Assembly (NCBI RefSeq): GCF_000426705.1
Contig: NZ_AUFW01000007.1
Coordinates: 248,001-312,000 of the forward strand
DNA from: Spirochaeta cellobiosiphila DSM 17781
Lineage (GTDB): Bacteria; Spirochaetota; Spirochaetia; DSM-17781
Direction: 5' to 3'
Length of the DNA stretch: 64,000 nt
How positions within the stretch are numbered: the stretch's first letter is position 1; every line of letters begins with the position of its first letter. Position numbers and translations under genes: made by a program. Below, piece by piece: positions 1-64,000 of this stretch. The notes beneath the pieces are model-generated. The model ran no database searches. It saw only the letters and a list, made by a program, of their open reading frames with translations, and was not told where the DNA came from.

Positions 1-2365
1 CTGCTTTATGCAAGAAATCATGAGTTAACGTTCCTTCTCTATCTAAAAAGCTGGCTCTCAAGGTAATACAACGACCACCTTCTTCAGGTATATAGACATC
101 ATAAATCTTTATATCTACCATTTCTTTAAGTCGTAATTTCTTAGCAGCAGACAATACATCCGCTACGGGAGTATGATCAGAAGCCAAAACAGTACAGTCA
201 AAAGTAGAACCTTGATACTTTGGTAATGGTTGATATTTTGTTTTATCTTTTAAAGGTTGATCCATAAAATCTGTTACATCTAATAATGCCATCACAAGAT
301 TACCCTTGATCTTAAAATTACGGGTCATAAGAGGATGGATGGTTCCAATAAATCCTGCTGTCTTACCCATCACCCTAATATCTAGAAATTCCCTAGGATG
401 CTTACCCATCCAATCAGACGGAACGTGGGGATTAGGGAATTTGGGTTTAGCTTCAGAAATCTGGGCATTCACTCCCATAAAGTTAAGAAGATCATCAAAA
501 AGATTAAGCATTTCCATAAAAGGCGATTCACTTTTCGAATAATAAACGACACCCAACTGATGTCTTTCATTACTAAAGTTCTTTGGATCACTCCAATAAG
601 ATCGGCCTAATTCAAACAAACGGAAAGAAGAATAGTTCTTTTGATTTAAAGCCGCTTTTTCTAATAAGGAAGGAACTAAGGAAGGACGCATCCTATCTAA
701 TTCAGGACTTAAAGCATTCGCTAAGATCAATTCTTCATTGAGGACATGCCAATCTGCATTTTTAAGGAGCTTGGGTCCCACGATAGGATAAGTATAGATC
801 TCTAAAGCACGACCTCTTAATATAAGGAAGTCCTGGATCCGTCTGGCCATCTTTTTGGCAGGGGATAATTCAATAGCCGTTACTTCATTAAAAGGAGCTT
901 TAGGTTGAAGCTTGTCAAATCCATGGATACGGCCTACTTCTTCAATAAGGTCTGCATCAACTTGCACATCCTTTGTGGCCCTAAAGCTTGGAACAGTTAC
1001 CATCAGATTTTCCCCTTCTGTAGTAACTTCAAACTCAAGAGATTCTAGATTCTTTGCTATCTCCTGACTATTTAAGTCTGTCCCTAATACAGAGTTAACC
1101 CTCTTAGGGGATAGTTCAATCTTCAATTCAGGTGTCTTTATAACACCATCAGAGACAATCTGACCGACAACCTTGGCTTCGGGACAGCTTTCAAGAACTA
1201 ATTCCATCACTCTCAAGACGGTACGTTCTAATTGATTTGTATCAAGAGATTTTTCGTAACGTTGACTGGAATCAGTGCGAAGACCTAAACGGGTAGAAGT
1301 ATGTCTGATTCGTACATCAACCCAATTCGCTGCTTCAATAAAGATACGGGAAGTGGTTGGTTTAACACTGCTTGTTAATCCACCCATAATACCTCCAATA
1401 ACGGAGGGACCCTCTGCATCACAAACCATGGTATCGTCCGCAATGATATCCCGTTCCATATCATCCAATGTCGTAAATTTTGTATCCTCACCCATTTTGC
1501 GAACAATAATTTGTCCTCCCCGGATCGTATCCCTATCAAAAATATGATTAGGCTGACCAAGTTCAAGCATGACATAATTACTGATGTCAACAATGTTGCT
1601 AATAGGACGTAAACCACAGGATATTAATCGCTGTTGTATCCATTTTGGACTGTCTTTGACTGTCACATTTTCCATACTCAATCCATAATATCCTACGCAA
1701 GCTGTACCTTCTTTAACAGAAACAGAGACGGGATTTACATCAGAAGTAAAATGAGACTTCATTTTTGCTTCCCATTCCGAGCTAAAAGCTTTCTTCAAGG
1801 GATTACCAAAGACAGCAGAGAATTCTCTAGCCATTCCATAATGTCCCCACAGATCAGGTCGATGGGTAATGGATTTATTATCTATATCAAGAAGGATATC
1901 TGACTGTAATTCCAGATATTCTGACATTGTCTGACCAATAGAAGCTTCATCATTAAGAATGAGAAGACCTTCATGCCCCTCACCTAAGCCTAATTCATCT
2001 TCTGCACAAAGCATTCCTTCACTTAAGATTCCCCTAATCTTTTTAGGCTCTAAAGTGAATCCTCCAGGAAGGGTGGTACCTATAGGAGCAAAAGGAACTT
2101 TCAATCCAACAGCGACATTAGGAGCCCCACAAACAACTCTTTTTTCTCCGTCCTGACATTTAAAGCTAACTAAATTTAACTTATCCGCTTCAGGATGTGG
2201 TTCTATCTTGGTAATTTGGGCCACGGTTACTTTTGCTAAGTGGGCATTTGTCTCTTCTACACCCTCTACTTCACAAGTGGATAAAGTAAATTTGACACCC
2301 AATTCTTCCGGTGTTAAATCAGGAAGAGGGGTGAATTCTTTGATCCAATCTAAACTAATCTTCAT
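1..2365 (-). CDS. pheT: Phenylalanine--tRNA ligase beta subunit (3' end cut by window edge)
   Basis: This is the beta chain of the alpha2-beta2 synthetase that charges tRNA-Phe in the cytoplasm. The minus-strand frame is open from an ATG at 2365 to the window edge, about 788 codons against roughly 800 for the family. The N-terminus reads MKISLDWIKEF and is followed by the tRNA-binding (EMAP-like) segment around residues 40-150, with motifs such as VVCGAPNV and GMLCAEDELGLG. The last visible residues, near REGTLTHD, fit the anticodon-binding FDX-ACB domain, so only a few C-terminal residues are missing. The start is supported by an AGGAG eight bases upstream. It lies 20 nt after pheS and should share the attenuated pheS transcript. 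It is of bacterial type. Confidence 0.95.
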   Translation of the reverse strand, partial: MKISLDWIKEFTPLPDLTPEELGVKFTLSTCEVEGVEETNAHLAKVTVAQITKIEPHPEADKLNLVSFKCQDGEKRVVCGAPNVAVGLKVPFAPIGTTLPGGFTLEPKKIRGILSEGMLCAEDELGLGEGHEGLLILNDEASIGQTMSEYLELQSDILLDIDNKSITHRPDLWGHYGMAREFSAVFGNPLKKAFSSEWEAKMKSHFTSDVNPVSVSVKEGTACVGYYGLSMENVTVKDSPKWIQQRLISCGLRPISNIVDISNYVMLELGQPNHIFDRDTIRGGQIIVRKMGEDTKFTTLDDMERDIIADDTMVCDAEGPSVIGGIMGGLTSSVKPTTSRIFIEAANWVDVRIRHTSTRLGLRTDSSQRYEKSLDTNQLERTVLRVMELVLESCPEAKVVGQIVSDGVIKTPELKIELSPKRVNSVLGTDLNSQEIAKNLESLEFEVTTEGENLMVTVPSFRATKDVQVDADLIEEVGRIHGFDKLQPKAPFNEVTAIELSPAKKMARRIQDFLILRGRALEIYTYPIVGPKLLKNADWHVLNEELILANALSPELDRMRPSLVPSLLEKAALNQKNYSSFRLFELGRSYWSDPKNFSNERHQLGVVYYSKSESPFMEMLNLFDDLLNFMGVNAQISEAKPKFPNPHVPSDWMGKHPREFLDIRVMGKTAGFIGTIHPLMTRNFKIKGNLVMALLDVTDFMDQPLKDKTKYQPLPKYQGSTFDCTVLASDHTPVADVLSAAKKLRLKEMVDIKIYDVYIPEEGGRCITLRASFLDREGTLTHDFLHKA

Positions 2366-2385
2366 TTTATCAACTCCTAACCTGA

Positions 2386-3432
2386 TTAATATGCTTTGAA
2401 CTGTTCTGAGAACCGAAGGTCCCCTTGGTGAAGGTGGCGTACATCATCAATGTGATATCGCATCATGACAAGACGGTCCACACCGAGCCCCCAGGCAAAC
2501 CCATTCCACTTATGGGGATCAATTCCTCCTGCTTTTAACACATTTGGATGAACCATCCCACAACCCAAAGCTTCTACCCAACCAACTTGTTTACAGACAG
2601 AACAACCTTTGCCACCACAGAGAAGACATTCATAATCTAATTCAAAGCCCGGTTCTACGAAAGGGAAGTATCCAGGACGAAGACGAACATTAATATCCTT
2701 CTTAAAGACTTCCCTAAGTAAAGTTCTTAGAAAGTGGATCATATGAGATACGGAGATATCTTCACCAATCATCATACCTTCAAACTGATGGAAAGCCGCT
2801 TCATGACTGGCATCCAGAGATTCTGAACGGAAGACTTTCCCTGGAGCAACAAATTTAAAGGGAGGATTTTTCTTCTGCTCCATACCCCTAATCTGAATAT
2901 TGGAAGTTTGTGTTCTTAATAAGTGCTTCATATCATTAAACCAGAACGTATCCTGCAAGTCCCTGGCAGGGTGATTAGCAGGAACATTCAAAGCTTCAAA
3001 GTTATAGAACTCCGTTTCTATATGAGGCCCATCCAGGATATCAAAACCCATAGACAGGAAAATATCTTCCAGATCTCTTGTTATTTTTGTTAGAGGATGG
3101 AGACCAGCGGACTGTTGACCTTTATCCTTAACACGTTCAAGCCAACTGATATCCTGCCAGTTTTTTTCCAACTTGGCATTGATTTCACTTAGCTCGATCT
3201 GCTGACTTCGCTTTCCTATGGCTTCTTCCATAGTCTGCTTAACTTCATTAGCTTTAGCTCCAAAGCTCTTTTTCTCTTCAACTGACAGGTCTTTCATCCC
3301 TGACATAAGGCCTTTGAGCTTACCCTTTTTACCAAGGTATTCAGACTTAAATTGAGCCATATCTGGCAGACTATTGACTGAATCAAGGGATTGTTCAAAC
3401 TCATTAAGGACTTCTTGTAATTTATCCAGCAT
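2386..3432 (-). CDS. pheS: Phenylalanine--tRNA ligase alpha subunit
   Basis: This is the catalytic alpha chain of phenylalanyl-tRNA synthetase. An N-terminal coiled coil (about residues 1-90) is followed by the class II core. Visible motifs include FRSESLDASHEAAFHQFEG (motif 2 region), the FPFVEPGFE stretch of the Phe pocket, and the motif 3 segment GLGVDRLVMMRY near the C-terminus. Four cysteines in CLLCGGKGCSVC are typical of many bacterial PheS proteins. I chose the ATG at 3432, which has AAGGAG seven bases upstream, over an earlier in-frame start at 3462. At 348 residues it has normal length. It is the first structural gene of pheST and lies directly behind the attenuator at 3486-3519. 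Confidence 0.96.
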   Translation of the reverse strand: MLDKLQEVLNEFEQSLDSVNSLPDMAQFKSEYLGKKGKLKGLMSGMKDLSVEEKKSFGAKANEVKQTMEEAIGKRSQQIELSEINAKLEKNWQDISWLERVKDKGQQSAGLHPLTKITRDLEDIFLSMGFDILDGPHIETEFYNFEALNVPANHPARDLQDTFWFNDMKHLLRTQTSNIQIRGMEQKKNPPFKFVAPGKVFRSESLDASHEAAFHQFEGMMIGEDISVSHMIHFLRTLLREVFKKDINVRLRPGYFPFVEPGFELDYECLLCGGKGCSVCKQVGWVEALGCGMVHPNVLKAGGIDPHKWNGFAWGLGVDRLVMMRYHIDDVRHLHQGDLRFSEQFKAY

Positions 3433-3485
3433 CCTTTGCTCCTTCATCCTTTTCTGCGGCACAGTTCCCCTGAGAGGAGAAATAC

Positions 3486-3519
3486 AAAAAAAAAGCGGAC
3501 CCCTTCATCAGGATCCGCT
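3486..3519 (-). terminator. Attenuator terminator in the pheST leader
   Basis: On the minus strand a 9-bp stem, AGCGGATCC with GGGTCCGCT (one G-U pair), closes an 8-nt loop and runs into eight or more T residues, about 55 nt before the pheS start. It sits after a Phe-rich leader ORF. An alternative 8-bp pairing exists between CAGGATTC (3555-3562) and GGATCCTG (3509-3516). It would consume the 5' arm of the terminator and so act as the antiterminator. Confidence 0.88.
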
Positions 3520-3536
3520 GATTTGCCTTAGACTAA

Positions 3537-3620
3537 TTATCTATGGGAAACCCCGAATCCTGTGATTCCGGTAAAGCTAAAAAAGAAAAATAAACCTGTA
3601 AAAAAGATTCTGCTTCCCAT
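3537..3620 (-). CDS. Phe-rich leader peptide of pheST (27 aa)
   Basis: This short ORF begins MGSRIFFTGL and ends GFGVSHR. It has eight Phe codons in 27, including a run of four (residues 11-14) and another at residue 16. Stalling at these codons when charged tRNA-Phe is scarce would cover the CCGGAATC arm just downstream. That frees CAGGATTC to form the antiterminator. Reading on to the stop codon would cover CAGGATTC and allow termination. E. coli pheST is controlled by the same logic. No Shine-Dalgarno is visible. The ATG lies only 10 nt after the -10 box, so it may be translated from a nearly leaderless transcript. Confidence 0.85.
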   Translation of the reverse strand: MGSRIFFTGLFFFFSFTGITGFGVSHR

Positions 3621-3630
3621 AATTGAATTC

Positions 3631-3658
3631 ATTATATTAAGTAACCTCATTCTGTCAA
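3631..3658 (-). promoter_or_regulatory. pheST promoter
   Basis: A consensus -35 (TTGACA, 3653-3658) and a consensus -10 (TATAAT, 3631-3636) are separated by 16 bases on the minus strand. They lie immediately upstream of the leader peptide and 5 bases after the end of the preceding gene. This is one of the best sigma-70 type promoters in the window. Confidence 0.85.
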
Positions 3659-3663
3659 TACAC

Positions 3664-4320
3664 TTAAAGCCCTCTTAGGGCAACCAAAGCTAACTGATAC
3701 CCCTGGGAATAGTCTTCACCAAAGCTTCCTTTGAGGTCATCCTGTTCTATCCGCTTTTGAATACTCGCCTTAGCGTTCATAAGAAGAGCATAGAAATCAG
3801 GACTTAAAGAGGAATCTTCATGTAAGAGTTCAGGAACCTTTCCTAAACCAAAGAGTAAGATTATTTCGTTTTGTTGATAGATCCGGTCCATTCCCTCTCC
3901 CCCAAAAGGAAAAGAAAGAAGAAACTGAAAGGCGGCTTTAAGAGCCTCTATTACTTTATAAGTTCGTTCTATCATCTGTTTATTTAATAGACGGGAGAGA
4001 AGAGCTATTCCTAACACAGTAGGAAAGACCACCATATCCATAAACTCATCAGCAGGTAAAGAGTCAAATGGTTCCGCAACAGCCCAACTGCCCCCGGGAA
4101 GAGCCCCTTGTGATGACCTTTGTAGATTAAGGAGGCTATCAACTAAACCTCTTATATTTTCAGAAGTATATTGATTGTGAGGTATATGACCTCCAGCTAA
4201 CTGTTCCAAAGTAAATCGTAACTTTCCCACAATGGCTAGTCGATCTTCATAGTCACCCTTATCTTCAATAATAAAAGTGCGGCATAATCGGTTATTCAAT
4301 AAGCTCATAATGAAAAGCAT
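3664..4320 (-). CDS. Hypothetical protein, no recognised family
   Basis: I do not recognise this protein of about 218 residues. It is soluble-looking, with no signal peptide and no clear membrane segment. It contains helical stretches and a GALPGGSW motif near the middle. The ATG at 4320 has GAGGAG upstream but only three bases away. The next ATG (4308) is 15 bases from the same element, and the longer frame starts with a TTG, so the start is uncertain. It is transcribed towards pheST, which has its own promoter directly after this stop codon. Confidence 0.6.
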   Translation of the reverse strand: MLFIMSLLNNRLCRTFIIEDKGDYEDRLAIVGKLRFTLEQLAGGHIPHNQYTSENIRGLVDSLLNLQRSSQGALPGGSWAVAEPFDSLPADEFMDMVVFPTVLGIALLSRLLNKQMIERTYKVIEALKAAFQFLLSFPFGGEGMDRIYQQNEIILLFGLGKVPELLHEDSSLSPDFYALLMNAKASIQKRIEQDDLKGSFGEDYSQGYQLALVALRGL

Positions 4321-4419
4321 TGTCTCCTCAAAAACTGATAAGATCAAGCTATAAATCCTCAAAAAACTGAGCTTGCCAAGGAAACTTATAGCCTATAACC
4401 TAGAACAAAAGGAGCAACT

Positions 4420-4755
4420 ATGACTCTATTTGAAAAAATCCTAAAAGGTGATATTCCTTCAGATAAAGTTTATGAAGACGAATATAGTTTTGCCTTTAAA
4501 GACATCAGTCCCCAAGCCCCCGTACATGTACTTGTTATACCTAAGACGAAGGCACGAAACATTGAGGAATTAGCAGACCTCTCACAAGAAGTTGTCAACG
4601 GATATCTAAAGGGTATTAAAAAGACAATACAAACTTTGGAATTGGCAGAAGGTTATCGAGTTGTATTTAATACAGGAGAATGGGGAGGACAGACAGTTGA
4701 TTATGTTCATGCTCATATTCTTGGAAAACGACAACTATCCTGGCCTCCAGGTTAA
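4420..4755 (+). CDS. HIT family (HINT-like) nucleotide hydrolase
   Basis: This 111-residue protein matches the histidine triad family, which hydrolyses phosphoramidate or phosphate bonds on purine nucleotides. The N-terminal KILKGDIPSDKVYED and the C-terminal GKRQLSWPPG are HINT1-like. The triad H-x-H-x-H reads Y-V-H-A-H here. The middle His (the nucleophile in HINT1) and the last His are kept, and the first is replaced by Tyr. The protein has normal length for HinT. It is convergent with the next gene, with three bases between stop codons, so the two are not co-transcribed. Confidence 0.85.
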   Translation: MTLFEKILKGDIPSDKVYEDEYSFAFKDISPQAPVHVLVIPKTKARNIEELADLSQEVVNGYLKGIKKTIQTLELAEGYRVVFNTGEWGGQTVDYVHAHILGKRQLSWPPG

Positions 4756-4758
4756 TAG

Positions 4759-5415
4759 TTAAAAACTTTTATACGGAACAATTTCAGTTATATTCAGGTG
4801 GACTCTCACATTGGCATGTATCTTACCTGATTCTACAGTAAAGGAAGGAACATCAATAAGAAGAGCTTCTCCTGTTATTTCCCGAGGTTTATTGAATTCT
4901 CTTGGACGTAGATAATTACGGATAGCTTCTTTGATACCGTTATCAATGGACTTAAACCGGCTTTCCCAGCCAAGGAAGTAATTAGCAGAACCAAATCCAC
5001 CTGCAGTAGGAATATTAGCGGAGTTCCAGTGTTGTCGATTTATGATCTGGGCTTGATTCAGATAATACTCTACAGTTATATACAAGTTCCTATCCACTCT
5101 TCTACTGCTTCGTATCTTTAGTCGTTTATCCCCCCAGGGAATTTGCTTAATCGGCTCAATCTCATAATATTCCTTAATCTGACGATTTTTGTCACTTGGG
5201 GTGTAAGTAAAATGGTATCCATAAATCATCCCAGAAAAGATATACCGAGCTTCCTCCAATATACGACGAAAGACTTCTTCATCAACAGGTGGTTCTTCCA
5301 ATTCATCAGGATTACGAGGTCCTAAAGGAAAGTAGATGACACCTGTCAGGTATTCATCTACTCCATAGGATAAGGTTGTAATCAGTAAAAAAAACAGAAT
5401 AAGAAATCGTTTCAC
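4759..5415 (-). CDS. Exported hypothetical protein
   Basis: The 218-residue product starts with a clear signal peptide (MKRFLILFFLLITTLSYG) that ends near residue 18, and no further membrane segment is seen. The mature part is rich in aromatic and charged residues and looks beta-rich, ending in VRVHLNITEIVPYKSF. I recognise no family. It follows the rhomboid gene after seven bases and is likely co-transcribed with it, which places both at the cell envelope. Confidence 0.65.
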   Translation of the reverse strand: MKRFLILFFLLITTLSYGVDEYLTGVIYFPLGPRNPDELEEPPVDEEVFRRILEEARYIFSGMIYGYHFTYTPSDKNRQIKEYYEIEPIKQIPWGDKRLKIRSSRRVDRNLYITVEYYLNQAQIINRQHWNSANIPTAGGFGSANYFLGWESRFKSIDNGIKEAIRNYLRPREFNKPREITGEALLIDVPSFTVESGKIHANVRVHLNITEIVPYKSF

Positions 5416-5422
5416 ACCCCTA

Positions 5423-6064
5423 TTATCGGTATCTTTTGGGAGGGAAGAAACGATCTATGGGATTAATTCTTAATCGAACCAGGAAGTATAGGTAGGCAAA
5501 AAGAAAACCAGCTAAGTGACTAAAGTGAGCCACATTGGAATTATAAGAGGCCAACTGACTATACACTTCTATAACTGTATATCCCAATACCAAAATAGGA
5601 GCTCTCACAGGAATAAGACCCCATATAAAAATCCTTGCTGTAGGATAGAAAGTAGCAAAGCCTAGCATGACACCATAGATAGCACCACTCGCTCCCAGTA
5701 AAGATACCTGAGGAGATCCTGTATACCAATAAAATGCCAAGCTTATCAGACCTACAAGAATTCCTACAAACATATAATAAAGAAGGAATTCCCAGCTCCC
5801 TAGACGTTCTTCCAAATGTTGCCCAAAGATAAACAAAGCCAGCATGTTGAACAAAATATGGGAGAAACTCGCGTGGGTAAACATATAAGTCACAAGCTGC
5901 CAATAATAACCATATTCAATGACTGCAATGGGAGTCATAGCCATAGACAATTGAAATTGTCTTGAAAGGGAAGTCAAAAAGAAGACCACCACATTAATCC
6001 CAATCAAATAGAGGACGACATTATGTCGACTATAGGGTAATTTTTTCTGTAAAAACATGATCAT
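5423..6064 (-). CDS. Rhomboid family intramembrane serine protease
   Basis: A 213-residue multi-spanning protein (about six helices) that cleaves transmembrane substrates within the bilayer. The catalytic Ser lies in GASGAIYG (Ser126) and the partner His in FSHLAGF (His183). The family Asn/His-rich segment HASFSHILFNM is at about residues 64-74. Length and layout fit the compact bacterial rhomboids. A TTGACT/TAACTT promoter pair overlaps the palindrome at 6080-6097 and ends directly at the first ATG, so translation may begin at ATG 6064 or at 6058 on a very short leader. Confidence 0.9.
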   Translation of the reverse strand: MIMFLQKKLPYSRHNVVLYLIGINVVVFFLTSLSRQFQLSMAMTPIAVIEYGYYWQLVTYMFTHASFSHILFNMLALFIFGQHLEERLGSWEFLLYYMFVGILVGLISLAFYWYTGSPQVSLLGASGAIYGVMLGFATFYPTARIFIWGLIPVRAPILVLGYTVIEVYSQLASYNSNVAHFSHLAGFLFAYLYFLVRLRINPIDRFFPPKRYR

Positions 6065-6079
6065 AAGTTACTCATCAAT

Positions 6080-6097
6080 TCATTGACCAGTCAATGA
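6080..6097. promoter_or_regulatory. 18-bp palindrome between divergent genes (possible operator)
   Basis: TCATTGACCAGTCAATGA reads the same on both strands (arms TCATTGAC and GTCAATGA around CA). It lies in the 67-bp gap between the rhomboid gene and the HD-domain gene and contains the presumed rhomboid -35 box. A dimeric repressor site is the simplest reading. No matching regulator can be named. Confidence 0.5.
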
Positions 6098-6131
6098 TTA
6101 TCCCGTAAATTGTCACCAAAGGCAGGTCAGA

Positions 6132-6716
6132 ATGAATCAATTAGAACAAATATTTGTGTTTATCAAAGAAATCGACAAGGTCAAAAACATACAACGCCAA
6201 TCTCTCGTATCAGAGAGTCTTCGCCGTGAAAACGATGCAGAACATGCCTGGCATCTAGCGATGATGGCTATGGTCCTTCAAACTTTTGCTAATGATCATA
6301 TAGACCTACTAAAAGTACTCAAAATGGTTCTTATCCATGACATCGTAGAAATCGATGCAGGGGATGTCTTTCTCTATGACCTGGAAGCCAGAAAAGCCCA
6401 AAAAGCAATAGAAGCTGAAGCCGCGAGAAGAATCTTTGGATTGTTACCCCATCCTATGGGACAAGAACTTATTGAGTTGTGGGAAGACTTCGAAGACAGG
6501 CAGACCCCTGAAAGTAGATTCGCTGCCTCCCTGGATCGTATTCAACCAATGCTTCAAAATTACATGACCGGGGGGAAAGCCTGGAAAGAGCACAAAATCA
6601 CTCGAGACATGGTTCTCAAAACAAATGCCCACATAGGAGAAGGCTCAAAGGAACTATGGGAAATGATCCAAGCTATGATTGATGATGCTGTCAAAAAAGG
6701 CTATCTCCTACCTTAA
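6132..6716 (+). CDS. HD domain phosphohydrolase (YfbR/HDDC2-like)
   Basis: This 194-residue protein belongs to the HD superfamily, whose HDDC2/YfbR branch dephosphorylates (deoxy)nucleoside monophosphates. The metal-binding residues are visible: His in ENDAEHAWH (about residues 35-43), the HD pair in MVLIHDIVEIDAGD (about 66-79), and a distal Asp in AASLDRIQPM (near residue 137). These residues define the HD_3 pattern. It is followed after four bases by a convergent gene, so it is monocistronic. Confidence 0.85.
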   Translation: MNQLEQIFVFIKEIDKVKNIQRQSLVSESLRRENDAEHAWHLAMMAMVLQTFANDHIDLLKVLKMVLIHDIVEIDAGDVFLYDLEARKAQKAIEAEAARRIFGLLPHPMGQELIELWEDFEDRQTPESRFAASLDRIQPMLQNYMTGGKAWKEHKITRDMVLKTNAHIGEGSKELWEMIQAMIDDAVKKGYLLP

Positions 6717-6720
6717 TGGT

Positions 6721-7446
6721 TTATCCAAAATACATAAGCCATAAATTGGTAAAAGGTATAACTAAAAGAAGTGCCGGTAACTGGTTAACCACAGGGAAAT
6801 CCTTAATTTTGGCCATACGCAATCCTAATCCTATCATAATAACTCCTCCACAAGCAGAGAAATTAGCATAGGTGGGACCTGTCATATAGGGCATGATAAA
6901 GCTAGAAAGAAAATATAACAAAGATTGAAAAGCCAACTGTGGAATAAACAATAAGCTGACAGAGATACCAAAGGTCATGGCGAAGATTATGGCTGTAAAG
7001 AAATCCAGTATGGACTTAATAATTAGCAGTTGATAATCCCCTGAGAGACCTTCTGTCAAAGCTCCAAGAATTCCCATTCCACTCATGGTAAACAGAACAA
7101 TTAAAGCAGAGTACTGTCGTGAGAACTCAATACTTACCCCTTGGGAATTCTTCTCTTTAGAAGAAGATAGTAATCGCCCCGTTAATCCTTGCAGAGATTG
7201 AGCACTTTTATTAACCCATTGCTCCAACATGAGAAGCTCACCAATAGCCACGCCAAAGATAATGGCAATCACAACTGGTGGAGCCGTTTCCATTTTTATT
7301 AACATAGTTACCCCAATAGATAAAGCAATGAGGGCAAAAGAGGGGCTCAACCCTTCTGCTATTCGCTTGGGAATGATAGGTTTGAGTATAAAGCCTATTA
7401 TTCCTCCTGTAAAAATAGCTGTGCTATTTACGAGAGGCCCGATCAT
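6721..7446 (-). CDS. DUF554 family membrane protein
   Basis: The 241-residue product has about seven hydrophobic helices and the N-terminal layout MIGPLVNSTAIFTGGIIGF seen in the DUF554 (YdfK-like) family. The function of that family is not established, and transport is only a guess. It overlaps the end of the ABC-F gene by four bases (ATGA), which implies translational coupling. Confidence 0.85.
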   Translation of the reverse strand: MIGPLVNSTAIFTGGIIGFILKPIIPKRIAEGLSPSFALIALSIGVTMLIKMETAPPVVIAIIFGVAIGELLMLEQWVNKSAQSLQGLTGRLLSSSKEKNSQGVSIEFSRQYSALIVLFTMSGMGILGALTEGLSGDYQLLIIKSILDFFTAIIFAMTFGISVSLLFIPQLAFQSLLYFLSSFIMPYMTGPTYANFSACGGVIMIGLGLRMAKIKDFPVVNQLPALLLVIPFTNLWLMYFG

Positions 7447-8957
7447 AGAATCTCCTTATTAATTGAAAATATTTCCGGGGAAATCTTTTCAATGATCCAT
7501 TTCTTATTTGTGCTTACCCTGGCTAATTCCGCATCATGACTTACCAGCATAAGAGCTCCCCCATAGGTTTGGAGCGCTTCTTCCAAGTGTTCAATAGCCT
7601 TTATGTCTAAATGATTTGTTGGCTCATCCATCACCAAAAGAGAGATATCCTGACTAAGGACAAAGGATAATTGTATTTTTACCCATTCACCAGGACTAAA
7701 ATCCTTCTTAGCCAGATAGTAATCTGGTTCAATGCCCCAATAGGATAAGAGAGTCAGGAACTCCTGTTGTTTATCCTTTCTTAAGGCTCTTAAAGTCACT
7801 AATAGGGTATTCTTATCTTCTAATGACAACTCTTGAGGCAACCAATATCCTTTTGAATACTCGATAATAGATTCAAGATATTTAAGAAAACTAGTCTTAC
7901 CAGAACCATTAGATCCAGCTAAATGAATTTTGTCAGACCGTCCCCAGCTTAACTCAGGCCAAGTTAAGACCAGATCATCACTCAAGCGTAACTCCCCAGG
8001 TTCCAGCTGTATAAAGGAGTCCCCTTTACTAATAGTTTGTTTAAAGAAAGCCTGGCGATCCTCTAAATCCTTGAAGGAAGCATCTCCTTCCAACTGATCT
8101 TTAATAGCCGCAGCGCGATCTTCTAGATGCTTTATTTTTTGGCTAGCTCTCTTATCCTTACCAAGTAACCTATAACCGTCTATCTTGGCTTTGTTATCAT
8201 GATCCTTGGAGGACAGGCCCTTTTTGGACATCTTATGATTTCGCCCTGTCTCTCGAGATTTCATTTGTTTAGCTACTTTATTAAGGTGATTGTATTGTTC
8301 ACGAAAATTCTGTCTCTGCTGTCGATGACTATCAGCTTCCATAGCCATTTGTTCACTGCTCTCACTATAGTTACCAGACCGTAAACTTACCTGGCCCCCG
8401 TCAAAGTAGAGACATTGTTGACAAATCCTATCTAAAGCATAACGATCATGAGCGATTAGCAACCCCAAACCTGAATAGGACTCAAGAGCCCGATAAATTT
8501 CCTCCCTGCCTTCCCTATCTAAATAATTAAAGGGTTCATCAAGAATAAGGACATCTGGATCTTGGGCCATTAAGATCCCCAACTGGAATCGTTTCTTCTC
8601 ACCCAGACTTAGTGTGTCCCAGCGATATAACCAATCATAGCCGATTCCCAATAGTGATCTCCATCTTCCACCGGAACCTACTGGATCATAGAGAAAGTCC
8701 TCTGCCCCTTCTGGAAGCTGATCCGTTTCCTGAGAGCATAGAAGGATCTTATACTGTTCGTGGCCGTTGATGCTCCCTCTGGAACAAGGAAGCTGCCCAC
8801 CAATAAGGTGAACAAAAGTTGTTTTTCCACTACCATTGGGACCAACAAGTCCTGTCCATCCTTCTGTTAGTGTGAGATTAATATTTAATAAAACTGGCTT
8901 AACTGAGTCAGGATAAGAGAAAGTTACATTGGATATTTGAATTTGTCTGGCTGACAT
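7443..8957 (-). CDS. ABC-F family ATPase (ribosome-acting)
   Basis: Two ABC cassettes in one chain without membrane segments define the ABC-F class, which acts on the ribosome in translation control or antibiotic protection. Walker A motifs are GPNGSGKTT and GSNGSGKTS, and Walker B motifs are LILDEPFNYLD and LVMDEPTNHLD. A basic, charged linker (about residues 190-300, with repeated KMSKKG-like stretches) joins the two domains. The ATG at 8957 has AAGGAG six bases upstream and is preferred to the longer frame from 8993. A promoter and a six-codon upstream ORF precede it, an arrangement known for resistance-type ABC-F genes such as vmlR or msr. The downstream DUF554 gene is co-transcribed. Confidence 0.9.
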   Translation of the reverse strand: MSARQIQISNVTFSYPDSVKPVLLNINLTLTEGWTGLVGPNGSGKTTFVHLIGGQLPCSRGSINGHEQYKILLCSQETDQLPEGAEDFLYDPVGSGGRWRSLLGIGYDWLYRWDTLSLGEKKRFQLGILMAQDPDVLILDEPFNYLDREGREEIYRALESYSGLGLLIAHDRYALDRICQQCLYFDGGQVSLRSGNYSESSEQMAMEADSHRQQRQNFREQYNHLNKVAKQMKSRETGRNHKMSKKGLSSKDHDNKAKIDGYRLLGKDKRASQKIKHLEDRAAAIKDQLEGDASFKDLEDRQAFFKQTISKGDSFIQLEPGELRLSDDLVLTWPELSWGRSDKIHLAGSNGSGKTSFLKYLESIIEYSKGYWLPQELSLEDKNTLLVTLRALRKDKQQEFLTLLSYWGIEPDYYLAKKDFSPGEWVKIQLSFVLSQDISLLVMDEPTNHLDIKAIEHLEEALQTYGGALMLVSHDAELARVSTNKKWIIEKISPEIFSINKEIL

Positions 8958-9048
8958 ATTGATCTCCTTCAAAAGCATTAGATGTTTATTCATCTATCCC
9001 TTCTGGGGGGCGCTTAGCCTAAAGATCCGCTTACAATCATTAACTAAG

Positions 9049-9066
9049 CTAGTCAGCTAGTTTCAT
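9049..9066 (-). CDS. Upstream ORF MKLAD in the ABC-F leader
   Basis: A strong AAAGGAGG (9077-9084) lies 10 bases before ATG-AAA-CTA-GCT-GAC-TAG. An in-frame TTG six bases earlier would give MRMKLAD. The following leader contains GCTTAG and CTAAGC arms that could form alternative hairpins. Short translated ORFs of this kind regulate ABC-F resistance genes by ribosome stalling. Here that role is inferred from position and ribosome-binding strength only, and no U-tract terminator was found. Confidence 0.5.
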   Translation of the reverse strand: MKLAD

Positions 9067-9095
9067 TCTCAAATATCCTCCTTTCTGTGTTTTAT

Positions 9096-9124
9096 ACCAT
9101 ATTTCCATTTTTACAATCTGTCAA
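9096..9124 (-). promoter_or_regulatory. Promoter of the ABC-F/DUF554 operon
   Basis: On the minus strand a consensus TTGACA (9119-9124) is followed after 17 bases by TATGGT (9096-9101). It precedes the small upstream ORF by about 30 bases and the ABC-F start by about 140 bases, which leaves room for a regulatory leader. Confidence 0.6.
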
Positions 9125-9138
9125 CACAGCATAAAAGA

Positions 9139-9762
9139 CTAATCAAAAAAAGGTTCTATATGATCTGAGTGGAGTGCTTCAAAACACATCTTGATTTGTT
9201 CAGGAGTGTTCCTGGTCAATGACAAAGGAGGTAGCTCATCAGGGCCAAAGAAATCAGCAGTAATAGTCTCAGTATTGGTTTCAAATGCCATTTCAATGAA
9301 GTCACATTGAACAAATATCTTATAAATACTGTATACATACACAGGTTTATTATGGCGCTTTCGATCTTGAATAGCGATGATACGCTTAGGAACTACGATA
9401 GCCCCCGCTTCTTCCTGGGCTTCTTTGATCACATTCTCTTTGACAGAATGGGACACATCAGCCCAGCCACCGGGTAAAGACCAATACTGATCTACCTGCT
9501 CTTGAACTAATAGAATTTTCCCTTCATGGAACACAGCACCTCTGACATCTACTTTAGGTGTAGGATAGCCAGCTTCACTCTCAAAGAGAGCTTCCACCTT
9601 TTCAAAAGGAATATCACTATGCTCACTCATCATCTGATAACTAATACGCTGAAGTTCTTCAAATCTTTCAACATCATATTTATTAGGACTATAAGCTAAA
9701 CCTGCTTGGGCTATAGCCTGAAGCCTTTGGGCATAGTCGAGCCATTTGGGCTGATTACTCAT
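9139..9762 (-). CDS. Nudix hydrolase with N-terminal Nudix_N domain
   Basis: The 207-residue protein has a helical N-terminal domain (about 1-65), as in ADP-ribose pyrophosphatase-like Nudix_N proteins, and then a Nudix fold. The Nudix box runs from GWADVSHSVKENVIKE into AQEEAGA, matching G-x5-E-x7-RE-U-x-EE-x-G-U except that the first Arg is Lys. The likely substrate is a nucleoside diphosphate linked to a sugar or another moiety. It is the last gene of the sugar ABC operon and overlaps the GntR gene by four bases. Confidence 0.85.
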   Translation of the reverse strand: MSNQPKWLDYAQRLQAIAQAGLAYSPNKYDVERFEELQRISYQMMSEHSDIPFEKVEALFESEAGYPTPKVDVRGAVFHEGKILLVQEQVDQYWSLPGGWADVSHSVKENVIKEAQEEAGAIVVPKRIIAIQDRKRHNKPVYVYSIYKIFVQCDFIEMAFETNTETITADFFGPDELPPLSLTRNTPEQIKMCFEALHSDHIEPFFD

Positions 9763-10472
9763 GATCGCCTCCTTCGTAAACGAAACTGGAACACATCCTC
9801 CCTTAGATAGTCATGAGAGTACAATATGGGAAGATTAAACTCATCATAATGAATTTGTTTTAAGAGAAAAACCCCAGTATCCTTTCCCAAATGTTCACAA
9901 GCCTTAGATTGCTGTTCTGGATTCGGTAGGGCGATCTCCGTATCAGCACAAACAATCTTTATATGAGCTTTATTCTCTATGTAGGATAATAACGAACCAG
10001 AAAACTGGCCTTCCCCAAAGATATCTCCTACCAAAGACTTGGGTAGGTAGTTCTGAGAGAAGGCAATGGAAGAACCATCTGCCAAACGAGTCCTTTCCAT
10101 ATAGACTAATTCTGATCCGAGGGCTATATCCAACTTCCGGGCCATATCCTCCTTCGCAAAGAGGGAACTGATCAAGTTGATACTTTCCGATTCTTTAAAA
10201 CCACTATTCTGTATCATAGATCCCAAGCTTTCTAATTGATCGAGACTTCCCGGGATGGAAGGAAGTGGTTGGGACAGGAAAGTCCCAACCCCGTGGATCA
10301 CTACCAAATGTCCTTCCTCTGCCAATTCCTTGGCGATGGTTCGATAAGTCATTCGGCTTACCTGAAATCGCTTAGCCATCTCCAGCTCAGAAGGTAATTT
10401 ATTGTCAGGATATTTCCCTGACTGAAGAGAGAGGAGGATATCCTTTTTGATTTGATCACGGCGGGAACTCAA
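9759..10472 (-). CDS. GntR family transcriptional regulator with UTRA domain
   Basis: An N-terminal winged helix (about 1-70, with LPSELEMAKRFQVSRMTYRTI) is followed by a UTRA ligand-binding domain (about 90-235), the HutC subfamily layout. Such proteins sense sugar phosphates or similar metabolites and repress their own operons. It lies inside the sugar transport operon it probably controls, overlapping both neighbours by four bases. The palindrome at 15244-15261, with a GTATAGAC-type core known from NagR/DasR sites, is the probable target. Confidence 0.9.
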   Translation of the reverse strand: MSSRRDQIKKDILLSLQSGKYPDNKLPSELEMAKRFQVSRMTYRTIAKELAEEGHLVVIHGVGTFLSQPLPSIPGSLDQLESLGSMIQNSGFKESESINLISSLFAKEDMARKLDIALGSELVYMERTRLADGSSIAFSQNYLPKSLVGDIFGEGQFSGSLLSYIENKAHIKIVCADTEIALPNPEQQSKACEHLGKDTGVFLLKQIHYDEFNLPILYSHDYLREDVFQFRLRRRRS

Positions 10473-11245
10473 GTGTACTCCTTATCAATATAATTCAGCA
10501 TATGTTCGTGAAGAAAGGGATTCCCAGCACAGAGGCAGGGACCATCTTCTGTATCCCGAAGGCTCAAAAATCCTCCCGCTTCGGTTACTATTAAGGCGCC
10601 CCCTTTGTAATCCCAAGGATTAAGGGCAAACTCCCAAAAACCATCCAATTGTCCTGAGGCCACTAAACAAAGATCTAAAGCCGCACTGCCTAGACGTCTA
10701 ATACCGGAGGATTTCTTCATAAAGATATCCAGAAGTTTTGCCTGACCTAAAGACAGCCCCTTGAGTAGGGGGAATCCCGTTCCTAGTAGGGCGTTGTCCC
10801 AATGATTCACATTAGAGACTTGAAGAGGAACTCCGTTGAGATAAGCCCCTTGTCCTTTATAGGCAGTAAAGATACTTCCCTCACTAGGTTGAATAACCAT
10901 TGACGCCAAAGGTTCTTCCTTGTATTCCAAGCATACGCTGACAGAATACCAAAGAAGTCTATGGATATAATTAGCGGTTCCATCCAAGGGATCAATAATC
11001 CACTTGTAATCAGAATCTCCTTTAGAAAAACCTTGCTCCTCTGCATAGATAGAATGATCAGGATATAAATTATGGATTTGTTCACATAGATACTGTTCTG
11101 TATGAAGATCCACCTCTGTCACGTAATCCGTATAACGTTCCTTATGATGGATATCAAAACCGGATTGAGCCTGCATTTTCACTTGATAGGGAATAATGTA
11201 CTGTGCCCATTCCTCCATGTGAATCTTTACCTTATCCAGATTCAT
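10469..11245 (-). CDS. Inositol monophosphatase family protein
   Basis: This 258-residue enzyme carries the family motifs: the metal-binding EEQG (near residue 70), DPLDGTANYIH (near 88-98) and WDYKGGALIVTEAGG (near 212-226). The family removes phosphate from inositol phosphates, related sugar phosphates or PAP with Mg2+. Its place between a metal-dependent hydrolase and a GntR regulator in a sugar uptake operon suggests a phosphorylated sugar or polyol substrate, but that is inference. It overlaps both neighbours by four bases. Confidence 0.9.
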   Translation of the reverse strand: MNLDKVKIHMEEWAQYIIPYQVKMQAQSGFDIHHKERYTDYVTEVDLHTEQYLCEQIHNLYPDHSIYAEEQGFSKGDSDYKWIIDPLDGTANYIHRLLWYSVSVCLEYKEEPLASMVIQPSEGSIFTAYKGQGAYLNGVPLQVSNVNHWDNALLGTGFPLLKGLSLGQAKLLDIFMKKSSGIRRLGSAALDLCLVASGQLDGFWEFALNPWDYKGGALIVTEAGGFLSLRDTEDGPCLCAGNPFLHEHMLNYIDKEYT

Positions 11246-12159
11246 AAGAATTCCTTTCCTAACACAACTCCCTGATCATCAAAGTTATAACGTAGTAGAC
11301 ATCCCGTATTATGATCATGCTCCAGGAAGGTAAACTCCTTACATCGTCCCTTTTGAGCTTTAAGAAAATCAGGACTGGGAAAGCCGAAAGTTCCTAATGA
11401 ATCGGCAATAACGACCAAATGGGGAATCATAATACTTTCGAGATAGGAATCCTTATAATATCTGATATCCCCATGATGAGGAGCCGTTACAAGATGGGGA
11501 GTCTTAATAAGAGAAGCATAGGAAGGCCACATATCAGGAGAAGCATCCGCCCCAAAGAGAGCTACACTGTCCTCCCCTTTACAGAGGAGAACTGCCAGGG
11601 ATGTTCCATTAAGACCTTTATCAATTTGATCAAGAAGAGAATTCTCAGATTCAGAGCTCTGTGTTTGTACTAGCTTGTTCATTAATAGCTGGATCGGTTC
11701 CACCTTTGACTCATGGGGAGTTAAAAGATGGAGAAACCAATCTCCTAGAACTATCGTATGAAGATCTTTCACAATATGATGGGGAATATTATTTGCTTGT
11801 AACACAGAACATAAACGAGATAAATCAACCATACCTTGTCGTATAGAACCAAAACCAGCGACCTCCTTAGGTGCATAGCCTTCTAGGAAGGTATTCATAT
11901 AGACAGTCTTAACTCTTATATCTTCCATAAGGGTGGCAGCAGCCCCAATATGATCTTCGTGGGGATGAGTGATAATCCATCCCTCAACTTCGTCTATGTT
12001 ATGCTTATTTAGGTAATGGGAGAGTTCCATACGGTGAGGAACACTGTTCATATATTCCTCATCACCAGAGCCTCCATCAATAATGTAATGCTTATTTTCC
12101 AAGCAAATAACAACTGATAATCCATATCCCGGATTAATAATGTCTATCTTCAGTGGCAT
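11242..12159 (-). CDS. Metallo-beta-lactamase-fold hydrolase
   Basis: The 305-residue protein has no signal peptide. It has the metal-binding motif THPHEDHIG (H-x-H-x-D-H, about residues 65-73), further ligands in TAPHHGDIRYY and LFGADASPD, and the ComEC-like layout of the fold. These enzymes cleave phosphodiester, phosphonate or thioester bonds, and the substrate cannot be told. It starts one base after the stop of the upstream permease gene, so it belongs to the sugar ABC operon. Confidence 0.85.
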   Translation of the reverse strand: MPLKIDIINPGYGLSVVICLENKHYIIDGGSGDEEYMNSVPHRMELSHYLNKHNIDEVEGWIITHPHEDHIGAAATLMEDIRVKTVYMNTFLEGYAPKEVAGFGSIRQGMVDLSRLCSVLQANNIPHHIVKDLHTIVLGDWFLHLLTPHESKVEPIQLLMNKLVQTQSSESENSLLDQIDKGLNGTSLAVLLCKGEDSVALFGADASPDMWPSYASLIKTPHLVTAPHHGDIRYYKDSYLESIMIPHLVVIADSLGTFGFPSPDFLKAQKGRCKEFTFLEHDHNTGCLLRYNFDDQGVVLGKEFL

Positions 12160-12160
12160 A

Positions 12161-13030
12161 TTAAGATTCCCCTTTTAGTCCCAGCCGCCAACCTGGTAAG
12201 GATAGACCCAGAACAAGTATCGTCATGATGACCGATACAGCAGCGGCATAACCAAGATGCATATTTTCTATTCCCTTTTGGAATATAAACTGACTAATAG
12301 TGGCCGTTGTATTAGCAGGCCCTCCTTTCGTCAGGATGTTGACTTTGTCAAATAATCGAAAGCTATCGATACTTCGTAATAGGATAAGAAGACCTATGGT
12401 TGGCCTAATATGGGGCCATTGGATGTAACGAAAGCGCAGCCATCCTTGGGCCCCCTCTAAATCAGCCGCTTCATATTGGCTTTTTGGAATAGCCAATAAG
12501 GCGGTGTATATCATCAAAAAGCAAAAAGGTGACCACTGCCACAAATCAATAAATACTAAACTCCCCATGGCAGCTCCTGGCTGTCCAAGCCAGTTATAGG
12601 ATTCTTGACCTATTAGATGAAGCATCCTATTAACAACTCCTTGATAACTGAGGAGATTCTGCCATACAAGTATGGCTGTTACAGGAGGGAGTAAGTTAGG
12701 GAGAAGAATAAGAAATCTTAGAGCTTTATGACCTTTTTTCACAGAAGCAAAGGCCAAAGCCAATAAGAGACCTATGAGAATTTCTCCCAGTGTAGAGCTG
12801 AACATAAAGATCAAAGTATTCCCTAGAGATTGTCCGAAATAAGGATCAGTTACGGCCTGTAAGTAATTAGCCCAACCGATATAATGGGTCGACCTTGGTT
12901 TTAGTAAATAAAAATCCTGAAAGCTCTGATACAAGGTATAGACCAAGGGGAATACACTTAGCAAAGCTAACAAGAGCAAAGCGGGCATGAGCATTATGAT
13001 AGAAAAGCTTTTGTTTCGTATGGTTGTCAT
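12161..13030 (-). CDS. Sugar ABC transporter permease (MalF/UgpA type)
   Basis: A 289-residue inner-membrane protein with six predicted helices. The EAA loop EAADLEGAQGWLRFRYIQWP (about 200-219) docks the ATPase. An N-terminal segment with an FQ-F sequence and the fold are typical of the carbohydrate uptake transporter 1 (CUT1) family. It pairs with the permease at 14387-15220 and the binding lipoprotein between them. No ATPase gene is in the operon, so a shared MsmX/MalK-type ATPase encoded elsewhere is expected. Confidence 0.92.
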   Translation of the reverse strand: MTTIRNKSFSIIMLMPALLLLALLSVFPLVYTLYQSFQDFYLLKPRSTHYIGWANYLQAVTDPYFGQSLGNTLIFMFSSTLGEILIGLLLALAFASVKKGHKALRFLILLPNLLPPVTAILVWQNLLSYQGVVNRMLHLIGQESYNWLGQPGAAMGSLVFIDLWQWSPFCFLMIYTALLAIPKSQYEAADLEGAQGWLRFRYIQWPHIRPTIGLLILLRSIDSFRLFDKVNILTKGGPANTTATISQFIFQKGIENMHLGYAAAVSVIMTILVLGLSLPGWRLGLKGES

Positions 13031-13091
13031 AACTTCCTTATAGGCCCCAGGGGAGGATTGCTTTGGCCCTCACTCCCCTTCTTATGAGTCA

Positions 13092-14306
13092 TTATTTCAT
13101 GATAGAATTAATAGCATCCTGAGCATCACTTAGGGCTTCTTCGGTGGTTTTAGTACCTACAATGGCTGCGGATAGTTCCGCTCCTAAAGCGGCTTCCACT
13201 TCCGACCATTTTGGCGTTCGTGGTCGTGCTACAGAATTCTCAAGAGCCGCTAATTGAGCTGTATAATGGGGATACTTGGCCACTAAGGCCGAATCTTCAT
13301 ACACACTTTTACGAGTGGGAATTCCTCCTTGGGTAGCCATCTTCTTTTGAACATCAGAGGACGTTAGGTAACTAAGAAAAGCCGCCGCTTCTGCTTTATG
13401 TCCTGAATTAGCAGTAATCCCCATCATCCAGTTACCAATCATTCCTGTAGATTGAGCTGAACTAGCATTGGTGAATTTATTAGGGATAGGACCATAGGCG
13501 GCACTAGCTTCTGCTCCAGCTATATACCAAGAAGGCCAACCTAAAGACATACCAGCATCCCCTTTTGATACGGCCTGTACAAGATCGTTCTTTTCCAGAT
13601 TTACCCCAGTAGCTAATAGCTCCTTATAGAAATCAAGAGCCTTTTGCCCTTCTGTGCTATTAATAGTGGAAGTCCAATCCTTATTAAAAACTTCACCACC
13701 CATAGCCCATAAAACAGGAAGATAATCGGATACGATAGGATTACCTTGTTGCCCCCTAATGGCATAACCTGGCTTACCAGTACGGTCTTTAATAGCCTTT
13801 GCATTATTGAGGACCTCCTCCCAACTTTGGGGTAAGGATAGGCCCAACTGATTGTAAAGGGATTGGTTATAGAAAAATAATTGAACATTTCCTACCACTG
13901 GTAAAGCGTAAAGCTTGCCTGTTTTATATGGATAAGTTCCTAAGTACATAGCCGCAGGAATAATATCTGGATCTTTTGTGATTCCATAATCCTCAAGGGG
14001 TGCGAATAATCCCGCTTCACAGAACTCTGGCATCCAAGGATCATCAGCCATTATAAGGTCATAACTTGCTGTTTTATTACCCGCATCCAATCCGATTTTT
14101 TGTTTTAAATTCGCTGATTCTAAAGCCAGGATTTCTACGGTCACATTATTCTTTTGTTCGAAATCAGAGAGGACTGATTTCATGGCATCAATATGGGTGC
14201 CCCCTCTACCGGCAAGGACGATCTTAACTGGTCCTTCTTCTTTCTGACTACAAGACAGAAAGGCAAAGCTCATGAGAGCTATTAATATTAGTATGATTTT
14301 CTTCAT
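13092..14306 (-). CDS. Sugar ABC transporter substrate-binding lipoprotein (family 1)
   Basis: The protein has a lipoprotein signal peptide (MKKIILILIALMSFAFLSC, lipid-modified Cys at residue 19) and a mature SBP_bac_1 domain of about 385 residues. The segment KPGYAIRGQQGNPIV and the overall length fit binding proteins of CUT1 transporters for disaccharides, oligosaccharides or glycerol-phosphate compounds. The ATG at 14306 has AGGAG seven bases upstream and a proper signal peptide, so I prefer it to the longer frame from 14351. It is the second gene of the operon. Confidence 0.92.
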   Translation of the reverse strand: MKKIILILIALMSFAFLSCSQKEEGPVKIVLAGRGGTHIDAMKSVLSDFEQKNNVTVEILALESANLKQKIGLDAGNKTASYDLIMADDPWMPEFCEAGLFAPLEDYGITKDPDIIPAAMYLGTYPYKTGKLYALPVVGNVQLFFYNQSLYNQLGLSLPQSWEEVLNNAKAIKDRTGKPGYAIRGQQGNPIVSDYLPVLWAMGGEVFNKDWTSTINSTEGQKALDFYKELLATGVNLEKNDLVQAVSKGDAGMSLGWPSWYIAGAEASAAYGPIPNKFTNASSAQSTGMIGNWMMGITANSGHKAEAAAFLSYLTSSDVQKKMATQGGIPTRKSVYEDSALVAKYPHYTAQLAALENSVARPRTPKWSEVEAALGAELSAAIVGTKTTEEALSDAQDAINSIMK

Positions 14307-14386
14307 GGTATTACTCCTATTGATTAATAATTGTGATCTCATTCTTTTCACTTGTTATTGATTCCTGACACCTCCTGTTATTATCC

Positions 14387-15220
14387 CTAGGACTTAACCG
14401 AACCGGCTGTTAAACCGGAAACCAAATATCTCTGCATGACCAAGGCAAAGATCAACAGAGGTAATAAACTCATACTCCCACCCGCTGCGAGGGATCCCCA
14501 CTTCATAACTTCCTGTTCCGAATTGAAGGTGGCTAAACGTAATGGCAAGGTGAACTTACCTGGACTCTGGGTCATAACAACCGCATAGGCATATTCATTC
14601 CAGGAATTCATAAAGGAAAAGATGGCCACTGCCGCCAAGGAAGGACCAATCAAAGGCAAAGCTATCTGGATAAATATCCTTCTATCTCCCGCTCCATCGA
14701 TCTTAGCGCTTTCTTCTAATTCTTGAGGGATTCCTCTAAAAGCAGGGATAAGGAACCACATGATGAAAGGTAGATTCATCAAACTATGAGACAGGATAAG
14801 AGGAATATTTGTTCCCAAGAGGTGGGTTTTATTGAATAAAATAAAAAGGGGTATTCCCAAAGTGATGGGAGGAAGAATCCGCGCCGTTAGGATCCAAGCA
14901 ATAAAGGAACGATGAACCCAATGGCGGAATCGGGATCGACCTAGGATATAGGCACCACAGGTTCCAGCGATCATACTAATCATCAAAGAGATCCATCCCA
15001 CGAAAAGACTATTACCTAAGGGAATGATAAAATCTCTGGCTTTCCATAAATCTTCCCAGTGATGCAATGTGAAGGAATGGGGAAGTAAGGACCAAGCATG
15101 GGCCATGTCCGAAGATTGGCGCAAAGACAAAGAAATAAGCCAATACAGGGGAAATAACATTAATAGGACAAGTAGTCCTAGTGGTACTAATGGTAATTTG
15201 CCTTTGATACTTGATTTCAT
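14387..15220 (-). CDS. Sugar ABC transporter permease (MalG/UgpE type)
   Basis: The 277-residue product has six helices and an EAA loop, ELEESAKIDGAGDRRIFIQI (about residues 181-200), followed by a proline-rich turn, as in MalG-type permeases. It is the first gene of the minus-strand operon that runs to the Nudix gene at 9139. Its upstream region carries the palindrome at 15244-15261 and an AGAGGAG some 12 bases before the ATG. Confidence 0.92.
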   Translation of the reverse strand: MKSSIKGKLPLVPLGLLVLLMLFPLYWLISLSLRQSSDMAHAWSLLPHSFTLHHWEDLWKARDFIIPLGNSLFVGWISLMISMIAGTCGAYILGRSRFRHWVHRSFIAWILTARILPPITLGIPLFILFNKTHLLGTNIPLILSHSLMNLPFIMWFLIPAFRGIPQELEESAKIDGAGDRRIFIQIALPLIGPSLAAVAIFSFMNSWNEYAYAVVMTQSPGKFTLPLRLATFNSEQEVMKWGSLAAGGSMSLLPLLIFALVMQRYLVSGLTAGSVKS

Positions 15221-15243
15221 AGAATCATCCGACTCCTCTTGTC

Positions 15244-15261
15244 TAGATGTCTATACATCTA
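15244..15261. promoter_or_regulatory. Probable GntR operator palindrome
   Basis: TAGATGT-CTAT-ACATCTA is an inverted repeat with perfect 7-bp arms, 23 bases upstream of the first gene of the sugar operon. The centre, read on the minus strand, is GTATAGAC, like the core of known HutC-subfamily sites (NagR, DasR). The GntR/UTRA gene in the same operon is the natural candidate to bind it. Confidence 0.65.
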
Positions 15262-15314
15262 CCAAGAGCTTGTTAATGTCCTATGTTTGTCATATGAAAT
15301 AGCTATGAGCAGAT

Positions 15315-15342
15315 TTGAACAAATCTAACAAGAATCTAATAT
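15315..15342 (+). promoter_or_regulatory. Candidate promoter for a structured RNA
   Basis: TTGAAC (15315-15320) and TAATAT (15337-15342) are spaced by 16 bases on the plus strand in a non-coding stretch. The start of transcription would fall at about 15349, just before the first strong hairpin of the candidate RNA. Confidence 0.45.
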
Positions 15343-15348
15343 TTTTTA

Positions 15349-15688
15349 TTCTTTTTATTTATAACCTTTGAGCAGTTCAGAGGTTTGTCTTATGTATGTG
15401 TTATTACAAAGCTAAGGATGAAGAGCATGGGTTTAATGGTATGTTTTATTTGTTTTACTCACTCTTTTTGTTATGGATGTTATCCTATGCTCTGATTCCC
15501 TAGTTCATCACTAGTAATAACCTTAGAAGATAAGAGTTTTTCTCCGATTTTTATTTTCATTGGTAACAGGGGGCTTAACCAACCTTTAAACACGCAGCTT
15601 TATGGTTGAGTCCTTTTAGTTACCATCATAACCTTTACTTACATTAGTTAATCCCTAGAGGTTTACCTTTTCCTCTGGGGATTTTTTG
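15349..15688 (+). ncRNA. Candidate structured small RNA, about 340 nt
   Basis: No ORF of useful length is present, but base pairing is dense. A 9-bp hairpin (AACCTTTGA/TCAGAGGTT) spans 15363-15385. An 8-bp closing stem pairs GTTATTAC (15400-15407) with GTAATAAC (15514-15521). Inside it is a 10-bp hairpin between AGAGCATGGG (from 15422) and CCTATGCTCT (ending about 15493). A long hairpin at 15561-15625 has a 7-bp outer stem and a 14-bp inner stem rich in G-U pairs. A terminator ends it at 15687. I looked for signatures of RNase P RNA, tmRNA, SRP RNA and 6S RNA and found none. A function is unknown, and AT-rich DNA can fold by chance. Confidence 0.5.
15653..15687 (+). terminator. Rho-independent terminator of the candidate RNA
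   Basis: CCCTAGAGG pairs with CCTCTGGGG (9 bp, one G-U) around a 9-nt loop and is followed by A and six T residues on the plus strand. There is no plus-strand protein gene upstream, which argues for a non-coding transcript. The minus strand has no matching T-run. Confidence 0.75.
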
Positions 15689-15989
15689 TATGTGAAGGAG
15701 TTCTTTGCTTATTGAGGACTGCTTGGGAAATATTATTTCTACAGTGGATCGAAATATATAGGGAGTGAGAGTCAAATAACATAGCCCCTATGATTTGTGT
15801 TCTGTGTTAATTGTTGATGTTCTTCTTATTTGCTTATTAGAAATACTTTTTTCCATTACCAAACTTTGATTTTCTAATATTTATTTTTCAGACCATATTG
15901 TATATGTTCCCTGGTTTTTGGACCCTTATACTTCTAATCTTTTCCAATATACCATCGAACTTAAATATCCTCTCAAAAACATCATCTTG

Positions 15990-16494
15990 ATCCTTAAATC
16001 GTTAAGTCAAAAACAATTCTCCTTAAGTGTTCAAACGATGCATTTAATCATAACATTCTGATAAACAGTGTCTGGCGTAATACATTTTTTACTGATGGTA
16101 AATCTACGCATAACATCAAGAAAATTCTTTGCCCCAAAAACTAAACCATTATCTGATCTTGGAATTAGGTAATCTGCTTTTGAAGAACTAGATAGTCTCC
16201 CGTAGATAATGCTTCGATGACAGCAATCTATAAATACAGTTAAATGACCTAAACTTGTACACAGGGTCTGAGACATTTACTTTTCTTATTTAACTGCCAA
16301 TTGTTCAACTTAATGATTCTGTGAACTTATTTTCTATTTAGCTTACTGTTAAAACTTTGTCTTGAAATAGCTGTTATCATTCTCCAGCCCACGGCCGGTT
16401 CTTCTTCAATCATCGTATCTCTCTTGCGCTCTGCTGTTATCCGGGTTCGATAATTAAAAAATTGTCTCGGGACTTTAAAAATCTTGCATATCTC
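15990..16494 (-). pseudogene. Decayed IS3-family transposase (OrfB) remnant
   Basis: On the minus strand one frame from about 16494 to 16265 reads EICKIFKVPRQFFNYRTR, then IEEEPAVGWRMITA and VHRIIKLNNWQLNKK, with two in-frame stops. This matches the N-terminal part of IS3-group OrfB. After a deletion the frame changes at about 16276 to LTVFIDCCHRSII, SDNGLVFGAKNFLDVMRR and ITPDTVYQNVMIKC. These are the DDE catalytic core with the second Asp. The C-terminal part past 16031 has further stops and frame changes. About 500 bp remain of a gene of nearly 900 bp, so it is inactive. Confidence 0.75.
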
Positions 16495-16815
16495 CTAATA
16501 AAGATATCTATACAATGATTCATTAATGGACTCTTTGTGGTTATTGTAATTTTAGAATCTTTTCTCAACCCAGGTATTCTACGTATTTATTATTCCTAAA
16601 TCATTTTTGAAGGTTTCTAAATTATTTTTCTTGAGCTTGAAAACAAAAGGTTTGGTAGTTAGTGGGAATAAAGAACAGCATGTTAAATTTTTGATCGTGG
16701 AAACAAATTAGTGATTGTGCAAATGGTTTAATTAAGAGGAGTTTAACTTTAATATTTCTAAAAATATTAAATCATTTCATTCAAAATTTTAGTTCCATAA
16801 GTACTAGGAGCTAAA
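16495..16815. other. AT-rich intergenic stretch, no gene seen
   Basis: No ORF, hairpin with T-run or tRNA-like fold was found in these 320 bases. The right end contains an AGGAG five bases before the lipoprotein start at 16816. The left part may contain unrecognisable remains of the IS3 element. Confidence 0.5.
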
Positions 16816-18696
16816 ATGTTAATCGTACTATTACTACTAATAATATTATCATCCTGTAATTTAATACCAACTAATGAACCTCCTGATAAATCAGGACAAT
16901 TATCACTTACCTTTAAAACTGATCAAAACATAACACGAAGCTACTTACCTGATAAAGGTGATTTAATAATTGACCATTTACATATTACTATTCAAAGAAA
17001 TAATAATGTTGAATTTGATCAGATTATTGAACCTTCTGGGCTTCAATTAGATATCGACTTTGGACCAATAACCATTATTATCTCTGCCATTAATGAAAAA
17101 GATATCGAAATCTACAAAGGTACAGAAACCTTTGAATTTAATGAAAATACCGAGAAAGTTATCCAACTATATCCTCTAGAAGGACCAGGTAACTTCTCTT
17201 TTATATTAAAGACAGATAATATAATGGCAGATAAAGTTATTTTCACATTAAGAAATAGCACCTTCACTCAATCATGGACAAACAAAATAGATAGTAGCAA
17301 AATTAATATAAATGATAAAATACAGCAAGGGATTTATTTTGCTACAGTAGATATCTATAAAGAAGGAACTTTAATCAATCAAATTAATGATAGTGTTTTG
17401 ATTTTTCCTAATTTAATTACACAAATCGAATACATTCATTTAGATGAAGACCATAAAAATAAAGACCCATCTCTTTCATATGCGATTAAAAATTATAGAG
17501 TAGAAAGCTTGTCAGAATTACAAAGTTTTTGGACACCTTACTGTTCTGAAAATATACCTAGTATTAATTTACCAGAGGATTACTCATGCATTTGGTATAT
17601 CAATAATCAAGAAGTAAGCCATTCTCCTATTCCCATGCTGCCTACTATCAGTGGTACTTATAATTTGAGTTTGTTATTCAGTCAAAGTCAATATCTGGGT
17701 GGTTTTTGGGAATCTCAGATTAATGTAATAAATAACACAGATTTCAATTGGAGACGTAGCTATAATAGCACTAAAGAAATGCCCCTCCAAGGGATACGAC
17801 AAATATTATCACTGAGTCCCAATGTTTATATATCTGCTAATTATGATAACAATTCACTATCTCTTTTTTCCTATGACAATTTTGAAATAAAATCAATTAA
17901 TTCATTTAAGAGTATTGATGGTAGTAAAATAAACAAGCCTATATGTTTGCTCAATGATAAAACAAGTGTTTTTGTTTTAGATAGAACTGGATCTATTTTT
18001 GAAGGATACTTTTCAAAAGATAATATCAGCTTTAGAAAAGTTACTTCTTTGACAGGATATGGTAATGCTAAATCAATGATAAAATATTCGGATATACTCA
18101 TATTATCATTTGAATCAGGACTGTATTCCTACGATTTAAACAGACAAAATCTAAAGGTGGTCACATTAGGAGTTTCTCTAGACGAAATGATCTATCTTGA
18201 TAGTAATACAATCTGTGGAGTATCGAAGAAGGATGATCGAGTTTATATATTCAATGTCACAAATAGTGAAATTAAAGTAAAGAATTTTTGGCCGACAGAC
18301 ACTACAAACCATAATTATATAAATGGGGCTCATCATCTAGCATTTGACAAAACTAGTTCGACGATTTTTGTCACAAGCTTCTATAGTGATAGCTTATTTG
18401 CTATTAAATACATTAATAATCAATTCTCAATATCAGATATATGGACCCCAAGAGATGCCAACTCAAAATACTCACAAAACTGCTACTATAGCAAAGGAAT
18501 AGTATACTGGATGCTTACAAGTGGTGATGAGATTGCAACAGCTATTTGGAGTGGCAATAAATTCATTGATACATTAGTATCACAATATGCAAATCAAGGT
18601 TTATGGGAATCTCCTCGAAGCTTCGTACAGACAGACAAAGGGTTTCTTATTGCAAGTAAAAAACCTCAGGAGCTTCATATTTTTATTACTAACTAA
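16816..18696 (+). CDS. Large surface lipoprotein, family not recognised
   Basis: The 626-residue protein starts with a lipoprotein signal (MLIVLLLLIILSSC, Cys at residue 14). The first 300 residues look like successive beta-sandwich domains. Residues 310-620 contain repeated short beta-strand blocks (for example ICLLNDKTSVFVLD) that could form a beta-propeller, but no repeat family can be named. The stretch ITRSYLPD early in the mature part recalls Treponema and Spirochaeta lipoproteins. An AGGAG five bases upstream supports the start. The 3' end overlaps the convergent prenyl synthase gene by eight bases. Confidence 0.75.
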   Translation: MLIVLLLLIILSSCNLIPTNEPPDKSGQLSLTFKTDQNITRSYLPDKGDLIIDHLHITIQRNNNVEFDQIIEPSGLQLDIDFGPITIIISAINEKDIEIYKGTETFEFNENTEKVIQLYPLEGPGNFSFILKTDNIMADKVIFTLRNSTFTQSWTNKIDSSKININDKIQQGIYFATVDIYKEGTLINQINDSVLIFPNLITQIEYIHLDEDHKNKDPSLSYAIKNYRVESLSELQSFWTPYCSENIPSINLPEDYSCIWYINNQEVSHSPIPMLPTISGTYNLSLLFSQSQYLGGFWESQINVINNTDFNWRRSYNSTKEMPLQGIRQILSLSPNVYISANYDNNSLSLFSYDNFEIKSINSFKSIDGSKINKPICLLNDKTSVFVLDRTGSIFEGYFSKDNISFRKVTSLTGYGNAKSMIKYSDILILSFESGLYSYDLNRQNLKVVTLGVSLDEMIYLDSNTICGVSKKDDRVYIFNVTNSEIKVKNFWPTDTTNHNYINGAHHLAFDKTSSTIFVTSFYSDSLFAIKYINNQFSISDIWTPRDANSKYSQNCYYSKGIVYWMLTSGDEIATAIWSGNKFIDTLVSQYANQGLWESPRSFVQTDKGFLIASKKPQELHIFITN

Positions 18697-19735
18697 GCAT
18701 CTTATCCAAGAACCCTTGCAACACTCCAATCAATAAATCCTTAGCCTCAGAGTCTTTAAATCCATCAATCAACCTCTGCCTAGCATCGAATAACATATCC
18801 TTAGCGATAAGCCCAGCTTGGGAGATTGAGCCATTCTTATCCATCATATCAATAGCATCAAAGATTACCTTATCTTCCACAGAAGGACCTATTTCTTTAG
18901 CCTGATTCATTAAATTCAGAAACTCAGGATTAACATCATTACCTGATAAATAAAGAATCACAGGAAGGCTTTTCTTGCCCTCAACAATATCGTCTCCTCT
19001 TCTCTTCCCAGGATTACCAGTAGTTAAGTTTTTCACATCGTCCAGGATTTGAAAACCTACCCCAATATCTTCCCAGATGGCTCCCAACTTCAAAGCGTCT
19101 TCTTCGATGCCACCACCAACAATCCAACCCAGCTGGGCTGCCATCCGAGCCAGACTTCCGGTCTTGAATCGGCACATTTGAAGATACTCATCCACTTGAG
19201 GAATGTACTGATTATTATTATGCCACTGGATATCAAGTCCTTGACCAAAGTGCAAACGCCTACAATCTTGTAAATAATATTTCATAAGAAGGAGTTTTTT
19301 CTCGGCAGATATATCTAAATTCTCTAATACATAAGAAGGGAGAAAATAGAGATGATTTCCTGCATTAATAGACAAATCTATACCATACATCAAGTGAACA
19401 GCAGGTTTACCCCTTCTTTCTTCAGAATTATCTTCAATATCATCAATGATTAAGCTACCATTATGAGGTAACTCAACGACAGGACAAAGGTCATAAGCCA
19501 AAGAATCATTTCCAGCCATCTCACTGGCAAGGACAACAACAAGGGGACGCCAACGCTTTCCCCCTCTATTCACCAATTCTAATGCTGGCTTATTCAATAT
19601 ATCTAAATGCTTCGGTTGGACAGCTTTATTATGTTCCCCTGCGACAAGACCTAACCAATCCAAATCTGCTTTTTCAGGTAATACCTTCTGAATTGAGGCT
19701 TCTATCTTTTGTAATCTGCTCTTATACTTATCCAT
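18689..19735 (-). CDS. Polyprenyl synthetase family protein, eukaryote-like GGPP synthase type
   Basis: This 348-residue trans-isoprenyl diphosphate synthase builds short prenyl diphosphates from IPP and an allylic primer. The first Asp-rich motif is SLIIDDIEDNSEERRGKPA (about 93-111). The second is GFQILDDVKNL, so it reads DDxxN, not DDxxD. The segments HFGQGLDIQW and DEYLQMCRFKTGSL resemble animal and fungal GGPP synthases more than the usual bacterial enzymes. It overlaps the upstream lipoprotein gene tail to tail and has a divergent neighbour, rlmE. The product chain length cannot be read from sequence alone. Confidence 0.88.
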   Translation of the reverse strand: MDKYKSRLQKIEASIQKVLPEKADLDWLGLVAGEHNKAVQPKHLDILNKPALELVNRGGKRWRPLVVVLASEMAGNDSLAYDLCPVVELPHNGSLIIDDIEDNSEERRGKPAVHLMYGIDLSINAGNHLYFLPSYVLENLDISAEKKLLLMKYYLQDCRRLHFGQGLDIQWHNNNQYIPQVDEYLQMCRFKTGSLARMAAQLGWIVGGGIEEDALKLGAIWEDIGVGFQILDDVKNLTTGNPGKRRGDDIVEGKKSLPVILYLSGNDVNPEFLNLMNQAKEIGPSVEDKVIFDAIDMMDKNGSISQAGLIAKDMLFDARQRLIDGFKDSEAKDLLIGVLQGFLDKMLS

Positions 19736-19780
19736 GGTTAGAGTCTCTATAGACTCATCAAATTAGTCAAGGAAAAAGAT

Positions 19781-20413
19781 ATGGCCAAAAGGGACACTCT
19801 CGATTTTTATTCACTAAAAGCACAAAAAGAAGGCTATCCTGCCCGATCAGTATATAAACTGGAAGAAATTCAGCAAAAAATAAAAGTAATCAAACCTAAG
19901 GATCATGTCCTCGACATCGGAGCATCCCCAGGAAGCTGGAGTCTCTATGTTCTCAAGATACTTAAAGGACAGGGAAAATTAACAGCCATTGATTTAAAAC
20001 CCTTAAATCTGAAAAAGCAACCACCCTCTAATTACGACTTCTTCCAAGGAGATGTTTTTGATAAGGAAAACCAGGATATATTGAGAGAAAAAGGACCTTA
20101 TCATGTCATTATCTCAGATGCAGCCCCCTCCACTACAGGAAACAGAACCATCGACTGTGGTAGGTCCTATAGCTTAAATGAGCAAATATTATCAGTAGGA
20201 GATGCTTTATTGGAAACAGGGGGGAATTTAATCATAAAAGTCTTCCAAGGAGGAGATGAAAAAATCCTCCTTGAAAGGATGCAACAAAGCTTTGATAAAG
20301 TTAAAATTCTTAAACCGAAAGCAGTACGAAAGATATCTTTCGAAACCTACTTCATCGGTTTAGGAAAGAAAGCTAATAATCCCGAACTAACAGAAGATGA
20401 ACCATCTTCTTGA
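19781..20413 (+). CDS. rlmE: 23S rRNA (uridine-2'-O-)-methyltransferase RlmE (FtsJ/RrmJ)
   Basis: This 210-residue SAM-dependent enzyme methylates the ribose of U2552 of 23S rRNA in E. coli. Motif I is VLDIGASPGSW (about 43-53). The catalytic tetrad K-D-K-E is visible at Lys26 (SVYKLEE), Asp113 (ISDAAPS), Lys153 (LIIKVFQGG) and Glu188 (ISFETYF). Length is normal. The 3' end overlaps the convergent prenyl synthase gene by 41 bases. Confidence 0.93.
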   Translation: MAKRDTLDFYSLKAQKEGYPARSVYKLEEIQQKIKVIKPKDHVLDIGASPGSWSLYVLKILKGQGKLTAIDLKPLNLKKQPPSNYDFFQGDVFDKENQDILREKGPYHVIISDAAPSTTGNRTIDCGRSYSLNEQILSVGDALLETGGNLIIKVFQGGDEKILLERMQQSFDKVKILKPKAVRKISFETYFIGLGKKANNPELTEDEPSS

Positions 20414-21335
20414 GAAGATCTTTATTAGGATTATCAGGTAGACTATCAATATCCTTGATAGATCGTTGCATATAATGTGTTGTTAAGTCCTTTGTTTTAG
20501 ATAAGGCATTGGTGCTTTGATAAGCTCTTAACAATCTTTTTCTTCGTATAAAATTGGGTTTACCATTGGCAAGGGTACTTTCCAGGAAGGTACTTTCCTC
20601 GCAGGCTAATATAACAGGCAAGGTATAATATCCATTCTTAAGATCCCAACCTAAAGGCTTGCCAACTTTTTTGGGATCACCATTCAAATCTAACAAATCA
20701 TCTTGTAATTGGAAGGCTGCTCCTAAAGAATAGCCTATTCTACGGAACTTTTCACCTAAGACAGCTTCTTGACCACTTTTAACTGTACCTGAATAACAAC
20801 TAAGCATAAACAAAGCCCCGGTTTTACGGATGATTTTCTTTATAGCCCGTCTTTTACTCATTATCAGCTTATAACGATCTGTATTTTGCTGGATTTCTCC
20901 AGAGGCTATAGCTTTAATACCTGTGGCAATAATAATACCATTATCAAAAGAAGTGGTCTTTGCCACCAACTCCACAGCCAAAGCCAGGAGATAATCTCCT
21001 AACAATATAGCATTTCGTTTACCAGCTAAGGCAAATAAAGAAGGTGAACCTCTTCGCAATTTGGAATTATCGATTATGTCATCATGCACTAAGGTAGCCA
21101 AATGAAGTATTTCAATGGCACATGCTAAATCAAGCAGGGAGTCTTCCTCAGTTTCACCCCAACCAGCTGATAACATAACCAATAGAGGCCTTATTCTTTT
21201 ACCTCTACGAGAAAGGTCGCTTAACGAATAAGCGACCTGATGTTCCTCATTTTTCAAAATATGCTGAAGACGTCTGTCTATTTTTGAGTGTAGGGCCTCA
21301 AGTTCCGGTACAGAGGCCCAAAAAGAACTCGACAT
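20373..21335 (-). CDS. Polyprenyl diphosphate synthase (quinone side-chain type)
   Basis: The 320-residue protein is a typical bacterial long-chain trans-prenyl synthase. The first motif is LVHDDIIDNSKLRRG (about 76-90) and the second FQLQDDLLDLNGDPKKVGKPLG (about 207-228). It overlaps the NDH-2 gene by one base and so is translated from the same mRNA as a quinone-reducing dehydrogenase. A role in making the menaquinone or demethylmenaquinone tail follows from this context, as for DmkB in Listeria. Confidence 0.9.
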   Translation of the reverse strand: MSSSFWASVPELEALHSKIDRRLQHILKNEEHQVAYSLSDLSRRGKRIRPLLVMLSAGWGETEEDSLLDLACAIEILHLATLVHDDIIDNSKLRRGSPSLFALAGKRNAILLGDYLLALAVELVAKTTSFDNGIIIATGIKAIASGEIQQNTDRYKLIMSKRRAIKKIIRKTGALFMLSCYSGTVKSGQEAVLGEKFRRIGYSLGAAFQLQDDLLDLNGDPKKVGKPLGWDLKNGYYTLPVILACEESTFLESTLANGKPNFIRRKRLLRAYQSTNALSKTKDLTTHYMQRSIKDIDSLPDNPNKDLLKKMVHLLLVRDY

Positions 21336-23221
21336 TATTCTCCCGTAAAGAGATGATGCTTTTTAATGAAAGGTATTTTTTTGTAGTACTTTCCAAGGAA
21401 AGGCATAACCCAATAATCTAATCCAGCAAAATTACCTGCTCCTCCCATTAGGGCAACAGCAGCCATCATGTACCATAGCATTTCAGCACCAGCCATAGCA
21501 CCAAGTGTAAACATCAATCCAAGACCTATGGAAACTAAAGCAGCTAAGAAGGTGAATAGTCCACCAATAAGGGCAAGTCCAATACCGATTTCTGCAAAAA
21601 CAGCACTAGCTTGGAATAAGAAAGGAGCCTTTGCTACAATGGCATCCATGAACCAGGTATAGAGAAAGAAGGGCTCTGATAATAATGGCTGTACAGCCTG
21701 GGCTGCTTGATTAACCGTTTCAGCAACTTCTTCAGAAGCGGCTGACGCACCATCTACAGGCATTATAAAGATATTATCCGGAGACAACCATCCATCTTGT
21801 ACTTTCATTATACCTTCGATCAACCACTTAGCCCCAACAAACATTCGTAAAGGGAAAAGCCAGAAAGTGTGAATCTTATTAGAAGCAAAGCCTCCAATCA
21901 TAGATCTTCTTTCTTTAATACCGAAGAAACGGGCCATTAAATATTCCCAGCAACCATTAAAACCGGTAACACTCCAAAGGTAGTGAAGATTAACAATGTG
22001 CTTCATGGCCATAGCCATAAAGCCGCTCATCATCATTCCCATTAAGTTTGCTACAGCATACTTACTTCCTATAGAGACCATGTATCCATGGTAATTACTC
22101 TTAAAAGCTTTTTTATCCTTACCTTGAATGTCTGCAATGATATTAGAAGCAGCACACTCACCTGTCTGAAGGGCTGTTTCTACGATTTGAGGAAGTGTTT
22201 TATGTCCTTCCAGATGCCATGTCACATCACCGATAATATAAACGTTTTCATAAGCTTCAGATTGCATGTACTCATTAGTGATGACACGACACTTTTTCTG
22301 TATATTAAATCTTAAGTTAGTGTCATCAGAACAAGTTCCATCTTCTGCTACATTCTGACATTGTCTGCTTTCTTTCTTTGTTTCATGAAGTGGTTTAAGC
22401 TCACCAGCGAATGCAGAGCCTTTTACACCACAAGACCAAACTAATGTTTTTGTTGCAATAGATAAATCACTTATTTTGATATCGTCAGCCGTTACTTCTG
22501 TTATTGCTGAATCTAGAAGGATTTCTCCTCCTTTTTTCTCAATAAACTTAACAGATTTATCTCTTAACTTACGAGGCAGCATAGGAAGTATTTCCCTTTG
22601 TGCTTCTACTAAGATAACCCTAACTTCATCACTCTTAACATCGTATTGTCCGCATAGTTTCTTTTTCCATTCCAGTAATTCCCCAAGCATTTCTACACCT
22701 GTGAAACCTGCACCTGCTACAACAAAGGTCAATAATTGCTGTCTCTTTATAAGATCAGATGTTCTTGATGCTTCTAGAAAACAATTTTCGATATGCTCAC
22801 GAAGTTTGATTGCGTCATTATAAGACCAAAGAGTAAAAGAATGATCTTGTGCCCCTGTAACTCCAAAGAACTCAGGTTCTGCACCAACACCCATTACAAG
22901 ATAATCATACTTATACTCTTTATCCCTACCAGATAAAACTTTTTGATCAAAATCTATGTTCTCTATTTCATCTATTACAACATGTACAGCTGTTCCGGCG
23001 AAGATTTTTTTTAAGGAGATTCTAATAGAATCTTCCTCAACCCGTCCTCCTGCCACCTCGTGGAGCTCGGTCATTAAAGTATGGAAGGGATTCCTATCGA
23101 TCAATGTGATCTGAGTCGCTTCTTGTTTTTTTAAACCTTTTAATAATTTCTTTGCTGCTGCTACTCCACCGTAGCCGCCACCCAATATGACTATATTCCT
23201 CACCTTAGACTCCATAAACAT
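21335..23221 (-). CDS. ndh2: Type II NADH dehydrogenase with C-terminal membrane (DoxX-like) domain
   Basis: Residues 1-400 form a two-dinucleotide-binding flavoprotein, with NIVILGGGYGG at the N-terminus (FAD), a second Rossmann motif near TFVVAGAGFTG, and the FAD motif VYIIGDVTW. Residues about 460-610 contain several membrane helices in a DoxX-like arrangement. The 628-residue length and this fusion match the Ndh2 of the Listeria extracellular electron transfer locus. The usual NDH-2 is about 430 residues. It should pass electrons from NADH to quinone at the membrane. The ATG at 23221 has GGGAG five bases upstream. It follows pplA and precedes the prenyl synthase. Confidence 0.88.
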   Translation of the reverse strand: MFMESKVRNIVILGGGYGGVAAAKKLLKGLKKQEATQITLIDRNPFHTLMTELHEVAGGRVEEDSIRISLKKIFAGTAVHVVIDEIENIDFDQKVLSGRDKEYKYDYLVMGVGAEPEFFGVTGAQDHSFTLWSYNDAIKLREHIENCFLEASRTSDLIKRQQLLTFVVAGAGFTGVEMLGELLEWKKKLCGQYDVKSDEVRVILVEAQREILPMLPRKLRDKSVKFIEKKGGEILLDSAITEVTADDIKISDLSIATKTLVWSCGVKGSAFAGELKPLHETKKESRQCQNVAEDGTCSDDTNLRFNIQKKCRVITNEYMQSEAYENVYIIGDVTWHLEGHKTLPQIVETALQTGECAASNIIADIQGKDKKAFKSNYHGYMVSIGSKYAVANLMGMMMSGFMAMAMKHIVNLHYLWSVTGFNGCWEYLMARFFGIKERRSMIGGFASNKIHTFWLFPLRMFVGAKWLIEGIMKVQDGWLSPDNIFIMPVDGASAASEEVAETVNQAAQAVQPLLSEPFFLYTWFMDAIVAKAPFLFQASAVFAEIGIGLALIGGLFTFLAALVSIGLGLMFTLGAMAGAEMLWYMMAAVALMGGAGNFAGLDYWVMPFLGKYYKKIPFIKKHHLFTGE

Positions 23222-23350
23222 GGCGGCTCCCTAACAGAGAGCTTCGCCAGTATTTGATTCAGTAAACTTTTATTAATATAGTAAATTAATTAGATATGAT
23301 CTAGGAGGTAAGGCTTACTCCTTGAAGAAGTAAACCTTTTTTATTAGAAA

Positions 23351-24118
23351 TTAACCCCTAGCGGAGATTGCTTTTGCAGCCAAAGCCTTAAATCGCTCAG
23401 ATAAGCTTGTTGCTCCAGATACGGCATCAACAGTGTCTACAGATCCCGTTGTTTCTAATTGTTTAATCAACTGAGCTTGAGCCTCCTCCCAAGAAACACC
23501 TGAATGTTCTTTCATCATGGAGTTATAACTTTCATTTCCTAGCTTACCAACTTTATCTGCATCCACTTCATCATAGGCAACTTTTGATATTTCACCATTT
23601 TGATAAGTTACAGAAATAGTTCCAGTATAACCACGTTCATCAGCTTCATCACTGACAGTATAGGTATCATTCATTGGTATAACAATATTCTCAGTGTTAC
23701 CAGCTTCAGCATTCTTAAGAATTGCGGATAATAGTTCATTAAAATTAGCTTTGGTACTTGTTGCTCCTGATACACCGTCAACGGGACCAGCTTGTTTTTT
23801 AATCAATTGTTCTTCCATTGCTGATTTTGCGCTGGCTGGTGTTGTCTCTTTTTTTGTAATCTTAACCATCATATCTGCATAGTTTTGATCCTGGGACTTC
23901 AATTCACCAACTTGATTAACATAATCAAAGTCAGCTGATGCAATTTTTCCATCCTTAATTGTTAAGTTAAGAAATGGTTTCCATCCATTATGATCAGCAG
24001 CGTCATAGACAGCCGAATAAGACCCATCTTGATAGTCTGTAGTAGAAGAGTCATTGCCACATGAAGCAAGAAGTGTAATCAAACTAAGGGCAATCATAAA
24101 CAAAAATGATTTTTTCAT
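23351..24118 (-). CDS. pplA: FMN-binding (flavinylated) lipoprotein, PplA-like
   Basis: The lipoprotein signal MKKSFLFMIALSLITLLASC places the protein outside the membrane, with a lipid on Cys20. Two tandem FMN_bind domains follow, ending in the flavinylation motifs DGVSGATS (about 114-121) and DAVSGATS (about 231-238). An ApbE enzyme attaches FMN to such Thr residues. PplA of Listeria has the same two-domain design and carries electrons to outside acceptors. The second of two ATG codons is preferred (AGGAGG five bases upstream). A consensus -35 precedes it, and apbE is divergent. Confidence 0.88.
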   Translation of the reverse strand: MKKSFLFMIALSLITLLASCGNDSSTTDYQDGSYSAVYDAADHNGWKPFLNLTIKDGKIASADFDYVNQVGELKSQDQNYADMMVKITKKETTPASAKSAMEEQLIKKQAGPVDGVSGATSTKANFNELLSAILKNAEAGNTENIVIPMNDTYTVSDEADERGYTGTISVTYQNGEISKVAYDEVDADKVGKLGNESYNSMMKEHSGVSWEEAQAQLIKQLETTGSVDTVDAVSGATSLSERFKALAAKAISARG

Positions 24119-24144
24119 CATTTCCTCCTGTTAAGTTGTTTCAC

Positions 24145-24174
24145 AGTTTATCTTGTTGATATACCATATGTCAA
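24145..24174 (-). promoter_or_regulatory. pplA promoter
   Basis: TTGACA (24169-24174) and TAAACT (24145-24150), spaced by 18 bases, lie on the minus strand upstream of pplA in the gap shared with the divergent apbE gene. Confidence 0.55.
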
Positions 24175-24202
24175 AATTTTAAAACACACTGAGGTTTATA
24201 TA

Positions 24203-25219
24203 ATGAAATTGCGACCTAATATCGTATTAATCTCAATTTGGATAATTATTTCTCTATTATCTTGCGCTGATCAAAGAGGAGTTTCAGCCTCTCGATTGTT
24301 ACTGGGAACAACATGTACTATCACAGCTGATGGAGTATCACAAATTGAATTGGAAAATACTCTGGATATGGTGAAGGACATCGAAAACAGAATGCATACC
24401 ACAAGAGATGGTAGTGAGGTAGCCCTCATTAATCAGATGGCCGGAATAAAAGCTGTCCATATATCTAATGATACCTATGCAGTAATAAAGAAGTCCCTAC
24501 AAATGGCAAAGGATTCTCATGGGGCTTTTGATCCAACTTTAGGACCAGTCATTGAATTATGGGGAATCAGCTCCGATAATCCGAGACTTCCCAGTCCCGA
24601 AGAAATCAAAGAGGCCCTAAAGTTCGTCGATTATACAAAAGTTGTACTTAATGACAACAATCAAACTGTGTTTCTTCAAGAAAAAGGAATGGTTATTGAT
24701 CTAGGTGGAATAGCTAAAGGTTATGCGGCAGATGTAGTATATAAAGAGCTGAAAGAACTGGGAGCCCATAGTGCACTCATTGACTTCGGAGGCAACATAA
24801 TGGTACTGGGAGCAAAGGGTGATAGACCATGGATCATTGGTATACAAGACCCCTTTCTTCCACGAGGTCAATCCATGGGGAGATTAGAAGCACAAGACCA
24901 AACTATTGTTACCAGTGGTATCTATGAAAGATTCCTGGAAGTAGATGGTAAACACTATCACCATATCATGGATAGCCAGACAGGTTATCCTATTGATAAT
25001 AATCTAGCAGGAGTTACGGTTCGGACAAAGGTTTCAATGGAAGCAGATGGACTATCCACAGCATTATTTGCCTTAGGTCCTGAACAAAGTCAGGACTTAT
25101 TGGCAGAGTATCCTGATGTAGAAGCTTATTTTATCACTAAAGATAAAAAAGTAATTACTTATCACGCGAATCATCATCTGCTCATAACGAATTCAGAATT
25201 TGAACTGGTAGAGAGATAG
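24203..25219 (+). CDS. apbE: FAD:protein FMN transferase (ApbE), lipoprotein
   Basis: This 338-residue enzyme transfers FMN from FAD to Thr or Ser of exported flavoproteins. A lipoprotein signal (up to IISLLSC, near residue 21) anchors it outside. Visible ApbE motifs are LGTTCTIT (about 33-40), FDPTLGPVIELWG (about 111-123), DLGGIAKGYAADVV (about 171-184) and the metal-site Asp/Thr region MEADGLSTALFALG (about 280-293). It is divergent from pplA, its probable substrate, and overlaps the end of the EcfT-like gene by 27 bases. GAGG eight bases upstream supports the ATG. Confidence 0.93.
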   Translation: MKLRPNIVLISIWIIISLLSCADQRGVSASRLLLGTTCTITADGVSQIELENTLDMVKDIENRMHTTRDGSEVALINQMAGIKAVHISNDTYAVIKKSLQMAKDSHGAFDPTLGPVIELWGISSDNPRLPSPEEIKEALKFVDYTKVVLNDNNQTVFLQEKGMVIDLGGIAKGYAADVVYKELKELGAHSALIDFGGNIMVLGAKGDRPWIIGIQDPFLPRGQSMGRLEAQDQTIVTSGIYERFLEVDGKHYHHIMDSQTGYPIDNNLAGVTVRTKVSMEADGLSTALFALGPEQSQDLLAEYPDVEAYFITKDKKVITYHANHHLLITNSEFELVER

Positions 25220-25795
25220 GCCTACAAAAACCAACCAATACAATCCAATCAATAAGAATCCTTGGATTGTGTTGGTTCTTTTTTCTGCAACTTCATTGGT
25301 AGCATTAAGAGGATAAAGGTCTTCAAGGAACTGATCGATCTTTGTAATCCAATTACCTTTTGTTATCTCCTTCTTTCTATCTAGAATAACTTCCAGATAG
25401 ACAAAAGTCTCCCCTAGCAAAGCACCTAACTTTCCAGGGAATGTTAAATCTCTATGAACAGCAGATAAACTAAGAAAAACCATCCCAATTATGGTAAAAC
25501 CTTTTACAACTCCAATAACTAGGGAACCTAAAGTAATATCTATAGGCCCTAAGGAATAAAGAAGCTGTCCTGCAGGGGTCAAGAGATGAAAGAAGGTTAC
25601 CGAACCTACCATCATAACAAAATATAAGTATTTCAATTTTTTACCTGCTAAGGTAACTAAAAAAGCCAACATCAATACTTCAATGAATTTCAACAATACA
25701 TTGTCTTGAAAACTGAAAGGAATAATGAGGGGGATGAAACCCCAGAACCTTGTTTTAGGATTTAATAGTTTACTTATCCTATCTTTGGGCTTCAT
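25193..25795 (-). CDS. EcfT/CbiQ-like membrane protein
   Basis: The 200-residue protein has about four to five hydrophobic helices and a charged C-terminal half (FPGKLGALLGETFVYLEVILDRKKE). This pattern resembles the transmembrane coupling subunit of ECF vitamin transporters, though the Ala-Arg motifs are not clear. The ATG at 25795 has AGGAAG upstream and overlaps the EetB-like gene by 17 bases. In flavin-based electron transfer loci an ECF system can move flavin across the membrane for ApbE. That role here is inference from context. Confidence 0.5.
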   Translation of the reverse strand: MKPKDRISKLLNPKTRFWGFIPLIIPFSFQDNVLLKFIEVLMLAFLVTLAGKKLKYLYFVMMVGSVTFFHLLTPAGQLLYSLGPIDITLGSLVIGVVKGFTIIGMVFLSLSAVHRDLTFPGKLGALLGETFVYLEVILDRKKEITKGNWITKIDQFLEDLYPLNATNEVAEKRTNTIQGFLLIGLYWLVFVGLSLYQFKF

Positions 25796-26303
25796 AGATC
25801 TTCCTGTACCATTGAGATTTATTTCTAAACTCTTGAGCAAACAATCCCATCAAAAACCCACTCACAGTTCCGACGGTAATAAAAATAGGTAGGATAACAA
25901 GAGAATTTTGTCCAAAAATAAAGAATATCGATAATAAAAGCTGTATGGCATTACTGGTTAAGGCTCCAGCCATACTAATACCGACTAGAGAAATCCACTT
26001 TTGATAAAATAATCGATGAAGGGTATACATGACAAACAAACTCGAAAAAGTACCTAATAAGCTAAACACAAAAACATAACTGGCCAATGTCCCATTCACA
26101 ACTCCCTGACCTACAACTTTTATAAGGGATAACAAGAGAAGTTCAGGAAAAGTAAATATATCTAAAGCCAGAATAATAGGAATATTAGCTAAACCTAATC
26201 GCATAAAAGGAAGAGGTTTGGGAAACAAAAACTCAATGGCGGCAAAGAACAAACTTATAGCCCCGAGTAAGGGGATTAAATCCCTTTTAGTAGGAATTGA
26301 CAT
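25779..26303 (-). CDS. eetB: Gx transporter / heptaprenyl diphosphate synthase component I family (EetB-like)
   Basis: This 174-residue integral membrane protein has about five helices. It starts MSIPTKRDLIPLLGAIS and contains LGLANIPIILALDIF and KVVGQGVVNGTLASY, typical of the COG4769 family. The family is often annotated as component I of heptaprenyl diphosphate synthase but looks like a transporter or membrane scaffold. It recurs beside NusG-domain-II proteins in extracellular electron transfer loci, where I recall it as EetB. AAGGAGG nine bases upstream of 26303 fixes the start. It overlaps EetA-like by 17 bases. Confidence 0.75.
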   Translation of the reverse strand: MSIPTKRDLIPLLGAISLFFAAIEFLFPKPLPFMRLGLANIPIILALDIFTFPELLLLSLIKVVGQGVVNGTLASYVFVFSLLGTFSSLFVMYTLHRLFYQKWISLVGISMAGALTSNAIQLLLSIFFIFGQNSLVILPIFITVGTVSGFLMGLFAQEFRNKSQWYRKIYEAQR

Positions 26304-26655
26304 CAATAGGAGCCTCCTTACTTTCTTCACCTACAACTCTAAACAATAACCCATTTGGTAAGCAGGCAATCCATTGATTATTCTTATGAATGGGAGGTGT
26401 TGTTACGCATAATTTATTAAGACAAGGAGAATCTAATACATCTACATATCCATTTTTTATAACAAAATGGGTATCACCTAAAGGACCTGCAACATAACCA
26501 TCATAATCTTTATCTAGGGCATAAACCCAAGTGTTATCACCTTGAGTGATAACCAACTTTAAGCTATCCATCCTTTGCATACCTGTAACAATCAAATACA
26601 AAGATAGACTAAGAGCTACCAGGCTTATGATGTAATCCAGTAATTTTAATCGCAT
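26287..26655 (-). CDS. eetA: NusG domain II-containing membrane-anchored protein (EetA-like)
   Basis: The product of about 122 residues has an N-terminal membrane anchor (LLDYIISLVALSLSLYLIV) and an outside domain with the NusG_II features SPCLNKLCVTTPPI and IACLPNGLLFRV. The two cysteines of CLNKLC and a third in IACLPN are conserved in the family. The longer frame from 26697 is also possible. I prefer 26655 because the anchor then starts at once and a TTGACC/TACTTT promoter ends six bases upstream, though no Shine-Dalgarno is visible. It heads the eetA-eetB-ecfT-like operon. Confidence 0.75.
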   Translation of the reverse strand: MRLKLLDYIISLVALSLSLYLIVTGMQRMDSLKLVITQGDNTWVYALDKDYDGYVAGPLGDTHFVIKNGYVDVLDSPCLNKLCVTTPPIHKNNQWIACLPNGLLFRVVGEESKEAPIDVNSY

Positions 26656-26661
26656 ATTGCA

Positions 26662-26690
26662 AAAGTAGAGTTGTTTTTCAACTTGGTCAA
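26662..26690 (-). promoter_or_regulatory. Candidate eetA promoter with very short leader
   Basis: TTGACC (26685-26690) and TACTTT (26662-26667) are separated by 17 bases on the minus strand. The ATG at 26655 starts six bases after the -10 box, so a transcript from it would be nearly leaderless. Confidence 0.4.
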
Positions 26691-26698
26691 GGAACATC

Positions 26699-26728
26699 TT
26701 GCAACTAAAGCAAAAGAAAACTTACAAT
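26699..26728 (+). promoter_or_regulatory. Candidate promoter of the PEGA/TPR gene with very short leader
   Basis: TTGCAA (26699-26704) and TACAAT (26723-26728) have an 18-base spacer. The ATG at 26735 follows the -10 box after six bases and no Shine-Dalgarno is present, again pointing to a leaderless mRNA. Confidence 0.35.
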
Positions 26729-26734
26729 TTAATT

Positions 26735-27736
26735 ATGAAGCGTAGCCTAATAATGATTAGTTATTTATGGATCACAGTTCTCCTTTGGGGTCAAACATCC
26801 TCTAATGACATGGCTAATGTATTTATTGTGTCAGAACCTCAAAATGCTCATATCATAGTGAACAATCAGGCTATTACCCAAAAAACTCCCGCCTTAATAA
26901 AGCTCCCTATCAATTCTAAACATTCCCTATCTCTTTTAAAGGATGACTACAAATTATTATCCATAGAGTTTTCAGTGGATAAAAATAACATTGTAATAAA
27001 CAAAACATTGGAATCTAATTATATAATTGTAGAAAATCCAGACTCAAGTAAAAGCCAGAGTTCAAAATATTTAAAAATACCTGAAGGAGAATATTCTATA
27101 GACAGAACTAACATGGATGGATTTATACAACCTCAGTATCCCCATAAAAACCAAATGTTGTTAATGAATATTTTTTCAATCCCTTTTTATTTTGTTACTA
27201 CAATTGCCTGGTTCTCCCAGGAAGAGTTAACACCATCACGTACAACTATGGCCTTATCAGGAGCTTCACTCACTTTATTTCTATCCAATTTAATTCTTCA
27301 CAAAAAAAGAAATGATTATGAAAGAAACTTTTACAGTTCAATTCAGGAGATTGATAACGAAAGCTATAATGATCAATTAGAATTTGATAAAGGAGAAATA
27401 TATCTGCAACAAGGGTTATTCATCGATGCTGAGAAAACTTATCTGGATATTTTGCAATTAAATAAGGACAAAAGTATATATCCCATTATTTTTTACAAAC
27501 TTGCAAAGCTCCATCTTATTATGGGGAAAACAGATATAAGCGAGGAAGAACTGTTACTTATACTAACGAATTATCCTCATCCGGATGTGTATGATAAAAC
27601 ACTAAAGACTTTAGCTGATATATCTATTGTAAAAGGAAATGTATCAAAAGGAATCGAATACTTAAACAAGATTACTTACATTGATCCAATTTATTCAAAA
27701 GAAGATATTAAAAATATTATCGAGGCATTAAAGTGA
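26735..27736 (+). CDS. Exported PEGA domain protein with TPR-like repeats
   Basis: The 333-residue protein has a signal peptide (MKRSLIMISYLWITVLLWG). It is followed by a PEGA domain of about 70 residues, with VFIVSEPQNAHIIVNNQAI and KTPALIKLP. A hydrophobic segment lies around residues 145-195. The C-terminal 120 residues carry helical tetratricopeptide-like repeats (QGLFIDAEKTYLDILQLN). PEGA domains occur in surface-layer and envelope proteins. The stop codon overlaps the GTG start of the next gene (GTGA), so the two are coupled. The frame can be extended to a TTG at 26699, but the signal peptide favours 26735. Confidence 0.7.
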   Translation: MKRSLIMISYLWITVLLWGQTSSNDMANVFIVSEPQNAHIIVNNQAITQKTPALIKLPINSKHSLSLLKDDYKLLSIEFSVDKNNIVINKTLESNYIIVENPDSSKSQSSKYLKIPEGEYSIDRTNMDGFIQPQYPHKNQMLLMNIFSIPFYFVTTIAWFSQEELTPSRTTMALSGASLTLFLSNLILHKKRNDYERNFYSSIQEIDNESYNDQLEFDKGEIYLQQGLFIDAEKTYLDILQLNKDKSIYPIIFYKLAKLHLIMGKTDISEEELLLILTNYPHPDVYDKTLKTLADISIVKGNVSKGIEYLNKITYIDPIYSKEDIKNIIEALK

Positions 27737-28263
27737 AGAGCATATTCTTAATCATGCTATTTCCAATATTTGTCCTATCTCCCTGGGCTCAAGATTCAGG
27801 AATAGAAAATATGGTTCTCAATAATGAGTCCATATCATCCTCAGAACTGGAGGATATAAAAGAATGGATGGAGTCATTATCAGATAGTAATAACCAGGAA
27901 CTAATAAATACGAGTTTAAGTTTATATATTATAAGTCTTGAAAAGCATAAAACATCCAACACAAATAGGGATGCAATTGAACAACTTTATATTGATGAAA
28001 CTAATAGAATAAGAAACTTAAAGATTTCAAGACTATTAAGAAAAGTATCATTAATAACAGGAACAGTAGCATTGGGAAGTACTATCTTATTTGATATCAT
28101 CTCTGAAGAGAATTATTCCGTATACTCTGATAATGGCAACACTGAGAATGTAAGAGATTCAGCTTATCAAGACTATAAGACATCAAGGGATATATCGATA
28201 ACCAGTCTGGCCCTATTAGCATTTTCTGGATTAAATTATTTAATTGCTCTAAACATGGAATAA
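27733..28263 (+). CDS. Exported membrane protein, unknown family
   Basis: The 176-residue product begins with a signal peptide (GTG start, MKSIFLIMLFPIFVLSPWAQ). It has a charged helical middle and two hydrophobic segments, near residues 100-115 and 155-172. No family is recognised. It overlaps the PEGA/TPR gene by four bases and probably works with it in the envelope. Its stop codon directly abuts the stop codon of the convergent cyclase gene. Confidence 0.65.
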   Translation: MKSIFLIMLFPIFVLSPWAQDSGIENMVLNNESISSSELEDIKEWMESLSDSNNQELINTSLSLYIISLEKHKTSNTNRDAIEQLYIDETNRIRNLKISRLLRKVSLITGTVALGSTILFDIISEENYSVYSDNGNTENVRDSAYQDYKTSRDISITSLALLAFSGLNYLIALNME

Positions 28264-29922
28264 CTACTTTTCTTTTAAAACTTCTAGTCCTACCCAACCT
28301 TCATCAGGTGGAGTGGCTATATAAATTTTGCTTCGCTCTTTGTATATTTTTGCAATAACATCATCAGGATCAAATATTAATATTCTATCGAAATATTTCA
28401 GGGCGTTTTTAAAATCTTTTGCATAGTAAAATGATAGTCCTGCATGATGATGGTTCCATATTTTTTCCTCTTCAGCAGTTAAGACCCTTTTCGCTGTGTA
28501 AATATTTTCCCCCGTAGTCTTGCCTTTAACAACAACCTTATCAACTAGTCGACAGGGATATTCAGACTTTACACGGCGATAAACAGCTTCACTAAAAATC
28601 AACTTCTGTCCGTATTTTTTGGTTAGTCCTTCTAAACGTGATGCCAGATTAACTTCATCCCCTATAACCGTATAATCCATCTTTTTATCACTACCAATGT
28701 TACCGACAGTGACTAATCCATAGTTAATTCCTATTCCTGTGTTAAATTCAGGTTGATTCTGTTCTCTTTGCTTTTCATTAAAAATTTGTATAGCATCAAT
28801 CATTCCCAAAGCCGCATTAACAGCTGATAAAGCATCATTATCACCTTTTATGGGAGCGCCATAAAAAGCCATGATGGCATCACCAATATATTTATCAACA
28901 ATCCCTCCCTCAGACACAATGATATCTACCATAATGGAAAAATATCTATTTAAGGTTTGAACTAACTCTTCAGGAGTTAGCCCTTCACTTATGGTTGTAA
29001 ATGATCTTATATCTGAGAAAAAAATCGCTAAACGTCGTTTGTCACCGACTAACATAGCCTCAGGGTTTATAAACACCTTATCTATGACATCTTTAGGTAC
29101 ATACTTCTGAAATATATTCCTAATCTTCTTTTCTCTTTTTTCAGCTAACACTGATTGAAAAGCAAAATTCTTTATTTGACTATAGGCCTTATCAAGTTCC
29201 TGAATCATAACATTGAACGTCCCTGCCAGTTCCCCCACTTCATCATTGAACTGAACTGGAACCCTCTGATTTAAGTCATTATGAGTTATTATTTCTTTCA
29301 TGGACTTAACGACTTTACCAAGGGGATTAATAATTATCTGCACAAATATCATTAACATTATGATCGCAATACAGGCAGCAATTCCCATGATAATCAACGT
29401 CTGTTTTAAGATATTAGAGACCTCTTGGTAAAAAACATTTCTCGCCTCCGAAATATACACCCACCAATTGAAGGGAGCAAAAAAGAAAGCTTGTCCAACT
29501 CTATCTTCATTAGACAAAGACATTATGGTCCAACCTTCCTTCTTACTTGTAAGACTTTCTCTTAATGTACTTATATCTTCTGAGGATAAAGGTTCATTAG
29601 AAGTATCAAAAACAATACCCAAATCAGGATGGATAGCTATTATTCTCTCTGTATCACTTCTCACGAGTGTAGAGGCATAGGAAGCAATTGCCTTTTTAGA
29701 TATTTCGAGGTATTGGGGTCTATCAATTAATCTATTGCTAACGAGAAGATCCCACTGATTATCAGCGTACTTTTTAAGTTCCTTTGCTTTAAATCCTAAA
29801 AAATCTACTGCTATTCTGGTTATTGCATTTTGAGCTGCAAATGATGATGAGAAACCAGCAATAGATAACGTAGAGACAATCAAAGGCAAAACAATTAAAA
29901 TAATCTTACTTCTTACTTTCAT
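28264..29922 (-). CDS. Membrane-bound class III adenylate/guanylate cyclase with HAMP domain
   Basis: Two membrane helices (about 5-25 and 170-200) flank an outside sensor domain of about 150 residues. Then come a HAMP linker (IINPLGKVVKSMKEI, near 200-250), a short coiled coil and a class III cyclase domain (about 285-460). The metal-binding Asp is in LAIFFSDIRSFTT and the second in VDKYIGDAIMAFYG. The segment DYTVIGDEVNLASRLEG is typical of bacterial adenylate cyclases. A short TPR-like tail follows. The product should be cAMP (less likely cGMP) made on an external signal. I prefer ATG 29922 over a TTG 48 bases upstream. Confidence 0.88.
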   Translation of the reverse strand: MKVRSKIILIVLPLIVSTLSIAGFSSSFAAQNAITRIAVDFLGFKAKELKKYADNQWDLLVSNRLIDRPQYLEISKKAIASYASTLVRSDTERIIAIHPDLGIVFDTSNEPLSSEDISTLRESLTSKKEGWTIMSLSNEDRVGQAFFFAPFNWWVYISEARNVFYQEVSNILKQTLIIMGIAACIAIIMLMIFVQIIINPLGKVVKSMKEIITHNDLNQRVPVQFNDEVGELAGTFNVMIQELDKAYSQIKNFAFQSVLAEKREKKIRNIFQKYVPKDVIDKVFINPEAMLVGDKRRLAIFFSDIRSFTTISEGLTPEELVQTLNRYFSIMVDIIVSEGGIVDKYIGDAIMAFYGAPIKGDNDALSAVNAALGMIDAIQIFNEKQREQNQPEFNTGIGINYGLVTVGNIGSDKKMDYTVIGDEVNLASRLEGLTKKYGQKLIFSEAVYRRVKSEYPCRLVDKVVVKGKTTGENIYTAKRVLTAEEEKIWNHHHAGLSFYYAKDFKNALKYFDRILIFDPDDVIAKIYKERSKIYIATPPDEGWVGLEVLKEK

Positions 29923-29996
29923 CTTTATTAAGAATCGACAGATAAAAGTTGCTCTTAAAGAGATATTCAATAGAATTAATTAGTAGAAGGTGTTTT

Positions 29997-32162
29997 TTGG
30001 AAATTCAAGACTTAAAGACCGAGGAAGAGCGACTCAAAGAAGAAGGTTTTTCTCAACAAGACAAAGACGAGATCTTTGATCAGATAGATCAAATTGCTCA
30101 AAAAAACAAAATACATATTACTCCTGAAATTTTCGAGGTACGAACTCATAAAGGTAATATATTTCCATGGCTTGTCAATATCATTGCACTCATTACCATC
30201 CCCTTAGCGTTTTACATAATAAGCAGATATTTCACACAGAAAGAGAACAGTATTACCTTAGAAACTAACACCTATTTTTCCGGAGAAGGACAATTAATAT
30301 CAGAAGTAATTAAAGAATCAGAAGCAAAGCTAGAAGCAAAACAAGGTGAAATCAATAAAATCAAATCAGAACTAAATAACATTAATGCTCAACAAGAAGC
30401 ATTGTTAAACAATATGCAAAATCAGATTACTGAGAAAGAGGAAGAATTACGCAGTCAATATGAAATAGCCCTGGAAGAAGAACGGCAACGCTTAATCGAT
30501 CAGGGAATGGCTCAAAGTGAAATAACAAAACTTCTGGAAGAATGGGAACAACAGAAAAAACAAGAGCTTTCTACAACACTTGAAAATTTTAAAGCTTCTG
30601 CCGCTCAAGAGTTGGAAGAAAAAGAAACAGACCTGAAAAACACCAGACTTCAACTGGAGAATGTCCTGGAAAGCGCAGAACAGGAACAGCAAAGACTTAT
30701 CGAAGAAACTAATAGAACTAAGGAAGAGTCAGAAGCACTTAAGAATGAAAATGAACAAATAACAGATGAACTTGATAGACTCATGGGGACGAAACTTCAA
30801 GAAGATTTGTACACGGATCAACTTATTCAAACCTATCAACAAATAAAATATGATCTTGAAACTGGCAACAAAACCAAAGCAAATGAAGATTTGCTACTTC
30901 TCACTTCGCTTATAGATGATATTTCTACAAAAAAATTACCCTCCTTGAAAAAAAGAATAGAGACAGAAAGATTTGTGATTTCTCTTATATCTACCTTGCT
31001 TTTGGACACTGAAGATTCACCATGGTCGCAGAACAACCTGTTACTAGATTCACTGGATGAAAAGATAGCAGAGGCAACAGAGTTAAAAGCAAAAGGACAA
31101 CAGCAAGAAGCCTCTAAAGTTTTCAATGATGTTATTACCACTTTTGATGCTATTAATACGGCGCATACTCAATTAAATGAGATAAAAGATGAAATCCAAC
31201 AAGCTAAGCTAAATGAAGCTTATAAAACGGCACAGCTTGATGGTAACAAGATTAATTCTTATCTCAATTTTATTAGAGAGTTTTTTCCAGATCCTATTAT
31301 GGGAAAATCATTAACTAATGAAATAGCTAATGATTGGGAACAAAAAAACTCACAGTTAGAAGTACAGAAATCAGAACTAGCAAACTCTTCCATACAGATA
31401 ACTAGTTTAGAAAGGGAAAACCAAGAATTATCAGACAACTTAAACATGCTAGAAACAGTTATCACAAATAATCAAGAACGTATTGATTACTATGAAGAAT
31501 ATGCCATTCAACTAAGTGATTTAACAAGCAAATATGTCACTATAAGTAAGTTAATTGAAGATAATATAGAAAATAATAATGATAAGGAACTTCAACAGAA
31601 TATGAGCCAGCTAGGAACTTTATTTAATACAAACATTGCTCAAAATATCCTTCCTAATATAGGACATAACTATCAAGTCCTCATTGATTACATACAAAAT
31701 AAAACAAAACAAGAAATAGCTTTTAATAACAATGATTCTGTTAATGATATTCTTAGGGTTATAAAATACATGTCAGGTTCAGAAAACTTAACAGAAGAAG
31801 ACAAAACTATATTAGAAGATCAAATCCAAGATAATCAGGAATTAAATGATATTATTGAAGAACTAAGGACATTAGCGATTCGAGGGCAAAAAAGTTCTCT
31901 CCAATCAAAGGAATATCTACTATTAGGAGCTGTTAGCTATAAATTAAACGATTCAATAATAGTTGAACGTTTGACGGATATTTTAGTAACTGACAAACAA
32001 AAGGTCCAATTCAGACGTCAAATCAAAGGGGAAAGTGTTATCATTGCAGAAGGTGAGATAAGATCCTTTGAAGGATCTAAAGTATTAACAAATATATCAT
32101 CTATTATTGATCAAGAACCCCGTAGTGGGGATATAGTATTTGTAGAAATGTTAATAAAATAA
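29997..32162 (+). CDS. Large membrane-anchored coiled-coil protein
   Basis: The product of about 721 residues has a short cytoplasmic N-terminus, one membrane helix (IFPWLVNIIALITIPLAFYI, near residue 55-75) and long coiled-coil stretches (about 110-290 and 470-530). A C-terminal globular domain ends in GDIVFVEMLIK. I recognise no family. The TTG start at 29997 has AGAAGG six bases upstream, and the frame extends to 29949 where it would overlap the divergent cyclase. A structural or signalling role at the inner membrane is likely. A response regulator follows 85 bases downstream. Confidence 0.65.
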   Translation: MEIQDLKTEEERLKEEGFSQQDKDEIFDQIDQIAQKNKIHITPEIFEVRTHKGNIFPWLVNIIALITIPLAFYIISRYFTQKENSITLETNTYFSGEGQLISEVIKESEAKLEAKQGEINKIKSELNNINAQQEALLNNMQNQITEKEEELRSQYEIALEEERQRLIDQGMAQSEITKLLEEWEQQKKQELSTTLENFKASAAQELEEKETDLKNTRLQLENVLESAEQEQQRLIEETNRTKEESEALKNENEQITDELDRLMGTKLQEDLYTDQLIQTYQQIKYDLETGNKTKANEDLLLLTSLIDDISTKKLPSLKKRIETERFVISLISTLLLDTEDSPWSQNNLLLDSLDEKIAEATELKAKGQQQEASKVFNDVITTFDAINTAHTQLNEIKDEIQQAKLNEAYKTAQLDGNKINSYLNFIREFFPDPIMGKSLTNEIANDWEQKNSQLEVQKSELANSSIQITSLERENQELSDNLNMLETVITNNQERIDYYEEYAIQLSDLTSKYVTISKLIEDNIENNNDKELQQNMSQLGTLFNTNIAQNILPNIGHNYQVLIDYIQNKTKQEIAFNNNDSVNDILRVIKYMSGSENLTEEDKTILEDQIQDNQELNDIIEELRTLAIRGQKSSLQSKEYLLLGAVSYKLNDSIIVERLTDILVTDKQKVQFRRQIKGESVIIAEGEIRSFEGSKVLTNISSIIDQEPRSGDIVFVEMLIK

Positions 32163-32170
32163 AAAATCTA

Positions 32171-32185
32171 TGATAATGATTATGA
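32171..32185. promoter_or_regulatory. Fur-family-like operator
   Basis: TGATAATGATTATGA differs at one base from the 7-1-7 Fur/Zur/PerR consensus TGATAAT-N-ATTATCA. It lies 63 bases before the response regulator start, with a TATAAT at 32208-32213 between them. In AT-rich DNA such a match can arise by chance. Confidence 0.35.
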
Positions 32186-32247
32186 TCCATGATAAAATAT
32201 GAGTCCGTATAATCATTCTGATTTGCACGAAAATAAGTGAGGAGAAA

Positions 32248-32667
32248 ATGAATCGAGCAAAAATTTTGGTAGTAGATGATCGTCCTGAAAATCTACTTGC
32301 CTTTGGGTTGGTCCTTAGTGATATTGATGCAGATATAGTGAATGCGGCATCAGGAGAGGAAGCTCTCGAAAAAGTTAAAACGAACGAATTTTCTATTGCT
32401 TTACTTGATATTCAAATGCCTGATATGGATGGCTATGAACTAGCTGAGCTCATTAGAAAAGATGAAAAGCATACAGAAATGCCTATTTTCTTTATATCAT
32501 CTATATTTGCAAAGGATTTTACCTTATTCCCGGGAGCTGAGCTTGGGCCTGTAGATTTTATGCAGAGACCATTTAAGAATGATCTATTTCTAATTAGAAT
32601 AAGAACTCTAGTGGAATATGTAAGAATGAAAAAACAGTTAGAAGAATTAAAACTTATGGAAAAGTAA
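32248..32667 (+). CDS. Single-domain response regulator
   Basis: The 139-residue protein is a receiver domain with no output domain. The acidic pair Asp10-Asp11 and the phosphorylation site Asp54 (ALLDIQMPDMDG) are present. The switch Thr/Ser is in FFISSIF. The conserved Lys of the last strand is Arg106 (DFMQRPF). GAGGAG three bases upstream supports the ATG. There is no histidine kinase next to it, and the long coiled-coil gene lies upstream. Confidence 0.88.
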   Translation: MNRAKILVVDDRPENLLAFGLVLSDIDADIVNAASGEEALEKVKTNEFSIALLDIQMPDMDGYELAELIRKDEKHTEMPIFFISSIFAKDFTLFPGAELGPVDFMQRPFKNDLFLIRIRTLVEYVRMKKQLEELKLMEK

Positions 32668-32669
32668 AT

Positions 32670-33263
32670 TTAGTAAGCAATTCGGTTTTCTAAAGAAATT
32701 GAAGGATGCTTTGTCCAATTGAGCACGGTAAGACTTGCAGAATCAAACGATGGAGCATCCCAAATATAGTTGATATTTCCATATTTTATCATTGTATATA
32801 TTACTTTTAATACCATTCCATGGGTAAAAATCAGTATCTTTTTATATCCATTTATTCTCTTTATATTATCCAGACAATAAGACACTCTAGACCATACCTC
32901 AGAAAAACCTTCTCCGTTAACAGCTTTATACTCTCTCGGAGTATTATGAAATGCTTCATACTCAGAGGCATACAACTTCTGTACTTCACCAACAGTTCTC
33001 CCCTGCCATTGACCTAAGTTTATTTCTCTAAAATCATCTAATAGAGTAATACCCATAATAGGATTCATCGCAATATTAGCTGTTGCAATAGTCCGTCCCA
33101 AACTAGAAGAATAGACATGATCATAAGATTTACGAGAGATAATCTTTTTCACTGACTTCGCTTGTTTGATTCCTTCTTCCGTTAAAGGAGAATCCAATTG
33201 ACCTTGAAAACGGCTTTGACAATTCCATAGGGTCTGACCATGTCTGATTAAGGATACTTCCAT
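32670..33263 (-). CDS. Histidine phosphatase (phosphoglycerate mutase-like) family protein
   Basis: This 197-residue protein starts MEVSLIRHGQTLWN, which contains the catalytic RHG motif. The proton-donor Glu lies in the FREINLGQWQG region, and the second catalytic His in ILIFTHGMVLK. The size fits the broad-specificity phosphatase or cobalamin phosphatase group (PhoE, CobC) better than glycolytic mutases. The ATG overlaps the DUF445 stop (TAATG), so I reject the longer frame starting at 33332. Confidence 0.88.
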   Translation of the reverse strand: MEVSLIRHGQTLWNCQSRFQGQLDSPLTEEGIKQAKSVKKIISRKSYDHVYSSSLGRTIATANIAMNPIMGITLLDDFREINLGQWQGRTVGEVQKLYASEYEAFHNTPREYKAVNGEGFSEVWSRVSYCLDNIKRINGYKKILIFTHGMVLKVIYTMIKYGNINYIWDAPSFDSASLTVLNWTKHPSISLENRIAY

Positions 33264-33985
33264 TATTTTCCTATAACTCCAACAACTAAACCAATTAATC
33301 CACCAAACAATCCCCCCCAGAGAACCAGCCATCCTAAATGTTTTCTTATCATGTTTTGAATTATATTCTTAACCATAAGGGGGGTTAATTCATCGAGTCT
33401 CTTCTTCACTATATTCTCTACATTATTAACTAAAGATTCGACATTAACAGAAGAATCCAACTCTAATTTTTTAAGAGTTTCCGGGGAGGAAACCTCTTCT
33501 TTAATAGCAACTTTTGAACGTTCTATAAAAGGAGCCCTGTACCCCTCAAGGACAGAAGAACCTCCGAACATAGACAACATGGAACCCAATTGACTTTCAA
33601 CGATAATATTAACCAATTCATCAAACAATTTATTAAAGTCAAGCTGATCTACCATATCGTTTATCTTGGAAGATATTCCATTATTGGAATTTTTCTCTGT
33701 TATATATTTTCTAATATTATCTTCACTAAAGAATTGATTCATGATGAGGTTTTGGATACCAGATTTAAACTCTTCAAAATGAAGAGGTATCACGCCGGAA
33801 CCATATAAAAAGGGTACCTTTTCAAATAGCATATAAACAGCCAACCAGTTTGTGACAGCTCCTGATAAGGCGAAGATACCTGCAGACATAACTTCAGATC
33901 GAAAGACAGGCATAAAGTACCCGACTATTATTATTAATATTGAAACAAGTGTTGTTATTAGGCTCATAGTACCTAAGGTAATCAT
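33263..33985 (-). CDS. DUF445 family membrane protein
   Basis: The 240-residue product has an N-terminal hydrophobic region, then GAVTNWLAVYMLFEKVPFLYGSG and VIPLHFEEFKSGIQ, which are hallmarks of DUF445. The long helical middle is followed by a C-terminal membrane helix (LVLWGGLFGGLIGLVVGVIG). The function is unknown. No Shine-Dalgarno is visible before ATG 33985. It is coupled to the phosphatase gene by a one-base overlap. Confidence 0.85.
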   Translation of the reverse strand: MITLGTMSLITTLVSILIIIVGYFMPVFRSEVMSAGIFALSGAVTNWLAVYMLFEKVPFLYGSGVIPLHFEEFKSGIQNLIMNQFFSEDNIRKYITEKNSNNGISSKINDMVDQLDFNKLFDELVNIIVESQLGSMLSMFGGSSVLEGYRAPFIERSKVAIKEEVSSPETLKKLELDSSVNVESLVNNVENIVKKRLDELTPLMVKNIIQNMIRKHLGWLVLWGGLFGGLIGLVVGVIGK

Positions 33986-34091
33986 ATTTTTATTTATTTG
34001 TTAATACCAAGATAATAAAGAATTATCTAAACCACTACGAATCTTTTGGCGAAAATTGTAGTAACAGTTCATCCAATACTAGGAGTAAATC

Positions 34092-34298
34092 ATGAAACTA
34101 TATGAAGTAAAGGGAAAAAATCCTCATAAGGAATACTTAAAAGTACTCGGGGAAACTAAAAATGGATTAGAAGTATTAATGATTCGCATAAAAGAAGACT
34201 ACACTAGTGAAAAAAGAGAGATATTACCAAAAGAACTATTTGAAACATGCCTTCGGACTCAATACTTAGTAGAATCAAGCAATTTTCTATCGGCATAA
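34092..34298 (+). CDS. Small hypothetical protein (68 aa)
   Basis: This small soluble protein has the mixed-charge sequence of a folded domain (start MKLYEVKGKNPHKEYLKVLG). AGGAG six bases before the ATG and a hairpin just after the stop support its being a real, independent gene. I recognise no family. Confidence 0.6.
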   Translation: MKLYEVKGKNPHKEYLKVLGETKNGLEVLMIRIKEDYTSEKREILPKELFETCLRTQYLVESSNFLSA

Positions 34299-34314
34299 GG
34301 AATAAAATGTTAGA

Positions 34315-34337
34315 GAGGTGCTAAGAAAAGGCACCTC
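34315..34337. terminator. Hairpin between convergent genes (weak terminator)
   Basis: GAGGTGC and GCACCTC pair perfectly around a 9-nt loop, between the stop of the 68-aa gene and the stop of ndk. Neither strand has a proper T-run after it, so termination strength is doubtful. Confidence 0.4.
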
Positions 34338-34354
34338 ATAACTCTATTATTTAC

Positions 34355-34852
34355 TTAGAAGAAATGCTCAACCTGATCAGATCTTTTATATTCTGTGACT
34401 TCATCACTATTAAACCAAAGGCCAATCTCCTTTTCTGCCTCCTCAACAGAGGCTGAAGCATGAATCACATTTCTAATTGATTCTTCTTTTTCCGTACTTA
34501 GAGCAAAAGTATGGTGACAGAAATCACCTCTTATAGTTCCAGGGAGTGCACTTTTGGGCTCAGTGGAACCAGCTAATTTCCGTACGACTTCTACAGCACT
34601 AACTCCTTCCACAACCATGGCAACAACCGGATCGGAAGTAATGAATTTAATTAAACGATTCCTAACATCCTCTCCATGACGAACAGCTATGTCATCATAA
34701 CTATAATGTTCACCAGCCAGTTGTGGTGTAGGTTTAACCATCTTCATGGCTATAATCTTCAAACCAGTACGTTCCAAACGTGAAATAATTTCTCCAATCA
34801 AAGCACGCCTAACCGCATCAGGTTTTAACAAAACTAAAGTATTTTCAAGCAT
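34355..34852 (-). CDS. ndk: Nucleoside diphosphate kinase
   Basis: This 165-residue enzyme exchanges the gamma phosphate between nucleoside triphosphates and diphosphates. The N-terminus TLVLLKPDAVRR and the segment AMVVEGVSAVEVVRKLAGSTEP are typical. The phospho-accepting His lies in RNVIHASAS. It is slightly longer than the common 140-150 residues because of its C-terminal tail. It overlaps cheY by one base, an unusual attachment of ndk to a chemotaxis operon. Confidence 0.93.
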   Translation of the reverse strand: MLENTLVLLKPDAVRRALIGEIISRLERTGLKIIAMKMVKPTPQLAGEHYSYDDIAVRHGEDVRNRLIKFITSDPVVAMVVEGVSAVEVVRKLAGSTEPKSALPGTIRGDFCHHTFALSTEKEESIRNVIHASASVEEAEKEIGLWFNSDEVTEYKRSDQVEHFF

Positions 34853-35217
34853 CAGTTTGGTAGTACCTTCCTAATTGTTCCTAAAAGTTTTTCATTATCA
34901 AAGGGCTTTACAATCCAACCGGTAGCTCCGGCTGCTTTACCTTCCTGCATTTTGCTATCTTGTGACTCAGTAGTCAATACGAGTATAGGTACAAATTTAT
35001 AGTCACTTAAGGATCTTGCTTCTTTTACTAAAGTGATTCCGTCCATATTAGGCATGTTAACATCTGTAATTACCAGATCATATTTTGCGGCTTTAACTTT
35101 ACTTAGCCCATCTTGACCATCTTCAGCAGTAATAACATCAAACCCATTTTCTTTTAGTACAAATTCTAAACTTTGACGAATGGCTGAGGAATCATCAACA
35201 ACTAGTATTTTTTTCAT
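34852..35217 (-). CDS. cheY: Chemotaxis response regulator CheY
   Basis: The 121-residue single receiver domain has Asp8-Asp9, the phosphorylation site Asp52 (VITDVNMPNMDG), Thr at the switch position (LVLTTESQ) and Lys104 (WIVKPF). In the chemotaxis operon it would carry phosphate from CheA to the flagellar motor. It is followed by ndk with a TAATG-type overlap and preceded by the receptor-like gene after 49 bases. Confidence 0.9.
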   Translation of the reverse strand: MKKILVVDDSSAIRQSLEFVLKENGFDVITAEDGQDGLSKVKAAKYDLVITDVNMPNMDGITLVKEARSLSDYKFVPILVLTTESQDSKMQEGKAAGATGWIVKPFDNEKLLGTIRKVLPN

Positions 35218-35266
35218 ACAATCCTCCTATCAAAACTATAATTCATGATTATATGCTTTTCAAATG

Positions 35267-37039
35267 CTAAAACAGCGTTACATCACCAGTTTCAACGGAA
35301 TCATCAGATAATTCTATACCCGCAGCATCACTGGCAGCTTTCTTATGTGTATAAATGGTAAATTGGTCTAAAAGCTTTTTAATCCGATCATCCTTCACTT
35401 CCCAAGAAGTAAGATTTCTTTTTTCTAAAGCTTCCTGGTATTGGACATTAAAATCAGCACTGGATTTCTCAAGAATACCACCTAATTCCTCTAATAAGGA
35501 CTCAAGATCTTGTAGATCATTCAAATCCTCTTCAATTATGGAAAACGAGCTAAGGAAATCACCTTCTACCAATGAAAAGTGTGATATGGAATGCTGCATT
35601 TTCGAACCTTCATTATATATCTCTTCATACATATCTTTTAACTGGGAAGAAAAGGTTTTAATAAAGCTTGATTCTTCTTTTGATTGTTCTGCTAGTTGAG
35701 AGACTACCCGTTTTGTTCCCTCTATAAAGTCTTTTGTCTTATTCAAGGCATCAGTAACATTTGATTCAATACTAACAATAACATCACTCATTTCTTCAAT
35801 ATTTTTAACCATTTCTTTTAGGGCCACCTGCCTTGCGACTTCTATACGGCTAGCTATATTAATATTCTGAAAGCGGTCAACCAAGGTTCCAATAGCAGAC
35901 AAATCTTTTTCCACACTTGATACCATTACATCAAGTTCTTTTGACAAATCAGAAACGTTAGATTTTTCCTTGAGCGATTTATTAAGACTTGAAACCACAT
36001 CTTCAATTATCTTCGTTGCCAAAGCAAAATTCTCAGCAAAGATACTTTTTGTATCTCCAACGGAATCGAAATGGGCCCGAAACTCTACAATCTTATCCTT
36101 CATCAGTGAGAATAGGCCTTTAAGAGATTCATACTCATGGGAAAAGGATAATACACTTGAAACATATTGCTTACGAATATCTTCTAATATCTCCTCACTC
36201 AATCGAGAGGCATCTACATAAAATCTTAATTCATCCATTGAATCATCAAATGCAGCCTTTTCTTTTTCATCTATAAATAGAATGATATGATCCAAGGATT
36301 GTCTCAAGATATCCTGCATCTGAATAGTCTGCATGACTTTCATAAAAGGCTGACGAATTTTTTTGGCAGTTTCCATTAAGTCTTTTAGAATACCTATTAC
36401 ATTCTGGGTCTCATGGAAAAAAGTATCAAAACTACGACTAATATCCTTTTCTAAGTTAGCTAATAAGTCTTGTTGACTCCCCAGACTCCCCCTTACTGTT
36501 TGTTGATATTCACCTAGGGTTAGTTCAATTTTTTCACCTTTCTGCCCCAAGGAATCAGCAAGACCTATCATTCTTTGTGTTAGTTTACGTATTTCTGAAG
36601 TTATATAACTAAAAGCCCCCCCAGCCTTTCCTGCTTTAACAGCAACCGTTAATGTGTTTATTGATATAATCTCCATATCAACAGAGACTTCTTTCAATTG
36701 ATTGATACTAACATCGATCTCTTTTATACCATTTATTTCCTTTTCTAAATTCGTTACCAAACCAGCATGGGCTTTTGTATTCTCATTTAGAAAATAGGAA
36801 GATTCCTCAATCAGATCTTTGGTTACACCTAACTTATATCCCAATTCCGAATCGAGAAAAGAATCTTCTCCTTGAGATAATATCTCCAAATCTTTCATTA
36901 CATCAGTCGAATGAGATAACTTATTATCAAACTGTTTTAACAATGAGGGGTAATTTGTTGCAATTCTAGCAAATACTTTTTCTGACCTTTTCTGAAATTC
37001 TTCTATTATCTTTCTTGCGTTTTGTATTTTTGATGTCAC
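35267..37039 (-). CDS. Soluble methyl-accepting chemotaxis-like protein
   Basis: The 590-residue protein is almost entirely helical and has no membrane segment. Residues about 120-160 (MEIISINTLTVAVKAGKAGG then FSYITSEIRKLTQRM) look like a diverged receptor signalling tip. A second, weaker tip-like stretch is NINIASRIEVARQVALKEM (about 395-413). The typical E-A-A-R-A-G core is not conserved, so CheW/CheA contact is uncertain. Lying between cheB and cheY, it may be a cytoplasmic receptor or a scaffold dedicated to this operon. Confidence 0.7.
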   Translation of the reverse strand: MTSKIQNARKIIEEFQKRSEKVFARIATNYPSLLKQFDNKLSHSTDVMKDLEILSQGEDSFLDSELGYKLGVTKDLIEESSYFLNENTKAHAGLVTNLEKEINGIKEIDVSINQLKEVSVDMEIISINTLTVAVKAGKAGGAFSYITSEIRKLTQRMIGLADSLGQKGEKIELTLGEYQQTVRGSLGSQQDLLANLEKDISRSFDTFFHETQNVIGILKDLMETAKKIRQPFMKVMQTIQMQDILRQSLDHIILFIDEKEKAAFDDSMDELRFYVDASRLSEEILEDIRKQYVSSVLSFSHEYESLKGLFSLMKDKIVEFRAHFDSVGDTKSIFAENFALATKIIEDVVSSLNKSLKEKSNVSDLSKELDVMVSSVEKDLSAIGTLVDRFQNINIASRIEVARQVALKEMVKNIEEMSDVIVSIESNVTDALNKTKDFIEGTKRVVSQLAEQSKEESSFIKTFSSQLKDMYEEIYNEGSKMQHSISHFSLVEGDFLSSFSIIEEDLNDLQDLESLLEELGGILEKSSADFNVQYQEALEKRNLTSWEVKDDRIKKLLDQFTIYTHKKAASDAAGIELSDDSVETGDVTLF

Positions 37040-37045
37040 ACTGTC

Positions 37046-38128
<1,083 letters not shown>

Positions 38129-38131
38129 TTA

Positions 38132-40318
38132 CTACACCTTTTGATGTTCTTTTGAGTTATGACGGGCTATTTCAGATATTTTTTCTACATCAACAATCAG
38201 GGCGACCCTTCCATTACCTAAAATAGTGGCACCACTGATACCTTCTAAATCCTGGTAGAGAGGACCTAATGTTTTAATAACAGTTTGATAATCCCCAATG
38301 ACTTCATCAACGACAAAGCCAACAAGATCCTGAGTTGACTTGATAACCACAACCTGTTCGATATCTCTATTATCACTTTCAAATTCAAATAATTTTTTAA
38401 GATGTATATAAGGAAGGATCTCATCTCTAAAAAGGATATATCTCCGGTTTTTCTGGCTCTCTACTTCTTCCTTTGTTAAGTCAACACAGGCTATGACAGA
38501 AGACAAAGGAATAACCATATACTCAGATCCAATACGAACAAGAAGCCCTTCAATAATGGCGAGAGTTAAGGGAAAAGAGAGGGTTATACGTGTGAATTGA
38601 TTGTAGACACTTTCTATTTTAATTTTACCTCGAAGAGCTTCAATCTGGCGTTTGACAACATCCATGCCAACACCCCTTCCACTTACACTGGAGACAACCT
38701 TGGCAGTCGAAAACCCAGGTTCAAAAATAAACCTAAAGATATCTTCATCGGACAAACCATTACCATCATTAACCAGCCCCCTTTCAATAGCTTTGTTAAG
38801 GATTCTGTCCTTATCTAGTCCATTACCATCATCCTCAATTATTATAGAGACACTGGCTCCCTGATGTACCGCTTTAAGGCATACAGTCCCCTGAGGATTT
38901 TTACCTTTTGCCTCCCTCTCTTGGGGTGTCTCAATACCATGATCTATACTGTTACGTATAATATGGACAAGAGGATCGTTTAGTTTTTCAATGATGGTTT
39001 TATCTAACTCAGTATCCCCACCTTCTGTATTCATAAGGACGGCTTTATCCAAATCTTGAGCTAAGTCTCTAACTAGTCTATTAAAACGAGTAAAGGTACT
39101 ACCAATGGGTACCATTCGTAATATCATGGCATTATCACGTAATTCCGTTGTTAGACGTTCTAACTCTTCGGAAACGGAGGCAAAGGAAGTATTTCTTTCA
39201 TGATCGGCAATTTGGGCAATCCTGGCTTGAACTGTTACCAGCTCACCGACCAAATCTACTAATTTATCAAGTTTATCCGATGATACCCGTAATGAACTAT
39301 TACTGGCAGGTTTCTTCTTCTCGATGACTTTCTTTATATGTTCCTGTTCAGATAATGCTGTATTAAGATCTTCCTCAGAAACCTTTTGATGATCCTTTAA
39401 AACCTCGCCAATTTTCTTTTGCCCTTTAAGAGCCTCATTAACGGTCTCCGCTTCAACCACTCCATTCTTTACAAGTATCTCACCTATACGGGGTTCTGTA
39501 CCTGGTATTAATTCACAATGGACTTCAGTTATTTCTAACTCGGAAGCGGCATCTAAAAAAATAAAAGCATCATCGACAAGGGTCCTCCCTTTATTGGTTG
39601 TAACAAGGATATCCCAAGCCAAATAATTATTTTCTGGTTTTAAGTTATCAAAAGAGGGAACTTCTTTATGAATAGTTCTGCAAGAATACTCTCCTAGCTC
39701 TTGTAATTCTTGAAGTATTAACAGAGGACGAGATCCAGTTAGGAAAAACTCAGGTGAGGGATGAAATTTTATTCGATAAGTAACATCCTTATTAACTGGG
39801 TCTTCCTCTTGAACCTCTTCTTTTTCAGGTTCCTTTATTGTTAGTTCTGTTTCTGGTTCTTCAGGAAGCTTCTCTTCTTCTGTTTTAACAGCTTCAACGA
39901 CAGGATCTCCGTCTTCCTTTACTTCAGGAGCCTCATCAGGATTTTCACTACGTTGTTCCACTAAATTGGTTATAACAACAATAAGCTCTTGAGCGGACTT
40001 ATCCAATTCAGGAGTATCTTCATCGAGCATTGCATAAATCTGATCACGGCAACGAAGAGTTAGGTCAATTAGCTTTTCGGTAACAGGTATTTCTCCATTT
40101 CTTAACTCTTCCATTACCGTTTCAACTTGGTGGGTAAAATGTGATATCTTCTCAAAACCAAACATTGACGAAGAGCCTTTAATAGTATGCATAACTCTAA
40201 ATACAGCAAACAAAGTATCCTTATCTTGGGGATCTTGTTCCAACTTAAGTAAGTCATCTTCTAGAGTTCCTAACAACTCAATAGCTTCTTCCTTGAAAGC
40301 TTCCTTAAACTTATCCAA
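38132..40318 (-). CDS. cheA: Chemotaxis histidine kinase CheA
   Basis: The 728-residue kinase has the order HPt (His44 in VMHTIKGSSSMFGFEK), an acidic linker (about 130-170) and a P2-like domain (about 175-270). An inserted segment with two repeats like RIGEILVKNGVVEAETVNEA (about 277-335) comes next. Then follow dimerisation and ATPase domains (N-box HIIRNSIDHG, G1 DDGNGLD, G2 GRGVGMD) and a C-terminal CheW-like domain (about 590-720). The inserted repeats resemble the N-terminal domain of type II secretion ATPases. It starts 17 bases after the STAS gene and receives receptor signals through CheW. Confidence 0.95.
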   Translation of the reverse strand: MDKFKEAFKEEAIELLGTLEDDLLKLEQDPQDKDTLFAVFRVMHTIKGSSSMFGFEKISHFTHQVETVMEELRNGEIPVTEKLIDLTLRCRDQIYAMLDEDTPELDKSAQELIVVITNLVEQRSENPDEAPEVKEDGDPVVEAVKTEEEKLPEEPETELTIKEPEKEEVQEEDPVNKDVTYRIKFHPSPEFFLTGSRPLLILQELQELGEYSCRTIHKEVPSFDNLKPENNYLAWDILVTTNKGRTLVDDAFIFLDAASELEITEVHCELIPGTEPRIGEILVKNGVVEAETVNEALKGQKKIGEVLKDHQKVSEEDLNTALSEQEHIKKVIEKKKPASNSSLRVSSDKLDKLVDLVGELVTVQARIAQIADHERNTSFASVSEELERLTTELRDNAMILRMVPIGSTFTRFNRLVRDLAQDLDKAVLMNTEGGDTELDKTIIEKLNDPLVHIIRNSIDHGIETPQEREAKGKNPQGTVCLKAVHQGASVSIIIEDDGNGLDKDRILNKAIERGLVNDGNGLSDEDIFRFIFEPGFSTAKVVSSVSGRGVGMDVVKRQIEALRGKIKIESVYNQFTRITLSFPLTLAIIEGLLVRIGSEYMVIPLSSVIACVDLTKEEVESQKNRRYILFRDEILPYIHLKKLFEFESDNRDIEQVVVIKSTQDLVGFVVDEVIGDYQTVIKTLGPLYQDLEGISGATILGNGRVALIVDVEKISEIARHNSKEHQKV

Positions 40319-40335
40319 TATCTTCTCACCTTTAC

Positions 40336-40662
40336 TTATTCTTTAAGTATTTCGAATAGAGGAAACCTTTCCATTTCCCCTGGCAAATCAACACCTAAAC
40401 CTAATACAGTAATAGCGTCCCTAATGTCTTCTGAAAGAGTTCCACTAATAAGGACTTTATTATCATGTTCTTCCAATGTCTTATTTAATGATATCAACAG
40501 CTGAAAAAAAGTGGTATCAAACCTATTTACAGAGGTTAAATCAATAACAAAATCTTCTTCCTTAATATCTAAAGCGGTTATTTCTTCATAAAGATCTACT
40601 ATGTTTTCTACAGTAAAATCGCCTTCAAAGGTATAAGTGTTCTCTTCATTCTTGGTTATCAT
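40336..40662 (-). CDS. STAS domain protein in chemotaxis operon
   Basis: The product of about 108 residues has a STAS-like fold: DFVIDLTSVNRFDTTFFQLLI holds the strand-helix with the usual acceptor position (Thr where anti-sigma antagonists have Ser), followed by VLISGTLSEDI. The ATG at 40662 is inside the end of cheW, 17 bases before the cheW stop codon. The GAGG-rich codons at the end of cheW act as its ribosome-binding site. A partner-switch or scaffold role in the signalling array is inference. Confidence 0.75.
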   Translation of the reverse strand: MITKNEENTYTFEGDFTVENIVDLYEEITALDIKEEDFVIDLTSVNRFDTTFFQLLISLNKTLEEHDNKVLISGTLSEDIRDAITVLGLGVDLPGEMERFPLFEILKE

Positions 40663-41173
40663 CACCCTCTTCCTCTTCCTTTTCTTCAACTTGATCTGTA
40701 ACACCCATCGCGGCTATATCTTCAGAAGTCATGATTCGGTCTATGTTTAGAATGACAATAAATTCCTCTCCCTGCCGACCCATACCATAAATAAATTGTG
40801 TATCTAATTTTGTTCCGATTTTAGGTGCCGGCTCAATGGAAGAAGAAGGGATTTCGATTACTTCTTGAACAGAATCTGTAATGGCCCCAACAGTTAAAAG
40901 TTCATCATCATATTCAATCTCTAGTATGATAATACTGGAATCAACAGTTTTATCGACTTCCTCTAAACCAAATTTCAACCTAAGATCAATGATAGGTACG
41001 ACACTTCCTCTTAAGTTAATCACACCCTTCATGAAATCAGGCATACGCGGAACTCGAGTAAACTCAGAAAACTCCAACACTTCCCGAACTTTTATAACAT
41101 CAATAGCGTAGCTTTCCACATCGAGGGTGAATGTCAAATAGTGGCTAGTTTTTGTTGATAGGCCGTTCTCCAT
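40646..41173 (-). CDS. cheW: Chemotaxis coupling protein CheW
   Basis: The 175-residue protein contains a full CheW domain (about 8-155), with VIKVREVLEFSEFTRVPRMP and the beta-barrel segment GVINLRGSVVPIIDLRLKFG. It couples receptors to CheA. A short Glu-rich tail (EEKEEEEGDDNQE) overlaps the STAS start. It is the first gene of the minus-strand chemotaxis operon cheW-STAS-cheA-cheB-receptor-like-cheY-ndk. Confidence 0.92.
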   Translation of the reverse strand: MENGLSTKTSHYLTFTLDVESYAIDVIKVREVLEFSEFTRVPRMPDFMKGVINLRGSVVPIIDLRLKFGLEEVDKTVDSSIIILEIEYDDELLTVGAITDSVQEVIEIPSSSIEPAPKIGTKLDTQFIYGMGRQGEEFIVILNIDRIMTSEDIAAMGVTDQVEEKEEEEGDDNQE

Positions 41174-41268
41174 TATATCAAGACTCCCTATTTGATTCTG
41201 AATACACTAAAGTCTAGTTCTAAAGATTTTTATTTGCCAGAAATAAGTAAACTTTTTGATGAAACTGT

Positions 41269-41298
41269 TTGGGAGGACATAGAAATAAACGATATAAT
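41269..41298 (+). promoter_or_regulatory. Promoter of the FHA gene
   Basis: TTGGGA (41269-41274) and a consensus TATAAT (41293-41298) lie 18 bases apart on the plus strand, 21 bases before the FHA start at 41320. Confidence 0.5.
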
Positions 41299-41319
41299 GA
41301 GATCGAGAGGTTACATGTA

Positions 41320-41661
41320 ATGAAAGATGAAACTATTATTTCAAATAGTAATATTGGTAAGCACTTAAATAAAGTTATTAGGAAAGAACAAAGAACTATC
41401 CAATTTAAAGGAAGAAAATTCCCCTTAATTGGAATCATTACTTTAGGAAGAGACAGCACCAATACCTTTGTTATAGAAGACAAACTAGCCTCAAGGAATC
41501 ACGCCTTAATACAGAAAATAAAAGAAGTTTTTTATCTTAAGGATCTCAACAGTACAAATGGAACCTTTCTTAATAATCAAAGCATACCTGAAAATAAATA
41601 CGTCAAATTAAATAAAGGGGATGTCATAGGGATAGGCAAAACAGAATTAACTATATTTTAG
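41320..41661 (+). CDS. FHA domain protein
   Basis: The 113-residue product is almost a single forkhead-associated domain that binds phosphothreonine. Conserved features are TLGRDSTNTFVI (Gly-Arg), SRNHALI (Ser-x-x-His) and LKDLNSTNGTFLNN (Asn-Gly). The ATG at 41320 with GAGAGG nine bases upstream is preferred over the earlier in-frame start at 41269. It is divergent from the chemotaxis operon. Confidence 0.88.
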   Translation: MKDETIISNSNIGKHLNKVIRKEQRTIQFKGRKFPLIGIITLGRDSTNTFVIEDKLASRNHALIQKIKEVFYLKDLNSTNGTFLNNQSIPENKYVKLNKGDVIGIGKTELTIF

Positions 41662-41714
41662 ATAATGACTCTAGCCTTCTTTACTCATACTTCTATAATT
41701 GGCACAATAGACCA

Positions 41715-42710
41715 ATGAAAAAAAGAATATACATATTGTTGTTTATCTATTTAGGATGTGTATTTCATCTCTATGCCTTTGATAACAATGATAAGATGGC
41801 AATACTAGAGAATATGCCCTCCTATCTACAGACGGGAAATTCTGCCATAAGTAAAGAATTAAGAACGTATCTGGATAATTTTTATTTACCCTACGAAAAG
41901 ACAACCTATCGATATGGATTTATATCAACTGATTATGGTCACCTATTTGTTCAATCTTTCCAACCTAAAAAGCCGAAAGCAGTCGTTGCTGTTAGTCATG
42001 GATACTTAGAACATTCTGCCTGGACTTTTCAGCTAACAAACTTTCTCATTAATGAAAATTATATTGTTGTTTTGTATGACCATTATGGACATGGCTTTTC
42101 TGATGGGACACCTGGTCACATCGATGAATTCACCCAATATGGTTATGGGTTTTCAAAAGTTATCGACACTGTTTATCCTCTTTGGAAAGACTTACCCTTT
42201 GTTGCCATAGGACATAGTTTGGGCGGTGCTACCATTATACAATACACATTATCCCAGAAACATAGCCCATTGAAGGGAATTGTCTTGGCTGCTCCTCTTG
42301 TAAGAAGCTACCTTTGGGGACCCAGTGCTGCTGCCGTTAATATATTTGATTCGGTAGTTAATCGAATTCCCAGACGCTTTTCCTATAGAAAAGAGTTAAT
42401 AGATAAAGGGAAGAATGACCCCCTGCAAACCAAAACAATGCCCTTAACATGGATGGAAGCTTTAGTAGAATGGGATAGTTGGAATGATACCTATCCGACA
42501 ACAGATATACCTACCTTGTTACTTCAGGGAGCGAAGGACACTGTTGTAGATAGTGAATACAATTATTCCTGGATAAAAAAGCACTACACAGACCTTAAAT
42601 ACCAAAGATACGAAGATGCTGATCATTTACTATTTTTAGAAAGTGATGAATTACAAGAGCAGATTTTTATTGACATTAAACATTTTCTAAACGATTTACT
42701 TGAGGAATGA
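41715..42710 (+). CDS. Exported alpha/beta hydrolase (monoacylglycerol lipase-like)
   Basis: A signal peptide (MKKRIYILLFIYLGCVFHLYA) precedes an alpha/beta hydrolase of the Hydrolase_4 type. The oxyanion region is AVSHGYLEHSAW, the nucleophile Ser is in GHSLGGA (about 170-176), the acid is probably in LLQGAKDTVVD, and the His is in DADHLLFLES. The likely substrates are monoglycerides or lysophospholipids in the envelope. It overlaps the HAD gene by four bases. Confidence 0.88.
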   Translation: MKKRIYILLFIYLGCVFHLYAFDNNDKMAILENMPSYLQTGNSAISKELRTYLDNFYLPYEKTTYRYGFISTDYGHLFVQSFQPKKPKAVVAVSHGYLEHSAWTFQLTNFLINENYIVVLYDHYGHGFSDGTPGHIDEFTQYGYGFSKVIDTVYPLWKDLPFVAIGHSLGGATIIQYTLSQKHSPLKGIVLAAPLVRSYLWGPSAAAVNIFDSVVNRIPRRFSYRKELIDKGKNDPLQTKTMPLTWMEALVEWDSWNDTYPTTDIPTLLLQGAKDTVVDSEYNYSWIKKHYTDLKYQRYEDADHLLFLESDELQEQIFIDIKHFLNDLLEE

Positions 42711-43519
42711 TCATGAATGACTTTAATAATATTTTTATAATTACAGACCTGGATGGTACATTATTGAATGACCAGCATAAGATTAGTCAGGAAAACCTGG
42801 AGGCCATAGATTTTTTTGTGAAGAATGGCGGGGATTTCACTATCGCAACAGGTAGAACCAGATACTCTGCTAAACCCTATATAAAACAACTTCCTATTAC
42901 TCAACCAGTTATCCTGGGTAATGGTTGTCGAGTGTATGATCCCACAAAAGATACAGATTTATTTCAGGTGGATTTACCTGTGGATATTCTTCCCATGGTA
43001 AAAGATATTGCCAATAAATATCCCAAGATGGGCATACAGACTTACAAAGATGAGATGGCAGTAATATTAAATTCAAGTGATTATACAACAGATCAATTTG
43101 ATATCGAAAACATACCATTAAAGCATAGTAGAATAGACTCTCTTCCCCTACCCTGGATGAAGATCATCTTTGCCAGTACCAATGATAAACTAACAGAACT
43201 CAGGGATTATATCCTGCGTAAGTATACCAATTATAATCCAATTTTCAGTCATCAGTATTATCTTGAAATTCTTCCGGTAGAAGCCACAAAGGGGAAAGCC
43301 CTTGAATTTCTCATAAACAATTCTCCTAACCTGGATGGGAAAAAAGTATACACTATTGGAGATCAACCGAATGATATTTCCCTTCTCGAAGTAGGACAAA
43401 TTAAGGCTGCTGTGGCTAATGCCCATCCTGATTTAAAGCTAAAAGCCCACATAGAAGTGAATCATCACAATGATCACGCCCTTGCTGATCTCATTAATCG
43501 AATAAGCTTAGGACTCTAG
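42707..43519 (+). CDS. HAD superfamily phosphatase, Cof subfamily
   Basis: The 270-residue protein carries HAD motif I (ITDLDGTLLNDQ), a large C2-type cap, and motif IV in TIGDQPNDISLLEVG, as in the Cof/YidA group that dephosphorylates sugar phosphates and cofactors such as FMN or PLP. It overlaps the upstream hydrolase by four bases (ATGA) and precedes proA by about 60 bases. Confidence 0.9.
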   Translation: MIMNDFNNIFIITDLDGTLLNDQHKISQENLEAIDFFVKNGGDFTIATGRTRYSAKPYIKQLPITQPVILGNGCRVYDPTKDTDLFQVDLPVDILPMVKDIANKYPKMGIQTYKDEMAVILNSSDYTTDQFDIENIPLKHSRIDSLPLPWMKIIFASTNDKLTELRDYILRKYTNYNPIFSHQYYLEILPVEATKGKALEFLINNSPNLDGKKVYTIGDQPNDISLLEVGQIKAAVANAHPDLKLKAHIEVNHHNDHALADLINRISLGL

Positions 43520-43580
43520 GATTATTTATCCAAAACTGTTATCTTTTGATCAATATTACTATCAATAGATAGGGGGAATT

Positions 43581-44858
43581 ATGACTGTAATAGAACTTGC
43601 GGTTAGAACAAAAGCAGCATCCAATGAATTGACAGCGATAGACTCTGTTAAAAAAAATGAAGTATTGAATAATATAAACACATTACTTACAGAAAGAAAA
43701 AGTTCTATTATGGAAGCTAACGAATGCGACCTTAAGACAGCAACTGCTGATCATCTCGCCGCACCCCTTATTAAAAGACTCAAATTCGATCAAAGCAAGA
43801 TTGAACAAGTACAAGAGGGCATTCTTAGCCTTATTAAACTACCAGACCCTTCCAATAAAACCCTTGAGAAAAAGGAATTGGATAAAGACCTTATTCTTGA
43901 GAGGGTCAGTTGTCCTATAGGCGTTATTGGCATGATATTCGAATCACGGCCTGATGCTTTAGTACAGATATCAACACTTTGTCTAAAAAGCGGCAATGGG
44001 GTTATCCTAAAAGGCGGCTCAGAAGCGATAAATACCAATAAAATCCTAACAGAAATTATAAAAGAAGCCTCAAAGAAAGCAGGTATTACTTCAGACTGGA
44101 TCAATCTCATAGAGACCAGAGATGATGTCAAACAAATGCTTGCTTTGGATAAACAAATAGATTTAATTATCCCAAGAGGATCCAATGAATTTGTTCAATA
44201 TATAATGAACAACTCCAATATTCCCGTATTGGGCCATGCAGATGGTATTACACATGCCTATATAGATGTGGAAGCTAATGAAGATATGGTGATTAGTCTT
44301 ATTGTAGACTCGAAGACACAATACGTCGCTGTTTGTAATGCTTTAGAAACTTTGCTCATACATAAATCTATTGCGCCCCGAGTATTACCCAAGTTGAAGA
44401 AGGCACTAGAGGCCAGGAATGTTGAGATTCGCGGATGTGAACAAACCAGGAATATTATTGATTGCCAGCAAGCAACAGAAGAGGACTGGAAAACAGAGTA
44501 TTTAGACTTAATCCTGTCAATAAAGCTCGTAGAAGATATGGACGAAGCTATATCTCATATCCATAAGTACACCTCTGGTCATACAGAACTAATTATTACA
44601 GACAATGTAGAAAAAGCAGAGTTTTTCTTAAATGCCGTTGATTCTGCAGATGTCTTCTGGAATTGCTCTACAAGATTCAGTGATGGATTTAGATATGGAT
44701 TAGGTGCAGAAGTGGGAATTAGCACCAATAAAATTCATGCAAGAGGTCCAGTAGGAATGGAAGGTCTTCTTATTTACAAATGGAAACTGAGAGGTCACGG
44801 ACACATTGTAGAAGATTACACATCAGGAAAAAGGACCTTTACACATAAATCCCTATGA
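43581..44858 (+). CDS. proA: Glutamate-5-semialdehyde dehydrogenase (gamma-glutamyl phosphate reductase)
   Basis: This is the second enzyme of proline synthesis; it reduces glutamyl-5-phosphate with NADPH. The catalytic Cys lies in TQYVAVCNALETLL (about residue 256), and other family segments are CPIGVIGMIFESRPDA and TRFSDGFRYGLGAEVGIST near the C-terminus. At 425 residues it has normal length. AGGGGG before the ATG acts as a ribosome-binding site. It overlaps proB by four bases, the reverse of the usual proB-proA order. Confidence 0.96.
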   Translation: MTVIELAVRTKAASNELTAIDSVKKNEVLNNINTLLTERKSSIMEANECDLKTATADHLAAPLIKRLKFDQSKIEQVQEGILSLIKLPDPSNKTLEKKELDKDLILERVSCPIGVIGMIFESRPDALVQISTLCLKSGNGVILKGGSEAINTNKILTEIIKEASKKAGITSDWINLIETRDDVKQMLALDKQIDLIIPRGSNEFVQYIMNNSNIPVLGHADGITHAYIDVEANEDMVISLIVDSKTQYVAVCNALETLLIHKSIAPRVLPKLKKALEARNVEIRGCEQTRNIIDCQQATEEDWKTEYLDLILSIKLVEDMDEAISHIHKYTSGHTELIITDNVEKAEFFLNAVDSADVFWNCSTRFSDGFRYGLGAEVGISTNKIHARGPVGMEGLLIYKWKLRGHGHIVEDYTSGKRTFTHKSL

Positions 44859-45964
44859 TTACAAACTTGGATGATATTAAAACTGTCGTTATTAAGATTG
44901 GCACAAATACGCTCAACAAAAATGGAAAGATCGATGATTCCTACCTAAAGCAGATAGCTGCACAGATATCCATTTTAAAAGAAAAAAGAATTACCCCTTT
45001 GATAGTAACCTCAGGGGCTATTGGCTTTGGAGCCTTAGAGCTAGGCATTACAAATAAAGTAACTCGTATTGATTTACGTCAAGCCTGTGCAGCAATCGGG
45101 CAACCCATATTGATGAATCATTATAAGGAAGCCTTTAAATCTTATAATATCTCAATTGGGCAAATCCTAATCACGAAGGAAGTCCTTAATCAAAGAAAGT
45201 CTTACTTAAACTTAAAAACAGCAGTAGAGGCTTTATTAAAACTGGATGTTGTCCCTATCTTCAATGAAAATGATAATATTTCTACACAAGAAATCGGAAA
45301 GGTTTTTGGGGATAATGATCGCTTAAGTGCTCATATTGCCAGTAAAATGGATGCGGATCTGTTGATCATATTGTCAGATATTGATGCCCTGTATGACAAA
45401 AACCCCAAAGTATATGACGATGCTACCCCTATCCACTTCGTGACAGAAGTCACAGCTGATATTATGAAAATGGCAAAAGGTAAAGGAAGCACGTTTTCAA
45501 CTGGTGGTATGTTAACCAAGCTAAAGGCTGTCAAAATCGCAGATAAAGCCGGTTGCCAAGTCATTCTTGCCAATGGGAGAGAAGAGAACATCCTTCCCCG
45601 AATCATCAATGGGGAAGAAATCGGTACCCATTTCTTAGCCAAAGAAAGAATCTCAAATAAAAAAAGATGGATCATTAATTCGACACCCAAAGGTAAGCTA
45701 ACCATTGATGAAGGTGCCATCGAAGCTCTTCGACGTCATAAGAGCCTACTACCATCTGGTGTTATTAATGTAGAAGGAATCTTTGATCATGGAGATGTGA
45801 TATCAGTAAACGACTGTTTTAAGATCATAACCAATCTTACTTCTGAAGAAATAAAGATTGTTATGGGGATGCATTCCTCAGAAATTAAAAAAGCACTCCC
45901 TGCTAAAAGAAGAGATGATATAGCTCGTCCTGAAGACATTGTTGATTTATTAAGTACACCTTGA
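44855..45964 (+). CDS. proB: Glutamate 5-kinase with PUA domain
   Basis: The first enzyme of proline synthesis phosphorylates glutamate. An amino acid kinase domain (VVIKIGTNTL at the N-terminus, IFNENDNIST near 135, FSTGGMLTKLKA near 212) is followed by a PUA domain (about 275-355, LLPSGVINVEGIFDHGDVISV). The length of 369 residues matches the long form. The stop codon lies inside an 11-bp perfect hairpin. ProB of this type is normally feedback-inhibited by proline. Confidence 0.96.
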   Translation: MITNLDDIKTVVIKIGTNTLNKNGKIDDSYLKQIAAQISILKEKRITPLIVTSGAIGFGALELGITNKVTRIDLRQACAAIGQPILMNHYKEAFKSYNISIGQILITKEVLNQRKSYLNLKTAVEALLKLDVVPIFNENDNISTQEIGKVFGDNDRLSAHIASKMDADLLIILSDIDALYDKNPKVYDDATPIHFVTEVTADIMKMAKGKGSTFSTGGMLTKLKAVKIADKAGCQVILANGREENILPRIINGEEIGTHFLAKERISNKKRWIINSTPKGKLTIDEGAIEALRRHKSLLPSGVINVEGIFDHGDVISVNDCFKIITNLTSEEIKIVMGMHSSEIKKALPAKRRDDIARPEDIVDLLSTP

Positions 45965-45984
45965 TTCTTTAACGAATCAAGGTG
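45957..45984. terminator. Hairpin at the proB 3' end
   Basis: CACCTTGATTC pairs perfectly with GAATCAAGGTG around a 6-nt loop and includes the proB stop codon. It lies between convergent genes. No T-run follows on either strand, so it may stabilise transcript ends more than terminate. Confidence 0.45.
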
Positions 45985-45994
45985 CTATCCATAT

Positions 45995-46648
45995 TTAAGA
46001 CACGGGCCAGTTTTTTAATACTTCTCTAATGATTCTTGCTGTTATTCCCCATATAGGACCATAATCAGTTTTATACAAATAGATAGGCTGACGTTCTAAT
46101 TCCCAGTGGCTCCAATAACGATCTGGAACATCCAATTCCTTTGCCGGAAATATTTCATTCCCTTCTTGATCTTTTGCATGGGCTGTTACACGTATTTTAT
46201 ATTCCTCTGGTTCATGGGATATTAGTTCACCTACAGGTATAGTGAAGACAGATTCCACCTCGCTAGGACTTGGATTTATGTCAGACACCCGGGGCACCAA
46301 CAATCTTCCAATATAGATATCAACCATATATCCCGCTGGAGTAATAAGGCTATCAAATCTACCATCAATCACAATCTTGGAACTGTCCAGATTCAATTCC
46401 TCCATTGTTTCCCTTAATGCTGTATCTGCGGTGTTTTCAAACTCACCTTGCTCAACCATACCACCAGGAAAGCTAATTTCTCCGCCTTGTCTAATACTGA
46501 ACGCTCTTTTTTCAAATAATATTTTTGCCATCCCATCTTCAAACAGAAAAGGAACAAGTACACAAGAGTGTTTTAATTCTTGATGTCCAACAATCCCTGG
46601 TCTTCCAGTAAGACGAGAAAGCAGACCTTTATATTGTTCGTTACTCAT
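45995..46648 (-). CDS. Nudix hydrolase, coenzyme A pyrophosphatase type
   Basis: The 217-residue protein has the CoA-specific Nudix arrangement: the upstream element (EISFPGGMVEQGE) runs into the box with RETMEELNLD, and the preceding LFEKRAFSI and downstream ITPAGYMVDIYIG are typical of NudL/CoAse enzymes. These split CoA into phosphopantetheine and 3',5'-ADP. It is convergent with proB. Confidence 0.88.
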   Translation of the reverse strand: MSNEQYKGLLSRLTGRPGIVGHQELKHSCVLVPFLFEDGMAKILFEKRAFSIRQGGEISFPGGMVEQGEFENTADTALRETMEELNLDSSKIVIDGRFDSLITPAGYMVDIYIGRLLVPRVSDINPSPSEVESVFTIPVGELISHEPEEYKIRVTAHAKDQEGNEIFPAKELDVPDRYWSHWELERQPIYLYKTDYGPIWGITARIIREVLKNWPVS

Positions 46649-46740
46649 GGGGAAAGTGTAAACGATTTATAAAAAAAAGAGTAAAACTTTTTTTTACCTT
46701 TTCTTTAAAAAAAACGTGCTATAATTAGATGTTTATTTAT

Positions 46741-47445
46741 TTATTCACTAAATACCCCCTTCATCCTCACTAATACTTCATTCAAATCACCAAAAGAGCA
46801 TCCTATGTAAGTTTTCATATCCTCAGAAGCAGGCAGAACATCAGGAACAAAGATAGTATTGAACCCAGCACTATGAGCCGCTTTTATACCTACACGGGAA
46901 TCTTCTATGGCATAACTGAACTTTGGATCTATATCAAGAAGTTCAGCAGCTTTTAAATAGATGTCTGGAAAAGGCTTTTTCTTCTCTACTTGATCACCAC
47001 AGATCCAGGAATTAATCCATTTATTGAGATTCAGATTCTCAATAATTTTATTGGCCAACATACTTTCTGTTGTCGTTGCAATCGCCATGGGGATGCCTTG
47101 AGTCCCTGCCCAAGAAATAAGCTCCATTGCACCAGTCTTTAATCTCACCTCTGTTTGCATCAAACTTTGATATCTGGAAACAGCTTCTGACCATAAGTTG
47201 TCAACTTCATCAGACTTTAGCGACAGAGCAACACATAAGATATTTTTACAAGATAAGCTGTCTTTACCTATCATTTGGACAAAATCCTTTTCCTGATAAA
47301 GATATCCTTTTTCTTTACAAAGATTTATCCATATTCCAAGGGCTAGCCTTTCGCTATCAATTAATGTTCCATCCAGATCAAATACTATTCCACTGTTCTG
47401 TTTATGAGCCAATTTGCTATCCTCTAATTTTATTTGGTAAAACAT
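46741..47445 (-). CDS. HAD superfamily hydrolase, beta-phosphoglucomutase-like
   Basis: The 234-residue protein has motif I in GIVFDLDGTLIDSE, a helical C1 cap (about 35-105), motif II in AIATTTES, motif III Lys in VEKKKPFPDIYLKAAE, and motif IV in YAIEDSRVGIKAAHSAG. This is the pattern of the phosphatase/phosphomutase subgroup with small sugar phosphates as substrates. It is divergent from fba. The 90-bp 3' region is very AT-rich with a GTAAAA/TTTTAC stem and nine T residues on the minus strand, a possible weak terminator. Confidence 0.88.
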   Translation of the reverse strand: MFYQIKLEDSKLAHKQNSGIVFDLDGTLIDSERLALGIWINLCKEKGYLYQEKDFVQMIGKDSLSCKNILCVALSLKSDEVDNLWSEAVSRYQSLMQTEVRLKTGAMELISWAGTQGIPMAIATTTESMLANKIIENLNLNKWINSWICGDQVEKKKPFPDIYLKAAELLDIDPKFSYAIEDSRVGIKAAHSAGFNTIFVPDVLPASEDMKTYIGCSFGDLNEVLVRMKGVFSE

Positions 47446-47454
47446 ACCTAGGCC

Positions 47455-47483
47455 TTTACTTATAGGGGTTAAAATTATTATAT
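47455..47483 (+). promoter_or_regulatory. fba promoter
   Basis: TTTACT (47455-47460) and TTATAT (47478-47483) with a 17-base spacer lie 42 bases before the fba start, in the gap shared with the divergent HAD gene. Confidence 0.45.
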
Positions 47484-47525
47484 TCTATAGGTGCAAAAAT
47501 CTACAATTAGGAAAGGAATTCAAGG

Positions 47526-48602
47526 ATGGGAGTATTAGATCACATTAAACCAGGTGTCGTTTATGGCGATGACCTGAAGACTTTATTTGAAATCTGTAAA
47601 AAAGAAGGATTTGCATTACCTGCAGTTAACTGTGTAGGTTCTGACTCAGTAAATGCTGTATTAGAAGCTGCTTCAAAAGTTAACTCACCTGTAATGATTC
47701 AATTTTCAAACGGTGGTTCTGCATTCTATGCTGGTAAAGGCATTAAAGCTGAAGGCCAGGAAGCTCAGATCATAGGAGCTATTTCTGGAGCTCAGCATGT
47801 TCATTTAGTAGCTGAAAAATATGGTGTACCAGTTGTTCTTCATACTGACCACTGTGCTAAGAAGCTTCTTCCATGGATCGACGGATTACTAGATGCTGGT
47901 GAAGAGTTTTACAAGAAAAATGGAAAACCATTATTTAGTTCACATATGATTGACCTTTCTGAAGAAACACTTGAGGACAATCTTGCTATATCTACTAAAT
48001 ATCTTGAAAGAATGTCAAAATTAGAAATGTTCTTGGAAATCGAGTTAGGTATTACTGGAGGAGAAGAAGACGGAGTTGATAACTCTGATAGAGATCCTGC
48101 CGAACTTTACTCAAAACCAGAAGAAATTGACTATGCGTATTCTGAATTAAACAAAATCAGCCCTAACTTCACTGTTGCAGCTGCTTTTGGAAATGTTCAT
48201 GGTGTATATAAACCAGGAAACGTTAAACTTACTCCAAAAATCTTAGATGCTGGTCAGCAATATATCAAAGAAAAATACAACTTATCTGATGTTCACCCTG
48301 TAACATATGTATTCCATGGTGGATCTGGTTCTACAACAGAAGAAATCAGAGAAGCAATTGGTTATGGTGTTGTGAAAATGAACATTGATACAGATACTCA
48401 GTGGGCAACATGGGAAGGTGTTCTTAAATACTACAAGAAGAATGAAGGATACTTACAGACTCAATTAGGTAACCCTGAAGGTCCTGATTCTCCAAATAAG
48501 AAATATTATGATCCAAGAAAATGGTTAAGAGAAGGACAAGCTTCTATGACTGCAAGAGTTGAAAAAGCTTTCAATGACCTTAACTGTATTGGTCGAAACT
48601 AA
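47526..48602 (+). CDS. fba: Fructose-bisphosphate aldolase, class II
   Basis: This 358-residue zinc enzyme of glycolysis and gluconeogenesis splits fructose-1,6-bisphosphate. Zinc and catalytic segments are VLHTDHCAKKLLPW (about 105-118), EIELGITGGEEDGVDN (about 175-190), GNVHGVYKPGNVKL (about 223-236) and VFHGGSGST (about 258-266). It resembles the E. coli FbaA (class IIA) type. Codon choice is more uniform than in neighbours, as expected for a highly expressed gene. A strong terminator follows. Confidence 0.96.
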   Translation: MGVLDHIKPGVVYGDDLKTLFEICKKEGFALPAVNCVGSDSVNAVLEAASKVNSPVMIQFSNGGSAFYAGKGIKAEGQEAQIIGAISGAQHVHLVAEKYGVPVVLHTDHCAKKLLPWIDGLLDAGEEFYKKNGKPLFSSHMIDLSEETLEDNLAISTKYLERMSKLEMFLEIELGITGGEEDGVDNSDRDPAELYSKPEEIDYAYSELNKISPNFTVAAAFGNVHGVYKPGNVKLTPKILDAGQQYIKEKYNLSDVHPVTYVFHGGSGSTTEEIREAIGYGVVKMNIDTDTQWATWEGVLKYYKKNEGYLQTQLGNPEGPDSPNKKYYDPRKWLREGQASMTARVEKAFNDLNCIGRN

Positions 48603-48628
48603 TAAACCTTACTCGAGAGTAAGAAGGG

Positions 48629-48666
48629 GAGCTATTACAAAAGGCTTTGTAATAGCTCTTTTTTTT
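48629..48666 (+). terminator. Rho-independent terminator of fba
   Basis: GAGCTATTACAAA pairs perfectly over 13 bp with TTTGTAATAGCTC around an AGGC loop and is followed by eight T residues on the plus strand. Confidence 0.93.
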
Positions 48667-48705
48667 GCGATTTTAAGGGAATTAGAACTACCAAATTCTT
48701 ACAAA

Positions 48706-49062
48706 TCATTTCAAATAATGGATCCCTTCAGCTATATCCTTTGTGAATATCACGTTTCCACCTAGATTACTTTCATAGATAAAATCGTTAAAAGATGGAC
48801 TTTGATATTTCGCAAAGTCTCCTAGTATTATAAGTCTTTTTCTATAATTAGAGACTTTCTGCAAAAACTCTCCGGCCAGTTTAGTTTTTAGATCGAAGAA
48901 GTCAGGAGAAAAGCACGCATCATTCAATACAATTGTATTTGTTGGACAACTCATCAAAACACTTAAAAAATCACTAGTAGTAATTATTTTATCTTCTTCA
49001 GAAAGATAGGCCCGAGACAGATCGCCTTTTGCTGTATTGATCACTTCAATATTCATCATCAT
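48706..49062 (-). CDS. DUF4180 family protein
   Basis: The 118-residue protein matches DUF4180: the conserved FFDLKTKLAGEFLQKVSNY, LIILGDFAKY and FNDFIYESNLGG are all present. The family has no established activity. Several members sit beside MarR-type regulators, as here, where the gene overlaps the MarR gene by four bases. Confidence 0.85.
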   Translation of the reverse strand: MMMNIEVINTAKGDLSRAYLSEEDKIITTSDFLSVLMSCPTNTIVLNDACFSPDFFDLKTKLAGEFLQKVSNYRKRLIILGDFAKYQSPSFNDFIYESNLGGNVIFTKDIAEGIHYLK

Positions 49063-49511
49063 TCTCCTGTATAATTACTAATAAAATCCGTTAACTCATC
49101 TAGTAAATTAATAAATTCCACACCCTTCTGTTCCTCTAGAGACTGGTACAACACAGAATTGTATTCGTCAATAAAAGGTTTTGTTACTTCGTACCTATCT
49201 AGTGAATAATCTGTAAGATAGACATTCCAGACTCTTTTATCCTGTGTATCTCTCCTTCTTTCAATTAACCCTTTTTTTTGTAGTCCATCTAATAAACGTG
49301 TGACACTAGTTTGATCTCTACACATTTTCCCCGATAGATCAGTTTGATTTATACCGGAATGATCTATCAATAAATGTATAGTAGCCCATTGCTCAGGTGT
49401 TATATTCCATCCTGCCTGTTTGAGTTTTGATTGTAATAAAACTCGTAAGGTTGTATTGATTCTATGTACTTTTAATCCAATTAATTCAGAGAGCGTCTTC
49501 CATTCTTCCAT
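49059..49511 (-). CDS. MarR family transcriptional regulator
   Basis: The product of about 150 residues has the winged helix of MarR proteins, with GINQTDLSGKMCRDQTSVTR as recognition region and GLIERRRDTQDKR as the wing. MarR proteins often respond to small phenolic or oxidant signals and repress their own operons. The ATG at 49511 has GAGGTG directly upstream and is preferred to the start at 49529. A direct repeat lies just upstream. Confidence 0.9.
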   Translation of the reverse strand: MEEWKTLSELIGLKVHRINTTLRVLLQSKLKQAGWNITPEQWATIHLLIDHSGINQTDLSGKMCRDQTSVTRLLDGLQKKGLIERRRDTQDKRVWNVYLTDYSLDRYEVTKPFIDEYNSVLYQSLEEQKGVEFINLLDELTDFISNYTGE

Positions 49512-49528
49512 ATCACCTCTATAATACA

Positions 49529-49553
49529 TGCATATACATATATTGCATATACA
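49529..49553. promoter_or_regulatory. Direct repeat upstream of the MarR gene (possible operator)
   Basis: TGCATATACA occurs twice, separated by TATAT. Together with the reverse complement the region forms an imperfect palindrome, as MarR sites do. It overlaps the expected promoter of the MarR/DUF4180 operon, which fits autoregulation. Confidence 0.5.
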
Positions 49554-49569
49554 AGTATTAAAAGATATC

Positions 49570-50331
49570 CTATTTATTATGAATTATTAGTTTCCTTTTA
49601 TTTTCTATGGGAAAAGCAACCTGTCTACGCTCACCATTGTTAATAAGAACACCTGTAAGCCAATAATAATATTCACCATCTGGTATTCCATTAAAAGTTT
49701 TTTTATACAGATACACACTAGATTCTCTTTCAATATCAGAATATGAATCCAATTCTTTTGCACTTTGCATTAGTTTGTAGTTTAGATGATTTATTTCACG
49801 TGGTATTAAAAATAAATAATACTCTTTATCTTTATCACCATCTCTTTTGTAAAGCCCCAAAAAATAATAATCAATGTTTTTCTTTTTTGACCATTTGATC
49901 TCAATATTTTCAACATTATTGTACTCTTTTACTTCATTTATTCCCTGTTCAGGGATTATCGATGAAATTACATGTAATACAAGTTCAGTACCAATAATAT
50001 CTTCAATAGAGTGTATTTTATCCTCTATAAGATCTGTAGTAATATTTTCATTCTCGTTTGGTATTGTAACCCTTCGCGTATAAATTTGAAGAAATTTAGT
50101 TTTATCAATAATAGATATTTTAAAATAAGATAGTAAATATATATCCACTGGCTCTTGAATTAATATATTCATATCACTGTCATACAAGATATAACTAAAT
50201 TCATAGTTAAATCTAGAAAGAGATGTATCCTTGAAGTCAAACTTACCTACTATTTCTTTTTCACTACTTTTACAACTGATTATCATAATAAGAATAATTA
50301 TTAAAAAAAACAGTCGGCAGATTTTAGCCAT
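49570..50331 (-). CDS. Lipoprotein of unknown family
   Basis: The product of about 253 residues starts with a lipoprotein signal (MAKICRLFFLIIILIMIISC) and has a mature part rich in beta strands and aromatic residues. AGGAGG four bases before ATG 50331 supports this start. The segment DGEYYYWLTGVLINNGE near the C-terminus could be part of an Ig-like fold. No function is suggested. The start overlaps a 49-codon ORF upstream. Confidence 0.65.
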   Translation of the reverse strand: MAKICRLFFLIIILIMIISCKSSEKEIVGKFDFKDTSLSRFNYEFSYILYDSDMNILIQEPVDIYLLSYFKISIIDKTKFLQIYTRRVTIPNENENITTDLIEDKIHSIEDIIGTELVLHVISSIIPEQGINEVKEYNNVENIEIKWSKKKNIDYYFLGLYKRDGDKDKEYYLFLIPREINHLNYKLMQSAKELDSYSDIERESSVYLYKKTFNGIPDGEYYYWLTGVLINNGERRQVAFPIENKRKLIIHNK

Positions 50332-50473
50332 ACATCCTCCTATTGTCATATATAACGGTTTTAATGAGAAACCCTACATCGTTTCTTATATCAATTAAAT
50401 ACTCTTCCATATCGATGTTGTTCTCTTCAAAATAGATTCTCCAATCACCAATTGTAATTAATGTTATTGACAT
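50324..50473 (-). CDS. Small ORF of 49 codons overlapping the lipoprotein start
   Basis: The frame MSITLITIGDWRIYFEENNI continues to an end in YDNRRMYG and has protein-like composition. Its stop lies seven bases inside the lipoprotein gene, so the lipoprotein ribosome-binding site is within it. No ribosome-binding site is seen for this ORF. It may be the tail of a decayed gene. Confidence 0.3.
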   Translation of the reverse strand: MSITLITIGDWRIYFEENNIDMEEYLIDIRNDVGFLIKTVIYDNRRMYG

Positions 50474-50614
50474 ACAAAAGTCACATAAGTAACAGCATAA
50501 GCAATTTCCTTAGTCCCCATAATAAATTCTCCACAAAAACAAAGACTAAGTTCCTATCTTCGTAATTATCACAGAAGGCATAGGAATAAGTTTCACATAA
50601 CAACTGTCACTCCA

Positions 50615-50750
50615 TTAAATTTTTGGCCGACCTCCACCTCCGGGGATTCATACCTGTTAATGCTTCCTTTTAAGCCAGCTCTGAACTCGTCTACTCCTAA
50701 TCCTTATGGAGCATGATTAAGCCCTGAATTACAGAGAGGTCATACAGGAT
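50615..50750. repeat. Dispersed repeat, copy 1 (partner at 56535-56640)
   Basis: The sequence from GGCCGACCTCC through GCTTCCTTTTAA to AACTCG recurs at 56535-56620 with roughly four of five bases equal. It is followed here by a degenerate version of the cassette terminator hairpin (acagagaggtcatacagg). Both copies lie at cassette boundaries in the Rhs island. The rest of the 50,474-51,023 gap has no gene I can support. Confidence 0.6.
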
Positions 50751-50828
50751 AAATGAGGAGTTCCCTATTCTTAACGGGGAATTTAGCTAGGCATAGGTGG
50801 GATCTTAGGAATTCCCACTTGAGATTGA

Positions 50829-50945
50829 TGTCACCCACACTTGTCAGGTGGTGTCACCCACACTTGTGGGTGTGGGAGGGTGACAGGCTGATTTGGTGAC
50901 AGTGACAGGCTGATTTGGTGACAGTGACAGGCTAGAATGGTGATA
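50829..50945. repeat. Two short tandem repeat arrays with GTGACA core
   Basis: TGTCACCCACACTTGT occurs at 50829-50844 and 50852-50867 (period 23). Immediately after, a 22-bp unit beginning GTGACAGGCTGATTTG is repeated at 50880, 50902 and (diverged) 50924. TGTCACCC and GGGTGACA are reverse complements, so the two arrays also form inverted repeats. There is no spacer diversity, so this is not a CRISPR array. Confidence 0.8.
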
Positions 50946-51023
50946 CTGTCAATTGACGTTGAGGGATAGGGGCAGTACTGCAAATTGGGAAAGATCAAGA
51001 CATAGGGAATACATTGGAGGTGT

Positions 51024-51055
51024 TTCGAGGGTGTAAATAAATTTGTGTAAAGTTC
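51024..51055 (+). repeat. 32-bp inverted repeat, right copy (IS256-like end)
   Basis: This sequence (TTCGAGGGTGTAAATAAA at its start) matches the reverse complement of 52804-52835 at 29 of 32 positions. Similarity to the other copy continues inwards through TTTGATATAA and GAGCTTT. The two copies face each other across 1.8 kb that holds one cassette and an IS256 transposase remnant. Confidence 0.75.
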
Positions 51056-51156
51056 AATATTTTTGATATAATGAGCTTTATTAACAGCCTCTGGAGCGAT
51101 GCTTTTCAGAGTTATAATTTCATTATTATTTTCAGATATTGTCAAAAAAATTCATT

Positions 51157-51990
51157 TTAATTATACCCCACACCCACAATTCCAAGTATGTTTATACAAG
51201 TATCATCATACTTTATTCCATGATAAACATCTAAAATTTCAATCTTTAATTGGTTACTACCAATTCCTTTTGGTATAATTATTTTCTGGAATTGAGGAGT
51301 ATCAGATAAATCTATAACTTCACTATAATTAGTATCAATATCTGTAATCTTTATTTTTTTTACTCTACTATTGTCTTTATATAAACGAGGTTTATCAAAG
51401 GAAACGAATCCATTAGACAAATAAATATATATTTGTAGATTTGTAAAGGCAATATTATTTATTGTTATAACTTCTCCAACTCCATAGCCATTAACTCCTT
51501 CAACCCAAGGTTTATTAAGATCTAAATCATATAGATTATTTGCCCCATAATTAATTTTCTTACCATTTATATTCTCACTGAGAGAAGAACTAACATCATA
51601 TAGATTCTCATCTCGATAAAATCCCTCTGTACCGATCGCATCTCGAACATCTAATGCACCAAAGAAAAATGGTTCATTGGAGTCTTTATTATATAGAACA
51701 AGAAAATCCGAGGATCTTAAAAATAGCCATCTTTCATTTTCAAAACTTATAAATGAAATTCCTTCAATATCAACAATATGGTAGGTAATATTGTTCATTT
51801 CTTCAACTTTTATTGGGTTCTCATCATAATTCGTATATTTGTATGAAAATTGACCATTACTAAATGAGATTTCTTTAACAAGAGGTCCTTTGGACCACAT
51901 AAAGGTCTTATTATTAAACAGTTCTTGTGAGTAAGCTTGATTTAGAATACATATAAATCCTATTAGTATTAATGGAAATTGCTTTTTCAT
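51157..51990 (-). CDS. Exported protein with NADase-type glycan-binding domain (cassette 5)
   Basis: The 277-residue protein has a signal peptide (MKKQFPLILIGFICILNQAYS). The C-terminal part (about 150-277) carries the features of the NADase-type glycan-binding, discoidin-like domain: KPWVEGVNGYGVGEVI, IYLSNGFVSF, DNSRVKKIKI and ILDVYHGIKYDDTCIN. It is one of four paralogues in the island. It follows a toxin-tip fragment, the position of an immunity gene, and its AAGGAG five bases before the ATG suggests it can be translated. A role as exported immunity or carbohydrate-binding partner is inference. Confidence 0.75.
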   Translation of the reverse strand: MKKQFPLILIGFICILNQAYSQELFNNKTFMWSKGPLVKEISFSNGQFSYKYTNYDENPIKVEEMNNITYHIVDIEGISFISFENERWLFLRSSDFLVLYNKDSNEPFFFGALDVRDAIGTEGFYRDENLYDVSSSLSENINGKKINYGANNLYDLDLNKPWVEGVNGYGVGEVITINNIAFTNLQIYIYLSNGFVSFDKPRLYKDNSRVKKIKITDIDTNYSEVIDLSDTPQFQKIIIPKGIGSNQLKIEILDVYHGIKYDDTCINILGIVGVGYN

Positions 51991-52018
51991 ATTTACTCCT
52001 TTTAAAAATGTAGAGCTC

Positions 52019-52506
52019 TCATATCCCTAATGTGTATGTTGATTTTATAAGGTTTTCTTGTTGAACTATAGTGTTGCAGATTTGTTCTTCCATACGTATA
52101 TGCATTTGGATGATGGGCCCTTGTTTGTCCCCTTCCACTCCATAATGTAACACACCATCATAGCCCTTATCTAAATATTCACCTAACTCTCTTTTGATCT
52201 GGCTTTCCAGATATATCTTAGTGAAATAATTTTTCATCTTTTCCACTGCTATTGTTGGTGTTGCGTTTAAAGCAGCCTCATAAACGGCACTTAATTTCTC
52301 TAAGCTTTTTTGAGCTTCGGTTTGAGAATCTTTACCGCTATCTTCATCAGAACTAGAAGTACTATGTCCTCCAAAGATATCTTTTACCTTTTGCCATCCT
52401 TCTCCACTTCTATCTCCAACTAACTTTTTACCACTACCACTATCATCTGCTTCATCAGTAATGGCACCAGTAGTTCCTAAGTGGTCTGTGGAATAATAGT
52501 CATCTT
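52019..52506 (-). pseudogene. Rhs C-terminal fragment with internal deletion (cassette 5)
   Basis: The minus-strand frame starts in the conserved Rhs core (YYSTDHLGTTGAITDEA) and then jumps straight into a variable tail (GWQKVKDIF, then QTEAQKSLEKL, ending IKSTYTLGI). The whole central core from G-E-K-L-W-S to Y-T-A-N-N-P-L, present in the other cassettes, is missing. A TAA lies a few codons upstream in frame, and no start codon precedes the core. It cannot be expressed in place and is a stored tip at best. Confidence 0.7.
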
Positions 52507-52637
52507 TTTAGTTCAAATAACCGTGATGCGAGCGGAAAGAGAAATCAAGTCCCTTCACAGATAGGATATCTTATATGGGTAGGGGCGCTCCTGGTTTGGT
52601 AGAATCAGGATGATTTGCCTGGGAGCAATGCTTTTGG
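52500..52637 (-). repeat. Cassette spacer repeat, copy A
   Basis: This is a copy of the constant cassette spacer, running from gttcaaat through ccgtgatgcgagcg, aaatcaagtcccttcac, the palindrome (52559-52576, two changes), ggggcgctcctgg and agaatcaggatgattt to gagcaatgctttt. The terminator part at the cassette-facing end is missing in this copy. Confidence 0.85.
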
Positions 52638-52768
52638 GAAAATAGGTCTGAACAAGTGAAAAGATCTAAAACATTTGTCAGCATTCTGGTCATTGCTGAA
52701 ATGTCTTTTTCACTTTTTAAGTTTTGTGCCAGCTTGTTGGGCAGTTCGTTGAGTTCTTCTTCATTCAA
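52638..52768 (-). pseudogene. IS256-family transposase N-terminal remnant
   Basis: The frame begins MNEEELNELPNKLAQNLKS and goes on EKDISAMTRMLTNVLDL, the typical first 35 residues of IS256 (MULE-type) transposases. It then runs into the cassette spacer. Only about 10 percent of the gene remains. A shorter copy of the same remnant (SRMV-DVFDLFTCSDLFSQKH) is present at about 54787-54850, at the same position next to spacer copy B. Confidence 0.7.
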
Positions 52769-52803
52769 AATAAAAGCTCCTTATCTTTTATATCAAAGAT
52801 TTA

Positions 52804-52835
52804 GAGCTTTACACAGATTTATTTACAACCTCGAA
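52804..52835 (-). repeat. 32-bp inverted repeat, left copy (IS256-like end)
   Basis: This lies 36 bases upstream of the IS256-type transposase start and matches 51024-51055 in opposite orientation at 29 of 32 positions. It is in the right place for the terminal inverted repeat of the element. No target-site duplication was found outside either copy. Confidence 0.75.
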
Positions 52836-52896
52836 TAAAATACAGTCACGCTTTGCACAGAAAATAGTATAAGCTCTATTTTGAAGTTCATATCTA

Positions 52897-53739
52897 CTAA
52901 TGAGTTCTTCCATCATAACTAATAAAAGCACCGATATAATTAATACAGGTATCATTATAAATGGTTCCAGGATAAACCTCTAATATTGTCATAGTCATAC
53001 CTTTAAGGCCTATAACATTATTAATATCTATCTTAAATAAATCTGGTGTGTCTGGAATTGTAACATCAATATAATTATCACTTGCATTATCACTGATTCT
53101 GATTTTCTTCACTCTATTATTTTTTTTATATAAATCTGGTCGACTATAAGAAACATAACCATTTGAAAAATACAAGTAATAGGTACTGCTCTCTTCCTTT
53201 ATTAGATCAATATTTATTTCAACACCTATGCCATCTCCTGTTTCTCCCTCAACCCATGGATTAGGTAAAGATGAAATAGATAAATTTTCTGCCCCATATA
53301 CTTTGATACCGTTTTTTGTTCTTTCTTTTAAACTTGACTGCGTGGAAAAAAAATCAATAAATCCAAATAAGTCAGGCAGCGTATCACCAAATCGCTTATA
53401 TCCTTTATATATATAATCATTATCAGAGTCATATAAAAGTATAATATACTTATTACCAATGACAATCATCTTTTTATCATATTCTGTTCCATACTCTAGA
53501 AAGCGAATACCACTTGTATCATCAATTCTATATTGATATTCATTTACTGTACTAGTATTCATATCAAAATCATTTTCTTCAAATCTTATTTTTCTATCAC
53601 TAAACGATATTAATGTAGTTATAGGAATATCTCTATCCGAATATGTTTTACCTTGGAAAAAGTTATCACCCCCCCAAGATGAGATTGAAGAGTTATACAA
53701 GCAAATAGCACAAAATATGTATTTACCTATTTTTGTCAT
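52897..53739 (-). CDS. Exported protein with NADase-type glycan-binding domain (cassette 4)
   Basis: The 280-residue protein has an N-terminal signal-like segment (MTKIGKYIFCAICLYNSSIS). The C-terminal domain shows NPWVEGETGDGIGVEI, YLYFSNGYVSYSRPDLYKKN, NRVKKIRISD and ILEVYPGTIYNDTCIN, so it is a clear paralogue of 51157-51990. It follows a broken toxin tip, with AAGGATG ahead of the ATG. The N-terminal halves of the paralogues (about 25-150) share the pattern YRIDDTSGIRFL and YDSDNDYI, so the whole protein is one family. Confidence 0.75.
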   Translation of the reverse strand: MTKIGKYIFCAICLYNSSISSWGGDNFFQGKTYSDRDIPITTLISFSDRKIRFEENDFDMNTSTVNEYQYRIDDTSGIRFLEYGTEYDKKMIVIGNKYIILLYDSDNDYIYKGYKRFGDTLPDLFGFIDFFSTQSSLKERTKNGIKVYGAENLSISSLPNPWVEGETGDGIGVEINIDLIKEESSTYYLYFSNGYVSYSRPDLYKKNNRVKKIRISDNASDNYIDVTIPDTPDLFKIDINNVIGLKGMTMTILEVYPGTIYNDTCINYIGAFISYDGRTH

Positions 53740-53754
53740 TTTATTGCCATCCTT

Positions 53755-54689
53755 TTATATGCTCTGTTGTAATTGAGTAAATAATTTTATCTCTACATGA
53801 ATTTGCTCTCTAGAATTACCATAACCATAAGAATATCCTAAATTTTTCATTTCATTAGTAAAATTATTAAAATCTCCTATATGCGGTATTATACATCCTT
53901 TAGAATATGGTTTACCTATCGTACTATAAGGTTCATCTGAAATCCATTTTTTGGCATCAGGATGCAAATAGAAATCATCTCTCAGTTCTAAATAATCTTT
54001 ATACCATCCATTTCCTGGTACATTGTGAGCAGATAATTTTGCATCAAAACCTTGGGGGTTTAAAGTACCATAATAACCTCTGGTCACTGTTATATTATTA
54101 TAGTAGTATTCTCCTTAACCCAATCACTATCGTACTTACTTGTATATCTTTTTAAATTCTCTTTTAGGGCATTCTTCTTAAAAGCTACTTTAATCCTATT
54201 AAGAATTCCTTCTTTTTTTTGAAGATCCTTCAAATCTTTCGCTTATTTTTCTAATCGATCTCTAGCACGCTGTTCTGCTTCACTTACATCTTTATCTTTA
54301 TTTTTATCTTCAGTATCTACACTCTTTTTCTTAGATTCATTGCCACTACGTTTAAAAAACAACCCACTAGGATTAACAAAAACAAGCGGATTATTCGCCG
54401 TATACAAATACCAATTAGACCCATCCCTGGCAGGATCTTCCGTAATAAACCGACCAGCCTGAGCATCATACCAACGGGCATTGAAGTAATAGAATCCTAA
54501 TTCCTGGTCATAATCCTTACCGGTATACTTAAAATCAAAGTCATCACGCCCTGTTGGATTATCAATAACAACCTTGTCCCCAAAGGGTGTGTACTCGGCA
54601 CTCCAGAGCTTCTCACCAGCCTCATCAGTAATGGCTACAGTAGATCCTAAGTGATCTGTGGAATAATAAAAAGAACACGGCCAGGACAA
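53755..54689 (-). pseudogene. Rhs core fragment with broken toxin tip (cassette 4)
   Basis: The core (54243-54689) starts FYYSTDHLGSTVAITDEAG and includes AEYTPFGDKVVIDNP, FYYFNARWYDAQAGRFITED and YLYTANNPLVFVNPSGL, the RHS repeat-associated core. A stop (TAA, 54240-54242) breaks the frame, which then continues KDLKDLQKKEGILNRIK and KRYTSKYDSDWVKENT. A frameshift precedes GYYGTLNPQGFDAKLSAHN (from 54087), and another near 53760 changes the end from HIKGWQ. The tip contains FYLHPDAKKW and YSKGCIIPHIGDFNNFT. The S-x-G-C motif recalls L,D-transpeptidase-like folds, with low certainty. Confidence 0.75.
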
Positions 54690-54723
54690 AAAAAGCCCAG
54701 AATGACAGGGAGGTCATACTGGG
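54688..54723 (-). terminator. Terminator directly before the cassette 4 Rhs core
   Basis: On the minus strand CCCAGTATGAC pairs with GTCATTCTGGG (one mismatch) and is followed by C and seven T residues. The T-run merges into the TTG where the Rhs core frame opens. Transcription from upstream would stop here, so the core fragment behind it should be silent. Confidence 0.8.
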
Positions 54724-54786
54724 TTGGATTAACAATAACGATTCATTTTTTAGTTCAAATTGCCTTGGAGCGATGCTTTTGGGAAA
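54690..54786 (-). repeat. Cassette spacer repeat, copy B (shortened)
   Basis: This copy has the terminator part, the ttagttcaaat stretch and the end ccttggagcgatgctttt, but lacks about 95 bases including the palindrome. The IS256 remnant follows to about 54850. From there to 54988 I see no gene. Confidence 0.8.
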
Positions 54787-54988
54787 ATAGGTCTGAACAA
54801 GTGAAAAGATCAAAAACATCTTCCACCATTCTACTTAAACTCGTCATTATGAATGATGTTAGAAAGTATCTTAATTTGGCAAACCATTTTCTTTGGTTAT
54901 CATATTTCTGTCGTTAGAAGAAGGGAATCTTATGATTTAATCTAAGATCGATATAAAATATAATATATGTAAGTGAAAGCTACCTGTT

Positions 54989-55825
54989 CTATCGTAAATT
55001 ACTCTTAGAATAAATGAAGATACCGAGAGAATTTAGACAAGTGTCCTTGTATTCAGTTCCCTTCCATACATCCATAATTTTAAGAATTATTCCATCAGTA
55101 GTAAATAGATTATCCACATAGATTCTGTAAGGGTCGGGACTATCGGGTATGAAATAATCATTATATCTTTTAGTCCACCTATCCATAACACGTAATACCT
55201 TTACTCTACTATTTTTCTTATACAAATCTGGATGATCATATGATACAAAACCATTCGATATTAATAAAGCATATCTTGAGGAAGAATCTCTTTGGATATC
55301 TATCTTTATTTCACTACCGATACCATAATCTTTTTCCCCTTCTACCCAGGGAGATGGCAGATCTAATTTTGCAAGATTGTTAATTGGATAAGAAATAGTT
55401 TTCCCATTAATTGTCTCAGTTAATTCACTCGTAGCCTCATATCTATCACTATAATAATAAGGTATAGTTGGTTCTGCTTCAATCATACCTATTCCATAGA
55501 AAAAGTAGTCTCCTTCAGAATCATAAATTGTAATTTCTTGTATATTTCCTAAAATTAACCATTTCTTACTATAATCTTCTCCGAGTAATAGAAATGTTAT
55601 GCCACTACTGTCATCTATTTTATAAGGGTATATTTCTTCTTTCTTTTCTTGAGTTTCACCATTTAATATTTGAATAATGATATTATCCTTAGTAAAGCTA
55701 ATCTTTTTATCAATGAAGACATCATAGTGTTCAAGGTAACTATTACCCACAAAATAAGGATTACTCCAAATAGCTAGATTGCAAAAAAAACTCAATCCTA
55801 AAAAAATAAAAATATTCTTTTTCAT
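54989..55825 (-). CDS. Exported protein with NADase-type glycan-binding domain (cassette 3)
   Basis: The 278-residue protein has a signal peptide (MKKNIFIFLGLSFFCNLAIW). The C-terminal domain shows SPWVEGEKDYGIGSEIKI, LISNGFVSYDHPDLYKKNS, RVKVLRVMD and IMDVWKGTEYKDTCLN. It is the third paralogue. The ATG follows the stop of the tip ORF without a gap (TAA-ATG), as expected for a toxin-partner pair under common translation. Confidence 0.75.
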   Translation of the reverse strand: MKKNIFIFLGLSFFCNLAIWSNPYFVGNSYLEHYDVFIDKKISFTKDNIIIQILNGETQEKKEEIYPYKIDDSSGITFLLLGEDYSKKWLILGNIQEITIYDSEGDYFFYGIGMIEAEPTIPYYYSDRYEATSELTETINGKTISYPINNLAKLDLPSPWVEGEKDYGIGSEIKIDIQRDSSSRYALLISNGFVSYDHPDLYKKNSRVKVLRVMDRWTKRYNDYFIPDSPDPYRIYVDNLFTTDGIILKIMDVWKGTEYKDTCLNSLGIFIYSKSNLR

Positions 55826-56360
55826 TTATTTCCATCCTTTTATATGCCTAAGATTATTATTATTGAAACTATTCCTAGTATAATAACTTGGCTGTTGTAA
55901 TTGAGTAGATAATTTTATCTCTACTCTGATACTATCACGACTACCATCCTTAATATCTCCATATTTAAATCCCAAGTTATTCATTTGTTGTGTGAAATTG
56001 TTGAAATCACCAATACGTGGAATTATACAGCCAGCAGAATAAGGTTTTCCAATTGAACTATAAGGTGCATCTGAAATCCAATTCTTAGCATCAGGATGCA
56101 GATAATAATCATCTTTCAAAATTAGGAAATCTTTATACCAACCATTTATTCCTTCATCATCATTGTGATCAGTTAATTGAGCATCAAACACCTGTTGCTA
56201 TAGTATCCTCTAGTCACAGTTATATCAGTATTCTCCAAAACCCAATCACTATCGTACTTAATTGCATATCTTTTTAAATTCTCTCTTAGTGATTGCTACT
56301 TAACAGCTTCCTTAATCCTATTTGGAATTCCTTCTTCTCTTTGAATTTCCTCAAACTCTT
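55826..56360 (-). pseudogene. Toxin-tip remnant without Rhs core (cassette 3)
   Basis: The minus strand reads EEFEEIQREEGIPNRIKEAVK, a stop, then SLRENLKRYAIKYDSDWV and TVTRGYYS. After a frameshift an open frame (55826-56191) continues FDAQLTDHNDDEGINGWYKDF to HIKGWK. It parallels the cassette 4 tip residue for residue, with YLHPDAKNW and YSAGCIIPRIGDFNNFT. No Rhs core is present upstream. Its place is taken by the repeat-rich stretch 56380-56840. The start codon of the longest frame is a TTG-type codon and not convincing. Confidence 0.65.
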
Positions 56361-56447
56361 CGGCGTTACACACCGAACAGATGGGGGTCCCCTGGCAACT
56401 CCCCTGGGTCTACGGTTCCATTACAGATCGTCCTGATCTTCCATCGA

Positions 56448-56538
56448 CCAAACATGCAATTATCATCGGCCGGACATCCCTGTCCTCTGTTCGTTACAAG
56501 TCATTTCATGACTTTCCACATGATAATTGTATGTTTGG
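56448..56538. repeat. Long inverted repeat with inner hairpin
   Basis: CCAAACATGCAATTATCAT (56448-56466) matches the reverse complement of 56520-56538 at all but one position, and with a one-base gap the pairing extends by three more on each side. Between the arms lies a second perfect hairpin, AAGTCAT/ATGACTT. It stands in place of the missing Rhs core of cassette 3 and next to copy 2 of the dispersed repeat. I checked for integron attC boxes (RYYYAAC/GTTRRRY) and they do not fit. Confidence 0.7.
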
Positions 56539-56640
56539 CCGACCTCCGGCCCGGGAGATTCAGATCTGTTAAGGCTTCCTTTTAACTCGTCCCAGAACTC
56601 GGCTACTTTCAATCCTCAAGGCTCTAGGGAAAAGGACAAA
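56535..56640. repeat. Dispersed repeat, copy 2 (partner at 50615-50750)
   Basis: The sequence from GGCCGACCTCC to GAACTCG matches copy 1 closely in the shared first 85 bases. Its start overlaps the right arm of the inverted repeat at 56520-56538. Confidence 0.6.
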
Positions 56641-56675
56641 ACCCTCTTGGCAGAAGAAGGTACTAAGCCATAGCA

Positions 56676-56745
56676 TTTTGAAAGGGCTTTTCAAACTTTT
56701 TGAATGGGCCTTTCGAGATTTTTTAAAGGGCCTTTCAATTTTCTT
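56676..56745. repeat. Three imperfect repeats of a GAAAGGGCCTTTC palindrome
   Basis: Units of about 22 bases (TTTTGAAAGGGCTTTTCAAA, TTTTTGAATGGGCCTTTCGA, TTTTTTAAAGGGCCTTTCAA) follow each other. Each is a near-palindrome, so the DNA can extrude or the RNA can fold as alternative hairpins. Confidence 0.75.
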
Positions 56746-56811
56746 TATTAATAGGCAATCGTCAGATTAGTGACTTCCTATCCATAGGCTCTAGGGCCTG
56801 CCCCTCAAAAG

Positions 56812-56836
56812 TTGACCAAATGTATCGTTTGGTCAA
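56812..56836. repeat. Perfect 9-bp inverted repeat at a cassette boundary
   Basis: TTGACCAAA and TTTGGTCAA flank TGTATCG. The repeat lies exactly where sequence similarity between spacer copy C and the start of an Rhs core would be expected to continue (after acggccagga), so it marks the break point of the lost core. Confidence 0.65.
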
Positions 56837-56840
56837 CAGC

Positions 56841-57043
56841 ACGGCCAGGACAAATAAAGCCCAGAATGACAGGGAGGTCATACTGGGTTTGATTAACAAT
56901 AATAGTCATCTTTTAGTTCAATTCGCCGTGATGCGAGCGCAGAGGTAAATCAAGTCCCTTCACAGATAAGATATCTTATCTGGGGAGGGGCGCTCCTGGT
57001 TCGGTAGAATCAGGATGATTTGTCTTGGAGCGATGCTTTTTGA
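56841..57043 (-). repeat. Cassette spacer repeat, copy C (full length)
   Basis: This is the most complete copy, about 200 bp. It holds the terminator hairpin (56853-56887), the ttagttcaat stretch, a perfect 18-bp palindrome AGATAAGATATCTTATCT at 56964-56981 with imperfectly paired flanks, ggggcgctcctgg, and the end gagcgatgctttt. Sequence diverges immediately after, so the last bases mark a recombination boundary. Confidence 0.88.
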
Positions 57044-57120
57044 GGATCTAATACATAGTTCTACTTTATTTTGTAAGTGTTCCTTCCCACAATCTGGTCG
57101 CAATCAACCTCACTGGAGAG

Positions 57121-57267
57121 ATGAATATGATTATAAAAATTAGTAAGTACCAGATTCATAGACTATTATTGAAAAATGTTCTTAACCACATCGAATTAAA
57201 TGTTCGAAAGAACACCCTTACAGTGGATTTTTATTCCAAAGAAATCATAGAAGAAGCCTCAGATTAA
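57121..57267 (+). CDS. Small plus-strand ORF, 48 aa, doubtful
   Basis: MNMIIKISKYQIHRLLLKNV opens a frame that ends in EEASD, with GGAGAG only two bases before the ATG. The composition is protein-like. It is the only plus-strand ORF I would consider in the island, lying between spacer copy C and the immunity gene. It may be a remnant of a mobile element. Confidence 0.25.
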   Translation: MNMIIKISKYQIHRLLLKNVLNHIELNVRKNTLTVDFYSKEIIEEASD

Positions 57268-57298
57268 CCATGGAGCTTTGCACAGGAGATATTACGTC

Positions 57299-57943
57299 TC
57301 AGTCTATTATAACTTTACTTTTTAAATGATTAGGCAAGTGACTTATTAACTCTTGGAGGTCCGGTTCATAAATATTAAACTTTTCAAATATATTCTTATT
57401 CTTTAAACCTAATACCCCCAATGGAATATAATTGTCATTCGTAGCGTAATATCCCCATTTCGCACTATTGGAGAATACAAAATATTCTCTTTCCGAAAAA
57501 TTAATAACAAAAGAAGATATATAATTTCCACTATTAAGTTCTTCCCATGATATATCAGCAGGAAATCTTAAGGTTATTGGTGGGATAGATAAATTATTAT
57601 AACTTCCGCTCACATTTTCTATAATTACAAACTGATGATCTTTTAATCTCTCCATACCGCTTTGTAATATTAAAAAATCTTCTTTTGTAAAAAGACAACC
57701 ACCAGCATTGCAATAAATATCATATTCATCTTTATATCCTATTTCAGGGAATTTTCTATTAATATCTGTAAATATATTACATTGTATTTTTTTCCATGTT
57801 GCTTCATATTCATCTGCTGTCAACCAATATTTTTTCAAATATTCTTCAGCTTTTTTAACATCTCCCCACTTTTCATCATAATTAAAGTATATTGAGTAAT
57901 ACTCTGATATATACTCCTTTAGTATTTCTTTATACTCTATCAA
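57299..57943 (-). CDS. Probable immunity protein for the cassette 2 Rhs toxin
   Basis: The 214-residue cytoplasmic protein (no signal peptide) directly follows the intact toxin tip and overlaps its stop by four bases. The C-terminal half has FVINFSEREYFVFSNSAKWG and YYATNDNYIPLGVLG, a pattern I associate with immunity proteins of polymorphic toxin systems, but I cannot name the family. Position and overlap are the main evidence. It is the only non-exported partner protein in the array. Confidence 0.65.
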   Translation of the reverse strand: MIEYKEILKEYISEYYSIYFNYDEKWGDVKKAEEYLKKYWLTADEYEATWKKIQCNIFTDINRKFPEIGYKDEYDIYCNAGGCLFTKEDFLILQSGMERLKDHQFVIIENVSGSYNNLSIPPITLRFPADISWEELNSGNYISSFVINFSEREYFVFSNSAKWGYYATNDNYIPLGVLGLKNKNIFEKFNIYEPDLQELISHLPNHLKSKVIID

Positions 57944-58992
57944 TTGTTTACCCTTATTTTAAAAAGCTTCCCACCATTATTAATATGTATAGTCGCTTCT
58001 CCTGTTTTTGCGGATGTATGAAGCCCCATTCTTAAATCATCAGTTTTAAAAAATATTTCATGCCCACTTTCTTGCAAAGTTTGTCCATAGCTTTCAGCTA
58101 AATCACTGATTATCTTATTTGCGTCTCCAGTTACATTAGCTTGTTTAGTACCATTTTTCAACTTTTTCCAATCTACTCCCATATCAAGCAAATCATCTAA
58201 ACTTTTTATTGAGGTACTAACAGCTTCATCGATTTTACTTCCTACTGTCTTCTTTAATAATGCTTTACTTGCCTTTGAACCTAGGTCATATAATGATTTA
58301 ACAGCATCAATTATAGTAAGTTCGTCCAAATTTGGAGTTAGAGAACCATCTGCTAAATTATCATCTGATAACCAATCTAAATTATCTTTAACATCATCAG
58401 GAACTTCATTCTGACCAGGATTTTGGTTATCTGATGGTAATCCAACTTCATCTCCACCTTCTTCCTCATCAATCTGTTGTTCCGAAGAACTTCCCCCTGA
58501 TGTGTCTCCATTATCTCTACCATTTGGACCACCAGTTGATCCACCACTAGGATTATTATTCTGAATTGCTTTAACTACAGAACTAACAACATCCTTAACT
58601 TTTTCCCAAGTGCTTTTTTCCTCAGTAGTTCCTGTTCCACCATCATCTGCTTTTTTTCTAGTTAAACCAGTGGGATCAATATATCTTAGCGGATTATTCG
58701 CCGTATACAAATACCAATTAGACCCATCCCTAGCCGGATCTTCCGTAATAAACCGACCAGCCTGAGCATCATACCAACGAGCATTGAAGTAATAGAACCC
58801 TAAATCATCATCATAATCCTTACCGGTATACTTAAAGTCAAAGTCATCCCTTCCTGATGGATTATCGATAACAACCTTGTCACCAAAAGGTGTGTACTCG
58901 GCACTCCAAAGCTTCTCACCTGCCTCATCAGTAATAGCTACAGAAGATCCTAAGTGGTCTATGGAATAATAAAAATAACACGGGCGGGACAA
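57940..58992 (-). CDS. Rhs core fragment with intact C-terminal toxin domain (cassette 2)
   Basis: The 350-residue frame starts in the Rhs core (FYYSIDHLGSSVAITDEAG; AEYTPFGDKVV; FYYFNARWYDAQAGRFITED; YLYTANNPLRYIDPTGL). A low-complexity linker follows (about 115-200, Gly/Ser/Asn/Asp-rich). Then comes a tip of about 150 residues ending GHEIFFKTDDLRMGLHTS, EATIHINNGGKLFKIRVNN. The compact basic end with H-x-S and a terminal KIR is typical of small nuclease toxins, but the family is unknown. The nominal TTG start lies within the T-run of a terminator and has no ribosome-binding site. In place it is probably silent unless joined to a full Rhs gene. Confidence 0.75.
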   Translation of the reverse strand: MSRPCYFYYSIDHLGSSVAITDEAGEKLWSAEYTPFGDKVVIDNPSGRDDFDFKYTGKDYDDDLGFYYFNARWYDAQAGRFITEDPARDGSNWYLYTANNPLRYIDPTGLTRKKADDGGTGTTEEKSTWEKVKDVVSSVVKAIQNNNPSGGSTGGPNGRDNGDTSGGSSSEQQIDEEEGGDEVGLPSDNQNPGQNEVPDDVKDNLDWLSDDNLADGSLTPNLDELTIIDAVKSLYDLGSKASKALLKKTVGSKIDEAVSTSIKSLDDLLDMGVDWKKLKNGTKQANVTGDANKIISDLAESYGQTLQESGHEIFFKTDDLRMGLHTSAKTGEATIHINNGGKLFKIRVNN

Positions 58993-59173
58993 AAAGCCCA
59001 GAATGACAGGGAGGTCATACTGGGTTTGATTAACAAAACAAGTAATCTTTTAGTTCAAATCGCCGTGATGCGAGCGCAGTGATAAATCAAGTCCCTTCAC
59101 AGATAAGATATCTTCTCTGGGGAGGGGCGCTCCTGGTTTGGTAGAATCAGGATGATTTGCCTTGGAGCGATGC
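58979..59173 (-). repeat. Cassette spacer repeat, copy D (full length)
   Basis: It holds the terminator (58991-59024: CCCAGTATGAC with GTCATTCTGGG, then five T), the ttagttcaaatcgccgtgatg stretch, the palindrome with one change (59101-59118), and the end ccttggagcgatgct. It separates the exported protein gene of cassette 1 from the Rhs core of cassette 2. Confidence 0.88.
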
Positions 59174-59186
59174 TATTGAGGAGCAT

Positions 59187-60017
59187 TTATCCTTTATATC
59201 GATCAATTTCAATTTTTCCAATACCTATAAAATTGATGCAAGTATCATTATATTGAGTCCCAGGATAAACATCTAATATTTCTATTATTACACCATCACT
59301 ACGTATGATATCATATAATGGGATTATACAAAAATCAGAGGTATCTTTAATATTGATATCTCTGTAATTTCCACTTTCAATGTCCTGAAGTCTAATTTTC
59401 TTTATTCTATTGTTCTTTCTAAATAGGTCAGATCTAGAATAGGAGACATAACCATTTGATAGAACGATATATTTCTCAGAATAATCTTCAGTTTTTTTTA
59501 CATCTATATATATTTTCTCTCCAATACCATTTCCTGGAACTCCCTCGACCCATGGTGACGGCAAAGAATTGATACCCAAATTAGTACTACTGTACTCAAT
59601 TTTACCTTTTTTTGTTTCTTCACTTAAGTATGATGTTGATCTAAAATATTTTTCCCCAAATGATAAACTATCACTCAAGTAATTCTTTTCAATATTATTA
59701 CCTAAAAAGAATGGTTTTGAATCACTGTCATACATAATAATGTAGGAGTCTGAAAATAAACAAAGCCATTTTTTAGAGTTCTTTCCAATTAATATATATG
59801 TTAAACCACTAGATCTATCAATTCTATATGGCTCTGTCCATTTATCTATTTCACCATCATTGTCGATTTTGTACTCTAACTCTCCATTATTGAATGAAAT
59901 TGACTTCTGCAAAATAGGTTTAAAAGTATTGTCGACAAATGTTAAACCATCAAAATCTTCAGAATATAAGAAATTTATTATTAAAATAGAGAAAATTAAT
60001 AATACTCTATTTTTCAT
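59187..60017 (-). CDS. Exported protein with NADase-type glycan-binding domain (cassette 1)
   Basis: The 276-residue protein has a signal peptide (MKNRVLLIFSILIINFLYS). The C-terminal domain shows SPWVEGVPGNGIGEKIYI, VLSNGYVSYSRSDLFRKNN, RIKKIRLQD and ILDVYPGTQYNDTCINFIG. It is the fourth paralogue. Its ATG abuts the stop codon of the preceding tip ORF (TAA-ATG). Confidence 0.75.
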   Translation of the reverse strand: MKNRVLLIFSILIINFLYSEDFDGLTFVDNTFKPILQKSISFNNGELEYKIDNDGEIDKWTEPYRIDRSSGLTYILIGKNSKKWLCLFSDSYIIMYDSDSKPFFLGNNIEKNYLSDSLSFGEKYFRSTSYLSEETKKGKIEYSSTNLGINSLPSPWVEGVPGNGIGEKIYIDVKKTEDYSEKYIVLSNGYVSYSRSDLFRKNNRIKKIRLQDIESGNYRDINIKDTSDFCIIPLYDIIRSDGVIIEILDVYPGTQYNDTCINFIGIGKIEIDRYKG

Positions 60018-60563
60018 TTACTGCCATCCTTCTGTGTGTTTTAACACATTTCGATCTACATTTTGATACTTATTTGGATTCCTTTTATAGTTAACATATG
60101 TCTCTGACAAGTTGTTAGATAATTTCAATATTAAACTTATAGTATCTCTATTATTTCCTGATTTATATTCAAAACCCAAATCCTTTAAAACATTGGTAAT
60201 ATCATTAAAATCCCCTAATTTTGGTACTAAGCAACCTTTTGATCTAGGTACTAACCCCTGACGCCACGGTAAACCATTCAAATTGTTAAAAGCATTAGGA
60301 TGAAGGTAAAAATCTGGACCCTTTACTACTAAGGAATCCTTGTAGGTTCCACTTGGATTAATTGCAGTGAAAGCAGCGTCATAAGTTCCAAGTTTTAATG
60401 TCCCATCAATTTTTGTCAAATCTTTATGGTCTGCCCAAGTTTGTATTCTGGTGTCATAAAGTGATGCACCCATAAAGTCAATACTCAGTTTGCCATCCCA
60501 ATAGACTTTCCCAGGCGTTCCATAGTAACCTCTTTCAATAATTATACTAGTTTTTTCTTTCAC
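60018..60563 (-). CDS. Toxin-tip ORF, best preserved of three (cassette 1)
   Basis: The 181-residue frame (GTG start) contains RGYYGTPGKVYWDGKLS, TIQ-like IDGTLKLGTYDAAF, FYLHPNAFNNL and RSKGCLVPKLGDFND, then LKDLGFEYKSGNNRD. It is longer than the matching tips in cassettes 3 and 4 by an insert of about 50 residues. The S-x-G-C motif with a preceding His-Pro recalls L,D-transpeptidase-like or DUF5675-like enzymes that act on peptidoglycan. That would explain an exported partner. The identification is weak. Upstream frames show it was once fused to the Rhs core at 60565-60966. Confidence 0.5.
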   Translation of the reverse strand: MKEKTSIIIERGYYGTPGKVYWDGKLSIDFMGASLYDTRIQTWADHKDLTKIDGTLKLGTYDAAFTAINPSGTYKDSLVVKGPDFYLHPNAFNNLNGLPWRQGLVPRSKGCLVPKLGDFNDITNVLKDLGFEYKSGNNRDTISLILKLSNNLSETYVNYKRNPNKYQNVDRNVLKHTEGWQ

Positions 60564-60564
60564 C

Positions 60565-60966
60565 CATTCTGAATCATATTTAGAAGTATATCTCTTTCAT
60601 TCATCCCTTAAAACATTCGCTTTTAACCCAGCCATTACTTTTTTTAGGATACCTTCTTCTTTTTGTATTTCTTTCAATTCAGCGGATTATTCGCCGTTTA
60701 CAAATACCAGTTAGCCCCATCCCTTGCAGGATCCTCTGTAATAAAGCGACCAGCCTGAGCATCATACCAACGGGCATTGAAGTAGTAGAATCCTAACTGG
60801 GCATCATAATCCTTCCCAGTATACTTAAAGTCAAATTCATCACGTCCTGAAGGATTATCGATAACAACCTTATCACCAAAGGGTGTGTACTCGGCGCTCC
60901 AAAGCTTCTGGCCTGCTTCATCAGTGATCGCAACAATAGATCCTAAGTGGTCTGTGGAATTATATA
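60565..60966 (-). pseudogene. Rhs core fragment, disrupted (cassette 1)
   Basis: The minus strand reads NSTDHLGSIVAITDEAG, AEYTPFGDKVVIDNP, FYYFNARWYDAQAGRF, ITEDPARDGANWYL, then a TAA where the other copies have Tyr, then TANNPLN and another stop. In a shifted frame AELKEIQKEGILKKVMA and KRYTSKYDSEWVKEKTS lead into the tip ORF. So at least one nonsense and one frameshift mutation separate core and tip. Confidence 0.75.
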
Positions 60967-60985
60967 AAACTGCACGGCAAGGACT

Positions 60986-61018
60986 AAAAAAAACCAGAAT
61001 GACAGAGTGTCATACTGG
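60986..61018 (-). terminator. Terminator directly before the cassette 1 Rhs core
   Basis: On the minus strand CCAGTATGAC pairs with GTCATTCTGG (one mismatch) around a 5-nt loop and runs into eight T residues. It is the terminator part of the cassette spacer. The rest of the spacer is absent here. Confidence 0.8.
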
Positions 61019-61072
61019 GTTTGATTAACTACCCCACTGTACTGTGAGTGTAAAGATGGATGGGACAGAGGC

Positions 61073-61438
61073 TTATCTAATATTTGGCCCATCAATTCTG
61101 TAATAAACCGTATCCGCCCCTGTAGGAATAAAAGGTTTGTCATCACTTTTAGATATCTGCTCTACCCAAAAACTATTTTCGGTTAACATATGCAACCTAT
61201 ATTCAACATCGAACTGACCTCTATCAAAATAAAAACTTAAGTCATAAGAGTTATTTGAAGCCTTAGAAATCTTTCTAATTTCAAAAGGACCTCCCATCAT
61301 TGGCAAAAAAATTGTTCGAAGTGTTTGGTATCCATCTATTACCAAAGTAAAATTAATCACTTTTTTTGCTGAACCCCGACCATATTTTATATCAACAGTT
61401 TTTGCAGGATCTGGGCTCCGATACCAAGTACCAGTCAA
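61073..61438 (-). CDS. Lipocalin-like orphan protein, N-terminus missing
   Basis: The 121-residue frame is beta-rich (GTWYRSPDPAKTVDIKYG, then TGADTVYYRIDGPNIR) and resembles the mature part of small lipocalin-like exported proteins. The nominal start is a TTG with no ribosome-binding site. Upstream in frame are a few more codons and then a stop, so a signal peptide may have been lost. At the head of the cassette array it could be an orphan partner or immunity gene. Another reading is a decayed envelope protein unrelated to the array. Confidence 0.45.
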   Translation of the reverse strand: MTGTWYRSPDPAKTVDIKYGRGSAKKVINFTLVIDGYQTLRTIFLPMMGGPFEIRKISKASNNSYDLSFYFDRGQFDVEYRLHMLTENSFWVEQISKSDDKPFIPTGADTVYYRIDGPNIR

Positions 61439-61579
61439 AATATTAGCTAAATCTTTTTTCTCATAATTACAATTTCACATATACTGCATGTTACTTAATA
61501 GGTAATCTACATTCACTAAATAACAATTAGGATATAGATTTTTTACAAGTCCTTCTACTATCAGAAAAGGCTTAAACCT

Positions 61580-63292
61580 TTATTTATTTATGTCATCGAA
61601 AGCACGGGAATAATCATCAATATACTCAGACATTTCTAAAGAAGATTGTCTTAGCATATCATAGGTTGAAGTATCAATGATCTCAGAAACATTCCGCAAT
61701 CGAATAAGGTCAATATTCATTTGATTGAGATTATTCACTGCCGATTTAACTCTTAATTCAACTAATTCCCTATGATCACTTAATTGTTCAAGGGACAAGA
61801 TTTGACGGTCAATCTCAGTAATAGATTTTTCATATTCTTTTTGTAATTGTTTGTTAGTACTATCCTGCAATTTCTTTTCTAGAATAACCTTATCTTTCAT
61901 TAAGGAACTATTGTCAATTTGGCGTAATATAACATCAATATCACTATAGGCATTAAGTAGTTTTGTGATTTGATCTATATACTTCGTTACGAGGGGTTTA
62001 ACCTCCCTATCAAGGACCTTATCTTTGTGAGATTTTTTAAGATGTTTTAGTATCTTCTTTTGTAAATCAATAGCTTCAGAACGTAAGTCTTTTATATTTT
62101 GGTTGCTAGAAATTCTGGAACCAGTGTGATTTTCCTTTCTTTTTCTCTTATCTATAAAGTCACCCATTCGCCCTAGAAAAGATATACCTAACACGGCAGC
62201 AGGGATAATACTCCAGGGAGTACTAGTTGTGATAATATTTATCATCATTAGGAAGGCAGATAAGGAAAGGACATTTATACCATGGCTTAACAGACTCTTT
62301 TTTGATTTTGTATATAAGTAATAATGGTAAAAATCCTGGTTTGACATTTGTTTTATAGAGCTTAATTCTTTGAGTTCTTTTTTCCGACTTCTCCCATCAA
62401 CCCATTTTCGGAGGAGATCAATAGAAAAGACACTAACAGGAATTAAAGACCAAGGAAAGCCACTACTGAATTGAACATTCAAGAAAACTAGCAAAGCACT
62501 AATGCCCACATAAGGACCTAGACGATGAGTCAAACCATGTCTTTTTACAAATTTATTTTCCTGACTTTTCTTATACTCAACAAATAATTCATGTCCCTCA
62601 GGATAAGAAAACTCAGAACCTTTTTGTTTCTTACGAATCTCTGATCTGACATAACGAATTCCTCCAAAAGATTGGGACACAAAATCCATTAAGGGATTAA
62701 TCTTTGTTTGAGATAAACTACTGAGAATATCATTTAAACTCTGTCCGTTACTTACATAATGACCAAATTTATCAGTAGCATCTTTGATAGTATCTTTTAC
62801 GAAAGCAGAGACCTCTTCCTCTGGTGATTTGTCTTTTCTATGCCTACGGAGGGCTTCTTCTTGGGATTCGCGCGTCATTTTTTTACTTGGGGTCAAAGAA
62901 AAACGATAGTAACCTTCGGGCAGCTTAATGGCTCTTTTTTTAATAGTTTCATCATCAACTTGTTCAAACAATTCACTATCAATATATATACAATCCACAT
63001 GGGTTTTATGACTTTCTTCTATATCAGTATCATTATTAGTAGTTAGGAATAAGGGCAATCCTGTGTTTTTCAACATTTTCAAGGAATGGAAGAAGGTTTG
63101 TATTTGAAAATAATCTATAGAACATAGATATGTTTTTAAATCCCTACTTTTTTCCTTAACTTCTCCACCAAAATGAATTATCAGTTCTGTTATTCGGGAT
63201 ATAGTCTCATTAACATTGTGACTATCTTCAAAACTTTTGTTGTATAATTTTACATATATCTTATACATTAGGGGTGGCTCTTTTTGTGTCAT
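61580..63292 (-). CDS. Membrane protein with two 2TM domains and C-terminal coiled coil
   Basis: This protein of about 570 residues has an N-terminal soluble part (about 1-250) and two similar membrane units (about 255-315, with HGLTHRLGPYVGISALLVFL, and 335-385, with LLSHGINVLSLSAFLMMIN). Each looks like a 2TM domain followed by R-K-W-V-D-G-R or R-M-G-D-F-I-D-K-R-K. A long coiled-coil C-terminus spans about 400-570. No function is known. The start is either 63292 or the ATG at 63268. Neither has a clear ribosome-binding site. It is divergent from radA. Confidence 0.65.
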   Translation of the reverse strand: MTQKEPPLMYKIYVKLYNKSFEDSHNVNETISRITELIIHFGGEVKEKSRDLKTYLCSIDYFQIQTFFHSLKMLKNTGLPLFLTTNNDTDIEESHKTHVDCIYIDSELFEQVDDETIKKRAIKLPEGYYRFSLTPSKKMTRESQEEALRRHRKDKSPEEEVSAFVKDTIKDATDKFGHYVSNGQSLNDILSSLSQTKINPLMDFVSQSFGGIRYVRSEIRKKQKGSEFSYPEGHELFVEYKKSQENKFVKRHGLTHRLGPYVGISALLVFLNVQFSSGFPWSLIPVSVFSIDLLRKWVDGRSRKKELKELSSIKQMSNQDFYHYYLYTKSKKSLLSHGINVLSLSAFLMMINIITTSTPWSIIPAAVLGISFLGRMGDFIDKRKRKENHTGSRISSNQNIKDLRSEAIDLQKKILKHLKKSHKDKVLDREVKPLVTKYIDQITKLLNAYSDIDVILRQIDNSSLMKDKVILEKKLQDSTNKQLQKEYEKSITEIDRQILSLEQLSDHRELVELRVKSAVNNLNQMNIDLIRLRNVSEIIDTSTYDMLRQSSLEMSEYIDDYSRAFDDINK

Positions 63293-63349
63293 ATTAACAA
63301 TATGAGACTCACATCCTATTTTGTCAATTAACTAAGGAGTTCTTATCCT

Positions 63350-64000
63350 ATGGCAACTAAGAAAAAAATACATTATCTATGTCAAGAATGTGGACATACA
63401 GAACCAAAGTGGCTTGGCAAATGCCCTAACTGTGGATCTTGGAATAGTTTCACCGAATTTAAAGAAGATATTGTTAGTACAAAATATCAGCCACCAAAGG
63501 TTACTGAACAAGTTTCCCTATCAGAATTAAAACAAGAGTCTGTAGAACGTATATCCACTGGACTTAGTGAGTTCGACCAAGTCATAGGAGGAGGACTAAT
63601 GAGAGGCTCCTGTTTGATGATCGGGGGAGAACCAGGAATTGGGAAATCTACATTAATGCTTCAGCTAGCCGGAAAGAAGAACTCAACAACCCTTTACATA
63701 AGCGGTGAGGAATCTGCTCTTCAAATCAAGAACAGAGCATCCCGTATAAATATTTCTCAAGAAAGCATTGATCTACTTTGTACAAACCACTTAGAAGATG
63801 TTCTCTCTCTTATCAACAAAAAGACCTATGACTTTGTTATGATCGATTCGATTCAAACCTTATATTCATCAGAAGTAGGTCCAAATCCGGGAACAGTACA
63901 GCAATTAAAGTATTGTGCCTTTGAATTGATACAACGATGTAAGGCAAAGGGCATTACTTTATTCTTGATTGCCCACATTACAAAAGGGGGAGCCATAGCC
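63350..64000 (+). CDS. radA: DNA repair protein RadA (5' part, cut by window edge)
   Basis: The visible 217 codons cover the zinc finger (CQECGHTEPKWLGKCPNC, about 10-27) and the first part of the RecA-like ATPase with Walker A GGEPGIGKSTL (about 91-101) and Walker B DFVMIDSIQTLYS (about 162-174). RadA remodels recombination intermediates and helps branch migration. AAGGAG ten bases upstream supports the ATG at 63350. The KNRFG motif and the Lon-like C-terminal domain should lie beyond the window. Confidence 0.95.
   Translation, partial: MATKKKIHYLCQECGHTEPKWLGKCPNCGSWNSFTEFKEDIVSTKYQPPKVTEQVSLSELKQESVERISTGLSEFDQVIGGGLMRGSCLMIGGEPGIGKSTLMLQLAGKKNSTTLYISGEESALQIKNRASRINISQESIDLLCTNHLEDVLSLINKKTYDFVMIDSIQTLYSSEVGPNPGTVQQLKYCAFELIQRCKAKGITLFLIAHITKGGAIA

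Follow-up and report, generated by a model that had tools for sequence, protein, structure and literature searches.

A candidate leader-peptide attenuator of pheST, with a probably leaderless or nearly leaderless start, in Spirochaeta cellobiosiphila and related spirochaetes

The genes pheS and pheT code for the two subunits of phenylalanyl-tRNA synthetase (PheRS), and the region upstream of them in Spirochaeta cellobiosiphila DSM 17781 raises the question of whether a spirochaete may adjust their expression by way of a short leader peptide. The locus lies at one end of the stretch of 64,000 nucleotides analysed here (the window), on its minus strand. A first-pass annotation had read it as a Phe-leader attenuator with 1:2, 2:3 and 3:4 pairing logic, and this reading is supported by the comparison with 29 leaders from the class Spirochaetia. 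We assign a probability of roughly 0.93 to the view that the leader is a ribosome-mediated transcription attenuator, which ties the expression of pheST to charged tRNA-Phe. Its parts, in the order of transcription, are as follows.

3653..3658, minus strand: -35 box TTGACA, read from the sequence; TTGACA/T/C is kept across leaders
3631..3636, minus strand: -10 box TATAAT, with a 16-nt spacer to the -35 box, from the sequence and relatives
3621..3630, minus strand: gap of 10 nt (gaattcaatt) between the -10 box and the leader ATG, without a Shine-Dalgarno, from the sequence
3537..3620, minus strand: leader ORF MGSRIFFTGLFFFFSFTGITGFGVSHR, 27 codons, 8 of them Phe, ATG at 3620, from the sequence, relatives and shuffles
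3564..3571, minus strand: segment 1 CCGGAATC, immediately downstream of Phe codon 16, where a stalled ribosome would cover it
3555..3562, minus strand: segment 2 CAGGATTC, within the ORF, partner of segment 1 (protector) or segment 3 (antiterminator)
3520..3552, minus strand: bridging hairpin in the antiterminator loop, containing the leader stop codon, a predicted fold
3509..3516, minus strand: segment 3 GGATCCTG, common to the antiterminator and the 5' arm of the terminator
3494..3519, minus strand: intrinsic terminator hairpin (3:4), 10 bp, computed at -16.9 kcal/mol
3486..3493, minus strand: T-run of the terminator, T8, from the sequence
2386..3432, minus strand: pheS, bacterial-type Phe-tRNA synthetase alpha subunit, with a good Shine-Dalgarno, AAGGAG
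1..2365, minus strand: pheT, beta subunit, running past the window start, from direct sequence reading and gene order

The leader promoter matches the sigma-70 consensus at 12 of 12 positions, and no other perfect match occurs in the 3 kb that were scanned. With a start site expected about 7 nt past the -10 box, the 5' UTR would measure about 3-4 nt in the window. The gap between the -10 box and the leader AUG is 8-12 nt in 24 of the 29 leaders and about 6-7 nt in five leaders of genus g74; a range of 6-12 nt in all 29 thus gives an expected 5' UTR of about 0-5 nt. No leader has Shine-Dalgarno-like sequence in the 20 nt that precede its AUG (mean pairing about zero; strongest -3.3 kcal/mol, in L056), unlike the pheS starts, of which 28 of 29 have a strong Shine-Dalgarno, averaging about -7.5 kcal/mol. 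In the window itself, the duplex with the anti-Shine-Dalgarno amounts to +0.4 kcal/mol at the leader AUG versus -8.4 kcal/mol at the pheS start. Since the AUG lies close to the -10 box and lacks a Shine-Dalgarno in all 29 cases, we infer from this anatomy that the mRNA of the pheST leader has little or no 5' UTR. The annotated leader start, 10 nt from the -10 box and without a Shine-Dalgarno, was correct, and the AUG falls near the expected 5' end throughout the set.

Other conserved genes start in a similar manner, with an ATG 6-12 nt past a consensus promoter. They include ispE-like (L179, L183), PEGA-domain-like (L085, L180, L181) and TPR-like (L178, L186) genes, and the window genome also has a PEGA-domain-like gene and a CarD-like gene (L150) with such spacing between -10 box and ATG; these names come from reading the translations. 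The start spacing of conserved genes suggests that leaderless mRNAs are commonplace among these organisms.

The consensus promoter and the 27-codon leader with eight Phe codons were confirmed, including their coordinates and codon count. Among 3724 mononucleotide shuffles of the window leader ORF that stayed open, none reached eight or more Phe codons, and in 27 of the 29 leaders the ORF lies in the frame with the most Phe codons. Within the pyrimidine runs of these leaders, C occupies codon positions 3, 2 and 1 in 101, 26 and 13 instances, respectively (n=140), and its placement at position 3 points to selection on Phe codons, beyond mere U-richness. The ORF measures 20-29 codons among the relatives and usually passes through segment 2. 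Both the peptides (examples are MGKRSFFISFFFFFSVTRIEGFGVSQG, MENRNSFNFFSFFFFFIDSETEGRRFSLK, MTGKHFYYDFFSCFFFMKGC, MTGMQGIFFSFFFFFFSTQEGPGLP, MRIPNFFFIYFLNFYFFSGGETPGLS and MKSVIFAFTSFSFFSFFFFFKN) and the helices differ in sequence between genera, while the design is kept. The five leaders of genus g74 (L072-L075, L082) have only 2-5 Phe codons, which counts against the attenuator reading. These same leaders exhibit a conserved SVYSxF motif (GTGTATTCG) together with their AUG about 6-7 nt from the -10 box, and possibly represent a differently tuned or arrest-type leader.

The alternative structures proposed by the first-pass annotation were all recovered in the window. The first hairpin, 1:2, pairs CCGGAATC (3571-3564) with GATTCGG (3559-3553) at -7.3 kcal/mol. 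The antiterminator helix, 2:3, joins CAGGATTC (3562-3555) to GGATCCTG (3516-3509) and, with one further pair, reaches 9 bp without interruption. The terminator, described as carrying a long T-run, has its 10 bp at the energy given above, followed by T8. The whole leader fold has a z of -3.5 versus 200 dinucleotide shuffles. Folding of both alternatives, which the annotation had proposed as a check, gave predicted energies for the window sequence of -23.8 kcal/mol for the antiterminator conformer and -26.2 kcal/mol for the terminator conformer; values so close would suit a kinetic switch.

Conservation in relatives had been named beforehand as a test on which the reading could fail, and Phe codons, stop position, pairings and terminator are kept there despite turnover of the sequence. 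For the 2:3 pairing, the region after the Phe tract was compared in each genome with the 5' arm of the terminator, using dinucleotide shuffles of the segment-2 region; the mean z was -2.4 (n=29), with a shuffle fraction of at most 0.05 in about two thirds. Covariation among the eight closest sequences was modest, with one pair changed on both sides and 79.7% of cells paired, although the register of this alignment was supported versus slid versions. An alignment of eight sequences is too shallow to decide the matter, and a swap test across genera was used in its place, in which the best uninterrupted 2:3 helix was sought between a leader's own segments and between segments exchanged between genera. 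The own helix was better than the between-genus swaps in 22 of 29 leaders, with mean scores of 21.7 versus 16.3. The helices have genus-specific sequences, whose two strands fit each other within a genus, as in CAGGATTCG/CGGATCCTG, GCGAGGGATTCG/CGGATTCCTCGC, GAGGGAGTC/GACTCCCTT, AGGAGGGACCCG/CGGGTTTCTCCT, GGGGAAACCC/GGGTTTCCCC and CCGGAGGAACCC/GGGTTCTTCCGG. Segment 2 lies within the ORF or at the leader stop codon in nearly all relatives. In family f23 the helix is only 7-8 bp long and not better than with swapped segments, and no convincing uninterrupted 2:3 helix was found in L051, L059, L062 and L072. Hairpin 1:2 is weak or absent in several relatives (about -1 kcal/mol in L068-L070), and in some other genera it is replaced by a pairing with the Phe tract. 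A terminator separates the leader ORF from pheS in all 29 genomes. Of these, 28 were detected by the script, and the one that it missed (L060) has the form GCTCCC-TCAA-GGGAGC-A-T8, in which an A precedes the T-run.

These parts may be combined into a mechanism, whose codons, helices and geometry are taken from the comparison and whose dynamics follow the known mechanism of E. coli. Transcription from the strong promoter would begin only a few bases ahead of the leader AUG and give a nearly leaderless transcript, and a ribosome would load on its 5'-terminal AUG. When Phe-tRNA is ample, the ribosome would clear the Phe tract and occupy segment 2. As the ORF extends across this segment, a ribosome reaching the stop codon would cover it, so that it could not pair with segment 3, the 3:4 hairpin would form and transcription would end before pheS. 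When Phe-tRNA is short, the ribosome would stall on the Phe tract, masking segment 1 and leaving segment 2 free; in the window, a stall at Phe codon 16, with that codon in the A site, would have this effect. The free segment 2 would then pair with segment 3, helped by the bridging hairpin, while segment 4 has yet to be transcribed, thereby allowing read-through into pheST. Since segments 2 and 3 are made before segment 4, stalling should favour read-through, and a shortage of charged Phe-tRNA should switch pheST on. If the leader were not translated at all, 1:2 and 3:4 would form, with termination as the default.

In a bolder version, which we consider doubtful, the 5'-terminal AUG would itself be a working part. 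Loading at the nascent 5' end, probably by 70S ribosomes and sensitive to IF3, would time the ribosome relative to the polymerase. It could also make pheST respond, in addition to Phe-tRNA, to conditions that favour the translation of leaderless mRNAs. The terminated leaderless RNA of about 135 nt might act in trans too, in the way that rnTrpL/peTrpL does in Sinorhizobium.

The distribution of the leader follows that of the synthetase to which it belongs. Bacterial-type PheS was found at E<=1e-60 in 46 of the 395 genomes sampled in the class, that of the window included, and in 29 of these 46 pheS is preceded by the promoter, the Phe-rich ORF and the terminator. No leader was found upstream of pheS in 15, one of which (L008) offers only 260 nt of upstream sequence, and the two others (L067, G150) were not judgeable owing to contig ends. 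On the PheS tree the leader is confined to one supported clade (97/88), and its presence requires 6 label changes versus a shuffled mean of 24.9, a distribution that a small number of gains and several losses could explain. A class-wide search for the pattern TATAAT-ATG-(Phe)4 recovered the pheST leaders, the other matches being scattered and chance-like in sequence. In other classes of the phylum, no Phe-rich leader was found upstream of bacterial PheS at 29 loci, one TTG-start chance ORF aside; the identical scan found, as a positive control, the pheM leader of E. coli (NC_000913.3). A search for leaderless runs of Trp codons found none in the 24 leader-bearing genomes. The corresponding search for His runs in these genomes gave one match, L148 (G067:C538:127816-127865), with four His codons in a run after TATAAT-ATG, which is possibly a leaderless His leader or else a product of chance.

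Most genomes of the class contain archaeal-type PheS only, which shows as weak partial matches, and one family (f4) contains both types in different genera. An archaeal-type PheRS has been described for Spirochaeta, Borrelia and Treponema (PMC3191353); the split found here qualifies that published view of archaeal PheRS as a common character of the Spirochaetaceae, and the leader-bearing lineage would be an exception to it. The closest named PheS relative of the window, at 88% identity, comes from a Spirochaetaceae MAG (L032). The PheS of two genera of family f24 (L079 and L080, from g100 and g109) groups with clostridial PheS, which suggests a separate transfer, and that of a third f24 genus (L081) has a very long branch and an uncertain placement. 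Two contigs from MAGs (L033, L034), one labelled Fibrobacter succinogenes and the other 'bacterium', have a PheS that falls inside the spirochaete clade and lack the leader; they represent either a transfer or mis-binned contigs.

Other explanations of the region have to be weighed against attenuation by a leader peptide. It may be a plain terminator which limits readthrough or makes an sRNA, with the U-rich tract as a protein or Hfq/S1 site and the ORF as an incidental feature. The nucleotide string AGCTTTTTTTTCTTTTTTAGC, which is much alike in several genera, would suit such a site, yet the tract is spelled differently between genera, C falls at codon position 3 in 101 of 140 instances, and 27 of the 29 leaders have an open ORF frame that holds the most Phe codons. 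The distance from AUG to -10 box, the position of the stop codon and the geometry of segment 2 are kept as well, and we regard this explanation as very improbable. More remote still is control of pheST by a T-box, through direct sensing of tRNA-Phe, or by a ribosomal-protein leader. Firmicute pheS genes use T-boxes, the upstream regions of related clostridial pheS loci (L040, L041) contain GGTGGTACCACG-like sequence, and the window leader matches the L20_leader family at 26.2 bits. That score, however, compares with a gathering score of 58.7 and its alignment rests on the terminator, and nothing in the window reaches the gathering score of any Rfam family. The L20_leader identity was thus rejected as a resemblance between terminators. 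The T-box identity was likewise rejected: no T-box covariance model matched the leader, either at gathering score or among the below-threshold matches (E<=10), and the leader is too short for one.

A further alternative accepts attenuation but not the leaderless start, and would have a promoter further upstream supply a ribosome binding site. A start site predicted from anatomy would allow such an arrangement, but all 29 leaders have TTGACA-like and TATAAT-like boxes whose spacing to the AUG hardly varies, and the 20 nt before that AUG differ from the pheS starts in having no Shine-Dalgarno-like sequence. The genes for ispE and PEGA-domain proteins, moreover, share this spacing, and an upstream promoter appears unlikely. 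Attenuation from a leaderless or nearly leaderless mRNA remains the preferred reading.

The type of function is known already. According to a genome-wide survey of 2010, leader-peptide attenuation had been known from Proteobacteria and Actinobacteria alone; the survey extended it to the Firmicutes (PMC2965389). For spirochaetes, no report of it was found in the open-access literature. Comparative work also mentions leader-peptide attenuation in a few other phyla.

The closest functional counterparts are the pheST attenuator of E. coli (pheM) and those of other gammaproteobacteria, which share the target operon, a short Phe-rich ORF, the antiterminator/terminator logic and the T-run. The ORF of E. 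coli pheM has 14 codons and follows a 5' UTR with SD-like AAGGTAAC shortly before its AUG, whereas the spirochaete ORF has 20-29 codons and its AUG at the expected 5' end, without a Shine-Dalgarno, and the sequences are unrelated. The spirochaete leader apparently arose separately from the gammaproteobacterial one, and unrelated sequence with the same logic at the same operon is most simply viewed as convergent. The Rfam family Phe_leader (RF01859) is alike in functional type and terminator, but scores only 18.6 bits versus a gathering score of 55, with most pairs of its long consensus helix violated. In its expected start, the leader resembles trpL of Sinorhizobium meliloti (rnTrpL/peTrpL), an attenuator ORF whose AUG is the 5' end of the transcript (PMC7298713), and which differs in its Trp codons, its biosynthetic operon, trpE(G), and its host among the Alphaproteobacteria. 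The mycobacterial polycysteine sORFs (Canestrari 2020), as far as they are described in the papers citing them (PMC9031893, PMC13236596), are also leaderless, with runs of a single codon and an amino-acid-responsive attenuator; they differ in using Cys, in acting on translation of downstream genes and in belonging to the Actinobacteria. With leaderless attenuators known in Sinorhizobium and mycobacteria, the mode of start is known and the setting is new, and the spirochaete leaders, a large set with much natural variation, would serve as leaderless attenuators in which to test how initiation at a 5'-terminal AUG supports the coupling of ribosome and polymerase.
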